Made by a program: the position numbers and the translations under genes
The notes under the pieces: generated by a model
What the model was told of the DNA's origin: nothing
The model's input: the letters and a program-made list of their open reading frames with translations, nothing else
The model's database searches: none
Source: Maridesulfovibrio sp.
GTDB lineage: Bacteria; Desulfobacterota; Desulfovibrionia; Desulfovibrionales; Desulfovibrionaceae
DNA length: 64,000 bases
Direction: 5' to 3'
Assembly: GCF_963676065.1 (NCBI RefSeq)
Contig: NZ_OY780933.1
Span: 558,001-622,000, forward strand
Shown here: piece after piece, positions 1 to 64,000 of the stretch
How the letters are laid out: each line of letters begins with the position of its first letter
Position numbering within the stretch: the first letter of the stretch is position 1

Positions 1-2
1 AG

Positions 3-338
3 GCCCAGCTTAAGCAGGTCATTCTCAACCTGCTTACCAATGCGGTGGACGCCATTGAACACAATGGAAAGATCGACATTGAAACTTTTGTTAAGGACGG
101 ACACGTGGGAGTGCGGGTCAGTGATTCCGGCTACGGCATTCCCGAGGAAAACAGAGTTATGCTCTTCGAACCTTTCTTCACCACCAAACAGGTAGGCAAG
201 GGGATCGGCATAGGTCTGTCCACCTGCTATAATATTGTAAGAGAACACAACGGCGAAATTTTAGTGGACAGTGAAGTGGGCAAAGGTTCCAGCTTTACTG
301 TCCTTTTCCATCCCGCAGAGAGATTTGATAATGCCTGA
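3..338 (+). CDS. Sensor histidine kinase, C-terminal ATPase fragment (5' truncated by window edge)
   Basis: The frame is open from the first bases of the window, so only the last ~111 residues are seen. They form a HATPase_c domain. The N box (LNLLTNAVDAIE), G1 box (DSGYGIPEE), F box (LFEPFFTTK) and G2 box (GIGIGLSTCYNIV) appear in canonical order, as in NtrB/PAS-type sensor kinases that partner sigma54 activators. The stop overlaps the start of the response regulator by 8 bp, so the two are translationally coupled and almost certainly a cognate pair. The sensory part lies outside the window, so the signal is unknown. Confidence 0.93.
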   Translation, partial: AQLKQVILNLLTNAVDAIEHNGKIDIETFVKDGHVGVRVSDSGYGIPEENRVMLFEPFFTTKQVGKGIGIGLSTCYNIVREHNGEILVDSEVGKGSSFTVLFHPAERFDNA

Positions 339-1674
339 ACCATACAAAGTACTTATTGTTGACGACGAAGAATCCATACTGAAGCTGCTTAGCAAAGAGC
401 TTGCCGGCCCGGAAAGGATTCTGCATACCGCAAACTGCGCAAAAGCCGCCCGGGAGATGGTTCGCAAGGAACGCTACGAAGTTATTGTCTCCGACATTCG
501 CCTACCGGATGGTGACGGTCTTGAGCTGCTCACCGAGTTCAAGGATATGGAACCTGATGTAGAAGTGATCCTGATCACCGGGCACGGTAATATCGATAAC
601 GCGGTTGAAGCTATACGCATCGGGGCCTACGATTACATAACCAAACCTTTCCGCCTCGACAAAGTCGATCTGGTCGTGGACAGGGCATGGCAAAGAGTCT
701 GTCTGACCCGTGAAAACCGGAGCTATCGCCATTCCCAGCAATCAGATACCACCAGCTCACAACTTGTAGGCAGCTCTACCCCCATCAAGCAGATACGGCA
801 TCTGATCAATAAAGTTGCGCCCACCAAAGTCCCGGTGCTGATTACCGGGGAGTCCGGGGCAGGTAAGGACGTAGTGGCCCACTCCATTCACTGCGCCAGT
901 CAACGGGCCGGTAAACCCATGATCGTCAAAAACTGCGCAACTCTGCAAAAAGAACTTTCACGCAGCGAACTTTTCGGACACACCAAAGGTTCCTTCACCG
1001 GAGCAACGGAAAACTGCGACGGGCTGATGACATTTGCCCACACCGGCACCCTGTTTCTTGATGAAATAGGGGAACTGCCCATGGAAGTGCAGGCATCGCT
1101 GCTGCGCGTGCTGGAATCACACACTTTCCGCCGGGTAGGTGAAAAAGATGAACGCACCGTGGACATCCGCTTCCTTTTTGCCACGAACCGCAACCTTGCC
1201 AAAGAAGTGGAAGAAGGAAGATTCCATGAAGCCCTCTTCCATCGCATCAATGTCTTCAACATCAGCCTTCCGGAACTAAAGGACCGCCGCGAGGACGTGC
1301 CTCTGCTCATAGATTTTTTCATCAACAAACTCGGCTTCCAGATGGGACAGGGCGAATACACCATCAGTGAGCGCGCCATGCAATGCATGCTCTCCTACCA
1401 CTGGCCGGGCAATGTCCGCGAACTGCGCAACGTACTGGAGCGCAGCATTATTCTGGCCGACAACAACACCATCACCTGCGCCTGCCTGCCCAAAGAAATC
1501 GCCGACCAGCCGGAACGTGAAGGAGAAGCGGGAATCCTCTCACTTGAAAGAATGGAGAGGGAGCACATCATCAAGGCGCTCGATTTCTTCAACGGCAATC
1601 GGCAGAAAGCTGCACTGGCACTCGGCATCGGAAGGAAAACCCTTTACCGCAAGATTGATAAATACAATTTATAG
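331..1674 (+). CDS. Sigma54-dependent response regulator (REC-AAA+-Fis HTH)
   Basis: NtrC-family transcriptional activator of 447 residues. The receiver domain (1-~120) has acidic pair D11/D12, phospho-acceptor D55 and K105. The AAA+ domain has Walker A GESGAGKD (173-180), a GSFTGA version of the sigma54-contacting loop (220-225) and Walker B LFLDEIGE (241-248). A Fis-type helix-turn-helix ends the protein (NGNRQKAALALGIGRKTLYRK). I chose the ATG at 331 because the receiver fold begins there and it overlaps the kinase stop; an upstream in-frame start at 271 would add 20 residues inside the kinase gene. A sigma54 promoter lies 1.7 kb downstream at 3410, so this protein is a candidate activator of the alcohol dehydrogenase; that link is inference from proximity. 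Confidence 0.95.
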   Translation: MPEPYKVLIVDDEESILKLLSKELAGPERILHTANCAKAAREMVRKERYEVIVSDIRLPDGDGLELLTEFKDMEPDVEVILITGHGNIDNAVEAIRIGAYDYITKPFRLDKVDLVVDRAWQRVCLTRENRSYRHSQQSDTTSSQLVGSSTPIKQIRHLINKVAPTKVPVLITGESGAGKDVVAHSIHCASQRAGKPMIVKNCATLQKELSRSELFGHTKGSFTGATENCDGLMTFAHTGTLFLDEIGELPMEVQASLLRVLESHTFRRVGEKDERTVDIRFLFATNRNLAKEVEEGRFHEALFHRINVFNISLPELKDRREDVPLLIDFFINKLGFQMGQGEYTISERAMQCMLSYHWPGNVRELRNVLERSIILADNNTITCACLPKEIADQPEREGEAGILSLERMEREHIIKALDFFNGNRQKAALALGIGRKTLYRKIDKYNL

Positions 1675-1703
1675 TTACACCCGGACCTAAGAAAATTATG
1701 CAG

Positions 1704-1732
1704 GCCGTCCCTCGTAATGTGGGGCGGCTTTT
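1704..1732 (+). terminator. Rho-independent terminator after the two-component operon
   Basis: An 8-bp stem (gccgtccc / ggggcggc, one G-U pair) with a 9-base loop is followed by TTTT, 30 bp after the response regulator stop. Confidence 0.75.
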
Positions 1733-1844
1733 CATATTCAGCACCAGTCTTTTTTGTGCCAAACCAGCCCCAGCTTATTTTTCACTGGACTTTTTTCCCA
1801 TATCGGAGACGATAAAGTGTGAATAAACCCTAAAGGAATCCAAT

Positions 1845-2390
1845 ATGCATAAAAAACTTCTCCACATAATATTACTGGCACTATTCATAAGCTCCACGGC
1901 TTACGCGGCCCCGCTTCAGCCCGGTGAGAATTTCCCGGACATTCCCCTCAAAGGAGAATTGACCGCAAAACAAAAAACTTATCTCGGCCTTAAAGGTGAC
2001 GGGCCATGGAAGACAAGCGATATTGAAGACACCTATATTATTATAGAAGTGTACAGCATGTACTGCCCCCACTGCCAGAAAGAAGCCCCTACAATGAACG
2101 CTTTCTATAGGCTTCTCAGTAAATCTGATAAGTTTGCAGACATAAAGTTTTTCGGCCTTGCCAGCGGAAACTCACAGTTTGAAGTTGATTTTTTCAGAAA
2201 GAAATTTTCCGTAAAATTCCCGCTCTTCACGGACGAGGATCTGGATCTGCACTCCAAAGTCGGGGCTCCCGGCACCCCGCACTTCTTTATGCTTAGAAAA
2301 AAAGGTGAGAGCTTGCAGATAATTTTGTCCCACGCTGGGCCGTATGCAACAGCAGAAGAATTCCTGAAAGACATTAAAGATAAAATATAG
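1845..2390 (+). CDS. Exported thioredoxin-like protein with CPHC active site
   Basis: 181-residue protein with an N-terminal signal peptide (KK, hydrophobic core, cleavage probably after AYA near residue 21) and a thioredoxin-like fold resembling TlpA/redoxin proteins. The redox motif CPHC (C74, C77) follows the beta-strand YIIIEVYSMY, and GAPGTPHFFM supplies the cis-proline region. These are the only two cysteines. The CPHC dipeptide is DsbA-like. An AAGGA ribosome site precedes the ATG. The gene is followed after 12 bp by a peroxiredoxin gene, so a role as periplasmic reductant of that enzyme is plausible but inferred. Confidence 0.85.
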   Translation: MHKKLLHIILLALFISSTAYAAPLQPGENFPDIPLKGELTAKQKTYLGLKGDGPWKTSDIEDTYIIIEVYSMYCPHCQKEAPTMNAFYRLLSKSDKFADIKFFGLASGNSQFEVDFFRKKFSVKFPLFTDEDLDLHSKVGAPGTPHFFMLRKKGESLQIILSHAGPYATAEEFLKDIKDKI

Positions 2391-2402
2391 AAGGAAGCGG
2401 CT

Positions 2403-2987
2403 ATGAAAAAACTATCTTACGCAATCATTATTTCCTTTTTACTTTGCGTAAACGCTCAGGCCCGAGTAGCTAAGGACCAAATATATCAACAGAAAGAGAT
2501 GAAGCCGGTGGTCAGTTCCGTGACCGTGAAAGTCGGGGATAAAGCACCGGATTTCGTGCTCCCTTCGCTATCCGGCAAAAAGATCAGTCTCTCGGATTAC
2601 CGCGGGAAAAAAAATGTCGTTATCTCATTTGTTCCTGCTGCGTTCACGCCCGTATGCTCGGACCAATGGCCGGGCTACAACCTCGCCCGCGAACTTTTTG
2701 AAATGCATGATGCAGTAATTCTGGGAATTACTACCGACAATATACCCTCGCTATACGCATGGACAAGCCAGATGGGAGACCAAGGGCTATGGTTCCCTGT
2801 ACTTTCCGACTTCTATCCCCACGGGGCTACAGCCAAAGCATACGGCATCCTGCGCCCGGAAGGGATTAGTGAACGAACAATTATCATCGTCGATAAAAAA
2901 GGTTTGATCCGCTATATTGATGTGCACGATATTAACACAAAACCGCATCTTGAAGAAATAATCAATCCACTTAAAAAACTGGACTAA
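2403..2987 (+). CDS. Exported peroxiredoxin (AhpC/TSA family)
   Basis: 194 residues with a signal peptide (cleavage likely after AQA at ~20) and an AhpC/TSA domain: KVGDKAPDFVLPSLSGKKISLSDYRG entry, then the peroxidatic motif FTPVC with C85. No other cysteine remains in the predicted mature protein, so it would be a 1-Cys type enzyme needing an external thiol, possibly the adjacent CPHC protein. The family reduces H2O2 and organic peroxides, which fits oxidative defence of an anaerobe's periplasm. It shares an operon with the upstream gene (12-bp gap, GGAAGCGG ribosome site). Confidence 0.88.
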   Translation: MKKLSYAIIISFLLCVNAQARVAKDQIYQQKEMKPVVSSVTVKVGDKAPDFVLPSLSGKKISLSDYRGKKNVVISFVPAAFTPVCSDQWPGYNLARELFEMHDAVILGITTDNIPSLYAWTSQMGDQGLWFPVLSDFYPHGATAKAYGILRPEGISERTIIIVDKKGLIRYIDVHDINTKPHLEEIINPLKKLD

Positions 2988-3011
2988 GAACCTACCTCGC
3001 AAAGAAACTAC

Positions 3012-3042
3012 AGCCGTCCTTCATATGAAGAACGGCTTTTTT
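3012..3042 (+). terminator. Rho-independent terminator after the peroxiredoxin gene
   Basis: Stem agccgt-c-cttc / gaag-a-acggct with loop atat and one internal mismatch, followed by a T run. Confidence 0.85.
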
Positions 3043-3045
3043 ATT

Positions 3046-3409
3046 TATAAGCAATGCAAAACAAACTTTTGGACATAACATACATTACAATTGTATACAA
3101 AGAAAACTATTTGATTCCGCAATCAATAAATTAAAAACAACAAAAGCCATGTAAAATAAAATTTTAAACACCATTTCAACACTCGTATATGTCCAAATAA
3201 ACATAAGTTCCATCTGACACACAGCACTACATTACTGGTCCATAATGACACACCAGCCCTTCACCCCCCGCAGCGTAACACTTTTGACACTCTTGTTACA
3301 TTTTTCACATTAAAAAATTCTATTTCAACACAAAAACTGTATCTGAAATGATTCATCGCTACGGGGCCCTCAACCACATAAACAATTGAAATAATGAGTT
3401 TTACACGTT
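3046..3409. other. AT-rich regulatory spacer upstream of the first alcohol dehydrogenase gene
   Basis: No credible gene was found here. It holds an inverted repeat gtaaca-N13-tgttac at 3275-3299, centred about 125 bp upstream of the sigma54 promoter, where an enhancer-binding activator usually binds. The part at ~3110-3245 has patchy similarity to 6645-6775 upstream of the second copy (shared strings such as 'caatcaataaa' versus 'gaatcaataaa', 'accatttc', and 'catctgacacac' versus 'catctgccacac'), suggesting the duplication once included it. Confidence 0.5.
3275..3299. promoter_or_regulatory. Candidate activator-binding inverted repeat (UAS)
   Basis: GTAACA and TGTTAC are perfect reverse complements separated by 13 bp, 110-135 bp upstream of the -24 element. 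Position and symmetry suit an NtrC-type activator site. The activator's identity is not shown by the sequence. Confidence 0.4.
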
Positions 3410-3424
3410 TGGCACACGTCTTGC
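3410..3424 (+). promoter_or_regulatory. Sigma54 (-24/-12) promoter of the first alcohol dehydrogenase gene
   Basis: TGGCAC-acgtc-TTGC matches the RpoN consensus exactly, with 10 bp between the invariant GG and GC. It lies 76 bp before the ATG, leaving a leader of about 60-65 nt. The corresponding site before copy 2 keeps TTGC but has cttaaa in place of TGGCAC. Confidence 0.9.
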
Positions 3425-3499
3425 CTTATAGAAAGCGTTAATAAGTACACGACTAGGCCCAACCTTCAATAACCTCTTAAGCTTCAAGGATGGTCTCAA

Positions 3500-4681
3500 A
3501 TGGCAGTACGTGAACAAGTAAATGGTTTTTTTATTCCCAGTGTTACCCTTATCGGTATTGGCGCCCACAAAGAAATTCCCGCACGCATTAAGGCTCTCGG
3601 CGGTAAAAAACCCCTGCTCGTAACAGACAAGGGTATTACCGGAGTCGGCATCACCCAGCAGATCGTAGACATTTTGAAAGCTGAAGGTATGGACTGCATA
3701 GTCTATGACGAAACCATTCCCAACCCCACTGACAAGAACGTCGCTGACGGTGTAAAAGCTTATCAGGACAATGGTTGTGACTCACTGATCACTCTCGGTG
3801 GCGGTAGCTCCCATGACTGCGGTAAAGGCGTCGGCCTCGTTGTTGCCAACGGCGGCAAGATCCACGACTTTGAAGGTGTAGACAAATCTACCAAACCCAT
3901 GCCCCCGTACGTAGCAGTTAACACTACTGCCGGTACTGCTTCTGAAATGACCCGTTTCTGTATCATCACTGATACTTCACGCAAAGTTAAAATGGCTATC
4001 GTTGACTGGCGCGTTACCCCCGGCATCGCACTTGATGATCCGCTGCTGATGATGGGCATGCCTCCGGCACTGACCGCAGCTACCGGTATGGACGCTCTGA
4101 CTCACTCCGTTGAAGCATGGGTTTCCACCATCGCTACCCCCATCACTGACGCTTGTGCTGAAAAATCTATCCGTCTGATCAATACTTTCCTGCGTCGCGC
4201 AGTTGCCAACGGACAGGACATCGAAGCACGTGAAGGTATGTGTTACGCACAGTATCTCGGTGGTATGGCCTTTAACAACGCATCTCTTGGTCACGTACAC
4301 GCCATGGCTCACCAGCTTGGTGGTTTCTATGACCTGCCTCACGGCGAATGTAACGCAATCCTCCTGCCCCACGTTGAGCAGCACAACCTGATTGCAAACG
4401 TTGACCGTTTCGCCACCATGGCTGAATGGCTCGGCGTGAACACCGACGGTATGGCTCCTCGTGTTGCTGCTGACGCCGCACTCGACGCTATCCGCCAGCT
4501 CTCCGCTGACGTTGGTATTCCTTCCGGTCTCATCGCTCTCGGCGAAAAATACGGCAAGAAGGTATCCGAAAAGGATATCCCGACTATGACAGAAAACGCT
4601 CAGAAAGATGCCTGCGGTCTCACCAACCCCAGAATGATGACTGACGAAGCTGTCGCAGCAATCTATAAGGCTGCCTTATAG
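3500..4681 (+). CDS. adh: Iron-containing alcohol dehydrogenase, copy 1
   Basis: 393-residue group III (Fe) NAD-dependent alcohol dehydrogenase, the abundant Desulfovibrio type that interconverts ethanol or other short alcohols with aldehydes in the cytoplasm. GGGSSHDCGK (100-109) binds NAD. The metal ligands by family alignment are D198, H202, H267 and H281 (TGMDALTH, GHVHAMAH, LPHGEC). The ribosome site is AAGGATGG. Transcription should come from the sigma54 promoter at 3410. It differs from copy 2 at six residues only: T229K, H291Y, N300H, A319S, P320K and V322D (copy 1 to copy 2). Codon use is strongly biased (Gly GGT, Thr ACT/ACC), as in highly expressed genes. Confidence 0.96.
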   Translation: MAVREQVNGFFIPSVTLIGIGAHKEIPARIKALGGKKPLLVTDKGITGVGITQQIVDILKAEGMDCIVYDETIPNPTDKNVADGVKAYQDNGCDSLITLGGGSSHDCGKGVGLVVANGGKIHDFEGVDKSTKPMPPYVAVNTTAGTASEMTRFCIITDTSRKVKMAIVDWRVTPGIALDDPLLMMGMPPALTAATGMDALTHSVEAWVSTIATPITDACAEKSIRLINTFLRRAVANGQDIEAREGMCYAQYLGGMAFNNASLGHVHAMAHQLGGFYDLPHGECNAILLPHVEQHNLIANVDRFATMAEWLGVNTDGMAPRVAADAALDAIRQLSADVGIPSGLIALGEKYGKKVSEKDIPTMTENAQKDACGLTNPRMMTDEAVAAIYKAAL

Positions 4682-4698
4682 CATAAAAGTTCCGTCCC

Positions 4699-4724
4699 GC
4701 CTGCGGCACCTGCAAGCCGCAGGC
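4699..4724 (+). terminator. Hairpin after adh copy 1
   Basis: A 9-bp GC-rich stem (gcctgcggc / gccgcaggc) with an 8-base loop sits 18 bp after the stop. There is no T run, so it may be an mRNA-stabilising 3' stem rather than a classic terminator. Copy 2 has the same stem, extended to 14 bp. Confidence 0.5.
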
Positions 4725-4744
4725 AGGATGTACAAATGTTTTGT

Positions 4745-5111
4745 CCGCAGGCATACGGATCATTTTGCATAACAGAGGTCATGGATTGGCAAAGATCTAA
4801 TCCGTTTGCCTGTAGACTTCCGGAAAAGGCGCGCAGGTGGAGCTGCAAACTACATTAATCCGGACAGACAAAGTATTTACCGGGGGGGATTTTAGTCCCC
4901 CCAGAAATTTTCTCCATGCAGGCCCGGTTGCTGTTTACGCCAATTAACAAAGCATACGGACCAATGCATATGTTTCAATCACGTGCGGCCCTAACAGGCC
5001 GTAGCCCCCGGCACCTTGGAAACAAATGCAATCGGGCCTGCTCTTTCCTCCTCCATCTCAGTAATATTGCTAAAGCCGTAATTATTACGAAACTAGGCAA
5101 TATAAAATCGA
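4745..5111. other. Gene-less stretch downstream of adh copy 1, with a block shared with copy 2
   Basis: No convincing gene was found. It contains a G7/C6 hairpin (4882-4902) and a ~70-bp block (4977-5045) that reappears downstream of copy 2 at 8285-8363 with substitutions and small indels. The shared core includes 'accttggaaac' and 'aatgcaatcgggcctgctc'. About 230 bp at 4745-4975 are absent from copy 2. Short open frames here look non-coding. Confidence 0.5.
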
Positions 5112-5143
5112 AACCCCCGGCAACTGGATAGTTGCCGGGGGTT
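5112..5143 (-). terminator. Terminator of the minus-strand operon 6403-5169
   Basis: A perfect 13-bp inverted repeat (aacccccggcaac / gttgccgggggtt) with a 7-base loop lies 26 bp beyond the stop at 5169. On the minus strand it is followed by gattttat. Confidence 0.75.
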
Positions 5144-5168
5144 AACTAATACTGATTAAATGTAAAAA

Positions 5169-6161
5169 TTAATCATGAATATCCACATAAACCAAAGTCT
5201 GGTTTAAAAGCTGGTATGCAATTTCACCGAAAGTTATCGGCCCGACAAAAGGATCTGTCTTTTTGCCTTCCAGTTCAGAATAAAGATAATTAAGGATACA
5301 ATTACAGGAAAAAGCGATCTTCTTGCCTGCAACGTTATTTTCCATAAGCTGCTGACTGAATGCTCCAGCATAGTCGGAAAGAGGCTTGGCATGTTTATAG
5401 CGGACACCGGAAAAGACCGGTGCGTAAAAACTGACTCCATCTTCAGGTGACACAGCCTGAAAACTGATATTAATCAGCGCCCCGTAATAATCAGCAACAA
5501 GAGGCAGCTTCGTATCAATATTTTTCTCTGTGATATATTCCGCGAAATTCTTTTTAACCCCGTCAACCATGACAGAATCAGTTGCGAAAGTATCCTTATT
5601 GAATGTCAAAATATCGCCGTCTCCCTGTTCAAAGATGTTGACAATCCCAACATCAATCGTCTTGCCGGGGATTAAATCCACATGCATTACCAGGGCTTCG
5701 TCTTCATAACTGTTGCCGGTAGCACCGCTGAAAACCTTGGGTTTCACCTTACCCAAATCATCCAGCAACACACCGGAAATCCAACCCACCAGCGGCTGGG
5801 ATCCGAAATCTTTATAATTCGGCGCATTGAGAGCAAAAGAAACATGTGCGGGGCTTGAAGCAGGGATTATTATAAAGCTGAATCCACCGTCACCGGCATC
5901 CAGGTATACATTTCCAAGTTCGTCCTGATTATATTTTTTTAAAGTGACAGAAGCAGCAACATCAGAAATATCAGTCACAAAAAGTTGCTCCTGAGTAACA
6001 ACCCCTCCTTTGGAAGAAGAAACAAAATAAGGAATGGTTCCTCCAATCCACTTACCCTTTGGTAGTTGAGCCAGAAGACCTTCGTCCCCAGCGATTAAAA
6101 GAATTTTTCCCTCAGAAATAAGATCAACAGTTTCTTTGACGCTACGAAGCACTTGATTCAT
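5169..6161 (-). CDS. Uncharacterised protein with a FIST-C-like end
   Basis: 330 residues, with no signal peptide or membrane segment. I do not recognise a named enzyme. The C-terminus (about 283-328) reads FSCNCILNYLY...FVGPITFGEIAYQLLNQTLVYVD, which resembles the end of FIST_C sensory domains (SCAGR...TFGEIAP...NQTL), so it may be a ligand-binding relative. A strong GGAGGGGG ribosome site precedes the ATG. It follows the 77-residue gene after 8 bp, forming a two-gene operon between the two adh copies and opposite to them. A link to alcohol metabolism is suggested only by position. Confidence 0.8.
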   Translation of the reverse strand: MNQVLRSVKETVDLISEGKILLIAGDEGLLAQLPKGKWIGGTIPYFVSSSKGGVVTQEQLFVTDISDVAASVTLKKYNQDELGNVYLDAGDGGFSFIIIPASSPAHVSFALNAPNYKDFGSQPLVGWISGVLLDDLGKVKPKVFSGATGNSYEDEALVMHVDLIPGKTIDVGIVNIFEQGDGDILTFNKDTFATDSVMVDGVKKNFAEYITEKNIDTKLPLVADYYGALINISFQAVSPEDGVSFYAPVFSGVRYKHAKPLSDYAGAFSQQLMENNVAGKKIAFSCNCILNYLYSELEGKKTDPFVGPITFGEIAYQLLNQTLVYVDIHD

Positions 6162-6169
6162 ACCCCCTC

Positions 6170-6403
6170 CTATCCGAACATGGTTTGCAGATCTTCCTTA
6201 GCTGAAGCATTATCTGCATTTTTGGTATAAATAGCATGAAGTTCAGCAACAGCCTTGGACACATTCTGCGGAGAGCTGTCCGCCTTAACAGTGCGCATAA
6301 GACGTCCCAACAGAATTTTTGCAGCAAGAAACTTTAGCGTATAAGTTTTTTTGCCAGTGACAATCTCCTTCCACCTAGAATTTGAACTCGGAGGAACACC
6401 CAT
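6170..6403 (-). CDS. Small uncharacterised protein
   Basis: 77 residues, basic N-terminal half (SRWKEIVTGKKTYTLKFLAAKILLGRLMR) followed by an alanine- and asparagine-rich helix-like tail. No family is recognised. The ATG at 6403 is preceded at good spacing by GGAGG; the in-frame GTG 15 bp upstream would consume that site, so 6403 is preferred. It is the first gene of a two-gene operon with the FIST-like gene. Confidence 0.7.
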   Translation of the reverse strand: MGVPPSSNSRWKEIVTGKKTYTLKFLAAKILLGRLMRTVKADSSPQNVSKAVAELHAIYTKNADNASAKEDLQTMFG

Positions 6404-7038
6404 GAATAAAACCTCCACTTTAACTTTAATAGATACAGCTTATGAAGTTAACAAAAAACAAATAAACACTTTATTCTGACAACTATATGCACTTTAACAC
6501 TTGTCACTTTTCTTGTCTCGCTATTTTAAAAAAAAATTATCCATTAATATATTAGGCGCTGACCCACCGATTCTAAACAGGTTGTAAGACATTTAATATA
6601 TTTTAATTATCTTCATAACCATTAGATACATCATTGATTTTATTTTGATTAACGAATCAATAAAAAATATTACAATAAAAAATGAAAAACCATTTCTACA
6701 TCAACCTTTTTCGTGTATATAAACTTACAGCATACCCAGATTGCATCTGCCACACGTTACTATGCAGGTGATCAACCTTGAACATCTTCTAATAAAAGAC
6801 AGTAAGGTAGTAAGGGGATGTTTTTGTTGCCATTATTTTGCTTTTTAATATTAGAAAATAAAATAAATGTATCGCAAACGACCTTGAACAAATACACTCA
6901 GGTACCAATTGTTTTTTGGTTAAACATATAAATTAACGTGTTTTTTGTCTTAAAGACTCTTGCCTTATAGAAAGCGTTAATAAGTACACGACTAGGCCCA
7001 ACCTTCAATAACCTCTTAAGCTAAAAGGATGGTTTCAA
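6404..7038. other. AT-rich intergenic region upstream of adh copy 2
   Basis: No gene was seen. It separates the divergent minus-strand operon from adh copy 2. About 6645-6775 weakly resembles 3110-3245 upstream of copy 1, whereas 6775-6956 is unrelated to the copy 1 promoter region. From 6957 onward the leader is again nearly identical to copy 1 (3419-3482). The -12 TTGC (6960-6963) survives without a -24 element, and the gtaaca/tgttac repeat is absent. I see no convincing sigma70 promoter for copy 2. Confidence 0.5.
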
Positions 7039-8220
7039 ATGGCAGTACGTGAACAAGTAAATGGTTTTTTTATTCCCAGTGTTACCCTTATCGGTATTGG
7101 CGCGCACAAAGAAATCCCCGCACGCATCAAGGCTCTCGGCGGTAAAAAACCCCTGCTCGTAACAGACAAGGGTATTACCGGAGTCGGCATCACCCAGCAG
7201 ATCGTAGACATTTTGAAAGCTGAAGGTATGGACTGCATAGTCTATGACGAAACCATTCCCAACCCCACTGACAAGAACGTCGCTGACGGTGTAAAAGCTT
7301 ATCAGGACAATGGTTGTGACTCACTGATCACTCTCGGTGGCGGTAGCTCCCATGACTGCGGTAAAGGCGTCGGCCTCGTTGTTGCCAACGGCGGCAAGAT
7401 CCACGACTTTGAAGGTGTAGACAAATCTACCAAACCCATGCCCCCGTACGTAGCAGTTAACACTACTGCCGGTACTGCTTCTGAAATGACCCGTTTCTGT
7501 ATCATCACTGATACTTCACGCAAAGTTAAAATGGCTATCGTTGACTGGCGCGTTACCCCCGGCATCGCACTTGATGATCCGCTGCTGATGATGGGCATGC
7601 CTCCGGCACTGACCGCAGCTACCGGTATGGATGCTCTGACTCACTCCGTTGAAGCATGGGTTTCCACCATCGCGACCCCCATCACTGACGCTTGTGCTGA
7701 AAAATCTATCCGTCTGATCAATAAATTCCTGCGTCGCGCAGTTGCCAACGGACAGGACATCGAAGCACGCGAAGGCATGTGTTACGCACAGTATCTCGGT
7801 GGTATGGCCTTTAACAACGCATCTCTTGGTCACGTACACGCCATGGCTCACCAGCTTGGTGGTTTCTATGACCTGCCTCACGGCGAATGCAACGCTATTC
7901 TCCTGCCCTACGTTGAGCAGCACAACCTGATTGCACACGTAGACCGTTTCGCCACCATGGCTGAATGGCTCGGTGTGAACACTGACGGAATGTCTAAGCG
8001 TGATGCAGCTGACGCAGCACTGGATGCTATCCGCCAGCTCTCCGCTGACGTTGGTATTCCTTCCGGCCTCATCGCTCTCGGCGAAAAATACGGCAAGAAG
8101 GTTTCCGAAAAGGATATCCCGACTATGACAGAAAACGCTCAGAAAGATGCCTGCGGTCTCACCAACCCCAGAATGATGACTGACGAAGCTGTCGCAGCAA
8201 TCTATAAGGCTGCCTTATAG
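7039..8220 (+). CDS. adh: Iron-containing alcohol dehydrogenase, copy 2
   Basis: 393-residue paralogue of copy 1, with 387 identical residues. The NAD motif GGGSSHDCGK (100-109) and metal ligands D198, H202, H267 and H281 are unchanged. The six substitutions lie outside the catalytic motifs, and three cluster at 319-322, where the DNA also differs most. The 64-bp leader and ribosome site (AAAAGGATGG) match copy 1 almost exactly, but the sigma54 -24 box is missing, so expression must rely on another promoter, on read-through, or be low. It probably encodes an active enzyme. Confidence 0.95.
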   Translation: MAVREQVNGFFIPSVTLIGIGAHKEIPARIKALGGKKPLLVTDKGITGVGITQQIVDILKAEGMDCIVYDETIPNPTDKNVADGVKAYQDNGCDSLITLGGGSSHDCGKGVGLVVANGGKIHDFEGVDKSTKPMPPYVAVNTTAGTASEMTRFCIITDTSRKVKMAIVDWRVTPGIALDDPLLMMGMPPALTAATGMDALTHSVEAWVSTIATPITDACAEKSIRLINKFLRRAVANGQDIEAREGMCYAQYLGGMAFNNASLGHVHAMAHQLGGFYDLPHGECNAILLPYVEQHNLIAHVDRFATMAEWLGVNTDGMSKRDAADAALDAIRQLSADVGIPSGLIALGEKYGKKVSEKDIPTMTENAQKDACGLTNPRMMTDEAVAAIYKAAL

Positions 8221-8230
8221 CATAAAACCC

Positions 8231-8266
8231 ATCCTGCCTGCGGCTTTACGGTGCCGCAGGCAGGAT
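8231..8266 (+). terminator. Hairpin after adh copy 2
   Basis: A perfect 14-bp stem (atcctgcctgcggc / gccgcaggcaggat) with an 8-base loop starts 10 bp after the stop. No T run follows, so it may be a 3' stabiliser or a Rho-independent-like stem. Confidence 0.55.
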
Positions 8267-8498
8267 GTACAACTGTATTTACGGATCACTACCACATGCG
8301 GCTCTAATAGACCGCCCCCACCCCCGGTACCTTGGAAACCAATGCAATCGGGCCTGCTCCTCAACCCTGCCCTCAATTCTGACATCTTCTTTTTTTTAAT
8401 TTCTGTATCTTTTCATCTACTGCATAACTGTCTATTGTGCTTGACTCATAATATCTCTACTACTTCCTTTAAAAATATTCTTATCCAAGGAAAGCACA

Positions 8499-9665
8499 AT
8501 GTTCATTCTGGAAAAACCATATGTATCCGACCTGTTAAAAAACACCCTCGCGGAACTTGGTAAACCCGTACTTGAAAACGAAACAGCTTGTAAGGAACTG
8601 CGTGATACCGCTGTCTGCCTCACACCGGGGCATGAATTCACGGCAGAATACAACAACGACCGTTCCCGGCCTGTCTACTCCAACTCGGAAAACGCAATTG
8701 ACTGGATTGATAACAATCTGGACAGCGGCGGACTGCCTGCTAAAATCAGACTTTTCAAGGACAAAGGTGCGTTCCGCGATCTGGTTAGGGACATGTATCC
8801 CGACTTTTTCTACCGCACTGTTAAATTCGAGGAACTTGATACCGTCCGTGTGGAAGACCTGCCCATCCCTTGTGTAATTAAGCCCAGCGTCGGCTTTTTC
8901 AGCCTCGGGGTGCACATGGTAGAATCTGCTGCAGGCTGGAAACAAGCCGTTGAAGCAATTAAGAATGAAGTGGAACAAATTAAGACCATGTATCCGGCAA
9001 AAGTACTTGAGCTGGACAACTTCATCATAGAGGAATGCATTGAAGGCGAGGAGTTTGCTGTAGACGCCTACTTTGGCCCAGAAGGCAATCCGGTAATCAT
9101 CAATATCCTCGGACATTTATTCGCCTCAAGCGAGGACGTGAGCGACCGCTGCTACATAACCTCGACCGATATTATCACCAAACACCACGCCAATTTTCTT
9201 CAGCTGTTGCAAGAAATCGGCAGTCGGGCGAAACTGAAAAATTTCCCCATTCATATTGAAATACGTAGCGACAAGCAGGGCAACCTCGGTGTCATCGAGG
9301 TCAATCCCATGCGTTTCGCCGGCTGGTGCGTAACCGATCTGGCCCACTACGCGTACGGCATCAATCCCTATAAATATTTTATGGAAGGGTTGAAACCGGA
9401 CTGGAAGAAAATCTCCGGCTGCTGCGATGGTAAAGTATACGCCATGATTATCGGGGACATCGATTCAACCGTAGACCGCAAGAGGATAAAATCCGTGGAC
9501 TACGAAAGATTCAAGGCCAATTTTACCAAGCCGCTTGAATTAAGAAAGATTAATTACAAAGAGCATCCTGTTTTTGCCTTTATCTTCGCTGAAGTAGATG
9601 CTGATAATATGGAAGAATTAAAGAAAATGCTGCATGCTGATTTTACACCATACCTGAACTTTTAA
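8499..9665 (+). CDS. ATP-grasp domain enzyme
   Basis: 388 residues. The central part (about 95-300) is an ATP-grasp fold: IPCVIKPSVGFFSLGVHMV supplies the nucleotide-binding lysine and loop, FIIEECIEGEEFAVDAYF the second ATP strand, and HIEIRSDKQGNLGVIEVNPMRF the metal-binding acidic/Asn motif. Such enzymes join a carboxylate to an amine, thiol or similar group through an acyl phosphate. The substrate cannot be read from the sequence. AAGGAAAG precedes the ATG. The next gene follows after 71 bp on the same strand. Confidence 0.88.
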   Translation: MFILEKPYVSDLLKNTLAELGKPVLENETACKELRDTAVCLTPGHEFTAEYNNDRSRPVYSNSENAIDWIDNNLDSGGLPAKIRLFKDKGAFRDLVRDMYPDFFYRTVKFEELDTVRVEDLPIPCVIKPSVGFFSLGVHMVESAAGWKQAVEAIKNEVEQIKTMYPAKVLELDNFIIEECIEGEEFAVDAYFGPEGNPVIINILGHLFASSEDVSDRCYITSTDIITKHHANFLQLLQEIGSRAKLKNFPIHIEIRSDKQGNLGVIEVNPMRFAGWCVTDLAHYAYGINPYKYFMEGLKPDWKKISGCCDGKVYAMIIGDIDSTVDRKRIKSVDYERFKANFTKPLELRKINYKEHPVFAFIFAEVDADNMEELKKMLHADFTPYLNF

Positions 9666-9736
9666 ACCCCGCCTTTGACAATGGCGGACATTTACGGCAG
9701 ATTCCGGTTATTGTAACAACCCCTCAAGGAGAGAGC

Positions 9737-10030
9737 ATGAGTTCAACAATCGAAGATTTGACTATACATTACGAAGAAGACGACCAGATAATTGTAAAAG
9801 AACTGGATAAAGAAGTTCTGACCAAGGGCGCGTGGACAACTATCATGTTTCGCTACAAACAGTTGGATCGTAAAACCGGCGAATACGGCAAAGATATGTA
9901 TACAATCCGCCGTTTCCGCAAAATGAAAGGCGAATACCGCCCGCAGTCCAAATTCAATATCTCAAGCCCTGACCAGGCCCGCAAGATCATCAATGCTCTT
10001 GAAGGCTGGATCAAAGATCTGGAAGATTAA
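9737..10030 (+). CDS. Small conserved-looking protein, possibly PC4/p15-like
   Basis: 97 residues, highly charged. Alternating strands (IIVKELDKEV, WTTIMFRYKQL, MYTIRRFRKMKGEYRPQSKFNISS) followed by a helix (PDQARKIINALEGWI) give a four-strand-plus-helix pattern that loosely resembles the PC4/p15 single-strand DNA-binding coactivator family. That assignment is weak. A strong AAGGAGAG ribosome site is present. A terminator follows 38 bp after the stop. Confidence 0.75.
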   Translation: MSSTIEDLTIHYEEDDQIIVKELDKEVLTKGAWTTIMFRYKQLDRKTGEYGKDMYTIRRFRKMKGEYRPQSKFNISSPDQARKIINALEGWIKDLED

Positions 10031-10063
10031 ACCCTTGCTGATCGCAAATTGCCGCAGGCAATA

Positions 10064-10100
10064 AAAAACTCCGCCCGAAATATCGAGCGGAGTTTTTTTT
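10064..10100. terminator. Bidirectional terminator
   Basis: The stem actccgc-c-cga / tcg-a-gcggagt (10068-10093) is flanked by an A run on the left and an eight-T run on the right, so it can end transcription from both sides. Confidence 0.88.
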
Positions 10101-10104
10101 ATAC

Positions 10105-10227
10105 TCAGCGAGGCGGCAGATTACTGCCGTAAAAAATCAGCAAAAGATCAACATCAAGACCGCCCCCAGCTGCGTTTACAAAATAGACATAAGTCGTTCC
10201 GATACGCCCCTGCTTCTTAAATTTCAT
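10105..10227 (-). CDS. Possible 40-residue ORF or gene remnant
   Basis: The minus strand encodes MKFKKQGRIGTTYVY...LPPR, ending just before the bidirectional terminator. The frame stays open a few codons further upstream without another start. I see no good ribosome site and recognise no family. The protein-like composition suggests either a small gene or the tail of a decayed one. Confidence 0.25.
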   Translation of the reverse strand: MKFKKQGRIGTTYVYFVNAAGGGLDVDLLLIFYGSNLPPR

Positions 10228-10310
10228 CCAGATCAGACACGAAAACGGAATGGACTAAAATAAAATACGATACGTAGACCATGAAAAAACATGGATCAGC
10301 TACCTCATAA

Positions 10311-11222
10311 TTAATTTACAGTATACGCTCCGCCCTGCTCTACTTTCTGCACAGTGGAATTGGTAATCGTGAACCAGAGAAATTCACTGAATTTGGTACC
10401 CAACTCATTTTTTTCACTGTAGGTACAACCCACCAGCCATCCTGAATCAGTGTAGTAGCAGTCGGTTGCGGATTCCATTTCCAGCGTTTCCGGGGACATG
10501 GAATTATTCACCAAGTATTTCTTCACTTCAGGGTAGTATTTACGATCTGCGGAAAGCTTGGGTTTGGGCCCGAATTTGTCCAGCTCTTTCATGAAAGATT
10601 CATACTTTTCGCGATACCGTTCATACTTACTTTTATAAAATTTTTCGCCGGGGTTAAGCTGCATCAGCTCTTCGTAGATATCCATATTGGCTTTGAAGTC
10701 ACGCACAGGCAAAGCCTGAGCCTGTGCGTACAGTTTACGCTCAAGCCTTTTACGCAGTTTTTTATCATAACCCTTCAATTCCTTGCGGTACTTGCTGTTC
10801 TCCGGGTTAAGGTCAGCCAGCTCGGCATAATATTTGGCGAGGTCGGCATAATTCCATTTAGATGTCCGGTCAATTCGGTCAAGCAGATCCTTTTCCGTGG
10901 CCAGCTGAATCATTGCCTTCAGCTCATCATTCATAAGCTCTTTATTCTGCTCTGCAACAGTCAGGGCTGTTTCGGCATTTCCGGTCTCAATCAGCCTCTT
11001 CATGGCATCTATTACTTTAGCCCTTTGTGCCGCCTGCTTTTCCGTGAGGATGCGCTGCTTTTCAATCCTGTTCTGTTCGGCAATACGTGCTTTTTCCTCG
11101 GCAATAGACTGCTGCACTGTAAAAATTAAGTACCCGGCAACGAGCAGGGCTATCCCTCCGGCAACACTGGCCAGCAAAATCTTCCGCGACTGTATAAATT
11201 CTTTAATCTTATCAATATTCAT
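10311..11222 (-). CDS. Membrane-anchored coiled-coil/helical protein of unknown function
   Basis: 303 residues. A single membrane segment (about 16-37, KILLASVAGGIALLVAGYLIF) follows a short basic N-terminus, giving a signal-anchor topology. Residues ~40-75 form a charged coiled coil (EEKARIAEQNRIEKQR), then come TPR-like helices with repeated 'LxxLNPxxxxY' phrases (ADLNPENSKYR, MQLNPGEKFYK). The C-terminal ~80 residues look globular (ATDCYYTDSGWLVGCTY). No family is recognised. The ribosome site is weak. It is transcribed divergently from the gene at 11327. Confidence 0.8.
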   Translation of the reverse strand: MNIDKIKEFIQSRKILLASVAGGIALLVAGYLIFTVQQSIAEEKARIAEQNRIEKQRILTEKQAAQRAKVIDAMKRLIETGNAETALTVAEQNKELMNDELKAMIQLATEKDLLDRIDRTSKWNYADLAKYYAELADLNPENSKYRKELKGYDKKLRKRLERKLYAQAQALPVRDFKANMDIYEELMQLNPGEKFYKSKYERYREKYESFMKELDKFGPKPKLSADRKYYPEVKKYLVNNSMSPETLEMESATDCYYTDSGWLVGCTYSEKNELGTKFSEFLWFTITNSTVQKVEQGGAYTVN

Positions 11223-11326
11223 GACAGCAAAGATACGGACAGCTCACACCCCCGTCAACAAAACATAAGGGACGAGCACATTTTTTTTTTGCTTTTTTCC
11301 CTAAACAATTCTCAAGGGAATCCGAT

Positions 11327-12193
11327 ATGACCTACAAGAAAGGAATTATGGTCATGTTAATAAACGCATCAGCATTAAAAAATAATTACGGAGCTCCGGC
11401 TTTACTGGAAAACGGTTCTCCGCTTTTAGGCGGGAGTCGAACTTCCGGCGTTAGAGCGACGCGCCTGAACACTTCGGCCCCGCCTGTAAATACTGCTGAC
11501 CAATTTGCGCAGTTAATCGCTCAAAAGACCATTTCTCCAGACCAAACAGATAAAATCCAGAAGGGTTCCGAGGGTGACGCGCAGATCCCCAAGGACCCTT
11601 CTGATCTGGCCGGGGCACTGGCAAGCGCAGCCGACTTCATCGAAGGTAAATTCGGGCATAAAGCAGCCACAGCCTTCAAAGGCATCGTAATTGCCAATTC
11701 CGGAGACCAGATCACTGAGGATTCGCTGAGCAACGGGCTGTTGAAATCCATCCAGTTTATTGACCGCAACTTCGGATTTGCAGCCGGAGATCAGGTCATG
11801 GACAATTTCAATTCCAATCTCAACAGCGCCATCAACGACTACTTTGAAAATGGCTTGCAGGAACATTTCTTTGCAGTCAGCCCCGAAGCGGGAATCTCAG
11901 GGGGTGCCGGCCTGACTCTGAAGAACACTTTCGCACAGGTCAGCCAGCAGTTCGGTGAAGATACCGCTGACAACATCAAGAGCCTGATCGATCAGGTCCT
12001 TGAGGACGAGGGCAACAGTCTGGATTCTTTTAAAAAGGGTCTCGACGAAAGCTTAGCCGAAGCGGAAAAGACCAATCCCGGAATTACAGATCTTGCTGCT
12101 CCTCTGGCTGCCGGGGAAATTATGGATAAGCTTCAATCCGGCAGCTCAGTTACGGCTCCGTCCCCCGGATCTGTGCTCAATATTTCAGTATAG
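11327..12193 (+). CDS. Uncharacterised protein
   Basis: 288 residues, no signal peptide or membrane segment. The N-terminal ~60 residues are low complexity (ASALKNNYG..., GGSRTSG). Two similar helical modules then follow: SAADFIEGKFGHKAATAFKGIV and KSIQFIDRNFGFAAGDQVMDNF look like an internal repeat built on F-I-(E/D)-x(2)-F-G. A glycine-rich stretch and another helical part complete it. AGGGAA precedes ATG 11327; ATG 11348 with AAAGGA is an alternative start. Function unknown. Confidence 0.78.
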   Translation: MTYKKGIMVMLINASALKNNYGAPALLENGSPLLGGSRTSGVRATRLNTSAPPVNTADQFAQLIAQKTISPDQTDKIQKGSEGDAQIPKDPSDLAGALASAADFIEGKFGHKAATAFKGIVIANSGDQITEDSLSNGLLKSIQFIDRNFGFAAGDQVMDNFNSNLNSAINDYFENGLQEHFFAVSPEAGISGGAGLTLKNTFAQVSQQFGEDTADNIKSLIDQVLEDEGNSLDSFKKGLDESLAEAEKTNPGITDLAAPLAAGEIMDKLQSGSSVTAPSPGSVLNISV

Positions 12194-12308
12194 CCGCCGA
12201 GAATCTACTCCGCCCGATTCAATCTACCTAATTTACTGTTCAAACCTCATTTTTTTTGCTATCTGCAAGTAATCCAGTTCAATAAGCATTAAACGGAGGA
12301 GTAAGGAT

Positions 12309-12392
12309 ATGAGCTTTTTCTGGTTTTTCTTCGGCCTCGCAATGACTATTACCGCTATTGCCTTCATCAAAGCCGGTAGCCACGAAGACTAG
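12309..12392 (+). CDS. 27-residue membrane microprotein
   Basis: The ORF MSFFWFFFGLAMTITAIAFIKAGSHED has a strong ribosome site (cggaggagtaagg). One hydrophobic helix spans residues 3-20 with a short charged C-terminus, typical of single-pass regulatory microproteins. A good terminator follows 39 bp later, so it is a self-contained transcription unit, too short for default gene callers. Function unknown. Confidence 0.72.
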   Translation: MSFFWFFFGLAMTITAIAFIKAGSHED

Positions 12393-12431
12393 TCATTCAG
12401 TTAACGGGTGGTGCCCGTTGTATTTTTTGTA

Positions 12432-12457
12432 AGCCCGCTTTATGCGGGCTTTTTTTA
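12432..12457 (+). terminator. Terminator of the microprotein gene
   Basis: Stem agcccgc / gcgggct with loop tttat, followed by seven T. Confidence 0.88.
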
Positions 12458-12513
12458 TGTCCGTCTTTCAGGTAAATGTGCATAAAACATAAACCCCAAA
12501 AAACGGACGACCC

Positions 12514-13983
12514 GTGACCAGACAGGAAATACTCAACCGGATCAACAAAAACAGCTCTGCATGGAGCATCGTACCCAGCGTCTTCAAAAATGAAACGGGC
12601 GAACCGGAATTTGAAATGCTGCTGGCAAATGCTGAAATGCATGACCCCGGCACGGCATCCCTTCATTTCCGGGAAACACGCTGCGGCGGTTTTGAATACG
12701 CATCCCGGGCATTTCTGCACGCACACCTACAACCGGACGACCTGTTTATTGATGTCGGGGCTCACTTCGGACTCTACACCCTGACTGCGGCCGTAAAATT
12801 TCAGGACCGGGTTTCGGTACTGGCTGTTGAACCACATCCGGAAAATCTGAAAAGACTCTCCCTGTGGTGTGAACTCAATGAATGCGCCTCGAATGTTACC
12901 GTCGCGCACTGCGCCGCATCCTCGTACAGCGGACAGGGAGACCTGATTCAAAATTCCTCCATGGGACACAGCCTTGTGCCCCAGCCCGGCAACCGCAGTC
13001 AGGGAAAAACTCTGCCGGTACGTCTGGAAACTCTGGACAATATCGCCAGCCAGACCGGTTATATGAATTCGGACCGGCCTGTTATCCTGAAAATCGATAC
13101 TGAAGGTCATGAACTTGCTACTCTAAAGGGAGGGCTGGAGCTACTTAAAACCGGACGTGTAAAGGCCATAATCTGGGAGAAAGGACACTTCCATAACTCC
13201 CAAAAAGGTATTCAGGAATTCAAAGCCATCATGGGCCTGTTACGTGATCTGGGCTACGACTCCTACCGCTTTCCCCATGAGGATATGGGCGGACCGCTGG
13301 TCCCATATGCCCCCAGCCATGAATTATGTAATGTAATCAGCATTGACAGATCCGTGGAGCCCCAGAAGAACTATGAGCAGCCGTGGTCCGCGCACTCTGT
13401 AATGTCGCACGGTATGCGCCCGTCGGTTTCAAAAAATTTCATGATCGGCTTCACCGAGGAACTCATTGAAACCAAAAAGACCGACTGCGGACGCTGGGCC
13501 CGCTGGAATCAGCTGGGTAATGAGGCGGACCTGCGAGCCGGGATGGCCGGCCAGCTGATCCCGGAAGGCAGCAGAGTTCTTGATGCAGGGGCCGGCCTGA
13601 TGATGCTGAGGGATTACATCCCTGAAAGCTGCACATATACCCCGCTGGACATAGTGGCCCGCAACAGAAACACATTGGTAGCGGACCTGAACCAGCAGCA
13701 CTTCCCGGATGAGAGCTATGATGTCATATGCGCGCTGTTCCTGCTGGAGTTTCTGCATGAGCCGCAATTATTTTTTGACTGGACCTTCAACAAATCGGAA
13801 AAGTTGATTTTCATCTACCATCCGCTTTTACCGGGAGGAACCACGGAAGAACGCAGGGCGGCAGGTTTTTTTAATGACTTCACTGCGGTAGAACTTAAAT
13901 CCATGGCTCTGCAGGCTGGTTGGAAAAAAGTTTCCGTCACTGATATTTCTTTTGGGCAGGCTTGTTTTGAATGTTTAAAATAA
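12514..13983 (+). CDS. Fusion of FkbM-family methyltransferase and a second class I methyltransferase
   Basis: 489 residues. Residues ~50-265 are an FkbM-type SAM-dependent methyltransferase, with motif I FIDVGAHFGLYTL (78-90) and the family signature LKIDTEGHELATLKGG (192-207). After a linker, residues ~325-489 hold a second Rossmann methyltransferase (RVLDAGAGLMMLRD near 354, then DESYDVICALFLLEFLHEP). FkbM enzymes O-methylate sugars or polyketides, so a surface glycan target is possible. The GTG start at 12514 lacks a strong ribosome site. The exonuclease III gene begins 9 bp later. Confidence 0.85.
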   Translation: MTRQEILNRINKNSSAWSIVPSVFKNETGEPEFEMLLANAEMHDPGTASLHFRETRCGGFEYASRAFLHAHLQPDDLFIDVGAHFGLYTLTAAVKFQDRVSVLAVEPHPENLKRLSLWCELNECASNVTVAHCAASSYSGQGDLIQNSSMGHSLVPQPGNRSQGKTLPVRLETLDNIASQTGYMNSDRPVILKIDTEGHELATLKGGLELLKTGRVKAIIWEKGHFHNSQKGIQEFKAIMGLLRDLGYDSYRFPHEDMGGPLVPYAPSHELCNVISIDRSVEPQKNYEQPWSAHSVMSHGMRPSVSKNFMIGFTEELIETKKTDCGRWARWNQLGNEADLRAGMAGQLIPEGSRVLDAGAGLMMLRDYIPESCTYTPLDIVARNRNTLVADLNQQHFPDESYDVICALFLLEFLHEPQLFFDWTFNKSEKLIFIYHPLLPGGTTEERRAAGFFNDFTAVELKSMALQAGWKKVSVTDISFGQACFECLK

Positions 13984-13992
13984 GGACAGACT

Positions 13993-14760
13993 ATGAAAAT
14001 TTATTCCTGGAATGTTAACGGATACCGAGCGGTAGTAAAAAAGAACTTCACAGAATGGTTTGAGCAGTGCGACGGCGATGTGGTCATGGTGCAGGAAACC
14101 AAAGCCCATCCCGACCAGATTCCCGAAGAACACCGCGACTATGCAGGGTATGAATCATTATGGAACTGGTCCAAAGTAAAAAAAGGTTATTCCGGTACGG
14201 CCTGCTTTTCACGGCTGCCGGTAATCTCCCACTCCTTCGGACTGGCCGATGATAAATATCAGGGCGAAGGAAGGGTTGTGCTCATGGAATACGAACACTT
14301 TTACCTGTTCAACATTTATTATCCTAACGGACAGATGAACGACGAACGGCTTGAGTTCAAAATGGGTTTTTACGACAGCTTTCTGGAATATGCGCAGGAG
14401 CTGCGCAAGAAAAAGCCCATCGTGGTCGGCGGTGATTTTAATACCGCACACAAGGAAATAGATCTCAAAAACCCCAAAGCCAACTCGGAAAGATCCGGCT
14501 TTCTGCCCATTGAACGGGCATGGCTCGATAAATTCATCGACCACGGCTATGTGGATACCTTCAGAATGTTTGATGACAGTCCGGGCAAGTACTCATGGTG
14601 GAGCTACCGTTTCAACGCCCGCAAAAACAACGCCGGATGGCGCATCGATTACTTTTTCGTCTCCGAAGAATTAAAGGACAATGTAAAAAATGCATGGATT
14701 GAATCCGATATTTTAGGCTCCGACCATTGCCCCATCGGAATAGAACTTTCATTTCCATAA
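13993..14760 (+). CDS. xth: Exodeoxyribonuclease III / AP endonuclease
   Basis: 255 residues, typical length. It is an endonuclease/exonuclease/phosphatase fold enzyme that cuts at abasic sites and degrades 3' ends in base excision repair. The N-terminal signature MKIYSWNVNGYRA, the metal-binding VQETK near residue 34, GGDFNTAH, and the catalytic SDHCP near residue 243 are all present. AAGGACAG precedes the ATG. It closes a two-gene operon with the methyltransferase fusion. Confidence 0.95.
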   Translation: MKIYSWNVNGYRAVVKKNFTEWFEQCDGDVVMVQETKAHPDQIPEEHRDYAGYESLWNWSKVKKGYSGTACFSRLPVISHSFGLADDKYQGEGRVVLMEYEHFYLFNIYYPNGQMNDERLEFKMGFYDSFLEYAQELRKKKPIVVGGDFNTAHKEIDLKNPKANSERSGFLPIERAWLDKFIDHGYVDTFRMFDDSPGKYSWWSYRFNARKNNAGWRIDYFFVSEELKDNVKNAWIESDILGSDHCPIGIELSFP

Positions 14761-14766
14761 TTCTAC

Positions 14767-14797
14767 CTGCGGGGTAAACCGTGCCCCGCAGTTTTTT
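14767..14797 (+). terminator. Terminator after exonuclease III
   Basis: Stem ctgcgggg / ccccgcag with a 9-base loop followed by six T. Confidence 0.92.
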
Positions 14798-15040
14798 CCA
14801 ACCTGATTTAACTTACCAAGAGGATATAAATTGTAGTTCTGTTTCTACTAACCTTCAAAATTAATATAAAAACAAATTTTTACCGTTTTTATTCTGGATA
14901 ATAGTAGATTATAACTATATAATTACGAAGGTATGAGTTTTGGAAATTCAAATTATCACTAACCTAAACAGGCCAGAACTCCTTCCGAAAAGAAATATAG
15001 TGCACAGTCATGACAGCCACAACAACATGGAGGAGAAGCC

Positions 15041-17194
15041 GTGTTTAAAAAAATGCGCATAGGGACAAAAATCGCGATCAGCATCAGCCTTCTGATGATC
15101 ATTATTTTCGGTTTATTTTCAGTAATAACCGCAAGTAAGAGCAGAGACAATTCAATCAGGCAGGCTGAGCTTTTGGCTAATGAGATGGCCGGGCGTTACG
15201 GAAATGAAGTAAAGGCCGTAATTGAAAAAGCACTTGATGCCTCATGGTCCGGAGCTGCTGCGGTAGAAAGTATAACCAGCTTCAAAGACAACGTGGACCG
15301 TGAAATGGTCAGCGACTTTATCAGGACATTGACCGAAACCAATCCTATGTTTTTCGGGACCCAGATTGTCCTCGAACCTAACAAGCTGGATGGCCGGGAT
15401 GCCTACTTCATGGGCAACGACAAATACGGTCCCAAAGGGGAATACGGTCAGTACGGTTGGCACGAGAACGGTGAGTGGAAAATCACGGAAATGCACAAAA
15501 ACGACCCGAACAATACCCGTGCATGGTACATGATACCCCGTGACACCAAAAAAGCGGTCCTCACCGAACCCTATACGACCTCAATTGTTCCCGAAGTTAT
15601 GGCTACTGTCAGTGTACCCATTCTCCAAAATGGGAATTTTATAGGTGTAGTCGGCATCGACTTTGTACTCGGGGCATTTGATAAAATGACCGAGAACATT
15701 CATCCGATGGGCACAGGGTACGCTTTCATCACTTCCAATAAAGGTTACTGTGTCGCACACCCGAACAAAGACCTAACCACCAAGAATATAACCGAAGCCT
15801 TCCCGGAAAAAGACCGGGGAGCAATCCTGGATGCTATCGAAAACGGTAAACGCTTTCACAAAAAGATAGTTTCCCCCCTGGACGGCAAAGAGTACTACTA
15901 CGTATTTGAGCCCATTGTAATTTCCGGAACCTCCACCCCGTGGTCCATTGGACTGGCAATTCCCACAGACAGAATTTATGCCGAGGCCAATGCTTTTCTC
16001 CAACAAACCTTACTCATGTCCGCCCTTGCCCTACTACTGGTTGTGGCTGTGGTTCTCCTCATAGCCCGCTCCATCTCCAAACCCATCGGGGCAATGGTTG
16101 ATCATGCGCAGAAAGTTGCCGAAGGCGATTTTGGAAGCAAAGTTGACCGTAATATCTTTAGCGGTGAGCTGCTGACGCTGCACGACGTCCTGCACTCAAT
16201 GGTGCAAACCCTTGTTGAATTGATCTCCACAGCAGAAGAAAAATCCAAAGAAGCCGAAGAGCAGACCCTGGCAGCGAATAAGGCCCTTGAAGAAGCCAGT
16301 CAGGCAAAAGAGGAAGCCGACAGAGCCAAGGCCGAAGGAATGCTCCATGCTGCAAGTCAATTGGAAGAGATCGTGGCGCAGGTGACTTCCGCTTCAGAAA
16401 AACTCTCCGCCCAGATTGAAGAATCCGCGCAAGGTTCAGAAATCCAGCGCGAGCGCACATCCGAATCCGCAACCGCCATGGAAGAAATGAACGCATCAGT
16501 GCTCGAAGTAGCGCAGAATGCTTCGCAAGCGGCGGAAAGTGCTATGGATGCTAAAAGAAACGCTCAAGAGGGCGGTGGTATTGTAGCAGATGTGGTCTCT
16601 TCAATCGATTCTGTCAATCAGGCTTCAAGCAAAATGGTCAGCGGACTTAATGAACTTGGGACACAGGCCGAAGGTATCTCGCAGGTTATCACAGTGATCA
16701 CCGATATTGCCGACCAGACCAACCTGCTGGCCTTGAATGCGGCCATTGAAGCTGCCCGTGCCGGTGAAGCAGGACGAGGATTCGCAGTCGTTGCAGATGA
16801 GGTCCGTAAACTTGCCGAAAAAACCATGCAGGCAACTCAGGAAGTCGAGCAGGCCGTTCACGCTATTCAGACTGAAACCCGACGGAATATCGACGAAATG
16901 AACAACGCAGCGGGCATGGTTTCCAAAAGTACGGAATACGCCGGAAAGGCAGGAAAAAGCCTTGAAACCATCGTTGAACTTGTCGATTCCACTGCGGATC
17001 AGGTTAGGGCAATTGCTACTGCCAGTGAAGAACAGTCCGCGGCCAGTGAACAGATCAACCGGGGAACAGAAGAGGTTAACCGAATCGCCATGGAAACGGC
17101 CGAAGCAATGCAGCTCTCCAAGGATGTGGTATCAGATCTTTCAAGGCTGTCTGAAGAGCTTCAAAACCTTATCAATGGACTCAAAGACGTATAA
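15041..17194 (+). CDS. Methyl-accepting chemotaxis protein with dCache sensor
   Basis: 717 residues. Order: TM1 (~10-30), a periplasmic double Cache domain (~35-310, with [17 protein letters not shown] and [18 protein letters not shown]), TM2 (~325-345), HAMP, a long coiled coil, and the cytoplasmic signalling domain with the conserved hairpin [20 protein letters not shown] near 556-575. It senses a small molecule outside the membrane and controls CheA. The GTG start is chosen for its ideal GGAGGAG site; ATG 15053 is the alternative. There is no C-terminal CheR-tether pentapeptide. It is transcribed alone. Confidence 0.94.
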
Positions 17195-17216
17195 GAGATT
17201 GTGATGAATAAGAAAA

Positions 17217-17248
17217 AGAGCCGTTCCTTATGGAGCGGCTCTTTTTTT
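17217..17248 (+). terminator. Terminator after the chemoreceptor
   Basis: Stem agagccgttcc / ggagcggctct with loop ttat and a T7 tract. Confidence 0.92.
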
Positions 17249-17418
17249 AGGAAAATCAAAAACTATCTGCAGAAGACTAGCCACCAAAAATCACCTTAAG
17301 AGATGAGAATAAAAGATTATATTGTGATATTTTCCTAAATATTATTTTTTACTTGAAAACGACTATCAAAATCATTATAACGGATTTCAGACATTTTACC
17401 CAAGACAGGAGCAGCACT

Positions 17419-17568
17419 ATGACCCAAACTGCCAGTATTTCATCAATCGACAAAAAGAAATTTCTGAAAACAGCTTTCAAGGGATTCTGCGCTTCCAACG
17501 GAAAAAGGACCGAGGAAGCAGAAGCATCTCTTTCACAGCCTCGGAAAAAGGATCAGCCCCGTTCCTGA
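17419..17568 (+). CDS. 49-residue basic protein
   Basis: Starts MTQTASISSIDKKKFLK and ends RKKDQPRS. AGGAG lies 7 bp before ATG 17419. An in-frame ATG at 17353 lacks a ribosome site and lies in AT-rich DNA, so the shorter form is preferred. The protein has a lysine-rich helix and one cysteine, with no recognised family. It is followed after 72 bp by another tiny gene on the same strand. Confidence 0.55.
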   Translation: MTQTASISSIDKKKFLKTAFKGFCASNGKRTEEAEASLSQPRKKDQPRS

Positions 17569-17640
17569 CCGGGGCCTGTCGTCAAGGTCCTGATGATCAT
17601 AAATATTTTATAAAGTTAATAAACCAGTACGGAGAATCAA

Positions 17641-17820
17641 ATGTCAAATGCCGTAAGGGAAGCCGCCCGCATGAGGAGGCAGTACGGATGGAAAACATAC
17701 CTTATTAAATTTAAGGACTACTACTCATATACCTTTGACCCCAGTCTTTTCCCCGAGTTTGAATTACTTGGTGAAGTCGATGCCGAGGGAGCGATCATTC
17801 CCTCCTCCAAGGCCCGATAA
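17641..17820 (+). CDS. 59-residue small protein
   Basis: Encodes MSNAVREAARMRRQYGWKTY and continues to IIPSSKAR. An acggagaatcaa ribosome site precedes the ATG and a terminator follows. The arginine-rich amphipathic N-terminal helix, aromatic middle (FKDYYSYTFDPSLFPEFE) and acidic turn look like a folded small protein. No family is recognised. Confidence 0.6.
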   Translation: MSNAVREAARMRRQYGWKTYLIKFKDYYSYTFDPSLFPEFELLGEVDAEGAIIPSSKAR

Positions 17821-17850
17821 GTGCGAAAACAATTAAGTTTGAAGTAATCG

Positions 17851-17898
17851 GCCTTCCTTTGGTATGATGAAAATCATTTCCATTCGGAAGGCTTTTTT
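17851..17898 (+). terminator. Terminator after the small-protein pair
   Basis: Outer stem gccttcc / ggaaggc encloses an inner atgat/atcat hairpin and is followed by six T. Confidence 0.75.
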
Positions 17899-18002
17899 AC
17901 GCGCTACGTTGTTAAACACCCCGCCAGTTCTTGGATAAAGCCTTATAAAGACTGGGATTGGAATCAAAATTATGAATATTTTTGGACTATCGCGAACCGG
18001 GA

Positions 18003-18173
18003 TTAATCATCTGAACAGGTTTCGGAGACGGCATTCCCTACCCTTTCCAAAACATCCTTCAGGGCCTCAGGAATCGCGCCGCTTCCGCTTAACAGATCAC
18101 GCACTTCTTCAGCAGTGAGTCCGGCTGATTCCGCTATTGTCAGAATTTCTTGTGATAATAAAGTATTGTCCAT
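18003..18173 (-). CDS. 56-residue acidic small protein
   Basis: The minus strand encodes MDNTLLSQEILTIAESAG and continues to SETCSDD. It is helical and acidic with one cysteine near the end. A GGAGG sequence lies 13 bp before the ATG, with a second purine run (GAGGG) nearer. It is divergent from the trmJ-like gene with a 159-bp shared upstream region. No family recognised. Confidence 0.5.
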   Translation of the reverse strand: MDNTLLSQEILTIAESAGLTAEEVRDLLSGSGAIPEALKDVLERVGNAVSETCSDD

Positions 18174-18332
18174 GCCCTCTTTTACACCTCCCTCGCAGAG
18201 TTGGCAAAAATTGATTTTGCGGAAAAACGAAACTGGACATCAAGTAAGGATGAATCTATTAAAGCACTTCGTCTGGACCTTGAAAGGAATCAGCCTCTGT
18301 CGCAGACGAAAGAACTTCTTCCCGGAGCAGAT

Positions 18333-19073
18333 ATGCTGGACAACCTGAGTATTGTACTTTTCGGCACCAAATACCCTGAGAATGTAGGGTCATCGGCGCG
18401 CGCCATGACCAATATGGGCTGTAACAACCTCACCCTCGTACGCCCCGCATCATGGAATATGGATAAGGCCCTGCCGCTGGCAACAGTCAAGGCACGGGAC
18501 ATCGTGGAAAAAGCCGTTCTTGCTGATGACCTATCCGAAGCCCTCAAGGGACAGACCCGTGTATATGGAACCACTGCCCGCACCGGGGGATGGCGCAAAG
18601 GGGTTATGACCCCGTCCACCGCGGCGCCTATGATCGTGGAGCAACTCCGGGCCGGCGAAAAAGTATCCGTAGTTTTCGGACCGGAAGACCGGGGATTGAC
18701 CAATGACGAAACCCAGCTCTGCTCCCGCTTGATCAATATTCCCACCAGCCGGGAAAACAGCTCCCTGAATCTATCTCAGGCCGTGCTCATTATTTTATAT
18801 GAATGCTTTAAAAACGCGCTGGACAAACCTTTCACGCCATCCGGTCCTCCTGAAGAGCGGTCTACATCATTCGAGGAACAGGAAATACTAGCCTCCAACC
18901 TGCAGGAAACCCTGCTGGCCATCGATTTTCTAAAGGCAGACAACCCTGACTATTGGATGATGCCGGTAAGAAGATTTATGTCCAAAATGGATATTAAACG
19001 TAATGAATTCAATCTACTCATGGGAATATGCCGTCAAATTAAATGGATAGCAGGCCGGGCCGACAAAGAATAA
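18333..19073 (+). CDS. trmJ: tRNA/rRNA 2'-O-methyltransferase of the SpoU/TrmJ family
   Basis: From ATG 18333 the product is 246 residues, the same length as E. coli TrmJ, and begins MLDNLSIVLFGTKYPENVGS, matching the family's first strand and NxG motif. VSVVFGPEDRGLTNDE and NIPTSRENSSLNLSQAV are the knotted SPOUT SAM-binding motifs. CGGAG lies 6 bp upstream. A TTG at 18201 would add 44 residues unlike the family and without a clear ribosome site. TrmJ methylates position 32 in the tRNA anticodon loop; the exact target here is inferred. Confidence 0.9.
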   Translation: MLDNLSIVLFGTKYPENVGSSARAMTNMGCNNLTLVRPASWNMDKALPLATVKARDIVEKAVLADDLSEALKGQTRVYGTTARTGGWRKGVMTPSTAAPMIVEQLRAGEKVSVVFGPEDRGLTNDETQLCSRLINIPTSRENSSLNLSQAVLIILYECFKNALDKPFTPSGPPEERSTSFEEQEILASNLQETLLAIDFLKADNPDYWMMPVRRFMSKMDIKRNEFNLLMGICRQIKWIAGRADKE

Positions 19074-19154
19074 CTAGATTATAAATCAAGACTCTTCTCA
19101 ATTTTGAAAAAGAACGTTACAGTATATTCAAAGAAAGAACTGTGGAGCCTGTAA

Positions 19155-19898
19155 ATGACCGACAACAATAAGATTCAAGATCTAAGTGGAGTTTTTTCCC
19201 GCCAAAAGATTGCCAAAGTAGGGACCGGAACAACAACTCGCCGGGTGGCCCAGATCGGCTACTATTTTGTTGAGCAGATGGATGACGACCTTTTTCAGGT
19301 CCGCCCGTTGAACAGTAATTTCGTGCCGACCGGTGACCCGGAAGAGATCACCCGCGATGAGCTTTTGGAATCTTATACTCCAGAGCCGGAAATGTACCAC
19401 AAGCAGGTTCTTCCCAACATGAAGGAATTGCAGAAAACCCTTGCACGCGCGGACCGCTACCGCCAACAGGGCAACTCCTTCAGTGCCGAAATGGAATACA
19501 CCAATGCCATCAAAGTTGATGAGATGAACGTACGCGGCAACTTCGGAGTAGGCCTATGCCTCATGCAGCGAGGTGAAACCGATCGGGCCAATGATATCTT
19601 TGCCCGCCTTGTTGCCATGGATGCCCCCTTTACCCCCGAACATAAACATATGTTCAATGATTTCGGTATCAACCTACGTAAATCAAAAATGATTCCACAG
19701 GCTATCGAATACTATTCAAAAGCCATCGCGCTCAGTCCTGAAGATGAGCACCTGCGCTACAATCTGGCCCGTGCGTATTTCGAGGATGAGCAGTATAAAA
19801 AAGTACGAGAAGAAATTAATAAATGCCTTGAAATAAACCCGAACTTTGCCGAAGGCAAAAAGTTTATCGCTTATCTGGATAAAAATAAGCTGGGCTGA
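19155..19898 (+). CDS. TPR-repeat protein
   Basis: 247 residues. The N-terminal ~85 residues form a conserved-looking beta-rich part (TTTRRVAQIGYYFVEQ...FQVRPLNSNFVPTGDPEEI). From ~100 there are at least three TPR units (ADRYRQQGNSFSAEMEYTNAI, IEYYSKAIALSPEDEHLRYNLARAYFEDEQYKKV). There is no signal peptide, so it is probably a cytoplasmic scaffold. Partner unknown. It lies 27 bp before cbiA and may be cotranscribed. Confidence 0.85.
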   Translation: MTDNNKIQDLSGVFSRQKIAKVGTGTTTRRVAQIGYYFVEQMDDDLFQVRPLNSNFVPTGDPEEITRDELLESYTPEPEMYHKQVLPNMKELQKTLARADRYRQQGNSFSAEMEYTNAIKVDEMNVRGNFGVGLCLMQRGETDRANDIFARLVAMDAPFTPEHKHMFNDFGINLRKSKMIPQAIEYYSKAIALSPEDEHLRYNLARAYFEDEQYKKVREEINKCLEINPNFAEGKKFIAYLDKNKLG

Positions 19899-19925
19899 TC
19901 AAGGAAAAAGCTTTATAGAGTTCCA

Positions 19926-21302
19926 ATGAGCTCAATAAAAGGATTCATTGTCGCAGGGACACATAGCGGCTGCGGTAAGACCTCGGTGGCACTGGGGCTT
20001 ATGGCCGCGCTCGCCCGACGCAATATCAAAGTCCAACCTTTTAAGACCGGACCGGACTTCATAGATCCCGGCCATCACTCCCGTGCTGCGGGCAGACCAT
20101 GCCACAATCTCGATGGCTGGATGCTTTCCGGCGACACTTTGCGCGACATTTTTTCCCGCTACGCCCAGAACGCGGATGCCTGTATTGTGGAAGGCGTCAT
20201 GGGACTCTATGACGGTTATTCCGCGCTGGATGAAACAGGCTCCACCTCACATCTTTCCAAAAAACTGAACCTGCCGGTCATACTGGTTGTTGACGCCGGT
20301 TCTATGGCCCGTTCGGCAGCCGCATTGGTTCAGGGATTCTGTAATTTTGACCCCGAGACACCCATTGCAGGTGTTATTTTCAACCGTGTGGGCAGCAGTA
20401 AGCACGCCCGGATTCTGGAAGAAGCCATATCCCTGACCGATGTCCCGCTTGTTGGCTGCCTGCCTAGGCGGGAAGAGATTTCCACCCCGTCACGGCATCT
20501 GGGACTGGTAACCCCGGACCATCTTGAAGATCTGGATTTCAAATACAACGCCCTCGCCGACTGGGTGGAGGAAAATCTGGAACTGGAACAGATAATAGAA
20601 GCCCTGCCGGATATCCCCCTGCAACCGCGCTTCGATGAAGTCCCAATGATCCCCCGGGTAAGAATCGGAGTGGCACGCGATGATGCATTTTCCTTTTATT
20701 ACGAAGAGAATCTGCGTTTGCTGCGTGAAGCAGGGGCTGAGTTGATACCATTTTCCCCCATTGAAGCGAAAGAACTGCCCGAAGGAATTTCAGGTCTTTA
20801 TTTCGGAGGCGGCTATCCGGAACTGGCTTCATTTGATCTGGCCCAAAATACAAAACTGCGCAGGGCTATTGCTGATTTTTCCGCAACTGGTCATCCGGTT
20901 TACGCCGAATGCGGCGGCTTCATGTACCTCATGGAATCCATCAGCAAAGACGACCGACTATTCCCCATGTGCGGGGTCTTCCCCTTCCGTTGTTCCATGC
21001 AATCCCGCTTTCAAGCGCTTGGCTACCGGGAGGTAAAGCTCGCGCGTGAAACGATCCTCGGCCCGGAAGGAACCAAAGTAAGGGGGCACGAATTCCATTA
21101 CTCCGCCCTTGAAGGAATAAAAGAAACCACGCAGACCTCCTATCAGGTCACCAGCAAAAAAACAGTTTCAACTAACGAAGGTTTTATTGCCAACGGCAAC
21201 ACTCTGGGCAGCTATATCCACCTGCATTTTGCAAGCAATCCGCTGGTGGCGAAAAATTTTGTGGAAGCGTGTATCCATTCTTCCCGAATGGAAAACATTT
21301 AA
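19926..21302 (+). CDS. cbiA: Cobyrinate a,c-diamide synthase
   Basis: 458 residues, typical length. It amidates the a and c side chains of cobyrinate using ATP and glutamine in the anaerobic cobalamin pathway. The N-terminal dethiobiotin-synthetase-like domain has P-loop GTHSGCGKTS (11-20) and the family motif FKTGPDFIDPGHH. The C-terminal class I glutamine amidotransferase domain has GLYFGGGYPE and nucleophile motif YAECGGFMYL, with a catalytic histidine near the end (LGSYIHLHF). It leads a gene run with dinB and cbiD. Confidence 0.95.
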   Translation: MSSIKGFIVAGTHSGCGKTSVALGLMAALARRNIKVQPFKTGPDFIDPGHHSRAAGRPCHNLDGWMLSGDTLRDIFSRYAQNADACIVEGVMGLYDGYSALDETGSTSHLSKKLNLPVILVVDAGSMARSAAALVQGFCNFDPETPIAGVIFNRVGSSKHARILEEAISLTDVPLVGCLPRREEISTPSRHLGLVTPDHLEDLDFKYNALADWVEENLELEQIIEALPDIPLQPRFDEVPMIPRVRIGVARDDAFSFYYEENLRLLREAGAELIPFSPIEAKELPEGISGLYFGGGYPELASFDLAQNTKLRRAIADFSATGHPVYAECGGFMYLMESISKDDRLFPMCGVFPFRCSMQSRFQALGYREVKLARETILGPEGTKVRGHEFHYSALEGIKETTQTSYQVTSKKTVSTNEGFIANGNTLGSYIHLHFASNPLVAKNFVEACIHSSRMENI

Positions 21303-21334
21303 GCTGACCGCCTTACTCCGCAACGGGCACCCTA

Positions 21335-22496
21335 ATGCAGAAGAACATCATGCATATAGACATGGACGCCTTTTTCGCGTCCGTGGAACAACTGGATAAT
21401 CCGGACCTGCGCGGCAAACCGGTGGGTGTGGGGTCTTTGCATAAGCGCGCTGTATTAAGCGCTGCATCCTATGAAGCCCGTAGATTCGGGGTTCGGTCGG
21501 CCATGCCTGTAGGACAGGCTCTTAAACTCTGTCCCGAACTACAAGTAGTTACCGGGCGAAGACACAGATATAAAGAAATTTCACACAAAGTAATGGAAGT
21601 TCTTTCCAATTACTCGCCAGTAGTGGAGCAAGCCTCCATCGACGAGGCCTATATCGATATAACCGGCACGGAAAAACTCTTCGGCCCCCCGCGTCAAATA
21701 GCGGAATCCATCAAAAAAGAAATCTTGGCGAGCACCGGACTGACCGCTTCGGTCGGCATAGCCCCGGTTAAATTTCTGGCCAAAATAGCCTCAGACCTGA
21801 ACAAACCTAACGGCATATCAATTATCGAGCCGGACCAGGTTCAAAATTTCCTGAAGACTCTTCCGGTAGAAAAAATCCCCGGGGTAGGCAAGAAAGCCCT
21901 TCCGAAGCTACGCTCTTTCGGCATCGTTTACGCCGCGGACCTGCGCCGTTATCCCCGCGAATTCTGGAAAGAGAGATTCGGTGAACGCGGTCCGGTCCTC
22001 TACGACAAAGGTGCGGGAATAGATCCCACACCGGTCACCGAAGGCGGCGCAATGAAATCATCCAGCGCAGAGAATACCTTTGGCGAAGATGTCTCCGACA
22101 TACACACGTTAAAAACACTTTTACTCAAGCAGTCCGAACGAATTGCAGCAGATATCAGAAGAAACGGGCTTAAGGGGAGAACCGTCACCCTGAAAATAAA
22201 ATTTCCCGACTTTCGCCAGATAACGCGCAGCCGGACCCTTGATTCACGAACTTCCCATGCCGGAACAATCTATAAGACCGGCTGCAAACTGCTGGATGAG
22301 GAACTGCCCCTCGGCCCAGTCCGGCTGATCGGCATCGGTATTTCCAATTTTGAAGAACGAAGCAGGCAGCTTTCCCTACTGGATGACCCTGAAAAGCCGC
22401 AGGAAAACAAGAAACTGGAACAACTGGACAAAGCGATAGATCAGGCCCGCAACAAATTCGGCAGTAATATACTCACCAGAGGCAGGCTGCTCGAAG

Positions 22497-22504
<8 letters not shown>
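21335..22504 (+). CDS. dinB: DNA polymerase IV (Y family)
   Basis: 389 residues. It is an error-prone translesion polymerase. HIDMDAFFASVEQ gives the first metal aspartates and steric-gate phenylalanine, and SIDEAYIDI the second acidic pair. The fingers, HhH thumb (PGVGKKALPKLRSFG) and little finger are present. QLSLL near residue 345 resembles the beta-clamp binding motif and is followed by ~40 extra residues. It sits between cbiA (32-bp gap) and cbiD (8-bp overlap), an unusual place for a repair polymerase. I see no LexA-like box just upstream. Confidence 0.95.
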
Positions 22505-23642
<1,138 letters not shown>

Positions 23643-24005
23643 AGGACATAAATCCCGGCCGCACCAGCCAGTAAGGCCACCACGTAATACGGAGTGCAAC
23701 GATTCTCAGTACCGGCGCTGTAACTGTTCACAACCTGCTCAATGCGCAAGGTACCTATAATATCATTTACGTCGGACATGTGTTTTCCGGCCATTAAAGG
23801 GGCTGTAAGAGAGAATCCGTAGAAAGCAGTAAGAAGAGAACCGATCAGGAGAGATATGGCGATTAACCTTTTCATATCACATTACCTCCGCAAAAAAGAA
23901 GGAAGAGGTCAATTTCATAATAACAGATTCTTATTTTTTTGCTAATTAATATTTAAAAAAAATTTATATTTAAATTCTTCCTTTAATATCCGATCAATAG
24001 ATTAT

Positions 24006-25241
24006 ATGAAACAGAACATGAACCATCCATTGCAGATAATCGGCCTCCATCCGGGCAGTCTCAAAGCTCCGCAGGAAGCCCTCGAAACCATCGCCAAAGC
24101 TGATGTGCTTAGCGGGGGAAAACGCCTGCTGGCAGCTTTTCCGAAATTCAAGGGGAAAAAAATTCCTTTCGCTTCCGGTATGGAAGAATATGCCCGGACT
24201 CTTGAAAAACTGCTGAACAAAGGGAAAAAAGTCGTCCTTCTGGCAGATGGTGATCCCCTGCTCTTCGGAATTGCCAAGTCAATAATTCCTTTACTGGGCG
24301 AAAAAAATGTGAAGATTACTCCCGCCCTGTCCGCAATTCAGATCGGCGCTTCACGGCTCGGCCGCAGTTGGAAGGATTCTGAAATCATATCATTACACGG
24401 GCGCAATGATTTTTCCCCGCTCTTCGGAGCAATGCAACGCAGGAAAGATTGCGCCATATACACTGATAATATCAACACTCCGCAGGTCATCGCCCGGCGT
24501 CTGTCAGATAAAGGGATCGACAACTATACCTTTACCGTGCTTTCCGATCTGGAAACACCTGACGAAGTTGTCGCACAGGGCCGGCCGGAATCCTTTCTCA
24601 ACTACAAATGCTCAGACCTGAATATAATTATCCTGACAGCGGACAACAAAGATCACAGCACCCCGGTCTTCGGACGCTCAGATGATGAATTTATCCGGGA
24701 GAAGGGATTGATCACAAAATTTCCCGTTCGTGCGGCGGGCATCGCGCTGCTTGATCTTAGAGAAAAACATACTCTCTGGGATCTCGGGGCAGGCTGCGGC
24801 TCTGTTGCAATTGAGGCTTCTTTTCTGGCCTCTGATTCACGGGTATTTGCAGTGGAAAAAAACAGCGCCCGAGTCCGTATGATCGAGGAAAACATCCGCA
24901 ATTTACGGGCATGGTCCGTGGAGGCGGTCAGCGGAGATATGCCGTCTATTCTGGCGGAACTGCCCGAACCGGACCGCATTTTTATGGGCGGGGGCATCGG
25001 GCATGATGATTCCGCCCTGCGCGATGCCGCCGAAAGACTAAAGCCCGGAGGCAGGATAGTCATCCATGCAATCCTCATGGGCAGCATCCAGCGCACACGG
25101 GAACTTTTTGATGAACTGGGTTGGAACTGGCAATCCATGCAGATTCAAGCATCGACTTCAGATAAGCTGGCCGGAGATGTCCGGTACAAAGCATATAATC
25201 CGGTAACCATACTCTGGGCGGATAAGCCCGAAGGAAAATAA
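24006..25241 (+). CDS. cbiET: Bifunctional cobalt-precorrin-7 C5- / precorrin-6B C15-methyltransferase (decarboxylating)
   Basis: 411 residues fusing CbiE (~8-210) and CbiT (~225-405), as in CobL. The CbiE half has VVLLADGDPLLFG and LSAIQIGASRLG, typical of tetrapyrrole methylases. The CbiT half has SAM motif LWDLGAGCGSVAIEA near 257 and GGRIVIHAI. It performs methylations at C5 and C15 with loss of the C12 acetate carboxyl. The ribosome site is not obvious, and the ATG 12 bp downstream is an alternative. cbiF begins directly after its stop. Confidence 0.94.
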   Translation: MKQNMNHPLQIIGLHPGSLKAPQEALETIAKADVLSGGKRLLAAFPKFKGKKIPFASGMEEYARTLEKLLNKGKKVVLLADGDPLLFGIAKSIIPLLGEKNVKITPALSAIQIGASRLGRSWKDSEIISLHGRNDFSPLFGAMQRRKDCAIYTDNINTPQVIARRLSDKGIDNYTFTVLSDLETPDEVVAQGRPESFLNYKCSDLNIIILTADNKDHSTPVFGRSDDEFIREKGLITKFPVRAAGIALLDLREKHTLWDLGAGCGSVAIEASFLASDSRVFAVEKNSARVRMIEENIRNLRAWSVEAVSGDMPSILAELPEPDRIFMGGGIGHDDSALRDAAERLKPGGRIVIHAILMGSIQRTRELFDELGWNWQSMQIQASTSDKLAGDVRYKAYNPVTILWADKPEGK

Positions 25242-25997
25242 ATGGGCAAAATATACTTTATCGGCGCCGGACCGGGCGACCCGGAACTTATCACCGTCAA
25301 GGGTCAACGCATCATCCGCGAAGCGGGGCTTGTTCTTTACGCCGGTTCACTGGTACCGGAGGCAGTAATCGCGGAAGCACGCGAAGACGCGCGGGTAGAA
25401 AACTCCGCCTCCATGTCTCTGGAAGAAACCGACCGTATCATGCAGGAATACGCTGCCAAAGGCGATATAGTAGCCCGCGTTCATACCGGTGATCCCGCAC
25501 TGTACGGAGCAGTACAGGAGCAGGCCCGTCTGCTTCGCTCCGCGGGATTTGAATATGAAGTTATCCCCGGAGTGACTTCGGCCTGCGCGGCCGCTGCAGC
25601 CTCAGGAGCATCATTCACCGTGCCCGGCGGAACACAAACCCTGATTCTGACCCGCATGGCCGGGCGGACTCCGGTCCCGGAAACGGAAAACCTGCAAAAG
25701 CTGGCCGCCCACAACTCAGCCATGGCAGTATACCTTTCCGCAGGCAACCCCTCGGGAATTCAGGAAGCGATACTTGCAGGAGGAATGGCCCCCTCAACCC
25801 CGGTAATCCTCGGCTATCGCATCGGATGGCCTGATGAGAAATCGGTGCCGACGACTCTCGCTGATCTGGCCGAAACAGCAACACGCAACAATTTCACACG
25901 GCAAACAATTTTCCTGATTCTGCCGGGCAAGGATAGCGACAGCGAATCTCTGCTCTACGATTCCGGATTCAGCCACATGTTCCGTAAAGGAATTTAA
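25242..25997 (+). CDS. cbiF: Cobalt-precorrin-4 C11-methyltransferase
   Basis: 251 residues, normal length. Tetrapyrrole methylase fold with FIGAGPGDPELITVKG (5-20), LYAGSLVPE, RVHTGDPALYGA and EVIPGVTSACAAAA; the combination is diagnostic of CbiF/CobM. It transfers a methyl group from SAM to C11 of the contracted ring precursor. The start codon follows the cbiET stop directly, with AAGGAAA as ribosome site, so the two are coupled. Confidence 0.95.
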   Translation: MGKIYFIGAGPGDPELITVKGQRIIREAGLVLYAGSLVPEAVIAEAREDARVENSASMSLEETDRIMQEYAAKGDIVARVHTGDPALYGAVQEQARLLRSAGFEYEVIPGVTSACAAAAASGASFTVPGGTQTLILTRMAGRTPVPETENLQKLAAHNSAMAVYLSAGNPSGIQEAILAGGMAPSTPVILGYRIGWPDEKSVPTTLADLAETATRNNFTRQTIFLILPGKDSDSESLLYDSGFSHMFRKGI

Positions 25998-26075
25998 ATA
26001 TAATCCGGGTAGTAGCTCTCCTGTCTACTTCGTGGTAATCTTTTAAGCTGAATTTTTTTATCAGGGGTGCCTTGA

Positions 26076-27731
26076 ATGCGTTTACAATTCTTCCCTAAAA
26101 CAATCAGCGGTATGATCAGGTGGTATTCCGTCTTCATAATCGGTATTTCCCTGATCTTTCTTACTGTTATGCTTATTGTTTTCACCAAGTCAGCTATATT
26201 GCAGTCCGCGCAGCAGGATTTAAAAGATCAGGTAAAATCGCATCAGACCGTCATTGCGGAATGGTTTAAAGAACGGCAGTTCGATGTAAAATTTCTTGCA
26301 GAGAGCGATAGCGTCCGCAGCGGTAATCCGGAAAGAATATGGCAGATGCTTAAAATTTTTGATGAGACCCACACTGATATCAGCGCTGCCGCCTGGGTTG
26401 ATGCAAACGGCATCATCATCAACAGCAGAAATGCATCCACGTCGAAGATTGATGTGTCTGACCGTGAATATTTTATTCAAGGCCAAGCCGGAAATCCCCA
26501 CGTGACCAAAGTAATCATTGGCCGTTCTTCCGGTAAACCGGTGGTTCTCTTCTCCTATCCGGTAACTCTCAAAGACAACTCCTTTGACGGAGTGATTATA
26601 CTGGCTTCACGGCTGACCGCCATTGATGAAATGGTTAGAAACCTACGTTTCGGCTCCACCGGTGAAACATATATAGTTAACCGGGAAGGATACATGCTCA
26701 CCGAATCACGCTTTTTGGATGAGCTAAAACAATCCGGTAGAGTTGAAAATAGCGCTATCATAGAAATTAAAACCAGCACAAAAATCCTTGAAGCGGCGCT
26801 GAACGGAAAACAACCCCAAGGAGCCTACCGCGATTACCGGGGGAAAAAAGTAATCGGGGCCAGCCAGTGGGTCAATGACGGAAGATGGCTGGTGATTTCA
26901 GAAATTGATTACTCTGAAGTAATGGCCCCCATATACTCTTTCATGCTGACCGCATGCGCCGGAGCAGCTCTCGCCCTGCTGATCCTGATTCCGTTCTCCT
27001 TACGGCTGGTCCGATCCATATCTATTCCCCTTAAAAATCTGGATGTAATAGCCCGGCAAATGACCAAAGGAATATTTAGCTGTGACTGCGCCGATGCGGG
27101 TATAGATTCCCCACCGGAAGAGGTCGAACGTCTTATACAAGGATTCTGCGCCATGCAGAACAAAGTGGAGAGCACCGTGCAGGAACTCCAGAGATCAGCT
27201 ATCACGGACCAGCTCACCCAGTTGCCCAACCGACGGTACCTGATGAAAGAAGGCTCCAGACTGCTAAACATAGCTATCCGTGCCGGTCAGCCCTGCTCCA
27301 TCATGATCCTCGATATTGACCGTTTCAAAAATATAAATGACACGTACGGTCACAATGTGGGCGATATTGTGCTGCGACAGATGAGTAAGACATTTCAAGA
27401 AATAATACGTACTTCGGACATCGTCGCCCGATATGGCGGAGAAGAATTTGTGGTAGTAGCTCCGGGATCGGATATTGAATCAGGACGCATTCTGGCCGAA
27501 AGGCTTCGCAAGGGCATAGAAGACAGGACCTTCAATACTGATGAGCACCCTCTGACCTGCACCATTTCCATCGGAGTGGCCCATTACAATACTGATATCA
27601 GGTTCGGGGTGGATATTTATGAAGACACGCTGGCCCGGGCTGACGAAGCTTTATACGCCGCAAAGAATGCCGGCCGAAACAGAGTAATGCTGGCCGAGGA
27701 ACAACACGAGACCTCGGAAGGAAGAGAATGA
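26076..27731 (+). CDS. Diguanylate cyclase with dCache sensor and HAMP
   Basis: 551 residues. TM1 (~16-37), a periplasmic double Cache domain (~40-280; VDANGIIINSR and SDREYFIQGQ), TM2 (~287-310), HAMP, then a GGDEF domain from ~385. The catalytic motif is GGEEF (about 454-458), which is active in the family, and RTSD five residues earlier is the product-inhibition I-site. It should make cyclic di-GMP in response to an external ligand. AGGGGTG precedes the ATG. Its stop overlaps the yjbQ start region. Confidence 0.94.
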   Translation: MRLQFFPKTISGMIRWYSVFIIGISLIFLTVMLIVFTKSAILQSAQQDLKDQVKSHQTVIAEWFKERQFDVKFLAESDSVRSGNPERIWQMLKIFDETHTDISAAAWVDANGIIINSRNASTSKIDVSDREYFIQGQAGNPHVTKVIIGRSSGKPVVLFSYPVTLKDNSFDGVIILASRLTAIDEMVRNLRFGSTGETYIVNREGYMLTESRFLDELKQSGRVENSAIIEIKTSTKILEAALNGKQPQGAYRDYRGKKVIGASQWVNDGRWLVISEIDYSEVMAPIYSFMLTACAGAALALLILIPFSLRLVRSISIPLKNLDVIARQMTKGIFSCDCADAGIDSPPEEVERLIQGFCAMQNKVESTVQELQRSAITDQLTQLPNRRYLMKEGSRLLNIAIRAGQPCSIMILDIDRFKNINDTYGHNVGDIVLRQMSKTFQEIIRTSDIVARYGGEEFVVVAPGSDIESGRILAERLRKGIEDRTFNTDEHPLTCTISIGVAHYNTDIRFGVDIYEDTLARADEALYAAKNAGRNRVMLAEEQHETSEGRE

Positions 27732-28126
27732 TGAATACAATACAGATTAATACCGGAAGCCGGGAAGAAATGGTCGATATAACTGACTCTGTTCGCCGGA
27801 TGATCAAAGAAAACGACTGGCAATCCGGCGCCCTGCTGCTCTACTGCCCGCACACAACCGGAGCGATAACGGTCAATGAAGGCGCAGACCCGGATGTTGT
27901 ACGTGACATTACCGTCAACATGCGCAAACTGGTCCCCCATCACGGAGATTACAAACATCTGGAAGGCAACTCCGATGCACACATAAAAACAAGTATGTTC
28001 GGTCCTGATCAGATGCTCATTGTGGAAAACTCCGAAGTCATGCTAGGCACATGGCAACGGATATTTTTCTGTGAATTTGACGGTCCGCGCAACCGGAAAC
28101 TCTGGGCGCAGTTTATGCCGTCCTAG
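27728..28126 (+). CDS. yjbQ: YjbQ/UPF0047 family protein
   Basis: 132 residues. The family folds as a trimer and has weak thiamine-phosphate synthase activity; its real role is unsettled. LLLYCPHTTGAITVNEGAD, HHGDYKHLEGNSDAHIK and the C-terminal GTWQRIFFCEFDGPR are diagnostic, with the conserved histidines in place. The ATG overlaps the diguanylate cyclase stop (ATGA); ATG 27731 is an equally good start. Part of the same operon. Confidence 0.92.
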   Translation: MMNTIQINTGSREEMVDITDSVRRMIKENDWQSGALLLYCPHTTGAITVNEGADPDVVRDITVNMRKLVPHHGDYKHLEGNSDAHIKTSMFGPDQMLIVENSEVMLGTWQRIFFCEFDGPRNRKLWAQFMPS

Positions 28127-28184
28127 GCCTCAGCCTTCTTTTAGGCACACTCAGGCACTGATCAGGAAGACCGCATCAGTCTTA

Positions 28185-28445
28185 TCACAGCCCGACACAC
28201 GCAATCAGCGGCCTTCTTTTGTCTCCCTCCGAAACAGAACAGGCACATATTTCCGGGCTGATCCTCTTCTTGGCACCGCTTAAGACCATACGCAGGCAGA
28301 AACGGGAGCCGTGCCCTCCGCTTGTGGCTATACAGTTGAGAATTTCATCCCCGGCACGGTCCAGAGCTTCAGAGACATCCAATCCCTGCTGTTGCAGACG
28401 CTGTGCCTTCTTCCTAAGCAGTTCTTCCAGCAATGCGGTGTTCAT
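28185..28445 (-). CDS. Small uncharacterised protein
   Basis: 86 residues. An ideal CGGAGGTG ribosome site precedes the ATG. The N-terminal helix (LLEELLRKKAQRLQQQGLDVSEALDRAGDEI) is followed by NCIATSGGHGSRFCLRMVLSG, which looks like a conserved Cys/Gly core, and a short tail. No family recognised. It lies alone on the minus strand, convergent with yjbQ and divergent from the phosphatase gene. Confidence 0.65.
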   Translation of the reverse strand: MNTALLEELLRKKAQRLQQQGLDVSEALDRAGDEILNCIATSGGHGSRFCLRMVLSGAKKRISPEICACSVSEGDKRRPLIACVGL

Positions 28446-28709
28446 TAAGCACCTCCGAAGTCTTCTCGAACTTTATTCACAATTTGTGGATGTCGGCTTT
28501 CCGGCACATCCACTCCCTGACAAGTTCTGATGCAATTCTCAATCCTTCGTTGCCGTCCGGCAATAAAGCAGATACAATAAAACAACACAAAACAAACGGT
28601 AATTATTGCTGAAGTCTCTTATATTCTAGCATCTTCAGATTTCATAAGCGACCTTTTTTATATTTTTTTTCAAAACCTCAAAAAAACTGATAAGTGAAAG
28701 CAAAAGACT

Positions 28710-30845
28710 ATGAGCATGCGCCTAAAACTTTTCATCCTGCTACTGTCATTCAGCCTGATTCCCTTACTGGTGGTATCAATAATCAGCCGGCAAGGCATTC
28801 AGGATCTGGGCCATGTCCAGTCCAGCAATCTGCGGGCGGACATGATAAAAATCCTGACGGAAGAAATGCGCCAGTCCGCCAAGGATTCAGCCAAATTGGT
28901 CCAGCAGCAGGCTGTCTCACTCGAATTCGCCCTCAAAGCCATCGGAGCGGAAGCCGAAGATGTACTCAATGATCCGCCGAAAGGAGAACCCAAGGTCTAC
29001 TTTGCTGAAGATTTTGATACAAAGGGCAGACAGCCTGATGACTTCGGACCTTCTCCGCAATATTTCACGCTCAGTGAACCGGGCAGCAAAACCCCATCCC
29101 CGGTTAGTATGGAAGAACCTGTCTTCTTCTACCCAGAAGGACAGAAGCAATTAAAACAGTCACCTGATCTGGCCCGGCTGTATATGCTCAAGCCTGATTT
29201 GAAGTCTTATTTCAATCAGGCAGGAACCGCGCTGCACCGCATATACATCACCCTTAATTCCGGTCTGCACATGGCCTATCCCGGTCATGGCAAATACCCG
29301 GCCGGCTATGATACCCGCAAACGGTCATGGTTCACTAAAGCGAAGGAGAAAGGGTCTATCATATGGGACAAATTCATTGACGCCAGCACAGGACAGCAGG
29401 TTTACACCCTGTCCAAGCCGATCCGTGACCGTAAGAAAAAAATCATAGGCGTGGTCTCCATCGATATCCAACTAATAGAGTTGCTCCGCAAAGATGATCT
29501 TTCATCACAATGGTCCAGCGCCATCCAGTCTTTCGTTGTCGGCCCGGTAAGGACAAAAGAGGGAGTGGGACTGCGTGTCTGGGCCGAGGCAGGGCACAAG
29601 GAAGCTAATTTTTCTTGGATGAGCGAGCTGCCTAATGAAGTTCGCTACCTGAAATCCTCAGACAAAAAATCCATGGATAAAATGCTCTCCTCCATCAGTA
29701 GAGGTAAATCAGGAGTCATCCGCATGCCATACAACGGCGTGGATTCTGTATGGGCCTTTGCACCTTTTCGCAATGAAGGAAGCTATGTGCTGATCACCCC
29801 GGAAAAGGTCATTACCAAAGTTCCGGACAACGCGGCCATGCAGGCCCTGATCCTAAGTAAAAACCTTTACGTAACCGTAGGGGCGGCTTCTTTATTCACC
29901 CTACTCACAGTCGCGCTGGTTGCCTTTTTCGGCAGTCGCAAAATCCTGAAACCGCTGCAGGCCATGACCGATGCCGCCGAAAAAATTTCAGAAGGAGACC
30001 TTTCCGTACATGTAGAGGTTCAAACCGGGGATGAGCGCGAAAAACTCGCCAATGCCTTTAATCATATGATCCCCAAACTGCAGGACCACATGCGCATCAG
30101 CAAATCTCTAGAACTGGCGCAGGAAGTCCACACCAGCCTGCTCCCTGAGGGATCTCCTCAGATCACGGGACTGGATATCTCGGGAATCAGCATTTCCTGC
30201 GATGAAACCGGTGGCGATTACTTCGGCTACTATACCCCGCCGATCAGCAAAGGCACCGGAGTCCTACTTGGCGATGTGACCGGGCACGGTTTTTCCGCAG
30301 CCCTGCTCATGACTACCGGACGCGCGCACTTGAAGCATACATCACTACACAAGGAACCGCTGTCAGTCCGTATCGGCGAGGTAAACAAATTACTCTGCTC
30401 GGATATCGGCGAGACCGGTCGATTTATGACCCTGTTCTGTCTTGAAATTTCCCCGGACAACTCCAAAGCCACCTATGTTCGTGCCGGTCACGACCCGGCT
30501 ACAATCTACAACCCCGCCAGCGGAGAAAAACGTGATCTTATGGGATCGCCCATGCTGGCGCTGGGTATATTTGATGAAAGCGAATATGAAGAGTTTGAAG
30601 TAGACCTTAACGAAGGGGAAATCATCTTCATCGGCACTGACGGAATCTGGGAAGCCCGCAATTCCGGAGATGAAATGTTTGGACGAGAACGTCTAGACCA
30701 GATAATATTTTCCAATGCTCACAGGAGTGCCGCTGAGATACAGCAGGAAATAATCGCTCAGGTCTACAAATTTCAGGACGGAATGGATCAGGAAGACGAC
30801 ATCACACTGATTATCATCAAGGTAAACGAATTCAACCGGGAATAG
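28710..30845 (+). CDS. Membrane SpoIIE/RsbU-type phosphatase with Cache and HAMP
   Basis: 711 residues. TM1 (~9-27), a large periplasmic Cache-type sensor (to ~385; YDTRKRSWFTKAKEKGS and KIIGVVSIDIQ), TM2 (~395-415), HAMP (~416-465), and a PP2C-like SpoIIE domain (~480-711). Metal-binding motifs are GGDYFGYY, LGDVTGHGFSAALLM, IFIGTDGIWEARN and QEDDITLIII. Such proteins dephosphorylate anti-anti-sigma factors; no STAS partner is adjacent. ATG 28716 is an alternative start. Confidence 0.93.
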   Translation: MSMRLKLFILLLSFSLIPLLVVSIISRQGIQDLGHVQSSNLRADMIKILTEEMRQSAKDSAKLVQQQAVSLEFALKAIGAEAEDVLNDPPKGEPKVYFAEDFDTKGRQPDDFGPSPQYFTLSEPGSKTPSPVSMEEPVFFYPEGQKQLKQSPDLARLYMLKPDLKSYFNQAGTALHRIYITLNSGLHMAYPGHGKYPAGYDTRKRSWFTKAKEKGSIIWDKFIDASTGQQVYTLSKPIRDRKKKIIGVVSIDIQLIELLRKDDLSSQWSSAIQSFVVGPVRTKEGVGLRVWAEAGHKEANFSWMSELPNEVRYLKSSDKKSMDKMLSSISRGKSGVIRMPYNGVDSVWAFAPFRNEGSYVLITPEKVITKVPDNAAMQALILSKNLYVTVGAASLFTLLTVALVAFFGSRKILKPLQAMTDAAEKISEGDLSVHVEVQTGDEREKLANAFNHMIPKLQDHMRISKSLELAQEVHTSLLPEGSPQITGLDISGISISCDETGGDYFGYYTPPISKGTGVLLGDVTGHGFSAALLMTTGRAHLKHTSLHKEPLSVRIGEVNKLLCSDIGETGRFMTLFCLEISPDNSKATYVRAGHDPATIYNPASGEKRDLMGSPMLALGIFDESEYEEFEVDLNEGEIIFIGTDGIWEARNSGDEMFGRERLDQIIFSNAHRSAAEIQQEIIAQVYKFQDGMDQEDDITLIIIKVNEFNRE

Positions 30846-30847
30846 CC

Positions 30848-31093
30848 ATGGAGAATAGTCACCGCTTTTTCAGAAACATCAGTTGCCGATACTTTCCCTG
30901 TCATGAGACAAGTGACGAGGCATCTTTCAATTGCCTGTTCTGTTTCTGTCCCCTCTATCTCATAAAGGATTGCGGCGGTCGCTATAGAATAAACGAGAAA
31001 GGCATTAAGGACTGCACCGTATGCAAGATTCCGCACCGCCCCGAAGGTTACGATTACATTATCAAAAAGATAAAAGAAGCCAATAAGCCATAA
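30848..31093 (+). CDS. Cysteine-rich small domain protein
   Basis: 81 residues with eight cysteines, including NISCRYFPCHE, FNCLFCFCPLYLIKDCGG and KDCTVC. The pattern matches the 'cysteine-rich small domain' family (PF04071 as I recall it), probably a metal-binding module often found near cobalamin genes. It follows the phosphatase gene by 2 bp and precedes amrA by 15 bp, so all three are one operon. Its biochemical role is unknown. Confidence 0.88.
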   Translation: MENSHRFFRNISCRYFPCHETSDEASFNCLFCFCPLYLIKDCGGRYRINEKGIKDCTVCKIPHRPEGYDYIIKKIKEANKP

Positions 31094-31108
31094 CACCGGA
31101 GTTTTAAC

Positions 31109-31663
31109 ATGTCAGATAATTTCAGCTTCGCCCTTACTCAAGAAGAAAAAGACTATCTCAAAAGTCTAGTCCGCCAAAGCATTCTTTGTCGGCTGAACAG
31201 GCAGGAGGAGTCCACCCCCGAACCTGTTACCGACCACCTTCGTGAAGAATACGGGGCCTTTGTTACTTTGACCAAAAACGGGCAGTTACGTGGATGTATC
31301 GGAAACGTGCAGGGAAACGGCCCGCTCTATAAAACCATCTGGAAGATGGCCCGCTCCGCAGCTTTTGAAGACCCTCGTTTTCCTCCGCTGAACCCTTCAG
31401 AATTTGATGAGATTGAAATCGAAATATCCATCCTCAGCCCTCTCGATATCTGTAAAGATGTGGAGCAGATCATTATTGGGAGGCATGGGCTCATAATGCA
31501 GCGCGGAATGCAATCCGGCCTGTTGCTGCCGCAAGTTGCTGTGGACTGGAAATGGGATCGCGAACAATTCCTCGCCCAGACATGCCAGAAAGCCGGCATG
31601 GAACCGACTGCATGGAAGGACCCGGAAACCAATATTTTCTGGTTTGAGGCAGAAGTATTCTGA
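31109..31663 (+). CDS. amrA: AMMECR1 domain protein, AmmeMemoRadiSam system protein A
   Basis: 184 residues. AMMECR1 fold with the signature LRGCIGNVQGNGPLYKTIWKMA, FEDPRFPPL, and LLLPQVAVDWKWDREQFLAQTCQKAG. In many genomes amrA is accompanied by a Memo-like protein (AmrB) and a radical SAM protein (AmrS); neither is adjacent here. GGAGTTTT precedes the ATG. Function of the system is not established. Confidence 0.92.
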   Translation: MSDNFSFALTQEEKDYLKSLVRQSILCRLNRQEESTPEPVTDHLREEYGAFVTLTKNGQLRGCIGNVQGNGPLYKTIWKMARSAAFEDPRFPPLNPSEFDEIEIEISILSPLDICKDVEQIIIGRHGLIMQRGMQSGLLLPQVAVDWKWDREQFLAQTCQKAGMEPTAWKDPETNIFWFEAEVF

Positions 31664-31710
31664 TACGCTTCACCTTTTGACAATAAAATCAGCTTCCTGC
31701 GCTCTTTCAG

Positions 31711-31770
31711 AAACCAAAGAAACTTTTTTAATAAATTCTCTGGACTCTTCCAAAACTTTTAATCGGCTTC
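31711..31770 (+). repeat. Dispersed repeat, copy A
   Basis: About 60 bp sharing 'ccaaagaa', 'ctctggactct' and 'aaaacttttaat' with copy C (35236-35307). It sits in the 130-bp gap between amrA and the phosphotransferase gene. Confidence 0.75.
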
Positions 31771-31795
31771 CCTGCTTTGAATATGAGGATGTGCC

Positions 31796-32704
31796 ATGAT
31801 TGATGCTCTTTCCCCCTGGGGTCTAACCACCCAGGAACGCCATACCGACAAAAATATTCCCGGTAGTCCGGAACGAGCCGTCTCGCGCTCGGTAATTGAA
31901 GATACAGAAAACCGCCTCTGGCTTATGGAACGCATTGCCGGAAAACAGGTGGAAACCCGTAGCGCAATTGCAGAAAACCTGCTGACTCTGCAAAAATCAG
32001 GAATGGATTGGCTGCTGCCCTATCAGGAGACAAAGGACGGTCAGGTCATCGCTGAAGTTATGGGATTTCCATGGCAGCTTTCACCATTTTACGAATCGGA
32101 TGAACTGCCGAGACCGGACTACGTTTACGATGCCCAACGAGGGACAGAGCTTGCCGGATTTATTGCTCAACTACGGGAGCACACCAAAGGCAAAACCATG
32201 CAGGGGCATGACCGCTCTTTCGCGCTGATCGAGTATACACGTGATCTGCTTGCAACCGTCAAAGAACGGGAACCGGAGATATTCAAACGGCTGGAACCCA
32301 TCTGCGCCAGACTTTTCCCGAAAATGGAGCAGTTCCCGAAACTTCCCAAAGCTTTCTGTCACGGAGATTTTCATCCCCTGAACGTGCTTTGGAAAGGTCA
32401 GAAAATAGGTGCTGTTATTGACTGGGAATTCTCCGGTATGCGCCCTGAAATATATGACGTAGCCAACATGATCGGCTGTGTGGCTTTCGAAAACCCAGGA
32501 GCCCTCGGTGAAGGACTTATTCCGGCTTTTATGGATGGTCTGTATGACAACACTGACATAAGCGATGACAGTTACGAATCACTGCCCGCTTACATCCCCT
32601 CCTTGCGCTTTGCATGGCTTTCCGAATGGCTGCGTAAAAAGGATCATGAAATGCTGCAAATGGAGCTTGATTTTATGGAGCTGCTGCTGGCGGTTATGGG
32701 ATAA
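31796..32704 (+). CDS. Aminoglycoside phosphotransferase-family kinase-like protein
   Basis: 302 residues. Kinase-like fold with Brenner motif FCHGDFHPLNVLWKG (catalytic Asp) and the metal-binding VIDWEFSGMRPEIYDVANM. These proteins phosphorylate small molecules such as homoserine, choline or sugars rather than necessarily antibiotics; the substrate here is unknown. GAGGATG precedes the ATG. It ends 26 bp before a perfect palindrome shared with the convergent purN. Confidence 0.85.
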   Translation: MIDALSPWGLTTQERHTDKNIPGSPERAVSRSVIEDTENRLWLMERIAGKQVETRSAIAENLLTLQKSGMDWLLPYQETKDGQVIAEVMGFPWQLSPFYESDELPRPDYVYDAQRGTELAGFIAQLREHTKGKTMQGHDRSFALIEYTRDLLATVKEREPEIFKRLEPICARLFPKMEQFPKLPKAFCHGDFHPLNVLWKGQKIGAVIDWEFSGMRPEIYDVANMIGCVAFENPGALGEGLIPAFMDGLYDNTDISDDSYESLPAYIPSLRFAWLSEWLRKKDHEMLQMELDFMELLLAVMG

Positions 32705-32730
32705 AGAATTAAGTCAGGAGAAAATAAGAC

Positions 32731-32760
32731 AGCGCATGGAAATCAACCTTTCCATGCGCT
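32731..32760. terminator. Perfect palindrome between convergent genes
   Basis: A 12-bp perfect inverted repeat (agcgcatggaaa / tttccatgcgct) with a 6-base loop lies between the phosphotransferase stop and the purN stop. On the minus strand it is followed by gtcttatttt, so it mainly terminates purN. Confidence 0.75.
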
Positions 32761-32796
32761 ATTTGAAAATTATCTCAAGGCAGACGCGGATAAAAG

Positions 32797-33471
32797 TTAA
32801 AAGCCTTTCTCCAGCGGAGGATTAACCAGACTGAAAACATCGCGCTCGGCAGCAGCCACATCAGCCTCTGCAAGCTTCACAAAACGGTTCTCAATGGTCA
32901 GTCTTTCCTTGGCCAGCCACTGGATAGCCTGAGGCAGAATGCGGTGCTCCTGCTTGAGAATGCGTTCGCGTAGATCGTCCTCTTTTTCGCCGGGATAAGC
33001 GGGAACGGCAGCCTGAATAATCACTGCGCCGTTGTCCATTTTTTCATTAACAAAATGGACTGTGCAGCCGGCCAGTTGCACTCCGTATTCTGCGGCCTCA
33101 CTCTGCCCGTCAACGCCGGGAAAGCTAGGCAGGATCGCGGGATGAATATTAATGATTTTACCGGGGAAAGCGTTCAAAAATACCGGGGTAATGATACGCA
33201 TGAACCCGGCCATAACAACAGCTTCTACTCCGGCTTCTTTCAGAACCCGCACCATCTCCGCGTCAAATTCCTCACGGGAGCCGAAATCCTTATGGTTCAG
33301 AACAGATGTTGGAATGCCGTAGGCTTCAGCCCGCTTCAGACCATAAGCATCAGCTTTATTTGAAAGAACCATCCTGATGTCCACGTCAAGGATGTTATCT
33401 TCCATTTTTTCAATAATGGATTGCAGATTAGATCCACCACCAGAAATTAATACAGCAATAGGAAGACTCAT
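32797..33471 (-). CDS. purN: Phosphoribosylglycinamide formyltransferase
   Basis: 224 residues. It transfers a formyl group from formyl-tetrahydrofolate to GAR in purine synthesis. ISGGGSNLQSIIE binds the phosphate, and the catalytic triad appears in IINIHPAILPSFPG (Asn, His) and HFVNEKMDNGAVIIQ (Asp). GGAGGG lies 4 bp before ATG 33471; an in-frame upstream start at 33489 lacks a site. The C-terminal VNPPLEKGF is encoded by DNA that looks like part of the dispersed repeat. Confidence 0.94.
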   Translation of the reverse strand: MSLPIAVLISGGGSNLQSIIEKMEDNILDVDIRMVLSNKADAYGLKRAEAYGIPTSVLNHKDFGSREEFDAEMVRVLKEAGVEAVVMAGFMRIITPVFLNAFPGKIINIHPAILPSFPGVDGQSEAAEYGVQLAGCTVHFVNEKMDNGAVIIQAAVPAYPGEKEDDLRERILKQEHRILPQAIQWLAKERLTIENRFVKLAEADVAAAERDVFSLVNPPLEKGF

Positions 33472-33483
33472 TTTCCCTCCGGG

Positions 33484-33513
33484 GTCCAAAGAAACTTTTA
33501 TCGGGGCTTCGCC
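33484..33513 (+). repeat. Dispersed repeat, short copy B
   Basis: 'tccaaagaaacttttatcggggcttcgcc' looks like copy C with its centre deleted: the left 'ccaaagaa' edge is joined directly to the 'cttttaat..ggct' edge. It overlaps the purN upstream region. Confidence 0.55.
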
Positions 33514-33623
33514 GATTTAAATAATTAATCGTACAAATTTTAATTCATATTGCCGTTATTCCCCAGCGAAGCATAACTAAAACGTCTTTTGGGAAGAGGG
33601 GATGGGGAAGGAGAGGCAAATAA

Positions 33624-33652
33624 AAAAGGAGGACCACGTAGATCCTCCTTTT
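33624..33652. terminator. Terminator of cobA-hemD
   Basis: Stem aaaaggagga / tcctcctttt with a 9-base loop. It is flanked by A and T runs and is therefore symmetrical; it lies 7 bp beyond the cobA-hemD stop. Confidence 0.85.
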
Positions 33653-33658
33653 AAATAA

Positions 33659-35173
33659 CTATTCAGAAACTTCCTGCACCAGAACATCAACCAGTGCGGG
33701 AATGGTGTAATCCTCGGGCTGAATGTCCGGCTCATAACCGAACCCTTCGAGGGTCTTAGCGGTGATAGGCCCGATACAGGCTATTTTCACACTGTCTTTG
33801 TATTTGTGGAAAACTTCCGGCTCAATCAGATTGAAGAAGTTCTCAACTGTGCTGGAGCTGGTGAAAGTCAGGTAATCGATCTTGCCGGATTCAAGGGCCT
33901 CGGCAATGGGACCGGGATCATTCTCGGACAGTCCGGTCTCGTAGACGGGCAGGATCTTAACTTCTGCTCCGGCCTTACGCAGTTCTTCGGGCAGCACTTC
34001 ACGGGCTATTTTGGCGCGGGGAATAAGCACCTTCTTGCCTTTAACGCCCTTTTCAAGCAACCCGGCGACAACACTCTCCGCAACGTACTTTTCAGGCACA
34101 AAGTCGGGCTTAATGCCCTTGGCTACGAGTGCGTCAGCTGTTGCGGGGCCAATAGCAGCAATTTCGATTCCGGCAAACGCGCGGGCATCGAGACCGGCTT
34201 CATCAAGCTGATTAAAAAAATGTTTCACGCCGTTAACGGAAGTGAAAATCAGCCAATCCCAGTTTGAGAGGGCTTTAATTTCACTCTGCACCGGAGCATA
34301 ATCAGCGACAGGCTCGATGTTGATGGTCGGGAATTCGTGGACACATGCGCCGAGTTTGCCAAGTGTGGAAACAAGTCCGCTGGACTGTTCACGGGCACGG
34401 GTTACAACAACCCCCTTGCCGAGCAGAGGACGTTTTTCAAACCATGCCAGCTTATCATGCAGGGAGCAGACGCCGCCCACTACGATGATGGAGGGAGCCT
34501 TGAACTTACGCTCTTTAGCTTCCTCGGCGACATTTTCAAGGGTAGAAACGAAAGACTGCTGGTTACAGCGGGTTCCCCAGCGCACAAGCGCTACCGGGGT
34601 TTCGGGATCACGTCCGTTCTTGATCAGGTTCTCCGCGATCATGGGCAGATTTTTCACGCCCATATAGAAAACGAGAGTACTGGTGGATTTGGCATAAACC
34701 GCCCAGTTATGACCGGTTTTTTCCTTGGTGGGATCTTCGTGTCCGGTGATGAAGCATACGGATGTGGTGAAATCGCGATGGGTAACCGGAATACCGGCGT
34801 ACGCGGGAGCGGCAACACCAGCGGTGATACCGGGAATGACTTCAAAATCGATTCCGGCTTCAACCAGCTCTTCAGCTTCTTCACCGCCGCGGCCGAAAAC
34901 ATAAGGATCGCCGCCCTTAAGGCGGGCAATAACTTTGCCTTCGTTGGCTTTTTCAACGATCAGTTCGTTGATTTTATCCTGCGGCAGGGTGTGATCGCCG
35001 CCTTTTTTACCTACATAGAGGATTTCGCAATCCGCTTTGCAGTAATTCAGAAATTCGATGTTCGCCAGATAGTCGTAGATAAGGACATCCGCAGTTTCCA
35101 GAACTTCCTTGGCCTTAACAGTCAGCAGGCCCGGATCACCGGGACCCGCACCAATCAGATAAACCAAACCCAT
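33659..35173 (-). CDS. cobA-hemD: Fused uroporphyrinogen-III C-methyltransferase / uroporphyrinogen-III synthase
   Basis: 504 residues. Residues ~1-245 are SUMT/CobA (GAGPGDPGLLTVKA, ARLKGGDPYVFGRGGEE, VIPGITAGVAAPAYAGIP). Residues ~255-504 are HemD (VVTRAREQSSGL, WLIFTSVNGVKHF, IAAIGPATADAL, YLTFTSSSTVENF). Together they close hydroxymethylbilane to uroporphyrinogen III and methylate it to precorrin-2. The product feeds siroheme for sulfite reductase, alternative heme synthesis and the cbi genes. GAGGGTGG precedes ATG 35173; the upstream in-frame start at 35200 has no site. Confidence 0.95.
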   Translation of the reverse strand: MGLVYLIGAGPGDPGLLTVKAKEVLETADVLIYDYLANIEFLNYCKADCEILYVGKKGGDHTLPQDKINELIVEKANEGKVIARLKGGDPYVFGRGGEEAEELVEAGIDFEVIPGITAGVAAPAYAGIPVTHRDFTTSVCFITGHEDPTKEKTGHNWAVYAKSTSTLVFYMGVKNLPMIAENLIKNGRDPETPVALVRWGTRCNQQSFVSTLENVAEEAKERKFKAPSIIVVGGVCSLHDKLAWFEKRPLLGKGVVVTRAREQSSGLVSTLGKLGACVHEFPTINIEPVADYAPVQSEIKALSNWDWLIFTSVNGVKHFFNQLDEAGLDARAFAGIEIAAIGPATADALVAKGIKPDFVPEKYVAESVVAGLLEKGVKGKKVLIPRAKIAREVLPEELRKAGAEVKILPVYETGLSENDPGPIAEALESGKIDYLTFTSSSTVENFFNLIEPEVFHKYKDSVKIACIGPITAKTLEGFGYEPDIQPEDYTIPALVDVLVQEVSE

Positions 35174-35235
35174 ATATCCACCCTCTCTAGTTAAAAGCAA
35201 TTTGATGCGCTTCGCGCTTTTGACGAATTGATTTC

Positions 35236-35307
35236 GCCTCCGGCGGCCAAAGAACCCTTTTGAAAAAGGTTTCTCTGGACTCTCCTAAAACTTTTAATAG
35301 GCTGTCG
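35236..35307 (+). repeat. Dispersed repeat, copy C (most complete)
   Basis: Contains 'gcctccggcggccaaagaa', the internal dyad 'aacccttttgaaaaaggtt', 'ctctggactct' and 'aaaacttttaatag'. It lies between valS and cobA-hemD. Confidence 0.8.
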
Positions 35308-35360
35308 CTACGTTATCTGGTCACCTTCATATTATCCATATCGAATAACAAAGCTGTCCG

Positions 35361-35434
35361 GCGAAGCCCTAATAAAAAAGTTTGGGATTCAAACCCTTTT
35401 CAAAGGGTTTAAGGCCCCCGGCAGGATCGCCGAA
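35361..35434 (-). repeat. Dispersed repeat, copy D (inverted)
   Basis: The reverse complement resembles copy C, with the dyad 'aacccttttcaaagggtt' followed by 'ggcccccggcaggatcgcc'. C and D form an inverted pair about 53 bp apart, just beyond the valS stop, and could fold together. Confidence 0.65.
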
Positions 35435-35450
35435 GGCCTCCCTTGAATTC

Positions 35451-38105
35451 TTATTCCATTACACTGACGAGTCTATCTTTAAGCTCGGTCAGCTTTGCTT
35501 TCTTATCGTTAATTTCTTCCAGCTTGGCTTTTTCTTTTTCTACAACCGCTGCGGGAGCGTTGCTGACAAAACCCTTGTTGGATAATTTCTTTTCTATCAC
35601 AACAAGATCTTTGTCCAGCTTGGCAAATTCCTTATCCAGACGGGCGATCTCGGACTCGAAATCAACTGCGCCGGCCAGAGGTACGAAGAGTTCATTCCCC
35701 TGCACAACAGCGGTACCGGATGCGCTGGGTCCTTCCACATCAGAACCTGCGCTGACAGAATCCAGACGGGCGAGAGCCTTGATCAGCTCGGCGTTGTCAT
35801 TGATCAGAGCAGTTGTTTCTTCATTGGCTGTGCGTACGATGAGCTCCAGCTTCTTGGAAGGAGCGATGAGCAGCTCGGTACGGATATTACGCACAGCGGA
35901 AACGATTCCCTGAAACAGTTCCATCTGTTCAACTGCGGCTGCGTTGCGGCAGTTGTCACGTTTTTCAGGGTAGGCTTCAGTGGCGATATCACCGTTCTCG
36001 ATACCGGGAAGTACGGACCAGATTTCCTGAGTGACAAAAGGCATCACCGGATGCAGCAGGACCATGGTTTCTGAAAGAACAGTCCAGAGCACTTTCAGAG
36101 TCGCATCTTTACGGGAAGCGTCATCACTGTAGAGGTCCGGTTTGATCATTTCGAGATACCAGTCACAGAATTCGTTCCAGATGAACTTATACATGGTCTG
36201 GGCCACTTCATTGAAGCGGTAGGCTTCCACTGCTTCGCTCATGGTATCTTTCACTTCTTCGAGGCGATGCAGAATCCATGCGTTTGCGAGACCGGTTGCA
36301 TCTTCGAGTGAAGCTTCCGGCTTTTTGCCGTCAAGGTTCATAAGAGCGAACCGTGCGGAGTTCCAGATTTTGTTCACAAAATGGCGGTAACCTTCAATGC
36401 GCTGCTCGGAAAGTTTGATATCACGTCCCATCGCGGCAAAAGAAGTCAGGGTAAAACGCAGAGCGTCAGTACCGTACTTGTCGGACATTTCCAGCGGGTC
36501 AATTACGTTACCGGTGGACTTGGACATCTTTTTCCCGTGCTCATCGCGCACAAGGGCGTGAATATAAACATGGTGAAAAGGAATCTGATCCTGAAAATGA
36601 ATCCCCATCATCATCATGCGTGCAACCCAGAAGAAGAGGATATCGAATCCGGTAATCAGCACGGAAGTGGGATAGTACTTGGCCAGTTCCGGTGTTTCAT
36701 CAGGCCATCCAAGCGTGGAGAAAGGCCAGAGAGCGGAAGAGAACCATGTATCAAGTACGTCTTCTTCCTGTGTAAGCTTGGAAGATCCGCACTTGGTGCA
36801 TTCAGTAGGATCATCCATTGCAACGATGAGTTCGCCGCACTCTTCACAGGTCCATGCCGGGATACGGTGTCCCCACCAGATCTGACGGGAGATACACCAG
36901 TCGCGGATGTTATCCAGCCATTCGTAGTAGACCTTTTCCCAATTGGAAGGGAAAATCTGTGTTTCGGCAGGAACAGCGGCGCGGGCCTTTTCAGCCAGCG
37001 GCTTCATGGCTACGAACCACTGTTCGGAAACATGAGGTTCGATGACGGATTTACAGCGGTAACATTCACCTACGGAATGTTCGTGATCGTCAATGGAAAT
37101 GAGATAGCCTTCAGCCTTGAGGTCCTCGACGATAACATCACGCGCATCATCCTTGAACATGCCCCGGTATTTTTCAGGAGCATTTTCGTTGATGTTGCCG
37201 TCTTCGTCAAAAACAGCCAGCACTTCAAGATTGTGCTTGCGGCCGAGTTCCCAGTCATTCATGTCGTGGGCCGGGGTCACTTTCAGGGCGCCGGTACCGA
37301 ATTCCATATCTACGTAAGAGTCTCCGATGATGGGCAGCTCGCGACCGATAAGCGGCAGGATAGCTGTCTTGCCGATAAGGTGGTTGAAGCGGTCATCTTC
37401 GGGGTTGACGCAGATGGCGGTATCGCCAAGCATGGTTTCGGGACGGGTGGTGGCGATAATCAGCTCGCCGGAACCGTCGGAAAGTTTATATTTAATGTTG
37501 TAGAAATGTCCCGGTTTGGGGGAATGTTCCACTTCATCGTCAGCAAGAGCGGTGTGGCAGCGATTACACCAGTTGATGATGTAATTGCCCTTGTAGATAA
37601 GGCCCTCTTCGTAAAGTTGTACAAAAACCTTACGCACGGCCTTGGCGCGCTGTTCATCGAAGGTGAAGCATTCGCGGTCCCAGTCAACAGATGCGCCCAT
37701 GCGGCGAATCTGCTTGAGGATATGATCACCCTTTTCTTTTTTCCATTCCCAGACACGCTCGATAAATTTCTCGCGACCCAGATCGTCACGGGTTTTGCCT
37801 TCAGCCTTAAGCTGGCGCTCAACAACATTCTGGGTAGCGATTCCCGCATGGTCAGTGCCCGGAACCCAAAGAACATTCTTGCCCTGCTGGCGCTGGTAAC
37901 GGCACAGGATGTCCTGTAGGGTGAGATTCAGAGCATGGCCCATGTGCAGTACACCAGTGACATTAGGCGGTGGAATCACAATGGAGTAGGGATCGCCGTC
38001 AGCTTCGGGGTCGGGGGTGAAAGTTTTATTTTCTTCCCAGTGATCAAGCCACTTTTTTTCTACATCCCAAGGTTCATAGCCTTTGGGGAGGTTTGATTCG
38101 GCCAT
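35451..38105 (-). CDS. valS: Valyl-tRNA synthetase
   Basis: 884 residues, usual size. Class I synthetase charging tRNA-Val. The HIGH-type motif is HMGH within NVTGVLHMGHAL (near 50) and the KMSKS loop reads KKMSKSTGN (near 525). The editing domain lies between (TTRPETMLGDTAI). Two CxxC-type zinc-like pairs are visible (CEECGEL, CTKCGSS). The C-terminal coiled-coil arm ends at ELKDRLVSVME. AGGAG precedes the ATG. Confidence 0.97.
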   Translation of the reverse strand: MAESNLPKGYEPWDVEKKWLDHWEENKTFTPDPEADGDPYSIVIPPPNVTGVLHMGHALNLTLQDILCRYQRQQGKNVLWVPGTDHAGIATQNVVERQLKAEGKTRDDLGREKFIERVWEWKKEKGDHILKQIRRMGASVDWDRECFTFDEQRAKAVRKVFVQLYEEGLIYKGNYIINWCNRCHTALADDEVEHSPKPGHFYNIKYKLSDGSGELIIATTRPETMLGDTAICVNPEDDRFNHLIGKTAILPLIGRELPIIGDSYVDMEFGTGALKVTPAHDMNDWELGRKHNLEVLAVFDEDGNINENAPEKYRGMFKDDARDVIVEDLKAEGYLISIDDHEHSVGECYRCKSVIEPHVSEQWFVAMKPLAEKARAAVPAETQIFPSNWEKVYYEWLDNIRDWCISRQIWWGHRIPAWTCEECGELIVAMDDPTECTKCGSSKLTQEEDVLDTWFSSALWPFSTLGWPDETPELAKYYPTSVLITGFDILFFWVARMMMMGIHFQDQIPFHHVYIHALVRDEHGKKMSKSTGNVIDPLEMSDKYGTDALRFTLTSFAAMGRDIKLSEQRIEGYRHFVNKIWNSARFALMNLDGKKPEASLEDATGLANAWILHRLEEVKDTMSEAVEAYRFNEVAQTMYKFIWNEFCDWYLEMIKPDLYSDDASRKDATLKVLWTVLSETMVLLHPVMPFVTQEIWSVLPGIENGDIATEAYPEKRDNCRNAAAVEQMELFQGIVSAVRNIRTELLIAPSKKLELIVRTANEETTALINDNAELIKALARLDSVSAGSDVEGPSASGTAVVQGNELFVPLAGAVDFESEIARLDKEFAKLDKDLVVIEKKLSNKGFVSNAPAAVVEKEKAKLEEINDKKAKLTELKDRLVSVME

Positions 38106-38333
38106 TTAATGACTCCTGTTCAAATATAAATTCTTAAACACAGAAACACGTACCGGATCGCTGTAATTCAACTTTCCGCTGCGTAAAATGTATTAAGTTG
38201 GTTTTATAATAAAATTTATAAAAAAAGATGTGCTTTTCCTGCCCTGTTTTTACGTGTATTTACGGATCAGGTCCGGGAACAAAGCACTCGCCTCGTTAAC
38301 TTGCGCTACACACATTTATAAAGAGACACGAAC

Positions 38334-39596
38334 ATGTCAAGTATCTATATATTATGGGACGACGCCCACATATGGGGACTGCTTATAAAAAGAGCCCTTG
38401 AATCATGGAATGTCGACCACGAACTGGTGCGTGGGCATCAAATAGCGCAAGGGCTGCTTTCAGGCAAGCCTCCGGCGGCACTTATCGTACCTGGAGGCTG
38501 GGCCAAAGGAAAAGCAATGAAACTCGGCGGTCCGGGAATCCTTGAAATTCAGAAGTATGTAAGCGAAGGCGGAAACTATCTCGGATTCTGTGGCGGAGCA
38601 GGTCTGGGTCTTTCAAAGACCGGTGGGCTGGGCCTAAGCTGCTGGCAGCGCAAAGGCTTTGAAAACAGGCTGCACCATTTTTTAAGTGGACACATCAATG
38701 TACAGCTGGACCAGAGCAGCCCGCTGGTTCCGGACGCTCTGGGAGAAAACGCCTTGATTCCGGTCTGGTGGCCGGGACAGTTTTCACCGAACAAATGTGA
38801 TTCAACCGCAGCCCTTGGACGCTACCGCGAACCGGGTAACGACTTCTGGGTCGCAGATCTGTGCATAAGTTCACTGCCTGAGGGGACTCTTAACGACTGG
38901 CACAACATGTACGGAATATCGCTGCTGCCGGAATTCCTGCATGACCGCCCGGCGGTTGTTACCGGGAATAAGGGCAAAGGGAGATTTATTCTCAGCTATC
39001 CTCATCTGGAAACACCGGCATCAGCACAGGCCAACATCTGGCTTTCGCACATTCTTGACCGCATGCTGGGACAGAAAACGCAAGAACGCCCCACTTTACC
39101 GGCATGGGAACTTACCGACACTCCTTTAATATGGAAAGATCCGGATCTTGTTTCCGTGCGCAATTCTCTGGAAAAAATCATCGCAACCGGACAAGGTCAT
39201 TTTCTGCTCTTCTGGCGCAACCCATGGCTGCTGGGCTGGAGAAGAGGAATTCCCGGGGCGGCGCTGAACAGCCTCTATGCCCTTATCTGCAAGGTAACTT
39301 CACACACCCCCAATGATGCTGCCATAGAAAAGTGGAACTCATGCAAAGCCGATTTCATGAAGTACATGAACCTCTTTGAAGAAGGTGTTACAGGATACTT
39401 ACTCGCTGAACGCTTTGCCATGACCATGCGTTCACTTGAACCGGAGACTTTCTTCCCCAAGGCATTACGCGAACAGCGCAACGGGCTTTTCGGCCCTCCT
39501 CCCGGAGCTGGCGGGATCTACGCAAAATTGCTTTATATGCTCGAAGACCTTGTTTGGGAGATGTGCAGGAAAGAGCAGAATGCGACTGAGCTGTAA
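38334..39596 (+). CDS. BPL_N / glutamine-amidotransferase-like protein
   Basis: 420 residues. The first ~240 have a flavodoxin-like class I amidotransferase fold (IYILWDDAHIWG, ALIVPGGWAKGKAM, NYLGFCGGAGLGLS with a nucleophile-like Cys). This matches the biotin-protein-ligase N-terminal (BPL_N) family, though no biotin ligase domain follows. The C-terminal ~170 residues are helical and unrecognised. A PGGW...GFCGG arrangement is seen, but a catalytic His-Glu pair is uncertain. The gene is alone. Confidence 0.75.
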   Translation: MSSIYILWDDAHIWGLLIKRALESWNVDHELVRGHQIAQGLLSGKPPAALIVPGGWAKGKAMKLGGPGILEIQKYVSEGGNYLGFCGGAGLGLSKTGGLGLSCWQRKGFENRLHHFLSGHINVQLDQSSPLVPDALGENALIPVWWPGQFSPNKCDSTAALGRYREPGNDFWVADLCISSLPEGTLNDWHNMYGISLLPEFLHDRPAVVTGNKGKGRFILSYPHLETPASAQANIWLSHILDRMLGQKTQERPTLPAWELTDTPLIWKDPDLVSVRNSLEKIIATGQGHFLLFWRNPWLLGWRRGIPGAALNSLYALICKVTSHTPNDAAIEKWNSCKADFMKYMNLFEEGVTGYLLAERFAMTMRSLEPETFFPKALREQRNGLFGPPPGAGGIYAKLLYMLEDLVWEMCRKEQNATEL

Positions 39597-39705
39597 AGCA
39601 ATAGTTGCATTTGAATAAAAAATAAATCTAATATATGGATTAAGTACATATACTTCTCCAATTTCGGCATAACGGTATGAGCTTAACACATAGGTAATGT
39701 GATAC

Positions 39706-41667
39706 ATGACAGACCGAGAGTCTCCCGTACGACAAGCTGACCTACGCAACAAAAGCGACAATAAAATTGTCGAGAGCCGTAATGCCATGCTGGAATTCCA
39801 GCTTACCCCTGATAAAATGGCCGCTTATATTTCCGCCTACACCCCTGCGGAAGGAGACGGAGCGCCCCTATCCATTGAACTGATGCAATCCGAACTGAAA
39901 CGCTCCGGCATAGAAGGAGAACTGGATCACGACGGGGCTATGTTTGCTTTGAAGAGGGCGGGAGAAGGAAAAAGTATTATCAATGTGGCCCTTGTGCGGG
40001 CCCTTTACCCCCAGAACGCGGAAGATGGCCAGATCATAACTGACGCGGATTTCAGCTTCCCGGTACTTCCGGGCATGGAATTCGGAACCCTGCACGAAGC
40101 ACTCCCCTCCAGTCCGGGCAGAAACCTGCAAGGAGAGGAAATTCCCGCCACAGAAACACATACTCCGAAGCCGATAACCCTCGCCGGAGCAGAAGAATGC
40201 AACTGCATCCTTGACCCGGGTAACAAAAAGCTGATCGCCAACACCTATGGCCTTGTAAAAATAGAAGAGCAGCAGATTAAGGTTGAGCCGCTTATTAAGG
40301 TTTCTGCCGACTTTATGAATGTTTCCACCATGCTCTATCCGCATGACTGTTTCGGCAGGCGCTATGATCTTAGCGCGCTTGAACCCGCTTTAAATCAAAT
40401 GGATATTTCCCGTCCTTTGCAGCATATGGCCGGACAGGCAGCCTTAAAAAAAGCCCGCGAAACAGGTCAGGCTCAAGAGGCGGTCATAGTACGAGGAACT
40501 GAACCGCTTCCCGGCAGAGACGGATATTTTGAATTTAACCGCAAAGACGTTATCCGCTCCTCCGTAGGCACTACCGGAGATGATGACCGCGTAGATTTTA
40601 AGGAACGCGGGGTTCATCCCATGGTCGGTCCCGGAGATATAATCGGCAAAATCCATCCTCCGGTTGAGGGTAAGGCCGGGGAGGATGTTTATGGAAGACT
40701 GACTCCCCCTCCCGGCGGCAATCCCCTAGAAATAAAAACCGGGTCTCACGTTGCCCCCATGCCGGACGGGATTACCTACAAAGCCACGGAGACAGGCATC
40801 GTCCAGCTTCAGGATAATATCATTGCGGTCAAAGATGTTCTGGAAACCAAGGGTGATGTCGATTATTCCACCGGGAATATCAAGCTGGAGAAGGGCTCGG
40901 TCCATGTAAACGGCTCCATCAGGGAAGGATTTACCGTGGAAGTCCCGGACCATATTGTAGTCAAAGACTCCGTTGAAGGAGCCCACATCACCTCCGGGGG
41001 AGATATTGAAGTCAAGGGAGGGCTGGTCATGTCCGGCAAGGGCGTAGCCAAGGCGGGTGGAACAATTACAGCCCAATTCGCGTCCAACGCCCGTATTGAA
41101 TGCAACGATGAAGTTATTATCGCCCATGAGATCAGCAACTGCCTTATTCGCTGCAAGGGACCGATCAGCGCACTCGGCGGCAGGGGTACTATCCAAGGAG
41201 GAGTCGTCACTTCAGAGGTCGGCATTGAAACCAATGAAATCGGATCAGAAATAGGTGTAAAAACAGTTGTCGCCATCAACGCCAAGCAAAAGGTAAACAC
41301 GAAACTGGTGAAGGAAAGGGAACAATTGCGGGAACGGCTTATGAAAATAAACTCCGTTGTTGGTCAGGGTGATAATGAAACCATCCTCAAATCCACTCCC
41401 CCGGCCAAGCAGGAACAGATGCAACAGATTCTCATGCTCCGCGGTCGCATTAAGCTGAAGCTTAAAGAGATACGCAAGCAGCTTTCCAAAGAACTTAACG
41501 ACTACTACAAGTCACTTGAGAAGCTTTCCATACGGGTTCACCGCAAAGTACATCCCGGCGTGGAAATCAAGATCGGGGGAAAAACGGTACAGATCAGCAA
41601 GCCCGTCCCGCGAATGAAATTCCGGTTTGATGCCGATGCGCGGACCATTATCGCAACAAAATTTTAA
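39706..41667 (+). CDS. FapA (DUF342) family protein
   Basis: 653 residues. The C-terminal two thirds match FapA/DUF342: GVHPMVGPGDIIGKIHPPVEGKAGEDVYGR, then a right-handed beta-helix region (VDYSTGNIKLEKGSVHVNGSIREGF, GGDIEVKGGLVMSG) and a coiled coil with KIGGKTVQISKPVPRM. Related proteins bear on flagellar or polymer surface regulation, but the function is not settled. The ribosome site at 39706 is weak; ATG 39787 is an alternative, which would remove 27 residues. Confidence 0.85.
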   Translation: MTDRESPVRQADLRNKSDNKIVESRNAMLEFQLTPDKMAAYISAYTPAEGDGAPLSIELMQSELKRSGIEGELDHDGAMFALKRAGEGKSIINVALVRALYPQNAEDGQIITDADFSFPVLPGMEFGTLHEALPSSPGRNLQGEEIPATETHTPKPITLAGAEECNCILDPGNKKLIANTYGLVKIEEQQIKVEPLIKVSADFMNVSTMLYPHDCFGRRYDLSALEPALNQMDISRPLQHMAGQAALKKARETGQAQEAVIVRGTEPLPGRDGYFEFNRKDVIRSSVGTTGDDDRVDFKERGVHPMVGPGDIIGKIHPPVEGKAGEDVYGRLTPPPGGNPLEIKTGSHVAPMPDGITYKATETGIVQLQDNIIAVKDVLETKGDVDYSTGNIKLEKGSVHVNGSIREGFTVEVPDHIVVKDSVEGAHITSGGDIEVKGGLVMSGKGVAKAGGTITAQFASNARIECNDEVIIAHEISNCLIRCKGPISALGGRGTIQGGVVTSEVGIETNEIGSEIGVKTVVAINAKQKVNTKLVKEREQLRERLMKINSVVGQGDNETILKSTPPAKQEQMQQILMLRGRIKLKLKEIRKQLSKELNDYYKSLEKLSIRVHRKVHPGVEIKIGGKTVQISKPVPRMKFRFDADARTIIATKF

Positions 41668-41697
41668 ATTCGATCTTAACCGCAAATCCGGCGACAA

Positions 41698-43485
41698 CTA
41701 CCCCTTTGTAGAGATCAAACGCCCGGTATCATCAGCGGGATCATCAAAGTCGAAATCAAAACTATCCTCAAAAGTATCGACCAATTCCTTTTTTACTTCC
41801 AGCTCAAGCTCAGTTCGGGGAGCAGGTTCAGGCAGCCACGGCCCTGGAAGCGAGGTTTCCGGAATCAGGTAGGACCGGACCGTATTTTCAATAACCCGAT
41901 CATTCACATCGTTCCAGTTAGCAAAGAGTCCAGAGTCTTCATCTTCCAACAAATCCCGGACCTTATCAGGATCGGCAAGTAGTGCATCGTAAAACGCCTC
42001 GGAATCAAACCAGAGAAGCTTATCTTCCTTCACTTCCTTGAGACCCATCCATTCCAGATCAACTTTATTGTCCGTTACCGGATCGCGCCACATATCGGCG
42101 AATCCCTCACGAAAAAGATCTTCGGAAGGCAGTATGGATTTGCGCAGATCGTTGTAACCATCAGTTACCAGCCCTACATTCTTTTCCATCTCAGTCACGG
42201 CGTCCATCACTCTCAAGGGCAGGCTGTCGCCGAAATTTCCATCCAGTTCGACCTTTACCCGACCCCGATCCAAGGCAAATTCACCGGGCGCACGCACTTC
42301 CTTATACCCGTCAACTGTCATCTGCGCATCCGCGCCGGGATGAGCGGTCACATTCAGTCCAAGCGCATCAAGTCCTGAACCGGGGTCCAGAACCAACCGC
42401 TCACCTATCTTGGGACTGACAGCAGTGAGACTTAGCGCCTTACCGTCGATGAGATAATAATCATCTCCGGTATAAACCGGTGAAACCAGACGGCCATCAA
42501 CGACCTCGGCAGTAATCTTATCCGAAACAGAAGCGGCTCTATCGGCAATACGATTCAGCACCGTATTCCAATCATCACCCGCTTCTACATAAAAATCGAT
42601 GCTCCCGGATTCGGAGCCGATTGTATAATCAATGGAATGATCGCCGGTAGTCAGGGTTGTTATGGCGTTGGCATCGAAAGATTTGCTCAAGAATTGAGAT
42701 GGGCCGCCGGATGACGCTTCGGAAAGATTATAAAGCCCCTCTTCCGCCGGGCCGATAGGCTTGTTGGTGGCGTAAAGATCCAGATTGGAAATCAGATGAC
42801 CGCTGCTGTCACGAAAAGAAAGTTTGTTGGCGATATCAAGAGGTAAGGTACTGTCTCCGCGGTTCTCTTCAGTAACGACGTAAGCGGTGTTCACGGAAAA
42901 AGCCAGCGCAGAACCTATGCCCAACAGATCGTCCGGATTTGAACCTACCGCGCTCTGCTTGAATATGCGCGCCTGTACCGGGAGAGAGCTTTCATTTACC
43001 GCATCACGAACCGCTTCGAGCACTTCGTCATTAGTCATCCCCTCGACAACATCGACTTCAAGTTTTTTTGAGGAAGCGCCCAACGTCATATCAAATTTAT
43101 ACGTACCGGCATCAAGAGCAGTTTCAGCCTCACCGCTAAAACCTCGTGAATAATAGCGGTAGTAGCGCTGCACATCGTCCTTATCAGTCAGGGACGCAGA
43201 AACATTTTTATCCAGCAGGGGATCATTGACTACAAGGCGGGAACTGCTCAGGGTAAAGCCCTGATCCGGCCAGCGGAAAGAAGCGAGAGTTTCGCTTAGT
43301 GATTTGACCTTCGACTGCACCTCCATAGCCACCGAAGGTGCGGTCAATTCATATTTATTTTTCAGTAAGGCACGGCTGAACCTTTCATCCCAGTATGAAT
43401 CCGGGAAGACTCTTAGCAGGGAATCAGATTTGTTCTCCGACTCCGCTATCCTGAGATTGGTTCCGTCCAGTGTCAGTTCCGCCAC
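41698..43485 (-). CDS. FliD-like flagellar protein (tentative)
   Basis: About 595 residues starting at GTG 43485 (VAELTLDGTNLRIAE), preceded by GGAGATGAGG inside truA. Repeated beta modules (GTYKFDMTLGASSKKLEVDVVEG, GDHSIDYTIGSESGSIDFYVEAGDDWNTVLNRIAD) resemble flagellin_IN/FliD insertion domains. The end AFYDALLADPDKVRDLLEDEDSGLFANW resembles the FliD C-terminus, where the number of 'missing' residues is counted before the last helix. Neighbouring fliJ and motE-like genes support a flagellar role. It overlaps truA by 62 bp. Not a standard FliD by length. Confidence 0.6.
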   Translation of the reverse strand: MAELTLDGTNLRIAESENKSDSLLRVFPDSYWDERFSRALLKNKYELTAPSVAMEVQSKVKSLSETLASFRWPDQGFTLSSSRLVVNDPLLDKNVSASLTDKDDVQRYYRYYSRGFSGEAETALDAGTYKFDMTLGASSKKLEVDVVEGMTNDEVLEAVRDAVNESSLPVQARIFKQSAVGSNPDDLLGIGSALAFSVNTAYVVTEENRGDSTLPLDIANKLSFRDSSGHLISNLDLYATNKPIGPAEEGLYNLSEASSGGPSQFLSKSFDANAITTLTTGDHSIDYTIGSESGSIDFYVEAGDDWNTVLNRIADRAASVSDKITAEVVDGRLVSPVYTGDDYYLIDGKALSLTAVSPKIGERLVLDPGSGLDALGLNVTAHPGADAQMTVDGYKEVRAPGEFALDRGRVKVELDGNFGDSLPLRVMDAVTEMEKNVGLVTDGYNDLRKSILPSEDLFREGFADMWRDPVTDNKVDLEWMGLKEVKEDKLLWFDSEAFYDALLADPDKVRDLLEDEDSGLFANWNDVNDRVIENTVRSYLIPETSLPGPWLPEPAPRTELELEVKKELVDTFEDSFDFDFDDPADDTGRLISTKG

Positions 43486-44236
43486 AACCCTCATCTCCAT
43501 AGTAAACACCGGCCATACACAAGCCCTGAGCTGGAGCTGTGGCCGGTGCCGCAGTTCTGTCCTTCATCTGTAATAATGATCGGACACTTTCGGGTTTGGC
43601 TTTACCCCTCCCGATAGTGACCAGACAGCCGGTTATGTTGCGGACCATTTGTTTCAGAAAACCGGAGCCGCAGATTTCCAGAACCATCTCCTGCGCGTTC
43701 TGACCGGGGTAGCGTTTAAAATCGTGAATTGTACGGACGGTGGATTTGATCAAAGTACCGGTATTTTGAAATGAGGAAAAATCGTGCTCACCCAGAAAAT
43801 ACTGCATGCCCTTATCAATTGCTTCAAAATCAAGGGGGCCGCATTTCCAGACATAGTGTCTGCGCCACGGCAGGAAAAAGTTATTTTCCAGCCACAGGGT
43901 GTAGGTATAAGTCTTGTGGACAGCATTGTAGCGGGAATGAAAATCGGAAGAAACAGGTATCGCCTGTAATACGGTCACATCATCAGGCAGCAGGGAATTA
44001 AGAGCCCTTTGCCAAAGTACCGATGCGAATCGATCTTCCACGTCAAAGTGGGCAATCTGCCCCAGCGCATGCACACCGCTATCGGTGCGCCCTGACCCGT
44101 GAACGCGGACCGGGCTGCCGGTTACGCGGGCGATGGATTTTTCAAGTTCACCCTGAACGGTGCGTAGATTCGGCTGCAGCTGCCAGCCGCAAAAGTCCGT
44201 ACCGTCATAAGCGATAATAAGTTTAATTCTCTGCAT
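43424..44236 (-). CDS. truA: tRNA pseudouridine(38-40) synthase
   Basis: 270 residues. It isomerises uridines 38-40 in tRNA anticodon stems. The catalytic aspartate lies in GSGRTDSGVHALGQ, and the fold motifs IAYDGTDFCGWQLQ and GSGFLKQMVRNITGCLV are present. About 20 extra C-terminal residues (EGCGGTDTGRNQSQD) arise where its frame runs through the start of the next gene. Set among flagellar-like genes. Confidence 0.95.
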   Translation of the reverse strand: MQRIKLIIAYDGTDFCGWQLQPNLRTVQGELEKSIARVTGSPVRVHGSGRTDSGVHALGQIAHFDVEDRFASVLWQRALNSLLPDDVTVLQAIPVSSDFHSRYNAVHKTYTYTLWLENNFFLPWRRHYVWKCGPLDFEAIDKGMQYFLGEHDFSSFQNTGTLIKSTVRTIHDFKRYPGQNAQEMVLEICGSGFLKQMVRNITGCLVTIGRGKAKPESVRSLLQMKDRTAAPATAPAQGLCMAGVYYGDEGCGGTDTGRNQSQDSGVGEQI

Positions 44237-44268
44237 TTCGGATTTCGACGCCCCTGCCGGAGCGTAAT

Positions 44269-44955
44269 TTACTTACCTTCCAAGGGAGTCTGCAGCTTGG
44301 TCAGTTCTTCGGAGAGCTTGGCGGCTTTTTTGGGTGCGACATATCCAAGAATGGCACCGGCACTCCGTCCACGCATGCCGGACAAAATTTTGACAGCAAG
44401 GTCGGTATCTAGGGATTCTATAACCTGTGCAGCCTGCTTGGCTTTCATGGCAGTATAAACGCCGACCAGATGCTTAATCTTTTTATCCTTAAGCACATCA
44501 GCTTCAGCGATCATCTTCTTTAGACGTTTTTCAAGGGAGTTAAGCTCCGCAAGTTTTTTATCCAGATTCTGCTCAAGAGTACGCAGGGAGCGTTCCTTGC
44601 GGGCCAGTTCATCTTCCTTGGCCTTCAAAGCTTTCCAGTCTGCCTCGGGCATACCGGAGGGTCTGGCGGATTCGGTTTTAGTTTTGGAAGCTTTGTCTTT
44701 GACTTTCGGCTCTGCGGCGATTGCCTGCGGGGGAGTAACAACATCATGAACTACGTTGCTTTCCACCACAGCCTCCACAACCTGCTGCACATTCTTGGAA
44801 TGGCCGCTAAGATCAAACCCGATAGAGCCGATTAGAGAGAGCTTGAAAATAGCTAGAAAAATTAAACAAACAAGGATCTTAGAAATTTTCAGGTTTGAAA
44901 CGAATTGTTGCCATTTCGTCGAACTCTTTTTGTTCCTTGAGGTTTTCTTCTTCAT
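44269..44955 (-). CDS. MotE-like membrane protein (MgtE N-domain type)
   Basis: 228 residues. Basic N-terminus, one membrane segment (about 27-48, ILVCLIFLAIFKLSLIGSI), a Lys/Ala-rich linker, a coiled coil (~105-150) and a C-terminal MgtE-N-like domain (HLVGVYTAMKAKQAAQVIESLD, LAVKILSGMRGRSAGAILGYV). This arrangement is typical of the flagellar stator chaperone MotE, exported-face domain included. The ATG lies 77 bp inside fliJ with no strong ribosome site, implying translational coupling. Confidence 0.8.
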   Translation of the reverse strand: MKKKTSRNKKSSTKWQQFVSNLKISKILVCLIFLAIFKLSLIGSIGFDLSGHSKNVQQVVEAVVESNVVHDVVTPPQAIAAEPKVKDKASKTKTESARPSGMPEADWKALKAKEDELARKERSLRTLEQNLDKKLAELNSLEKRLKKMIAEADVLKDKKIKHLVGVYTAMKAKQAAQVIESLDTDLAVKILSGMRGRSAGAILGYVAPKKAAKLSEELTKLQTPLEGK

Positions 44956-45316
44956 AATATTTCTTCGCCTGATTCTCTTTTAGCTTTTCGAGCAGTTTAC
45001 GATCTTTTGACTTTCTTACAGCTTCTGCCCTACATTTCTGCAAATTAAGGGCCAACTGCTTTAAACGATTCTGGATAGTATGCAAATCCTCTTTAAGGGC
45101 TAGATCATACTGCTGCCAGAGCCACATATCATTGGCTGAAAGATTCTCGTATCTTTTTTTTTGGTGGGCGGAAATCAATTCTTCAACAGTAAGGAGCTTT
45201 TTCTTCTGCTCCTGATGCAAACGCAGGGCTTCCGCAAGGGCAAGCCGGGCCTGCTCTTCTGCCTGTTCCCTGAACTCCAGAACCTTTTCTAGTTTGAAAA
45301 CATAAGGTTTGGGCAT
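44879..45316 (-). CDS. fliJ: Flagellar export chaperone FliJ
   Basis: 145 residues, almost entirely one coiled coil: FKLEKVLEFREQAEEQARLAL, AEALRLHQEQKKKLL, then LKQLALNLQKCRAEAVRKSKDRKLLEKLKE. FliJ links the FliI ATPase to the export gate and escorts hook chaperones. fliI, its usual upstream neighbour, is not present here. The 3' end overlaps the motE-like gene by 77 bp. Confidence 0.85.
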   Translation of the reverse strand: MPKPYVFKLEKVLEFREQAEEQARLALAEALRLHQEQKKKLLTVEELISAHQKKRYENLSANDMWLWQQYDLALKEDLHTIQNRLKQLALNLQKCRAEAVRKSKDRKLLEKLKENQAKKYYEEENLKEQKEFDEMATIRFKPENF

Positions 45317-45341
45317 ACTATGAATTGATCACCGTAACAGA

Positions 45342-45506
45342 CTATTTCTTTTCTTCGGGCTTTCCTGCCAGCCCGCAATACCCCTTATCTCCGTCAGCGA
45401 AACGCCACATCATACACATCGTGCCCTGACAGAATTTCATTTTGTCATCACTTGTCATCAGGTAAGGGCAATATTTGAATTTAGCTTCATTTTCAGAATT
45501 GAGCAT
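45342..45506 (-). CDS. 54-residue Cys-rich small protein
   Basis: Encodes MLNSENEAKFKYCPYLM and continues to GLAGKPEEKK. GAGG lies 6 bp before the ATG. Four cysteines (C13, C26, C31, C44) with FCQGTMCMMWRFAD in the middle suggest a metal-binding fold. It starts 13 bp after the stop of the exported-protein gene and is therefore its likely operon partner. No family recognised. Confidence 0.65.
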   Translation of the reverse strand: MLNSENEAKFKYCPYLMTSDDKMKFCQGTMCMMWRFADGDKGYCGLAGKPEEKK

Positions 45507-45519
45507 GGCTACCTCGCTG

Positions 45520-46731
45520 CTAGTTGGAGACTACTTTTTCATAGATCAGACACTGCTTGCCCATGGCCTGCTTGACATATTCCTTGACCAGAACACCGAT
45601 GCGCTCTTCACGGGTAAACTTATCGGCATACTTACCGTTTTCATAAACCTCGGGGAATTTATCTGACAGCACCGGATGTTCTTCAGCAATATGTTCGACC
45701 TGCTTTGAATATTCGGAGATATAACTGTTGATGTCCTTGTCGGACATCGCTTCGATTTCGCGCACCTTTTCGGCGAATTTTTCAGGGGACGGAAGATTAT
45801 CAGATTCCATCAAACCGGTAAAAGCACGACCGAAACGTTGGCTGCCTTCAAAGATGTGCTTGGGGCGAACCACGTTCAATCCGGCCCACCCTGCGCGCAG
45901 CCATTTAAACAGATAGCTGACAGTCTGGCCGGGATTATTCTTATCCTGAATGTACAGATTCAAAGACATGGAATCGTACATATAAGTATCCATCCAGCCC
46001 ATACCGCCTGAAGTCAGACCGGGGATGCCGCTGTAGAAATAATTCCACTGGTTATCATCCACTACCAGCCCCTTCATACCAACGCTGGATTTATCGATCT
46101 GCTTGGAAACGGAAAGAAAGACATCGCGGCCCTTATATTTAAGCAGAACCAACAGACGGTTCAGGTCATAGCGATAATATCCGCCGCCGAATGAATCGGG
46201 AGTGTTGACTTCAAATTCCTTACCACGCCAGACCCTCGGAGCCGCACAATCATCAAGGTATTTCCATGGCTGTACTTTTTCAGCGTAGAACTGACTGTCC
46301 TGATGCCAGCCACTGACCCGGATTACTGACGGATAAATAGCGTAGTTAGGAATTTCCGGATTGTATGTGTACTCAAGAATCCGTTTCAACCCGGCTTTAA
46401 CCTGCATACGCATTGCTGCCCCGTTGGCTGAATCGCGCTTGGGAAGTTTGATAATTTCATCCGTTGCCGGAGAATCATCAACGTATTTAATTAAAGCTTG
46501 AATCTTGGACCCATCAAGATTGGACTCATTACCGTCGAGGAAGGCAAAAAGATAATCTAGACCATTGTCAACTTCTTTAGGAAGCGTTGCTTTTTTTTCA
46601 TTTTTCTTTTCAGAAAAAGTAGCGCACTCGGCACCGCCGTCCATGGCAAGGACAGAAATAATCATAATCAACGTAACGGCAACAGCGCGGAATAATACCC
46701 GAAAAGACTTCGACCCCAAAGAAAAATTCAT
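45520..46731 (-). CDS. Exported protein of unknown function
   Basis: 403 residues with an N-terminal signal peptide (~13-37, VAVTLIMIISVLAMDGGAECA). If the cysteine after GAE were lipidated it could be a lipoprotein, but the lipobox is poor. The mature part is mixed and aromatic (SGWHQDSQFYAEKVQPWKYLDD, GGGYYRYDLNRLLVLLKYKG, GGMGWMDTYMYDSMSLNLYI). No family recognised. GGAAGGTG precedes the ATG. It precedes the Cys-rich small protein in one operon. Confidence 0.8.
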   Translation of the reverse strand: MNFSLGSKSFRVLFRAVAVTLIMIISVLAMDGGAECATFSEKKNEKKATLPKEVDNGLDYLFAFLDGNESNLDGSKIQALIKYVDDSPATDEIIKLPKRDSANGAAMRMQVKAGLKRILEYTYNPEIPNYAIYPSVIRVSGWHQDSQFYAEKVQPWKYLDDCAAPRVWRGKEFEVNTPDSFGGGYYRYDLNRLLVLLKYKGRDVFLSVSKQIDKSSVGMKGLVVDDNQWNYFYSGIPGLTSGGMGWMDTYMYDSMSLNLYIQDKNNPGQTVSYLFKWLRAGWAGLNVVRPKHIFEGSQRFGRAFTGLMESDNLPSPEKFAEKVREIEAMSDKDINSYISEYSKQVEHIAEEHPVLSDKFPEVYENGKYADKFTREERIGVLVKEYVKQAMGKQCLIYEKVVSN

Positions 46732-46793
46732 ATATTGTATTCACCTTCCCGCATTATTGGTACGGGTTTTTGTTAATGTTTCCTACTCCATAT

Positions 46794-46868
46794 TTATGCA
46801 CTAATCCCCATCTTGGCAAGTCTTGCATATCTACGGAAACCTTCATCCATGCAGGAATAGGCCTGCAT
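46794..46868 (-). CDS. Possible 24-residue microprotein
   Basis: ATG 46868 follows AAAGGG at short spacing and encodes MQAYSCMDEGFRRYARLAKM plus GISA. The sequence is amphipathic, basic and non-random in look, and precedes the exported-protein gene by 62 bp. It may be a leader peptide or a real microprotein. The remaining 46869-47046 interval shows only the chemoreceptor terminator. Confidence 0.3.
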   Translation of the reverse strand: MQAYSCMDEGFRRYARLAKMGISA

Positions 46869-46991
46869 CAGCCCTTTACATGGCTATTGCAAAAGTAACA
46901 CCTGTCGCCGCTTCATCTATAATTCAAGAATAATACACGAACTGAATCCCCTTCCAGACGGGTGTAAAATGTCAATAGTCAATTAGACGTC

Positions 46992-47025
46992 AAAAAGGCC
47001 GGGCGAAAATGAATTCACCCGGCCT
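46992..47025 (-). terminator. Terminator of the chemoreceptor gene
   Basis: Stem aggccggg / cccggcct with a 14-base loop. On the minus strand the stem is followed directly by TTTTTG. Confidence 0.88.
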
Positions 47026-47046
47026 GATGTCTTATAAATTATGATT

Positions 47047-49140
47047 CTATGAATTTTTCAAGTCTTCAATCAGATTATTCAGCATATTGGCAAGTTCCGA
47101 CAGATTGGCCATGGCTTCTGCGGACTGTTCCATCGCGTTGAAGTTTTCGTCAGCAATGCGGTTGATTTCTGAAGTTGACATATTAATTTCCTCTGAAGCT
47201 GCGCTCTGCTCTTCCGCAGCCGTCGCAATCGAGCGGACCTGCTCCGCAACCAGATCAATGATGTCAAGGATTGAAGTCAATGCTTCCCCGGCTTCATTTA
47301 CCAATGTCGTCGTAGAATCGACCATCTCGGCCGTTTCGGACATGGTATTGATCGAATTTCTTGAAGACTGCTGAATGGAACCGATAGCCTCGCCTACTTC
47401 AGATGTCGCGCTAACTGTCTTTTCTGCGAGCTTGCGCACTTCATCAGCTACAACAGCGAAACCGCGTCCAGCTTCCCCGGCCCGGGCTGCTTCAATGGCC
47501 GCATTCAGCGCCAACAGGTTCGTCTGATCAGCAATATCTGTGATAACGCTCATGACGCTGCTGATTGATTCTGCTTTTTCGCCCAACTGCCCCATTTCAG
47601 TGCTCAGCTTTTCTGATTCAACTTTAAGGTTACCTACAGAGGTTACCACTTTCTTTACAATTTCTGAACCGTGAACAGCTTCGCTCTTAGCCCGATCAGC
47701 TTCTTCTGAGCTTTTCGAGGCATTGGATGCAACCTCAAGAACGGTGGCATTCATCTCTTCCATAGCGGTGGCATTCTCGGCTGCCCGTTCCCGCTGCATT
47801 TCAGAACCGTTTCTCGATTCTTCGACATTTGCGGAAAGCTCGGTGGAAGACGAAGAGATACGCTCCACTATTTCCTCAAGTTGACCGGCGGCCTGCATCA
47901 TGCCTTCGCGCTTAGCGCTTTCAGCTCTGCGAGTGGCTTCTTCAGCCTCGCCCAGAGCTTCCTCGGCCTGAACAGTTTTTTCCTCAGCTTCACGGGTCTT
48001 TTCATCAGCAAGGGAAATTGTCTTAACAAGCTCCCGCGTCATTGATTGCAGGTTATCCAACAGCTCTCGCAGTTCGGCGCGGTAAGACGCTTCTTCAGGC
48101 TCTGCATTGTAATTTCCTGCGGCAATCTCCTTGGCAAAACCGCCCATGGCATGAATTGGGCGCACAAGGCTGCGGTTAACCATCGCTGCTCCTAAAGCTC
48201 CGAAGAGAAGAGCCGCCACAGCTGCAATCATCAGCATAGTTTTATTTGCTTCCCTGGATGCCATATAAATTTCATCATGAGGAAGAAAGGCTATAAGCGT
48301 CCAGCCGGTTTCCTTGGATCTGTAAACCTCTGCGGAAAATTTATTTCCCTTAAAATCAAGAGAACCTAACCAGGCCTCCTTGGAATTATAAGCCTCTTTC
48401 AGTGCTGTGTTATCTATTTCATTAACTTTCTTAAAATTATTTTCCGGAGTCTTGGGGTCCGCCAAAATTGTTCCGTCACCTTGAACGAGAACGACAAAAC
48501 CTGTTTCACCGATATTAAGATTGTTAATAATTTTTGTAAGGTCTCCAAGTGAAATATCCACCGCGGAAACACCAATAAAATTTCCGCTATTGTTTCTTAT
48601 CTTGGTCACATACCCGATATTGGGAAAGCCCTCGGTTGTCATATACGCAGAAAGCAATGACGACTCCTTAGAAGAAGTCTTACCTTCCTTATACCAAGGC
48701 CTTTTACGCGGATCATAATCATTTTTTAATGTGTCGGAGCCGTCCTGTGTGTATCCACCATCTTCAAAGCCCAGATAAACATAGGCAAAAGCAGGATTGG
48801 CATCCATCAGATTATTTGCCAGCCGGTTGACCTTGATTTCTGAAGGATCTGTTGCAAACTGGGCAGGTTTTGATGGACCTTCCAATTCAAAATACTTAGT
48901 CCACTTACCTATAGCATTCTTTGTTTCATCCAGTTCAGCCACGAACCTGCTGACGTTCTCAGCTTTCTTCAATATTTCTGCAATATAGTTATTAATTAAC
49001 TTAAGTTCCTGACTTGCAGTTTTCCGGTATGAATCCTCGGCAGTACTGTCAAACTGCATAGAAACAGTAAACATTACAACTGCCACAGAAATTATCATGG
49101 GCAACACAATAGCTAAGATCATCCTTGTCCTGATTCTCAC
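47047..49140 (-). CDS. Methyl-accepting chemotaxis protein with dCache sensor
   Basis: 697 residues. TM1 (~7-27), double Cache domain (~35-295; YDPRKRPWYKEGKTSSKES, FIGVSAVDISLGDL), TM2 (~300-320), HAMP, coiled coil and signalling domain with [20 protein letters not shown] near 535-555. GGGAGAAG fits the GTG start. The signalling part is very like that of the receptor at 15041, but the sensor regions differ, so they probably detect different ligands. No CheR pentapeptide at the end. Confidence 0.94.
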   Translation of the reverse strand: MRIRTRMILAIVLPMIISVAVVMFTVSMQFDSTAEDSYRKTASQELKLINNYIAEILKKAENVSRFVAELDETKNAIGKWTKYFELEGPSKPAQFATDPSEIKVNRLANNLMDANPAFAYVYLGFEDGGYTQDGSDTLKNDYDPRKRPWYKEGKTSSKESSLLSAYMTTEGFPNIGYVTKIRNNSGNFIGVSAVDISLGDLTKIINNLNIGETGFVVLVQGDGTILADPKTPENNFKKVNEIDNTALKEAYNSKEAWLGSLDFKGNKFSAEVYRSKETGWTLIAFLPHDEIYMASREANKTMLMIAAVAALLFGALGAAMVNRSLVRPIHAMGGFAKEIAAGNYNAEPEEASYRAELRELLDNLQSMTRELVKTISLADEKTREAEEKTVQAEEALGEAEEATRRAESAKREGMMQAAGQLEEIVERISSSSTELSANVEESRNGSEMQRERAAENATAMEEMNATVLEVASNASKSSEEADRAKSEAVHGSEIVKKVVTSVGNLKVESEKLSTEMGQLGEKAESISSVMSVITDIADQTNLLALNAAIEAARAGEAGRGFAVVADEVRKLAEKTVSATSEVGEAIGSIQQSSRNSINTMSETAEMVDSTTTLVNEAGEALTSILDIIDLVAEQVRSIATAAEEQSAASEEINMSTSEINRIADENFNAMEQSAEAMANLSELANMLNNLIEDLKNS

Positions 49141-49280
49141 GGTACTTCTCCCTGCAATAGATATAACACATAGGATCTCCAGCCTTAACTATACCTTATT
49201 TATTTTTTCTGTCTATAAGTTCGTTACCATTAATGTGTGTTTTCTGTTAATTTTTGCGGCAGGAAAAAAGGCACAAAAAA

Positions 49281-49298
49281 AGGCGCTCAAAAGCGCCT
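49281..49298 (-). terminator. Terminator of the ferredoxin gene
   Basis: Stem aggcgct / agcgcct with loop caaa, followed on the minus strand by TTTTTTT. Confidence 0.92.
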
Positions 49299-49327
49299 TC
49301 ACATAATATAAAATTCAACCAAAACAG

Positions 49328-49570
<243 letters not shown>

Positions 49571-49691
49571 TTAACCACAAACAACATCTTTCATGCAAGT
49601 TTTAATTCCAAAAATATATATGCTCTAGCATTTATTACTTTCACATGAACAACGGGCTTGAGGCACGCTGTGACCGGAGAAAAATTACATT

Positions 49692-49738
49692 AAACCGAGA
49701 AAGCCCCATGATAAAATCACGGGGCTTTTTCGGTTTAA
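49692..49738. terminator. Bidirectional terminator after livF
   Basis: Outer arm aaaccga/tcggttt and inner arm aaagcccc/ggggcttt enclose a loop with atgat/atcac. It lies 14 bp beyond the livF stop, which is at 49752. Confidence 0.88.
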
Positions 49739-49751
49739 ACTACATGTGTTT

Positions 49752-50465
49752 CTATTCCCCGAGATAAGCCTTCTGGATATCCGGATTATTGAGAAGTTTG
49801 GACGCTTCATCTTCCATGACTACACTACCGGTTTCTAATACGTAACCTCGGTGAGCCATGCTCAACGCCACTCTGGCATTCTGTTCAACCAATATGATGG
49901 TCGTTCCCAATTTATTGATTTCACGGATAATATCAAAGATCTGCTTAACGATAAGCGGTGCCAACCCGAGGGAAGGTTCATCCAATAAAAGGACCTTAGG
50001 ACGACTCATCAGTGCACGGCCGATGGCCAGCATCTGCTGCTCTCCCCCGGAAAGAGTTCCTCCTGCTTGCCTGCGCCTTTCACGCAGAATCGGAAACATG
50101 GCAAAGACTCTCTCCATATCGTCGGCTATTTCTGTATCATTGCGAAAAAAAGCTCCCATATCGAGGTTTTCCTCAATACTGAGCCGAGGAAAAATGCGCC
50201 TCCCTTCCGGGACCTGGCACAGGCCCATCGCCGGCAAACGGTCAGAAGCAATCTTATTGATACATTTTCCCTGATAGAAGACCTCTCCCGCAGTAGATTT
50301 GACTATATTGCAGATGGTCATAAGGGTCGTGGATTTTCCAGCTCCGTTTGCACCGATGATGGAGACAATCTCCCCTTCCATCGCCTTAATACTTATCCCT
50401 TTAAGGGCCTTGATGCTGCCATATCCCGCGTGGATATCACGGAGTTCTAAGATAGGTTCAGACAT
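49752..50465 (-). CDS. livF: Branched-chain amino acid ABC transporter, ATP-binding protein LivF
   Basis: 237 residues. ABC ATPase with Walker A GANGAGKST (~39-47), signature LSGGEQQMLAIGRAL, Walker B VLLLDEPSLGLAP and H-loop region VEQNARVAL; the latter sequences are typical of LivF. It powers uptake of leucine/isoleucine/valine-type or related substrates. AAAGGAT in the livM end is the ribosome site; the gap is 3 bp. Last gene of livGKHMF. Confidence 0.95.
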   Translation of the reverse strand: MSEPILELRDIHAGYGSIKALKGISIKAMEGEIVSIIGANGAGKSTTLMTICNIVKSTAGEVFYQGKCINKIASDRLPAMGLCQVPEGRRIFPRLSIEENLDMGAFFRNDTEIADDMERVFAMFPILRERRRQAGGTLSGGEQQMLAIGRALMSRPKVLLLDEPSLGLAPLIVKQIFDIIREINKLGTTIILVEQNARVALSMAHRGYVLETGSVVMEDEASKLLNNPDIQKAYLGE

Positions 50466-50468
50466 GAC

Positions 50469-51686
50469 TTAATCCTTTCCAGCCTTCATTTTGCGTTTGG
50501 GAGGCAGTAGTCCCTGGGGCCTGAAAAGCATCATCAGAGTCATAACACCACCGAAAACAAGCATGCGATAAAGTTCAAAATCCCTGAATATTTCCGGCAG
50601 GGCAATCAGAGCCAGAGCGCCGAGGATAACCCCGGGAATGGACCCCATACCGCCGAGCACAACCATGGACAAAACCATCGCCGACTCAAGGAAAGTGAAT
50701 GATTCAGGACTGACAAAGCGCATGCGTGCTGCATAGAAAGCCCCGGCCATACCGCCGAAACAGGCACCGGAGCAATAAGCCAGCAGCTTCATATAAAATG
50801 TGGGAATACCCATGACCTCTGCGGCGGTCTCATCCTCGCGGATTGCCTCCCACGCGCGCCCGATACGTGAATGGTTTAACCGATAGATCGCAATAATAGT
50901 GAATACTACCAGCGCCAGAATCACGTAGTAGATCAGGGAAAGTTTTTTAAGCCAGAGATGTTCAAAAGTCATCCCGTTACCGAAATCCGGCCAGTAAATC
51001 CCCGGAGCCTTGATCCCTGTTATACCGTTAGGACCATTTGTCAGACTCATCCAGTTATTGAAAACCATACGCACAATTTCCGCGAAACCGAGAGTCACAA
51101 TGGCAAGATAGTCCCCGCGCATCCGCATGGAGCAATAACCGATGATACAAGCGCCGATTCCAGCCACTGCCGCGCTAAGTGGCAGACAAAGCCAAAACGA
51201 CAGCTTATAGGAAACTGAAAGCAATGCGTAAGTGTAAGCTCCCAGTCCGTAGAAAGCGATATAACCGAGGTCGAGCATACCTGCCAAACCAACAACTATA
51301 TTGAGTCCCAGCCCAAGGCAGATGTAAATCATGCAGTTAATGGCTACATCCTGAGCATAACGCCCGAAAAGATGCGGGTATGCCACAGCAAAGGCAAGCA
51401 GCATGAAAGCCCATACAGCGAAAGGCATAGCCGAGGTTGCTTTTTTTACCCCGCCCACTGCTGCACCGGCAGGCTTGGTTATAAAATTGAAAAAACCGAT
51501 GCTGTTGAGCTGGTAGACTACGAGGATGGATGAACAGCCAAGGGCTATTTTCCACCAGACCGCAAAAGTGGTCGCCACTTCCAATCCTTCAGGCTTAACC
51601 CCAAGCAAGGGCCAGAGCAGGACGAACAACCAGATCATCCCAACGCCTAAAGAAGTCCAGTGCTTTTTAAACTCTGGTATCGTCAA
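50469..51686 (-). CDS. livM: Branched-chain amino acid ABC transporter, permease LivM
   Basis: About 405 residues starting at TTG 51686 (LTIPEFKKHW), which has GGGAGAG at good spacing inside the livH end; an upstream in-frame GTG-type start at 51728 lacks a site. Many membrane segments, and the LivM signature NIVVGLAGMLDLGYIAFYGLGAYTYALL. RIGRAWEAIREDETAAEVMGI is the ATPase-contacting EAA-like loop. The long N-terminal ~100 residues with extra hydrophobic segments are typical of Desulfovibrio LivM. Confidence 0.93.
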   Translation of the reverse strand: MTIPEFKKHWTSLGVGMIWLFVLLWPLLGVKPEGLEVATTFAVWWKIALGCSSILVVYQLNSIGFFNFITKPAGAAVGGVKKATSAMPFAVWAFMLLAFAVAYPHLFGRYAQDVAINCMIYICLGLGLNIVVGLAGMLDLGYIAFYGLGAYTYALLSVSYKLSFWLCLPLSAAVAGIGACIIGYCSMRMRGDYLAIVTLGFAEIVRMVFNNWMSLTNGPNGITGIKAPGIYWPDFGNGMTFEHLWLKKLSLIYYVILALVVFTIIAIYRLNHSRIGRAWEAIREDETAAEVMGIPTFYMKLLAYCSGACFGGMAGAFYAARMRFVSPESFTFLESAMVLSMVVLGGMGSIPGVILGALALIALPEIFRDFELYRMLVFGGVMTLMMLFRPQGLLPPKRKMKAGKD

Positions 51687-52569
51687 CGTTCTCTCCCATG
51701 ATTCCTGAGGGTCTGAAATAGAGCACACCGATAAGGATCAAAAATGCAAAAACATCTTTGTATTCACCGGAGATATAACCTGCGGCAAAAATCTCGACCA
51801 TGCCGATGATAAAGCCTCCGATCATCGCGCCGGTGATGTTACCTATGCCTCCAAGTACTGCGGCTGCAAAGGCCTTGATACCCGGAACAAACCCCATATC
51901 GTAACGAACTGACCCATAATAAAGGCCAACCATTATCCCGGCCGCTGCGGCCAGCCCGGCACCGATTGCAAAAGTCAGGCTGATGATGCGGTTGGAGTTG
52001 ATTCCAACCAAAGCAGACATGATCTTGTCCTGCGCAGTGGAACGCATGGCCTTACCTATGCGGGTCTTGAAGACCAGAAAATTAAGGGCAACGAGCAGAA
52101 AAGCTGTCAGACTGACTATAAACAGCTGCATATATGAAAGCATGACTGTTCCGAACTCAAATCCGCCCTGAGTAAGCTCTGTCGGGTATGCGCGGTCATA
52201 AACGCCCTGAGTAAGCATAAGTCCGTTCTGCAAAAAGATAGACATACCCAATGCTGAAAGCAGCACTGAAAGTCTTGAAGAGCTACGCAGAGGTTTATAG
52301 GCGACCTTCTCCACTGCCATGGCAAGCATAGCGCAATAAGCCATCGCCAAAATTAGTGAGCCGGACAGGCAGACCCATGCGGGAGCACCCTGTGCCAGAA
52401 GGTAGCTCATAAAGATAACACCGACATAACCGCCGGCAGCAAAAAACTCCCCGTGTGCGAAGTTAATAAGCTGAATGATGCCGTACACCATGGTATACCC
52501 CAGCGCGATCAGTGCATAAACACTGCCGAGAGTAATACCGTTGATGAGTTGTTGAAAAAAATATTCCAT
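51667..52569 (-). CDS. livH: Branched-chain amino acid ABC transporter, permease LivH
   Basis: 300 residues with about eight membrane helices. The N-terminal signature QLINGITLGSVYALIALGYTMVYGIIQLINFAHGEF is clear. RIGKAMRSTAQDKIMSALVGI is the coupling loop. The stop overlaps livM by 20 bp. A 143-bp spacer with two stem-loops separates it from livK upstream. Confidence 0.95.
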   Translation of the reverse strand: MEYFFQQLINGITLGSVYALIALGYTMVYGIIQLINFAHGEFFAAGGYVGVIFMSYLLAQGAPAWVCLSGSLILAMAYCAMLAMAVEKVAYKPLRSSSRLSVLLSALGMSIFLQNGLMLTQGVYDRAYPTELTQGGFEFGTVMLSYMQLFIVSLTAFLLVALNFLVFKTRIGKAMRSTAQDKIMSALVGINSNRIISLTFAIGAGLAAAAGIMVGLYYGSVRYDMGFVPGIKAFAAAVLGGIGNITGAMIGGFIIGMVEIFAAGYISGEYKDVFAFLILIGVLYFRPSGIMGENVDDTRV

Positions 52570-52593
52570 GGAATTCCGGGGGCTGTTCGTAAT

Positions 52594-52620
52594 GGCCCCC
52601 GTCCATTATGGACAGGGGCC
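52594..52620 (-). promoter_or_regulatory. GC-rich stem-loop in the livK-livH spacer
   Basis: ggccccc-gtcc / ggac-aggggcc with one mismatch forms a strong hairpin. No T run follows on the minus strand, so it is more likely an mRNA-stabilising or attenuating stem than a full terminator. Confidence 0.6.
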
Positions 52621-52645
52621 GACATTTTTGGCTTCTAGTGTGCCC

Positions 52646-52675
52646 CCTTAAAATAAATCCTTATTTATTTTAAGG
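52646..52675 (-). promoter_or_regulatory. Perfect 13-bp palindrome stem-loop in the livK-livH spacer
   Basis: ccttaaaataaat / atttattttaagg with a 4-base loop, located 38 bp beyond the livK stop. Together with the GC-rich stem it probably lets livK accumulate to a higher level than the permease genes. Confidence 0.65.
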
Positions 52676-52712
52676 AGATCAAATTCATTTACATGAATTT
52701 TCCGGACAATCT

Positions 52713-53846
52713 TTAGTAGAGCTTACCGGTAACAGGGTTCCAGTAGTTGATGAACTTGCCGTTATCAACTTTACGGATGATGTAGTTGGAACCGGAGTCT
52801 CCGTTAGGCTTGAATTTGATGTGCTTGGTTGCACCGTCATAGTCGAGCTTCATGAGTTCAGCCTTTACTTTTTCAGAATCGGCGGAACCGGCGGCCTTGA
52901 GAGCCTTGAAGTATGCCATGGCGGAGTCATATGCATAACCGGAGTATGCACCGGGCTCACCATACTTAGGCTGGTACTGAGCGTAGAATTCTTTATATGC
53001 GGGAGCATTGTCATCGATGAAACCAAAAGTGAGGTAAACATCATTAGCAGCATCTTTCGCAATTTCGATCAGCTGCGGATGGTAAACCGCGTCCTGAGCA
53101 AGACGTGCAGCCTTAATACCCATGCGCTTTGCCTGAATGAGCATAAGCGCTCCGGTAGCGGAGTTCTGCATGGACATGTAATAAACATCAGGATTGACGC
53201 TTTTTACTTTGGTCAGGATAGCGGAAAAATCTTTATCGCCCTGGTTAACGTGTTCATGACCGAGAACCTTAATTCCGGCAGCTTCACACATTTTTTCAAC
53301 ACCGTCAGCAAGCCCCTGTGAGTATGCGGTCTTATCGTCGACGATGTATACGGACTTAGCACCGAGCTGCTCCTGCATGAACTTAAGGGCAATGGCACCC
53401 TGGTCATCATCACGTCCGCACATGCGGAACATGTAAGGAAGACCGCGGGAAGTAACTTTTTCATTAGTGGAGGCCGGGGTAATCATGATGATTGATTCTT
53501 CATCAAGAACTTCGGAAGCGGGCAGAGTCGCACTGGAGCAGTAAGAACCAACAACAGCGTTCGCTTCTTCATTAATCAGTTTGTTTGCGGTTGCCACAGC
53601 CTGACGGGGTTCGCATGCGGTATCCTGAGGAAGAACCTCTATGTTATCAAAACCGGGAATTCCGCCGTTGGCTTTAACAACTTCAACAGCTGTAAGCACG
53701 CCGTTTTTAATGTCGTTACCGTCAGCTGCGTAAGGACCGGTCAGCGGCCCCATGGTTCCGACCTTGAGGGTTTTCGCGAATACCATACCTGCGCTCAGCG
53801 TGAGAATTGCTGCCACAAGTAAAGCTGTAATGATAGAACGTTTCAT
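52713..53846 (-). CDS. livK: Branched-chain amino acid ABC transporter, substrate-binding protein
   Basis: 377 residues with a signal peptide (~1-24, IITALLVAAILTLSAGMVFA). Type I periplasmic binding fold: LKVGTMGPLTGPYAADGNDIKNG, VVGSYCSSATLPASEVLDEESI, MITPASTNEKVTSRGLPYMFR. The domain architecture and the ANKLINEEAN / FRMCGRDDDQG motifs place it with LivJ/LivK proteins. The exact ligand is not readable. GGGAGG precedes the ATG. Confidence 0.93.
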   Translation of the reverse strand: MKRSIITALLVAAILTLSAGMVFAKTLKVGTMGPLTGPYAADGNDIKNGVLTAVEVVKANGGIPGFDNIEVLPQDTACEPRQAVATANKLINEEANAVVGSYCSSATLPASEVLDEESIIMITPASTNEKVTSRGLPYMFRMCGRDDDQGAIALKFMQEQLGAKSVYIVDDKTAYSQGLADGVEKMCEAAGIKVLGHEHVNQGDKDFSAILTKVKSVNPDVYYMSMQNSATGALMLIQAKRMGIKAARLAQDAVYHPQLIEIAKDAANDVYLTFGFIDDNAPAYKEFYAQYQPKYGEPGAYSGYAYDSAMAYFKALKAAGSADSEKVKAELMKLDYDGATKHIKFKPNGDSGSNYIIRKVDNGKFINYWNPVTGKLY

Positions 53847-53875
53847 AAAAAAGAGCCTCCCTAAAGTGAATAAGG

Positions 53876-54631
53876 TTAGTTACCCAGATATGCCTCAATT
53901 ACAGCAGGATTTTTCTGAATTTCTTCAGGGTTACCCTTTGCAATCATCACTCCGTGATCAAGGACCACCAGACGCTGGCAGATACCCATGACAACCTTCA
54001 TGTCATGTTCCACCATAAGTACGTTGATACCCCTTTCGGAAATTTTGCGGATTGTTTCCATCAGCTCGGCACTTTCAGCCGGGTTAAGGCCGGCAGCGGG
54101 TTCATCAAGGAGAATGGAACTAGGTTCTGAAGCCAGTGCCCTCGCAATTTCGAGTCGCCTTTGATGCCCGTATGGAAGACTGGACGCAACCTCGTCAGCA
54201 TAGTCTTCCAACTCCGCGAAACGGAGCTCTTCCATGGCTTTCGCCTTGATACGCTGCTCTTCCTTCTTCTGAGCGGGAGTGCGAAAAATGGCGCCGAAGA
54301 TCCCGCACGAAGAGCGGGAATGCTGGGCAACCATTACGTTTTCAAGAGCTGTCATGTTCTGGAAAAGACGGATATTCTGAAAAGTTCTGGCGATACCTTT
54401 ATGAAGTACCTGATACGGCTTAAGCCCGGTGAGATTCTCACCATTGTACTCCACGTGTCCCCCGGAAGCTGAATAGACCCCGGTTATCACGTTAAAGATT
54501 GTGGTCTTACCTGCGCCATTAGGGCCGATAAGCCCCATAATTTCCCCCGGCATGAGAGAGAAGTTAACCTCTGCCAAAGCCTGCAGCCCACCAAAGCGGA
54601 CGCTCACGTCGTGTAAATGAAGTTCTGCCAT
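53876..54631 (-). CDS. livG: Branched-chain amino acid ABC transporter, ATP-binding protein LivG
   Basis: About 251 residues from ATG 54631 ([15 protein letters not shown]). ABC ATPase with Walker [10 protein letters not shown], signature-like [15 protein letters not shown], Walker [15 protein letters not shown] and [12 protein letters not shown], typical of LivG. ATG codons at 54640 and further upstream are alternatives; none has a perfect ribosome site. First gene of the livGKHMF operon, with livK 29 bp downstream. Confidence 0.93.
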
Positions 54632-55181
54632 ATTGGACATACCTATACACATTATTCTTCTTGAAATCAAGCCGGAATACGTTTTTTATTCCTTACTAGC
54701 TCAACCTAAAGAATTAATATTCGCAACAACAATGTTTTACTGTAACTTAAACTGTATTACTGATTGCATAATCAACATACATACTAAATTTATAGCAACA
54801 GAGTCGATAACTTGATTAAAGAAAAGCAGAACTCGAATTTAACTATATTCTGAATTCTAGAGCTTTTCTCTAATATTAGTATCCACAGCAACCGATTCAC
54901 ATTTGATCATACATATTATAACATGTAATAAAAGCATTTTTTTGCTTACAAATTTGTCCATATATTTAGCATTATTTTCCATATTTGGCTAATTTAGCCT
55001 CTACCGAACGCCTCTTTCACTTACGCTAACATTTAATCTCTTAAATCAAGCTTTTCATGAATATCATTCGAGTATTTTAATTAATTGCAGCATAACAACT
55101 TTCATGCCCGCGCAAATATCTTCTCACTTATGTTAATTATATGGGAAAAAATTTTATTCTGTTGGATTATTTTAAAAAAAA
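54632..55181. other. AT-rich gene-less stretch between the qmo terminator and livG
   Basis: About 550 bp with no credible ORF on either strand. It must carry the livG promoter on the minus strand, but I see no clear -35/-10 pair or sigma54 site. No repeat or RNA structure was recognised. Confidence 0.5.
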
Positions 55182-55212
55182 ATGACCCTGCCCGCATTGC
55201 GGACAGGGTCAT
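55182..55212 (-). terminator. Terminator of the qmo operon
   Basis: Stem atgaccctg-ccgc / gcgg-cagggtcat (small mismatches) followed on the minus strand by nine T. It lies about 40 bp beyond the qmoD stop. Confidence 0.92.
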
Positions 55213-55252
55213 TATATTCTTCAAATAAATGAAGTGAATAGGCTTAAACGGC

Positions 55253-55936
55253 CTACCAGCTATCATCACCGAAGGGATCAGAACCGAAGCCGAAATCTTC
55301 AGTGGGTGCGCCACCGGTTTCGGGAGCGCCAGCGGATGCACCGGCTGCAGGAGCCGCGCCTTCAGCAACAGCACCGGCTGCAACGGTTACAACACCGTTC
55401 TTTTTAACATCTTCGATCATCTTGAGGAGTTCATCAACTTTGCCGATGTACTCTTCAACTTTTACCTGAGAAGTAACGAGGACTTTATCGCCTTCGTCCT
55501 TACCAGCAGCTTCAAAAGCTTCACACTTGCCTTTGTATTCAGCCATGGCTTTTTCGGTTTCACCGAGTTTGCCTTCAGCTGCAGCAAGTTTGGTTTCCAG
55601 ATCCTGAACTTTAGCAGCCTGTTCAGTGATAGTGGAACGGTATTCAGCGAGCTTTGCGAAGATAGCATCAACCTGGATCATTACATCGCCGGGCAGTGAG
55701 CCAACGGAAACGTTATCACCGAGGCCGGTAACCTGACCGGTTTTCATTTTAGCCAGTTCAGGATGCTGTTCGTAAATCCATGCTTTTGCAAGTGCTGCTG
55801 CAAAAGGTTCGAATTCGGCATCAATGTCTTTCTGAGTCATGTAACCCAGAAGTTCCTGTACAGAGTTGTTGCTTTCGCCACCCTTGATATAGGACACAAA
55901 AGTGCTCATGGGGAAAGTTTTGCGTGCTTCAGACAT
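55253..55936 (-). CDS. qmoD: QmoD, promoter-distal protein of the qmo operon
   Basis: 227 residues. A soluble N-terminal half (FVSYIKGGESNNSVQELLGY) is followed by a coiled coil (~85-140, VQDLETKLAAAEGKLGETEKAM), then a low-complexity Ala/Gly/Pro tail ending FGFGSDPFGDDSW. It corresponds in place and character to the conserved protein after qmoC in D. vulgaris (QmoD), whose gene contributes to sulfate reduction there. GGAGGAA precedes the ATG. Biochemical role unknown. Confidence 0.85.
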   Translation of the reverse strand: MSEARKTFPMSTFVSYIKGGESNNSVQELLGYMTQKDIDAEFEPFAAALAKAWIYEQHPELAKMKTGQVTGLGDNVSVGSLPGDVMIQVDAIFAKLAEYRSTITEQAAKVQDLETKLAAAEGKLGETEKAMAEYKGKCEAFEAAGKDEGDKVLVTSQVKVEEYIGKVDELLKMIEDVKKNGVVTVAAGAVAEGAAPAAGASAGAPETGGAPTEDFGFGSDPFGDDSW

Positions 55937-55957
55937 GGTTAGTTCCTCCTTGCTCTA

Positions 55958-57178
55958 TTACAGAGTAAAAGTCTTTTCTTCACGGACCGGCATGGGCAGA
56001 CGGCCGATGTATCTTGCATAAGTTAAAGCTGCGGTCCTGTAGACAAGGTGTCCAAGCTTGGACCAGGGCAGATAGACAAACATCATGAATACGGCGATCA
56101 AGTGCACGTAGTACATGGGATATGCGAGAACTGCGACGCCGAGAAGACGCAGGAGTTCGCACATTACGCCGGTACCGGCGATAGTCCAGATCAGACCGAG
56201 CAGGTACCAGTCATAATAGCTGGAACCGTGTACGGACTGGTCCTGATTCAAACGACGTTTGGTGAGCAGTACCAGAGAATAAACCAGCAGTACTGCGCCA
56301 ACGTTAGCAAGAATCTTGACCGGGTGCCACAGCGGCATGGGAGTGTGTCCTATATGACCGAGGAAAGGAATAATTTTTCCACCCCAGTGAGTTACAGCAA
56401 CCACACCAGTTACCACCATCAGGCAGATGAAAGCGAGCATGATGAAGCGGTGACCGTTGAACTTCTGTTCATCAGCTTCGTCTGTTTCGCCACATTCTTT
56501 CCACTTTGAGTGAGTCAGCAGTTCGTTTTTGCAAACGTCAATGAAACACTCAAGCAGGCTGGGCTTTTCAGATTTGTCACCTACAGCAAATACCTTCGGT
56601 TGATCTTTAAATGATGCAATAAGGTTCTTCACTCCTTTATAGAAGGTCCAAGCCATAAAGCCGAAGGCAATCATGAAGATCGGGTCAATAGTAAAATCGC
56701 CGGGGAACAGATGTCCGTAGACAATTTCACCATCTTTAAGAGGGAAGAAGGAACCGCGCACTCCCGCCATGATAAACCAGATGACCATATAGATCGCTGC
56801 CGGAATAGCAATAAGCTTGGGCAAGTGCTTGGGAGAAGCCATCCATTTACCGAAAATGGAGGGGGTTACCATCTTCTGATAGGCCATGTTACGCAGTGCT
56901 GCGAGCAAGTCTGCTGGACGAGCGCCACGGGGGCACAGGTCTGAGCACTGACCGCAGTTGTGACACAACCATATATCAATGTCGTTAACGAGTTTATCTT
57001 TGAGGCCCCACTGAGCCCAAACCATTTCCTTACGCGGGTAAGGATTATCAGCAGGCGACAGGGGACATGCTACAGAGCAGGTTGCGCACTGATAGCACTT
57101 CTTCAGGCTTTCGCCACCGACTTCCTGCAGTTCTTTGATGAACTTCAGATCCGGTTTAATGCGAATATCTTTATCCAT
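55958..57178 (-). CDS. qmoC: QmoC, quinone-interacting membrane oxidoreductase subunit
   Basis: 406 residues. The N-terminal ferredoxin domain has two [4Fe-4S] motifs: C28, C31, C34 and C38 (CYQCATCSVAC), then LCHNCGQCSDLC near 71-83. A membrane domain of about six helices follows, resembling cytochrome b of HdrE/NarI, with histidines for heme b. It draws electrons from menaquinol for QmoAB and AprBA. Its GGAGG ribosome site overlaps the qmoB stop. Confidence 0.96.
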   Translation of the reverse strand: MDKDIRIKPDLKFIKELQEVGGESLKKCYQCATCSVACPLSPADNPYPRKEMVWAQWGLKDKLVNDIDIWLCHNCGQCSDLCPRGARPADLLAALRNMAYQKMVTPSIFGKWMASPKHLPKLIAIPAAIYMVIWFIMAGVRGSFFPLKDGEIVYGHLFPGDFTIDPIFMIAFGFMAWTFYKGVKNLIASFKDQPKVFAVGDKSEKPSLLECFIDVCKNELLTHSKWKECGETDEADEQKFNGHRFIMLAFICLMVVTGVVAVTHWGGKIIPFLGHIGHTPMPLWHPVKILANVGAVLLVYSLVLLTKRRLNQDQSVHGSSYYDWYLLGLIWTIAGTGVMCELLRLLGVAVLAYPMYYVHLIAVFMMFVYLPWSKLGHLVYRTAALTYARYIGRLPMPVREEKTFTL

Positions 57179-57192
57179 ATCGCGTCTACCTC

Positions 57193-59481
57193 CTAGTAGC
57201 CCTTGAACGGGTTAGGACCGATCTTGATCATCTCATTAACAAAGTTATCGATCATATCGGGAACTTTGTCGTATTCATCGATGGCAAGCTCAGCCTGAAC
57301 AACACGCTCGGGTTCAACGCCAAGTCTGTTCAGAGAATCAGCGACGTTTTCCATGCGGCGGTTACAAAGCTCAGAACCCTTAACAAAGTGGCACTGGTAG
57401 TCTTCGCCGTATTTACAACCGAGCAGAAGAACTCCATCAACACCTTTTGACATTGCATCAGCAATCCAGATGGTGTTTACAGAGCCGAGGCAACGGACAG
57501 GAACGACACGAACATAGGGGGACCAGCCTTTACCGCGCATTGCTGCCATATCGAGTGCCGGGTAGGCATCGTTTTCGCAGGCCAATACGATAAAGCGGGG
57601 ACCACCGACTTCCATATCATCAGGTACATCAACCTGTTTAATCATGGAGCCGATCATATCGATATTATAGTTGTCGAATCCGATTACGCGCTCAGGGCAG
57701 GCACCCATACAGGTACCGCAACGGCGGCAACGAGACGGATTCGGCATTGGTGTTCCTTTTTCATCATCATCAAGTGCGCCGAAAGGACATTCTTCGGTAC
57801 AACGCTTACACTGTGTGCAGCGCATGAAATTGAAAACAGGATAGGTGTTATCACCGGAACGGGGATGTACAGAAACGCCGTGGTTAGCAGAGTTAATACA
57901 CTGAACCGCTTTCAGTACAGCACCGGCTGCATCCTCACGGGCCAGTCCCATAGACATGGGCTGACGCACACAACCGGCGGCATAGATACCGGTACGGCGT
58001 GTTTCGTAGGGGAAGCAGATGTAGTTGGAGTCTGCATAACCGTCGAACTGCTTGAGATCGGGGAATGCGGGACCCTGTCTGTAAACGAGGTTGATGGTCG
58101 GATCATGCGCGGTGGTGGGAACCATACCGGTAGGAACAACGACCAGTTCAGCTTCGATTTCAATATTTTCGCCCAGCAGGGTATTTTTGGCGGAGATGAC
58201 CATTCCGGCGCCCTCTTCCTTGATGGAAGTAACGGAACCCTTGGTCAGCATAACACCGGGATTATCCTGTGCTGCGCGATAGTAACGCTCGTTAACACCA
58301 GGCACCATCATGTGATCATAGATGATGTAGGCAATAGCGTCTTCATTCTTTTCGCGTACGTAGTTAGCCTGTTTAAGAGCAACAAGGCTGTTAAGCTCAG
58401 AGCTGTAAGGAAGATGTTTGTAGGATTCCATGTCTTCGTAGACGAAATCCTCTTCTTCTTCACCTTCAGCAGCTTCGGCAGCGGCTGCATCGTCAGCTGC
58501 AATCTGCTCATCAGAGCGATTAGCGTATGCTTCTTCTTCAGCAGCAAACTGCTTTTCGCTGAGGCGGGTATCAAGAACGAAAGCAACGGACTTTGCAGTC
58601 ATTTTGCCTTGCTTGACCATAGCTTCAAATTCAGCAGCAGTCACAACTCTGGAAGAACCGTAGCCCATGGGCTCTACATATTTAGTATCCTGGGGAACCC
58701 AACCGGTTGCCAGAACACAAGCACCCACAGCCATCTCTTCAACATTGCCACCGACTTTAACTTTAGCAGTATATTTACCGGGAGCGCCTTCGAGAGCCTC
58801 AAGCTGTGAGGAGGTCAGCACTTTGATTCTGGAATTGGACTGAACTTCAGAGATCAGCGCGTCAATTCCGGTTTCATGTGCTTCAGTGTAGGGGTAGGAA
58901 AGGGGAAATGTTTTATACATTCCGGCAGCCTTACCACCGAGGTTGGCTTCCTTTTCCACCAAAATTACGTCGTGATTGGTCTTGGCAGCGTAAAGAGCTG
59001 CGGTAAGACCGGTGAAACCGCCACCCATAACCATAACGACTTTAGTAGCGTCAAAGGCCTGGGATTCCCGCTCATTTGTTTTGAGCAGTTTGGTTACGCC
59101 CATCTTGACGTATTCGTTTGCCATTATTTTGAGGAGCTCAGGAACTTCGCCGTTAGGATCTGGCATGGTGCCGTCGGGATTCCTGAAAACCTTGATGCAC
59201 TGTTCACGCAAGTTGACTCGTTCGACTGCAACATTGTCAAAGTCGAAAATATCCCAGTCAACGCGGGGGCTAGTGCCGCAGATACATACTGCGTCAACGT
59301 TGCCAGCGTCGATATCTTCCTGAATGAGCTTTCTTCCTTCCTCGCTGTTAAGACGCGGGTGCACCTTTACGACGGAACAGTCGTTCGCGTAAACGCGACC
59401 AACAAATTCAGCCATTTCTTCAGCGTTCAGGTAAGGAGATACGCTCGCTTGGTCGAAATAAACACCGATTTTTTCGGGCAT
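57193..59481 (-). CDS. qmoB: QmoB, HdrA-MvhD-like flavoprotein
   Basis: 762 residues. N-terminal ~1-140 unit, then an HdrA-like FAD domain (VVMVMGGGFTGLTAALYAA near 147), two [4Fe-4S] motifs (CTQCKRCTEEC and CRRCGTCMGAC, ~553-600), and a C-terminal MvhD-like domain with cysteines (VRCLGS, GCKYGEDYQCH). An acidic insert of about 50 residues (~303-353, EGEEEED) interrupts the flavin domain. GGGAGG overlaps the qmoA stop. Part of the electron conduit to AprBA. Confidence 0.96.
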   Translation of the reverse strand: MPEKIGVYFDQASVSPYLNAEEMAEFVGRVYANDCSVVKVHPRLNSEEGRKLIQEDIDAGNVDAVCICGTSPRVDWDIFDFDNVAVERVNLREQCIKVFRNPDGTMPDPNGEVPELLKIMANEYVKMGVTKLLKTNERESQAFDATKVVMVMGGGFTGLTAALYAAKTNHDVILVEKEANLGGKAAGMYKTFPLSYPYTEAHETGIDALISEVQSNSRIKVLTSSQLEALEGAPGKYTAKVKVGGNVEEMAVGACVLATGWVPQDTKYVEPMGYGSSRVVTAAEFEAMVKQGKMTAKSVAFVLDTRLSEKQFAAEEEAYANRSDEQIAADDAAAAEAAEGEEEEDFVYEDMESYKHLPYSSELNSLVALKQANYVREKNEDAIAYIIYDHMMVPGVNERYYRAAQDNPGVMLTKGSVTSIKEEGAGMVISAKNTLLGENIEIEAELVVVPTGMVPTTAHDPTINLVYRQGPAFPDLKQFDGYADSNYICFPYETRRTGIYAAGCVRQPMSMGLAREDAAGAVLKAVQCINSANHGVSVHPRSGDNTYPVFNFMRCTQCKRCTEECPFGALDDDEKGTPMPNPSRCRRCGTCMGACPERVIGFDNYNIDMIGSMIKQVDVPDDMEVGGPRFIVLACENDAYPALDMAAMRGKGWSPYVRVVPVRCLGSVNTIWIADAMSKGVDGVLLLGCKYGEDYQCHFVKGSELCNRRMENVADSLNRLGVEPERVVQAELAIDEYDKVPDMIDNFVNEMIKIGPNPFKGY

Positions 59482-59487
59482 GTCGAC

Positions 59488-60726
59488 TTACCTCCCTATC
59501 ACCGTTTGGATCGCTTTGAGAGCGGCAGCAGTACCTGACTGGGCTGTCTTCATGACATCCAGAGGCTGCTTTGCACACCCGGCAGCGAAAATGCCTTGTT
59601 CTTCACCGCCGACAATAAAGCCCTGATCGTCAATCTGTACGCCGGAAGGAACCGGGGTACCAGCAAGACTGGGCTGCATACCGGTGGCAAGCACTACGAG
59701 ATCATGCTCGTTCTGGGCCTTGATACCGGTTTCAGCATCCTCAACTGTGACGAGAACGTTGCCGGAACCGGATTCTTCGATAACTTCAGCGACCTTACCT
59801 TTAACGGCATTGATCTTGTCATCGGAAAGAATGCGTTTGGCAAACTTATCGTAACGGCCCGGAGTACGCAGGTCGATGTAGTAAATGGTGACCTTTGCAT
59901 CAGGGAACTGATCACGAACATATGCAGCCTGCTTCAGGGAAGCCATGCAGCAGATGTAGGAACAGAAGTTGAGGTGATTTTCATCGCGGGAACCCGCACA
60001 CTGTACGAATGCGATGTTTTTGGGCTGTGCACCGTCAGAGGGGCGCACAATCTTACCATCGGTAGGTCCGCTGGGAGCTGCAAGTCTTTCCATCGCCATG
60101 TTGGAAATACAGTTCTTTACGGTACCTGCACCGAGGTTGGAAAGTTTGGTAACATCGTAAGGCTTCCAGCCGGTAGCGTAGACGATGGAACCTACGTTGA
60201 GAGTAATGACCTTTTCCTCATCTTTAAGGTCGATAACATCGACACCTTCGAGGAGTTTGAGGTCATCATCAGTGCAATTTTCTTTTTCTAAAACATACCT
60301 TGCGGGGAAAGCAAAAGGTACGTCAGTATAAAGAGCCTTGCGGTCGCAGAGCTTGAACTCGAATTCATCACTGATGTCGTTAGACAGTTTCTCAATGACT
60401 TCGGTAAGATCAACACTTCCGGGACCTACATATCTGGGCTTGATACGGACCTTGACGTCATAATTGCCTTTGGAACCGCTGATGGATTCCACTTCAGCCA
60501 AGGTAAAGAACTTTACGTTCTTATTGTTTTTGATTCTCTGAAACTGAATCTCCAATCCGCAGGAAGGAGGACACAGCTTCGGAAAATATTTATTCAGCTG
60601 CATCACCCGGCCACCCAGATACGGCGCCTTCTCTACGATGAAGACTTCATGGCCTACTTCAGCGGCTTCGAGAGCAGCAGTAATACCGCTGAACCCGCCG
60701 CCTACAACAAGTATGCTATTTGACAT
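59488..60726 (-). CDS. qmoA: QmoA, HdrA-like flavoprotein
   Basis: 412 residues. FAD-binding VVGGGFSGITAALEAAEVGHEV at the N-terminus; YLGGR and LCPPSCGLEIQFQR follow the HdrA pattern, and a second dinucleotide-type region has FVQCAGSRDENHLNFCSYICC. The final IFAAGCAKQPLDVMKTAQSG is the FAD-closing motif. It joins QmoB in the cytoplasmic module of the complex. CAGGAGG precedes the ATG. Confidence 0.96.
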   Translation of the reverse strand: MSNSILVVGGGFSGITAALEAAEVGHEVFIVEKAPYLGGRVMQLNKYFPKLCPPSCGLEIQFQRIKNNKNVKFFTLAEVESISGSKGNYDVKVRIKPRYVGPGSVDLTEVIEKLSNDISDEFEFKLCDRKALYTDVPFAFPARYVLEKENCTDDDLKLLEGVDVIDLKDEEKVITLNVGSIVYATGWKPYDVTKLSNLGAGTVKNCISNMAMERLAAPSGPTDGKIVRPSDGAQPKNIAFVQCAGSRDENHLNFCSYICCMASLKQAAYVRDQFPDAKVTIYYIDLRTPGRYDKFAKRILSDDKINAVKGKVAEVIEESGSGNVLVTVEDAETGIKAQNEHDLVVLATGMQPSLAGTPVPSGVQIDDQGFIVGGEEQGIFAAGCAKQPLDVMKTAQSGTAAALKAIQTVIGR

Positions 60727-60839
60727 TCTCTATCCTCCTGAACTCTTTGAGGCCCTTAGCCATAAAATGGCCCAAACCCGGACACCGACCTTAGGTCGCA
60801 ATACGGATTCAGACCATTTCAGTGCAAGCCGTAAAAGAA

Positions 60840-60866
60840 CGGCTGCGGGCTTTAAGCCCGCAGCCG
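60840..60866 (-). terminator. Strong hairpin between aprA and qmoA
   Basis: A perfect palindrome (cggctgcgggctt / aagcccgcagccg) with a one-base centre lies 19 bp beyond the aprA stop. On the minus strand it is followed by ttcttttac. It may terminate most aprBA transcripts, with qmo expressed by read-through or its own promoter. Confidence 0.75.
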
Positions 60867-60884
60867 CATATAGTCATTCCCGGC

Positions 60885-62876
60885 TTAGGTGGGGATGATC
60901 TGGTGGTATGCTTTTTTGAAGACGGTAGTTTCGCCTTTTTCAACGTCATACTTGGAGTTGACGAAGCATTTCCACTTGGAGTCATCGAGACCCATGAAGT
61001 CACCACGGTAGTAGAAACCGGGGTAACGGGACTCTTCACGGAATTCAATGTGCTGCATGTGCAGGCGTACAGTCCACAGTCTGTGGAACTGTTCCCAACA
61101 GCGCATGAGTTCGTGGAGGTCACGAGCAGCCAGTTTGTGAGAATCTTCTTCGAGCATTTCGAGAAGATGGAAACCGGTGTGCAGCAGGGATTTAGAGGTA
61201 ACGTACATGGTACCAACACCACCACCGTATTCATCAGTTGCCTTAACAAGACGCATCATGAAGTTTTTGGGAGTGATGTAATTGGGGTTAACTACGGGGT
61301 CGGTAGAGATTCCTTTACCTGCTTCGTAGGTGTACCAAGGCTGGTAGATTTCTTTAGCGAGATCAGCAGCATTTTCTTTCAGAGTGGGTTTGAAGTCCTT
61401 GTGGTCAGCAACCCAGCGTACCATCTGCTTACCAACGATACGGCCTTCAGCGTGAGAACCGGAAGAGAACTTGTGACCGGATGCGCCAACACCGTCAGCA
61501 CAGGTCCAGAGGCCGTTAACGGTGGTCATACGGTTGTAGACTTTACCGTTGTCAGCTTTAACTTTGTAATCTTCGGGAACCCAGTCTTCGTCCGGACCGG
61601 AAGTCCAGATACCGCAGCAACCGGAGTGAGAACCGAGGAGGTAAGGCTCGGTGGGCATGATTTCGGAACCGGAGTTTTCAGGTTCGATGTTCTGACAAGC
61701 CCAGAGGTTAGCCTGACCAACACACATGTCGAGGAAATCTTCCCATGCTTCAGATTCGAGGTGTTTCTGTTCAGCGGGGGAGAGTTCTGCGAAAGTGTTC
61801 TGCAGTGCGGTAGCGGTATCCATGTAGATGGGGCCGCGGCCTTCACGCATTTCACGGAGCATCATGTGGTTACGCAGACAGGTCGGGATAACGTGACCTT
61901 TAGCGTAGCCGCGATCTTCGTAAGGCTTGAGCATTGCGCGGTTAGTTTCGCAGTAGTCTTCGCCTTTGTAGTTGGTTGCTTTAGCTTTGAAGAGCAGGAA
62001 CCATGCGCCAACCGGACCGTAACCGTCTTTAAAACGAGCGGGTACGAAGCGGTTTTCCATCATGGTCATTTCAGCGCCAACCTGTGCACACATGGTGTAG
62101 GTGGAACCAGCGTTCCATACGGGATACCATGCACGACCCATACCTTCACCAGTGGAGCGAGGACGGTAAACGTTTACAGCACCACCGCAAGCTACAACAG
62201 CTGCGTTACATTTGAAAACATATACTTTGTTTTCACGAGTGGAGAAACCTACAGCACCAGCGATACGGTTGGGTTCGTTGGCATCAAGAAGCATCTTAAC
62301 GATGAAGATACGTTCCATGTAGTTATCTTCGCCGAGAGCCATTTTAGCAGCTTCAGCAACGATACATTTGTAGGACTCACCGTTGATCATCATCTGCCAG
62401 CGACCGGAACGAACGCAAGCGTCGCCGTTACGCAGGGAGAGACCAGCTGCTTTAGCAGCTGCACCGTCGAGGTTCTTACCGTCTTTTTTGATCCAGCAGG
62501 GAAGGCCCCACTCTTCAAAAAGGTGAACGGAATCATCAACGTGACGGCCGAGGTCAAAAATAAGGTCTTCACGAACGAGGCCCATGAGGTCAGTACGAAC
62601 CATGCGTACGTAGTCATCAGCGTCATTTTCGCCAAGGTATGTGTTGATAGCGGAAAGACCCTGTGCAACAGCACCGGAACGTTCCATAGCAGCTTTATCG
62701 AGAAGCATGATGGACATATCGCCACCAACTTTTTCGATCCAACGGCATGCTTCATAAGCAACACCGCAGTTACCCATACCACCACCGACGAGGAGCAGGT
62801 CGACGTCTTTTTCTATAAGCTCAGGTTCTGCGAGAGCAACACCTTTAGAAGCTTCTTTACTAGGGAGAAGAGGCAT
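60885..62876 (-). CDS. aprA: Adenylylsulfate (APS) reductase alpha subunit
   Basis: 663 residues, normal length. The FAD enzyme reduces APS to sulfite and AMP in the cytoplasm. FAD-binding DLLLVGGGMGNCGVAYEACRW opens the fold, and the typical GAVAQGLSAINTYLGENDADDYVRMV and HVIPTCLRNHMMLREMREGRGPIYMD follow. It ends KAYHQIIPT. GGAGGAAAC precedes the ATG. Downstream of aprB by 65 bp. Codon bias is strong, as in very abundant proteins. Confidence 0.98.
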   Translation of the reverse strand: MPLLPSKEASKGVALAEPELIEKDVDLLLVGGGMGNCGVAYEACRWIEKVGGDMSIMLLDKAAMERSGAVAQGLSAINTYLGENDADDYVRMVRTDLMGLVREDLIFDLGRHVDDSVHLFEEWGLPCWIKKDGKNLDGAAAKAAGLSLRNGDACVRSGRWQMMINGESYKCIVAEAAKMALGEDNYMERIFIVKMLLDANEPNRIAGAVGFSTRENKVYVFKCNAAVVACGGAVNVYRPRSTGEGMGRAWYPVWNAGSTYTMCAQVGAEMTMMENRFVPARFKDGYGPVGAWFLLFKAKATNYKGEDYCETNRAMLKPYEDRGYAKGHVIPTCLRNHMMLREMREGRGPIYMDTATALQNTFAELSPAEQKHLESEAWEDFLDMCVGQANLWACQNIEPENSGSEIMPTEPYLLGSHSGCCGIWTSGPDEDWVPEDYKVKADNGKVYNRMTTVNGLWTCADGVGASGHKFSSGSHAEGRIVGKQMVRWVADHKDFKPTLKENAADLAKEIYQPWYTYEAGKGISTDPVVNPNYITPKNFMMRLVKATDEYGGGVGTMYVTSKSLLHTGFHLLEMLEEDSHKLAARDLHELMRCWEQFHRLWTVRLHMQHIEFREESRYPGFYYRGDFMGLDDSKWKCFVNSKYDVEKGETTVFKKAYHQIIPT

Positions 62877-62941
62877 GTTTCCTCCTTAATTAGGTTTTAG
62901 ATTACGTGAATTAATACACCTAAGCCAATGCTTAGCAGTGA

Positions 62942-63427
62942 TTAATCCAGATCCTTCCAAGCTGTGGTCTTGTCAGCATCAGCAACGTCAAACTTCTGTC
63001 CGAGAACTTCTTTGGGCTTAGCCAGTTCAGTTTCGGTGAAGAGGAGTTCGCTGTCGAGATCGCCCGGCTCGGGTTTACCTTCATAAGGTTTGATAGAACC
63101 TTCAGCGGTAGTGCGGATGGGGAACTTGAAGCGTTTTACGTTTCCATTACGGAATTTAACGGTCCACATGATGTCTTCAGCGGAACGCATGGGGATAGAA
63201 GTACCGCCCATGGGTGCGAAGTCACCGTAGGGACGTGCTTCGATAGCGCCCTGGGGACAAATTTTAACGCAGGAGTAACACTCCCAGCATCCTTCGGGTT
63301 CCTGGTTGTAAGCCCGCATTTCTTCGGGATCCAGGATCATCAGATCGTTAGGGCAGATGTACATGCAGGCGGTCTTTTCGCCACCTTTACAGCCATCACA
63401 CTTTTCCGGATTGACAAAGGTCGGCAT
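62942..63427 (-). CDS. aprB: Adenylylsulfate (APS) reductase beta subunit
   Basis: 161 residues. Two [4Fe-4S] clusters bound by C10, C13, C21, C25 and C47, C50, C53, C57 (CDGCKGGEKTACMYIC, CWECYSCVKIC). The long C-terminal tail (LLFTETELAKPKEVLGQKF) wraps AprA in known structures. It passes electrons from QmoABC to the AprA flavin. AGGAGG precedes the ATG. The sat gene (ATP sulfurylase), a frequent neighbour, is not seen in this window. Confidence 0.98.
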   Translation of the reverse strand: MPTFVNPEKCDGCKGGEKTACMYICPNDLMILDPEEMRAYNQEPEGCWECYSCVKICPQGAIEARPYGDFAPMGGTSIPMRSAEDIMWTVKFRNGNVKRFKFPIRTTAEGSIKPYEGKPEPGDLDSELLFTETELAKPKEVLGQKFDVADADKTTAWKDLD

Positions 63428-64000
63428 ACCTAGTCCTCCTAAAAGGGTTTAATGTTATCAATCACCGACATCCTATAACCATTTATAATCTTGCCTAATG
63501 TTCAAGGCTCGTGAAATTAGTAACTATCAAGCCCCACACACGGTGTCAAGACGAAAGTGAAATTTAGAACAAGCTAATCTCAAGTCCGCAATACAAATGG
63601 TTCTGAAACACTGTTGCCAGTTCACGATGCCGCAAAAAACAGCACCGGTCTTTTCGCAACAAAACAATAATGTGTTCCATCATGGGTTGGTATTTAGTTC
63701 AATCTAGCCTTTAATTGCAAGCCTTTTTTTCAGAATATGAGATTTTCTTCACAACAACTCTAACAATTTGATTTTACACACCAAGAACGTAGAGATTCAC
63801 CTGATTTTCTCTAGACTAACTTCAAAAATACTTATCATATAATATGCACAATTCTTGATAGGCTTAAGAATAGAGATAATGAAGACAAACGATCTCGAAT
63901 ATCTTTCATACAAAAAACAGCTAACAGTTAAACCCTGCCTGCCCCTGCTCAAGATCTTTTTTTGGACCTCTTTTTGTGTCCTTCATAACAGACTATAATC
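63428..64000. other. Upstream region of aprBA, gene-less to the window end
   Basis: About 570 bp, AT-rich. It contains the predicted aprBA promoter (63521-63549, minus strand). No ORF of substance was found beyond it. Any gene on the right must begin outside the window. Confidence 0.5.
63521..63549 (-). promoter_or_regulatory. Predicted sigma70-type promoter of aprBA
   Basis: On the minus strand TTGACA (63549-63544) and TAGTTA (63526-63521) are separated by 17 bp, a perfect -35 and an acceptable -10. The start would lie near 63514, giving a leader of about 85 nt before aprB. Confidence 0.6.

Follow-up and report, generated by a model that had tools for sequence, protein, structure and literature searches.

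Two near-identical alcohol dehydrogenase genes in a Maridesulfovibrio sp., one with and one without a -24 promoter element: a probable older paralogue with a homogenised coding region

Introduction

Near-identical paralogues that lie side by side are readily taken for recent duplicates, and the point where their identity stops for the breakpoint of the duplication. We examined a pair of this kind in the sulfate-reducing bacterium Maridesulfovibrio sp. (genome G000), where two near-identical alcohol dehydrogenase (adh) genes stand next to each other in a window of 64,000 nt (the whole stretch of DNA analysed) and their identity ends inside a sigma54-type promoter. How did the second copy come to have the leader and the enzyme of the first, but not its -24 box, and what does this suggest about its origin and control? 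An initial annotation of the sequence had proposed that the duplicated or converted block ends mid-promoter, and that copy 2 is either differently controlled or a silent sequence reservoir.

Results and Discussion

A sigma54-type promoter at copy 1 and its remnant at copy 2

Copy 1 (3500..4681, plus strand) encodes an iron-containing alcohol dehydrogenase of 393 aa with the N- and C-terminal Fe-ADH domains (PF00465, 155 bits; PF25137, 222 bits), and its protein has an 81–95% match at the same locus in 16/16 genus relatives. Copy 2 (7039..8220, plus strand), also of 393 aa, differs at six residues (K229, Y291, H300, S319, K320, D322 in copy 2), and its Fe-ADH assignment rests on the resulting 98.5% protein identity. 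No named NCBIfam equivalog was matched by either protein; the best model, L-threonine dehydrogenase, scored 483 (copy 1) and 485 bits (copy 2) with a cut-off of 581. A candidate activator of copy 1, an NtrC-type response regulator (receiver, sigma54 AAA+ and HTH_8 domains; Pfam PF00158, PF00072, PF02954), is encoded at 331..1674 on the plus strand. Its start at 331 was picked to match the length in relatives (the ORF list has 271, and the Pfam scan was run on 271–1674), and it is a neighbour of the locus at 82–96% identity in 15/16 genus relatives and at 62% in G001.

The perfect RpoN-type promoter described earlier for copy 1 is borne out: TGGCACACGTCTTGC (3410..3424, plus strand) fits the TGGCAC-N5-TTGC core at 10/10 positions, and no other perfect site occurs on either strand of the window. 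At the copy-1 locus a GG-N10-GC pair lies 85–107 bases 5′ of the ATG in 17/17 genus genomes examined, with promoter scores of 10/10 in 11, 9/10 in five and 8/10 in one. As the GG and GC cores are present and the genome encodes both the candidate activator and sigma54 (one Sigma54_DBD match, 207 bits), this is a predicted RpoN promoter. The homologous place before copy 2, CTTAAAGACTCTTGC (6949..6963, plus strand), reads CTTAAA-N5-TTGC; as the initial annotation had it, the -24 half is gone but TTGC and the leader remain, with 5/10 core positions matched and no GG. A relative with both -24 boxes intact was sought, and the only comparable one, G010 (a second species of the genus), also has a second adh without -24; no GG-N10-GC stands at the equivalent place before the second adh of either genome. 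The -24/-12 difference between the copies is not a chance feature, because all 17 genomes have the pair at the copy-1 locus and neither second copy has it. A sequencing slip is unlikely, since the difference spans many bases and the genome is a single contig at 99.98% completeness.

Could a -24/-12 site that has degenerated or moved still place copy 2 under RpoN? The retained TTGC and leader and the partial survival of upstream elements speak for this, as does TGTCACTTTTCTTGT, an 8/10 match ~540 bp before the ATG. This site, however, is without the GG and GC cores, and ~11% of shuffles reach its score; the best site of the G010 copy (7/10) is attained by 82% of shuffles, and GG-N10-GC is retained in all 17 copy-1 promoters. 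Between 6404 and 7038 no GG-N10-GC core was found on the coding strand of G000, where the only pair is on the minus strand (5/10), and the sole pair farther upstream of the G010 second copy lies ~240 bp before its start codon (5/10). We therefore regard RpoN dependence of copy 2 as very unlikely. A scan of 6400–7060 for consensus sigma70 promoters gave five sites against 4.0 expected by chance, none of them convincing.

Upstream similarity extends past the identity edge

Ungapped identity between the copies begins at 3419/6958, within the promoter spacer, as had been noted from the sequence. The first 65 bases (6958..7022, plus strand) are the same as copy 1 (3419–3483) and form the start of what we read as a homogenised block. 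In that sense a block does end mid-promoter; for the duplicated block the proposal is not supported, since upstream similarity runs to about -395.

Two elements mark the copy-1 control region. TTGAT-N6-ATCAA (3111..3126, plus strand) is present in 7/7 copy-1 upstreams compared (of 17 genomes), at -388 to -393. A putative enhancer-like direct repeat, TCTGACACAC ... TGACACAC, 31 bp apart (3213..3253, plus strand), is likewise found in 7/7, although in G010 the last base of the second repeat is T; it is a candidate site for the regulator. Upstream of copy 2, a profile match delineates a diverged counterpart (6644..6769, plus strand) with TTGAT-N6-ATCAA (6645–6660) and TCTGCCACAC (6746–6755). The window has exactly two occurrences of TTGAT-N6-ATCAA, at -389 relative to copy 1 and at -394 relative to copy 2.

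A profile of the copy-1 upstreams of seven species scored 33.4 on the second copy of G000 and 32.0 on that of G010 (0/60 shuffles each), with 23.6 as the best score on 203 other AT-rich segments. Rebuilt without G000 and G010, it gave 34.1 and 35.4, respectively (0/400 shuffles each). This wider profile, which starts at -430 and is scored differently, was the second test made; a narrower nhmmer profile (-310 to -95) that preceded it scored -3.0 bits on copy 2, under many shuffles, and 1.2 bits on the G010 second copy, attained by 3/300 shuffles. Pairwise upstream alignments reached 1/200 shuffles for copy 2 vs copy 1 and 18, 57 and 172/200 for the other three pairings, and half-tests of the copy-2 upstream alone were weak (6/400 and 12/400). 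On this similarity, the DNA upstream of copy 2 is a diverged copy-1 control region that reaches about -395.

A mosaic of identity between the copies

From 3419 to the stop codon the copies differ by 32 mismatches and share 387/393 residues; at the nucleotide level the genes, linked 3.5 kb apart in direct orientation, are 97.5% identical. The mismatches are very unevenly spread. Copy-specific SNPs had been reported at 4093 and 4400–4480, and we find 4093 plus a cluster of 14 at 4397–4486; the copies can also be told apart at 4185–4186. Codons 31–197 are identical, and an identical run of 503 nt was matched by 0/20000 random placements, whereas codons 284–331 form an island with a dS of 0.447 between the G000 copies. 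Informative sites in the island group by paralogue (nine; genome three, cross zero)—though it was picked by mismatch density and so has fewer genome-type sites—and those outside it group by genome (61; paralogue one, cross two). The island residues S-K-D are also present in five copy-1 orthologues of more distant species, so some of the grouping by paralogue may reflect ancestral state. Gene conversion would leave long identical tracts around an unconverted island, with grouping by genome in the tracts and by paralogue in the island, and this is the pattern observed. The sharp identity edge in the promoter is best read as the edge of later homogenisation.

The high nucleotide identity, the sharp edge and the whole-gene tree, in which the G000 copies group together (100/100 support) and the second copies are not united, would also be expected of a tandem duplication that arose recently and only in this species, with its left breakpoint in the promoter at 3419 and an unrelated G010 copy. 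However, no diverged control region would be expected past the breakpoint of a fresh duplicate, its mismatches would not be so unevenly distributed, and both genomes share a divergent DUF6976 neighbour. Taken together, these points make a recent duplication distinctly unlikely.

A counterpart in a second species

Among 17 genus genomes, a comparable second adh occurs in only G010 besides G000; the other 15 are without a second copy at ≥93%. In G010 the pair is unlinked and 86.5% identical, the second copy sitting elsewhere in the genome, divergent from a DUF6976 gene of the same family that is 92% identical to that in the window. It has no -24/-12, its leader has diverged (that of copy 2 in G000 is of the copy-1 type), and it is intact with a dN/dS of 0.03–0.05, i.e., under strong purifying selection. 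This combination of location, shared neighbour, missing promoter and selection suggests that copy 2 is probably an old paralogue expressed from another promoter, and not a silent reservoir.

As a silent reservoir, copy 2 would serve only as donor or recipient in conversion, in keeping with its mosaic identity with copy 1 and the failure to recognise a promoter before it. Yet the G010 copy, though unlinked and not recently homogenised, has stayed intact at ~14% nucleotide divergence, 21/29 of the G000 coding differences are synonymous, and copy 2 retains its ribosome-binding region and hairpin. We consider this half of the earlier proposal the least probable explanation. Its other half, an almost identical enzyme under different control, is the likeliest reading of 387 shared residues and an absent -24 box.

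A further alternative, that a DUF6976–adh2 unit arrived from another lineage and was later homogenised with the resident gene, draws on the different locations in the two species, the lack of such a second copy from most of the genus and the resemblance of S-K-D to residues of more distant species. Both the coding and the upstream sequence fall inside the genus range, and we judge a foreign origin unlikely.

We instead favour, as a probable account, that copy 2 is an older paralogue, duplicated with its control region, later homogenised in its coding part and probably RpoN-independent. Specifically, a sigma54-driven adh would have been duplicated together with its entire control region and set divergent to the DUF6976 operon, where the control region drifted until neither the -24 box nor the direct-repeat enhancer was left; transcription would now probably proceed without RpoN, from a putative promoter within 6404–7038. 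With the copies 3.5 kb apart, we infer that gene conversion, with copy 1 as the probable donor, overwrote most of the coding sequence as well as the leader, giving the pair the look of a fresh duplicate; it would have halted where the control regions were too diverged, so that the edge of identity came to lie within the former promoter.

The divergent DUF6976 operon

Opposite copy 2 lie a DUF6976 gene (5169..6161, minus strand; 330 aa; PF22396, 450 bits) and, upstream of it and probably on the same transcript, a 77-aa ORF (6170..6403, minus strand) that matched no Pfam family and whose homologue adjoins DUF6976 in 14/15 DUF6976 neighbourhoods examined outside the window. A block at 6513..6544 (no strand assigned), TTGTCTCGC...TTTTAAAAAAAA, probably contains the operon promoter. 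It is common to the DUF6976 upstreams of G003 (0/200 shuffles), a genome lacking a second adh at that place, and G010 (2/500), and was not seen in those of G015 (9/200, another stretch) and G013 (146/200). The predicted DUF6976 structure (mean pLDDT 70.5) had no PDB match at E ≤0.001, the best being a chain of an SCF-FBOX22 complex (E 0.07). FBXO22 contains FIST domains, which agrees with FIST_C matches under the cut-off in two DUF6976 relatives but is not proof, as the window protein has no such match; DUF6976 is perhaps weakly FIST-like and a ligand sensor. Our literature search on DUF6976 found no paper. Tentatively, and with considerable doubt, DUF6976, the 77-aa protein encoded beside it and the divergent adh2 may form a small re-wired cassette, in which the enzyme has moved from a two-component sigma54 circuit to a different sensor and gene conversion keeps it equal to the master copy, sparing only the control region.

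Relation to known systems

By analogy, copy 1 fits the type of sigma54 circuit known from Desulfovibrio vulgaris Hildenborough, in which, according to excerpts of the published reports, DVU2394 regulates the DVU2405 operon (Rajeev 2011; Kazakov 2015; PMC4641369, PMC3333781). The likeness is one of gene content: an Fe-ADH gene with a -24/-12 promoter has genes for a histidine kinase and an NtrC-type response regulator as neighbours. Unlike here, the Hildenborough adh, as the excerpts describe it, is the first gene of an operon that also contains heterodisulfide reductase genes; the next gene in our window encodes DUF6976 (an ATP-grasp gene in 14/16 genus relatives), and a second adh without -24 is present. 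In the same excerpts the validated Hildenborough regulator motif is reported only in D. vulgaris Miyazaki (PMC4641369, PMC3333781), and the motif of the present genus may therefore differ.

For the pair itself, the nearest parallel is tufA/tufB of Salmonella, which excerpts of the source describe as evolving in concert by gene conversion, 762 kb apart and inverted (PMC5485169). In both cases the two genes are long and near-identical, identity runs in contiguous tracts, and conversion is blocked at the end of similarity. Unlike tufA/tufB as so described, the adh copies are close and direct, an unconverted island is left, and the mechanism is read from sequence. Our search for papers combining Desulfovibrio, gene conversion, alcohol dehydrogenase and duplication found none. 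The case is one of ordinary paralogue divergence plus concerted evolution, and the findings on the adh pair overturn no known rule. It does offer a compact natural example of paralogues homogenised in their coding parts as their control regions drift apart, with a contrast between two species of one genus (linked pair 97.5%, unlinked pair 86.5%), and a caution against taking every identity edge within a promoter for the breakpoint of a duplication. The case also suggests that some species of sulfate reducers can keep part of their alcohol metabolism free of RpoN control.

A structured element downstream of copy 1

Copy 1 is followed by a conserved structured element (4690..5045, plus strand) with a hairpin, a multi-stem part and a long-range stem, in which 17/68 pairs changed on both sides (0/500 shuffles, the structure being derived from the same alignment). 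Its model, R1, matches 14/17 genus genomes, nine of which were used in building it. An Rfam scan gave no match at the gathering threshold and three below it (E 0.08–0.9), and 6S RNA, located at 1159078, was ruled out as its identity. We also rejected Campbell-type integration of a circular DUF6976–adh2 element by a single crossover, as copy 1 is followed by the full copy-1 downstream element and not by G010-like sequence. Downstream of copy 2 (8221..8359, plus strand), comparison with copy 1 shows the hairpin and the last ~65 nt retained and the middle of the element deleted; the covarying RNA-like element accompanies copy 1 only.

Two alcohol dehydrogenase copies and their promoter sites

Two near-identical genes for a 393-residue iron-containing alcohol dehydrogenase (adh) lie on the + strand at 3500-4681 (copy 1) and 7039-8220 (copy 2). 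The copy-1 promoter site (3410-3424; TGGCACACGTCTTGC) is the sole perfect TGGCAC-N5-TTGC on either strand of the whole 64 kb, and the equivalent place in copy 2 (6949-6963) reads CTTAAAGACTCTTGC. Ungapped identity between the copies begins at 3419/6958; from there to the stop codon we count 32 mismatches, and six of the 393 residues are not shared by the two proteins. The initial annotation described both sites and the identity edge accurately, and its observation that copy 2 has no −24 half is real; its interpretation we partly recast. We view copy 2, from the sequence comparisons below, as an older paralogue in divergent arrangement; its control region would have drifted out of sigma54 recognition, and conversion would have kept its enzyme like that of copy 1. 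All components of this system are of known kinds.

At the copy-1 locus, GG-N10-GC stands 85-107 bases 5' of the start codon in 17/17 genus genomes, with promoter scores of 10/10 in 11, 9/10 in five and 8/10 in one. Second copies at least 93% identical to copy 1 occur only in the window's own genome (G000) and in one relative, G010; more distant second matches are found in G015 (74%) and G001 (45%). The G010 second copy sits on a separate contig from its first copy, in divergent orientation to a DUF6976 gene that has 92% identity with the one in the window. A relative with −24 boxes in both copies had been named as evidence against promoter loss; the G010 second copy is likewise without −24 and −12. 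At eight other DUF6976 loci of the genus (one each in G015, G014, G003, G008 and G013, three in G001), no adh of at least 55% identity was found within the stretch surveyed at each.

Homology beyond the identity edge

Among the 17 copy-1 upstream regions, the seven closest have two features in common: TTGAT-N6-ATCAA, between −388 and −393, and a direct repeat whose members, TCTGACACAC and TGACACAY, stand near −287 and −254. Upstream of copy 2, TTGAT-N6-ATCAA recurs at −394 and TCTGCCACAC stands at −293; the second member of the repeat is unrecognisable there. In window positions, the palindrome occupies 3111-3126 (copy 1) and 6645-6660 (copy 2).

A narrower nhmmer profile, which came first, gave the copy-2 region −3.0 bits and the G010 second-copy region 1.2 bits, the latter equalled by 3 of 300 shuffles. 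The wide profile that came second (the seven copy-1 regions, −430 to −85) scored them at 33.4 and 32.0, against maxima of 24.7 and 25.1, respectively, among 60 dinucleotide shuffles and a best of 23.6 among 203 other AT-rich segments; a 204th, which reached 32.0, is the G010 region itself. A version of this profile that omitted G000 and G010 scored 34.1 on copy 2 and 35.4 on the G010 region, reached by none of 400 shuffles in either case. The halves of the copy-2 region are weak when taken alone (12 and 6 of 400 shuffles), and among four pairwise upstream comparisons only copy 2 versus copy 1 stands out (1 of 200 shuffles; the others 18, 57 and 172 of 200). Contrary to the proposal that the duplicated block stops in mid-promoter, homology under the wide profile goes on past 3419/6958, and on balance the control region was probably part of the duplication, this edge not being the duplication's end.

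Downstream, ~510 bases separate adh from an ATP-grasp gene in the close relatives G003 and G007. The first ~370 of these are found after copy 1 and the last ~190 after copy 2, the parts overlapping by ~65 bases (4980-5043 and 8293-8359); after copy 2 the first hairpin is kept and the middle is lost.

Uneven divergence of the coding sequences

Mismatches between the copies are distributed very unevenly, i.e., an identical run spans 503 bases (0 of 20,000 random placements), and dS is 0.447 in codons 284-331 (the mismatch-rich island) and 0 in codons 31-197. Among the four adh genes of G000 and G010, informative sites in the island sort nine by paralogue, three by genome and none crosswise, where the low genome-type count is partly built in because the island was picked by mismatch density, leaving nine versus zero crosswise unaffected; outside it, they sort 1, 61 and 2. 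Across 20 genes compared, H300 is confined to the two second copies, and S319-K320-D322 occurs also in five other copy-1 genes. The tree groups the two G000 copies with 100/100 support and does not unite the second copies; both features are expected if conversion overwrote most of copy 2. Identity is 97.5% for the linked G000 pair and 86.5% for the unlinked G010 pair. Since the copy-2 leader is of copy-1 type and that of the G010 second copy has diverged, copy 1 would be the likelier donor.

The suggestion that copy 2 is a silent reservoir is opposed by several traits: the G010 second copy has an intact reading frame and dN/dS of 0.03-0.05 against three others, 21 of 29 coding differences between the G000 copies are synonymous, and copy 2 retains the ribosome-binding region as well as the hairpin that follows its stop codon. 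Because its upstream neighbour is divergently oriented, copy 2 requires a promoter of its own; we infer that this lies within 6404-7038. A sigma70 scan upstream of copy 2 stayed at chance level and found no promoter, and the best sigma54-like string there lacks the core dinucleotides.

Genome setting and neighbouring genes

The G000 genome is one contig (4.23 Mb, 99.98% complete; window, 558001-622000) with one sigma54 gene. Genes for an ErcA-like iron alcohol dehydrogenase, a histidine kinase and an NtrC-type response regulator lie 5' of copy 1. The ErcA-like gene (G000:C1:555997-557106; L056:7994-9136) starts ~2.0 kb left of the window; its best NCBIfam model is regulatory protein ErcA (406 bits, below the cut-off of 550), and its product is perhaps a sensor of the adh circuit. 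Homologues of this gene (54-91% identity) and of the regulator precede adh in unchanged order in 16/16 genus relatives, with an ORF of 395-425 aa between them at the kinase's place. The D. vulgaris regulator DVU2394 reportedly controls an operon headed by the adh DVU2405 (Rajeev 2011, PMC3333781), as a table in Kazakov 2015 (PMC4641369) also gives; copy 1 with its upstream regulator genes resembles this arrangement and, by analogy, would fit a DVU2394-type circuit.

DUF6976 (PF22396) and its 77-aa partner ORF occupy 5169-6403 on the − strand. FIST_C matches fall below cut-off in two relatives, and a match to an SCF-FBOX22 complex chain is weak (E 0.07); there is a hint of a FIST-like sensor. 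In Desulfobacterales GWB2_56_26 and Desulfopila aestuarii, both from outside the order (L135:5254-5919; L168:7501-8493), DUF6976 stands directly 3' of an adh relative and shares its strand. These are two of the 79 loci, part of which lie on short contigs; the association may hence be functional.

A conserved structured element after copy 1

A conserved, structured RNA-like element follows copy 1 at 4690-5045 (+ strand). Its structure, derived from the same alignment of 10 species on which it was scored, has 68 predicted pairs. Both partners have changed in 17 of these, and none of 500 shuffles covaries as strongly. A covariance model finds the element once each in 14 of 17 genus genomes (nine built the model, five are independent), in every case ~70 bases past the copy-1 gene; no second copy is followed by it. 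A 149-genome family sample under stricter filters gave seven matches, all in this genus; searching 119 family genomes by plain DNA sequence turned up, in addition, one match of 28 bases in another genus (E 4e-4). At the gathering threshold, Rfam holds no match to the element. It may represent a 3'-UTR element or small RNA, possibly undescribed. Elsewhere in the window, a 140-nt inverted repeat (79% complementary) has its arms 30.6 kb apart, at 16685-16824 and 47417-47556.
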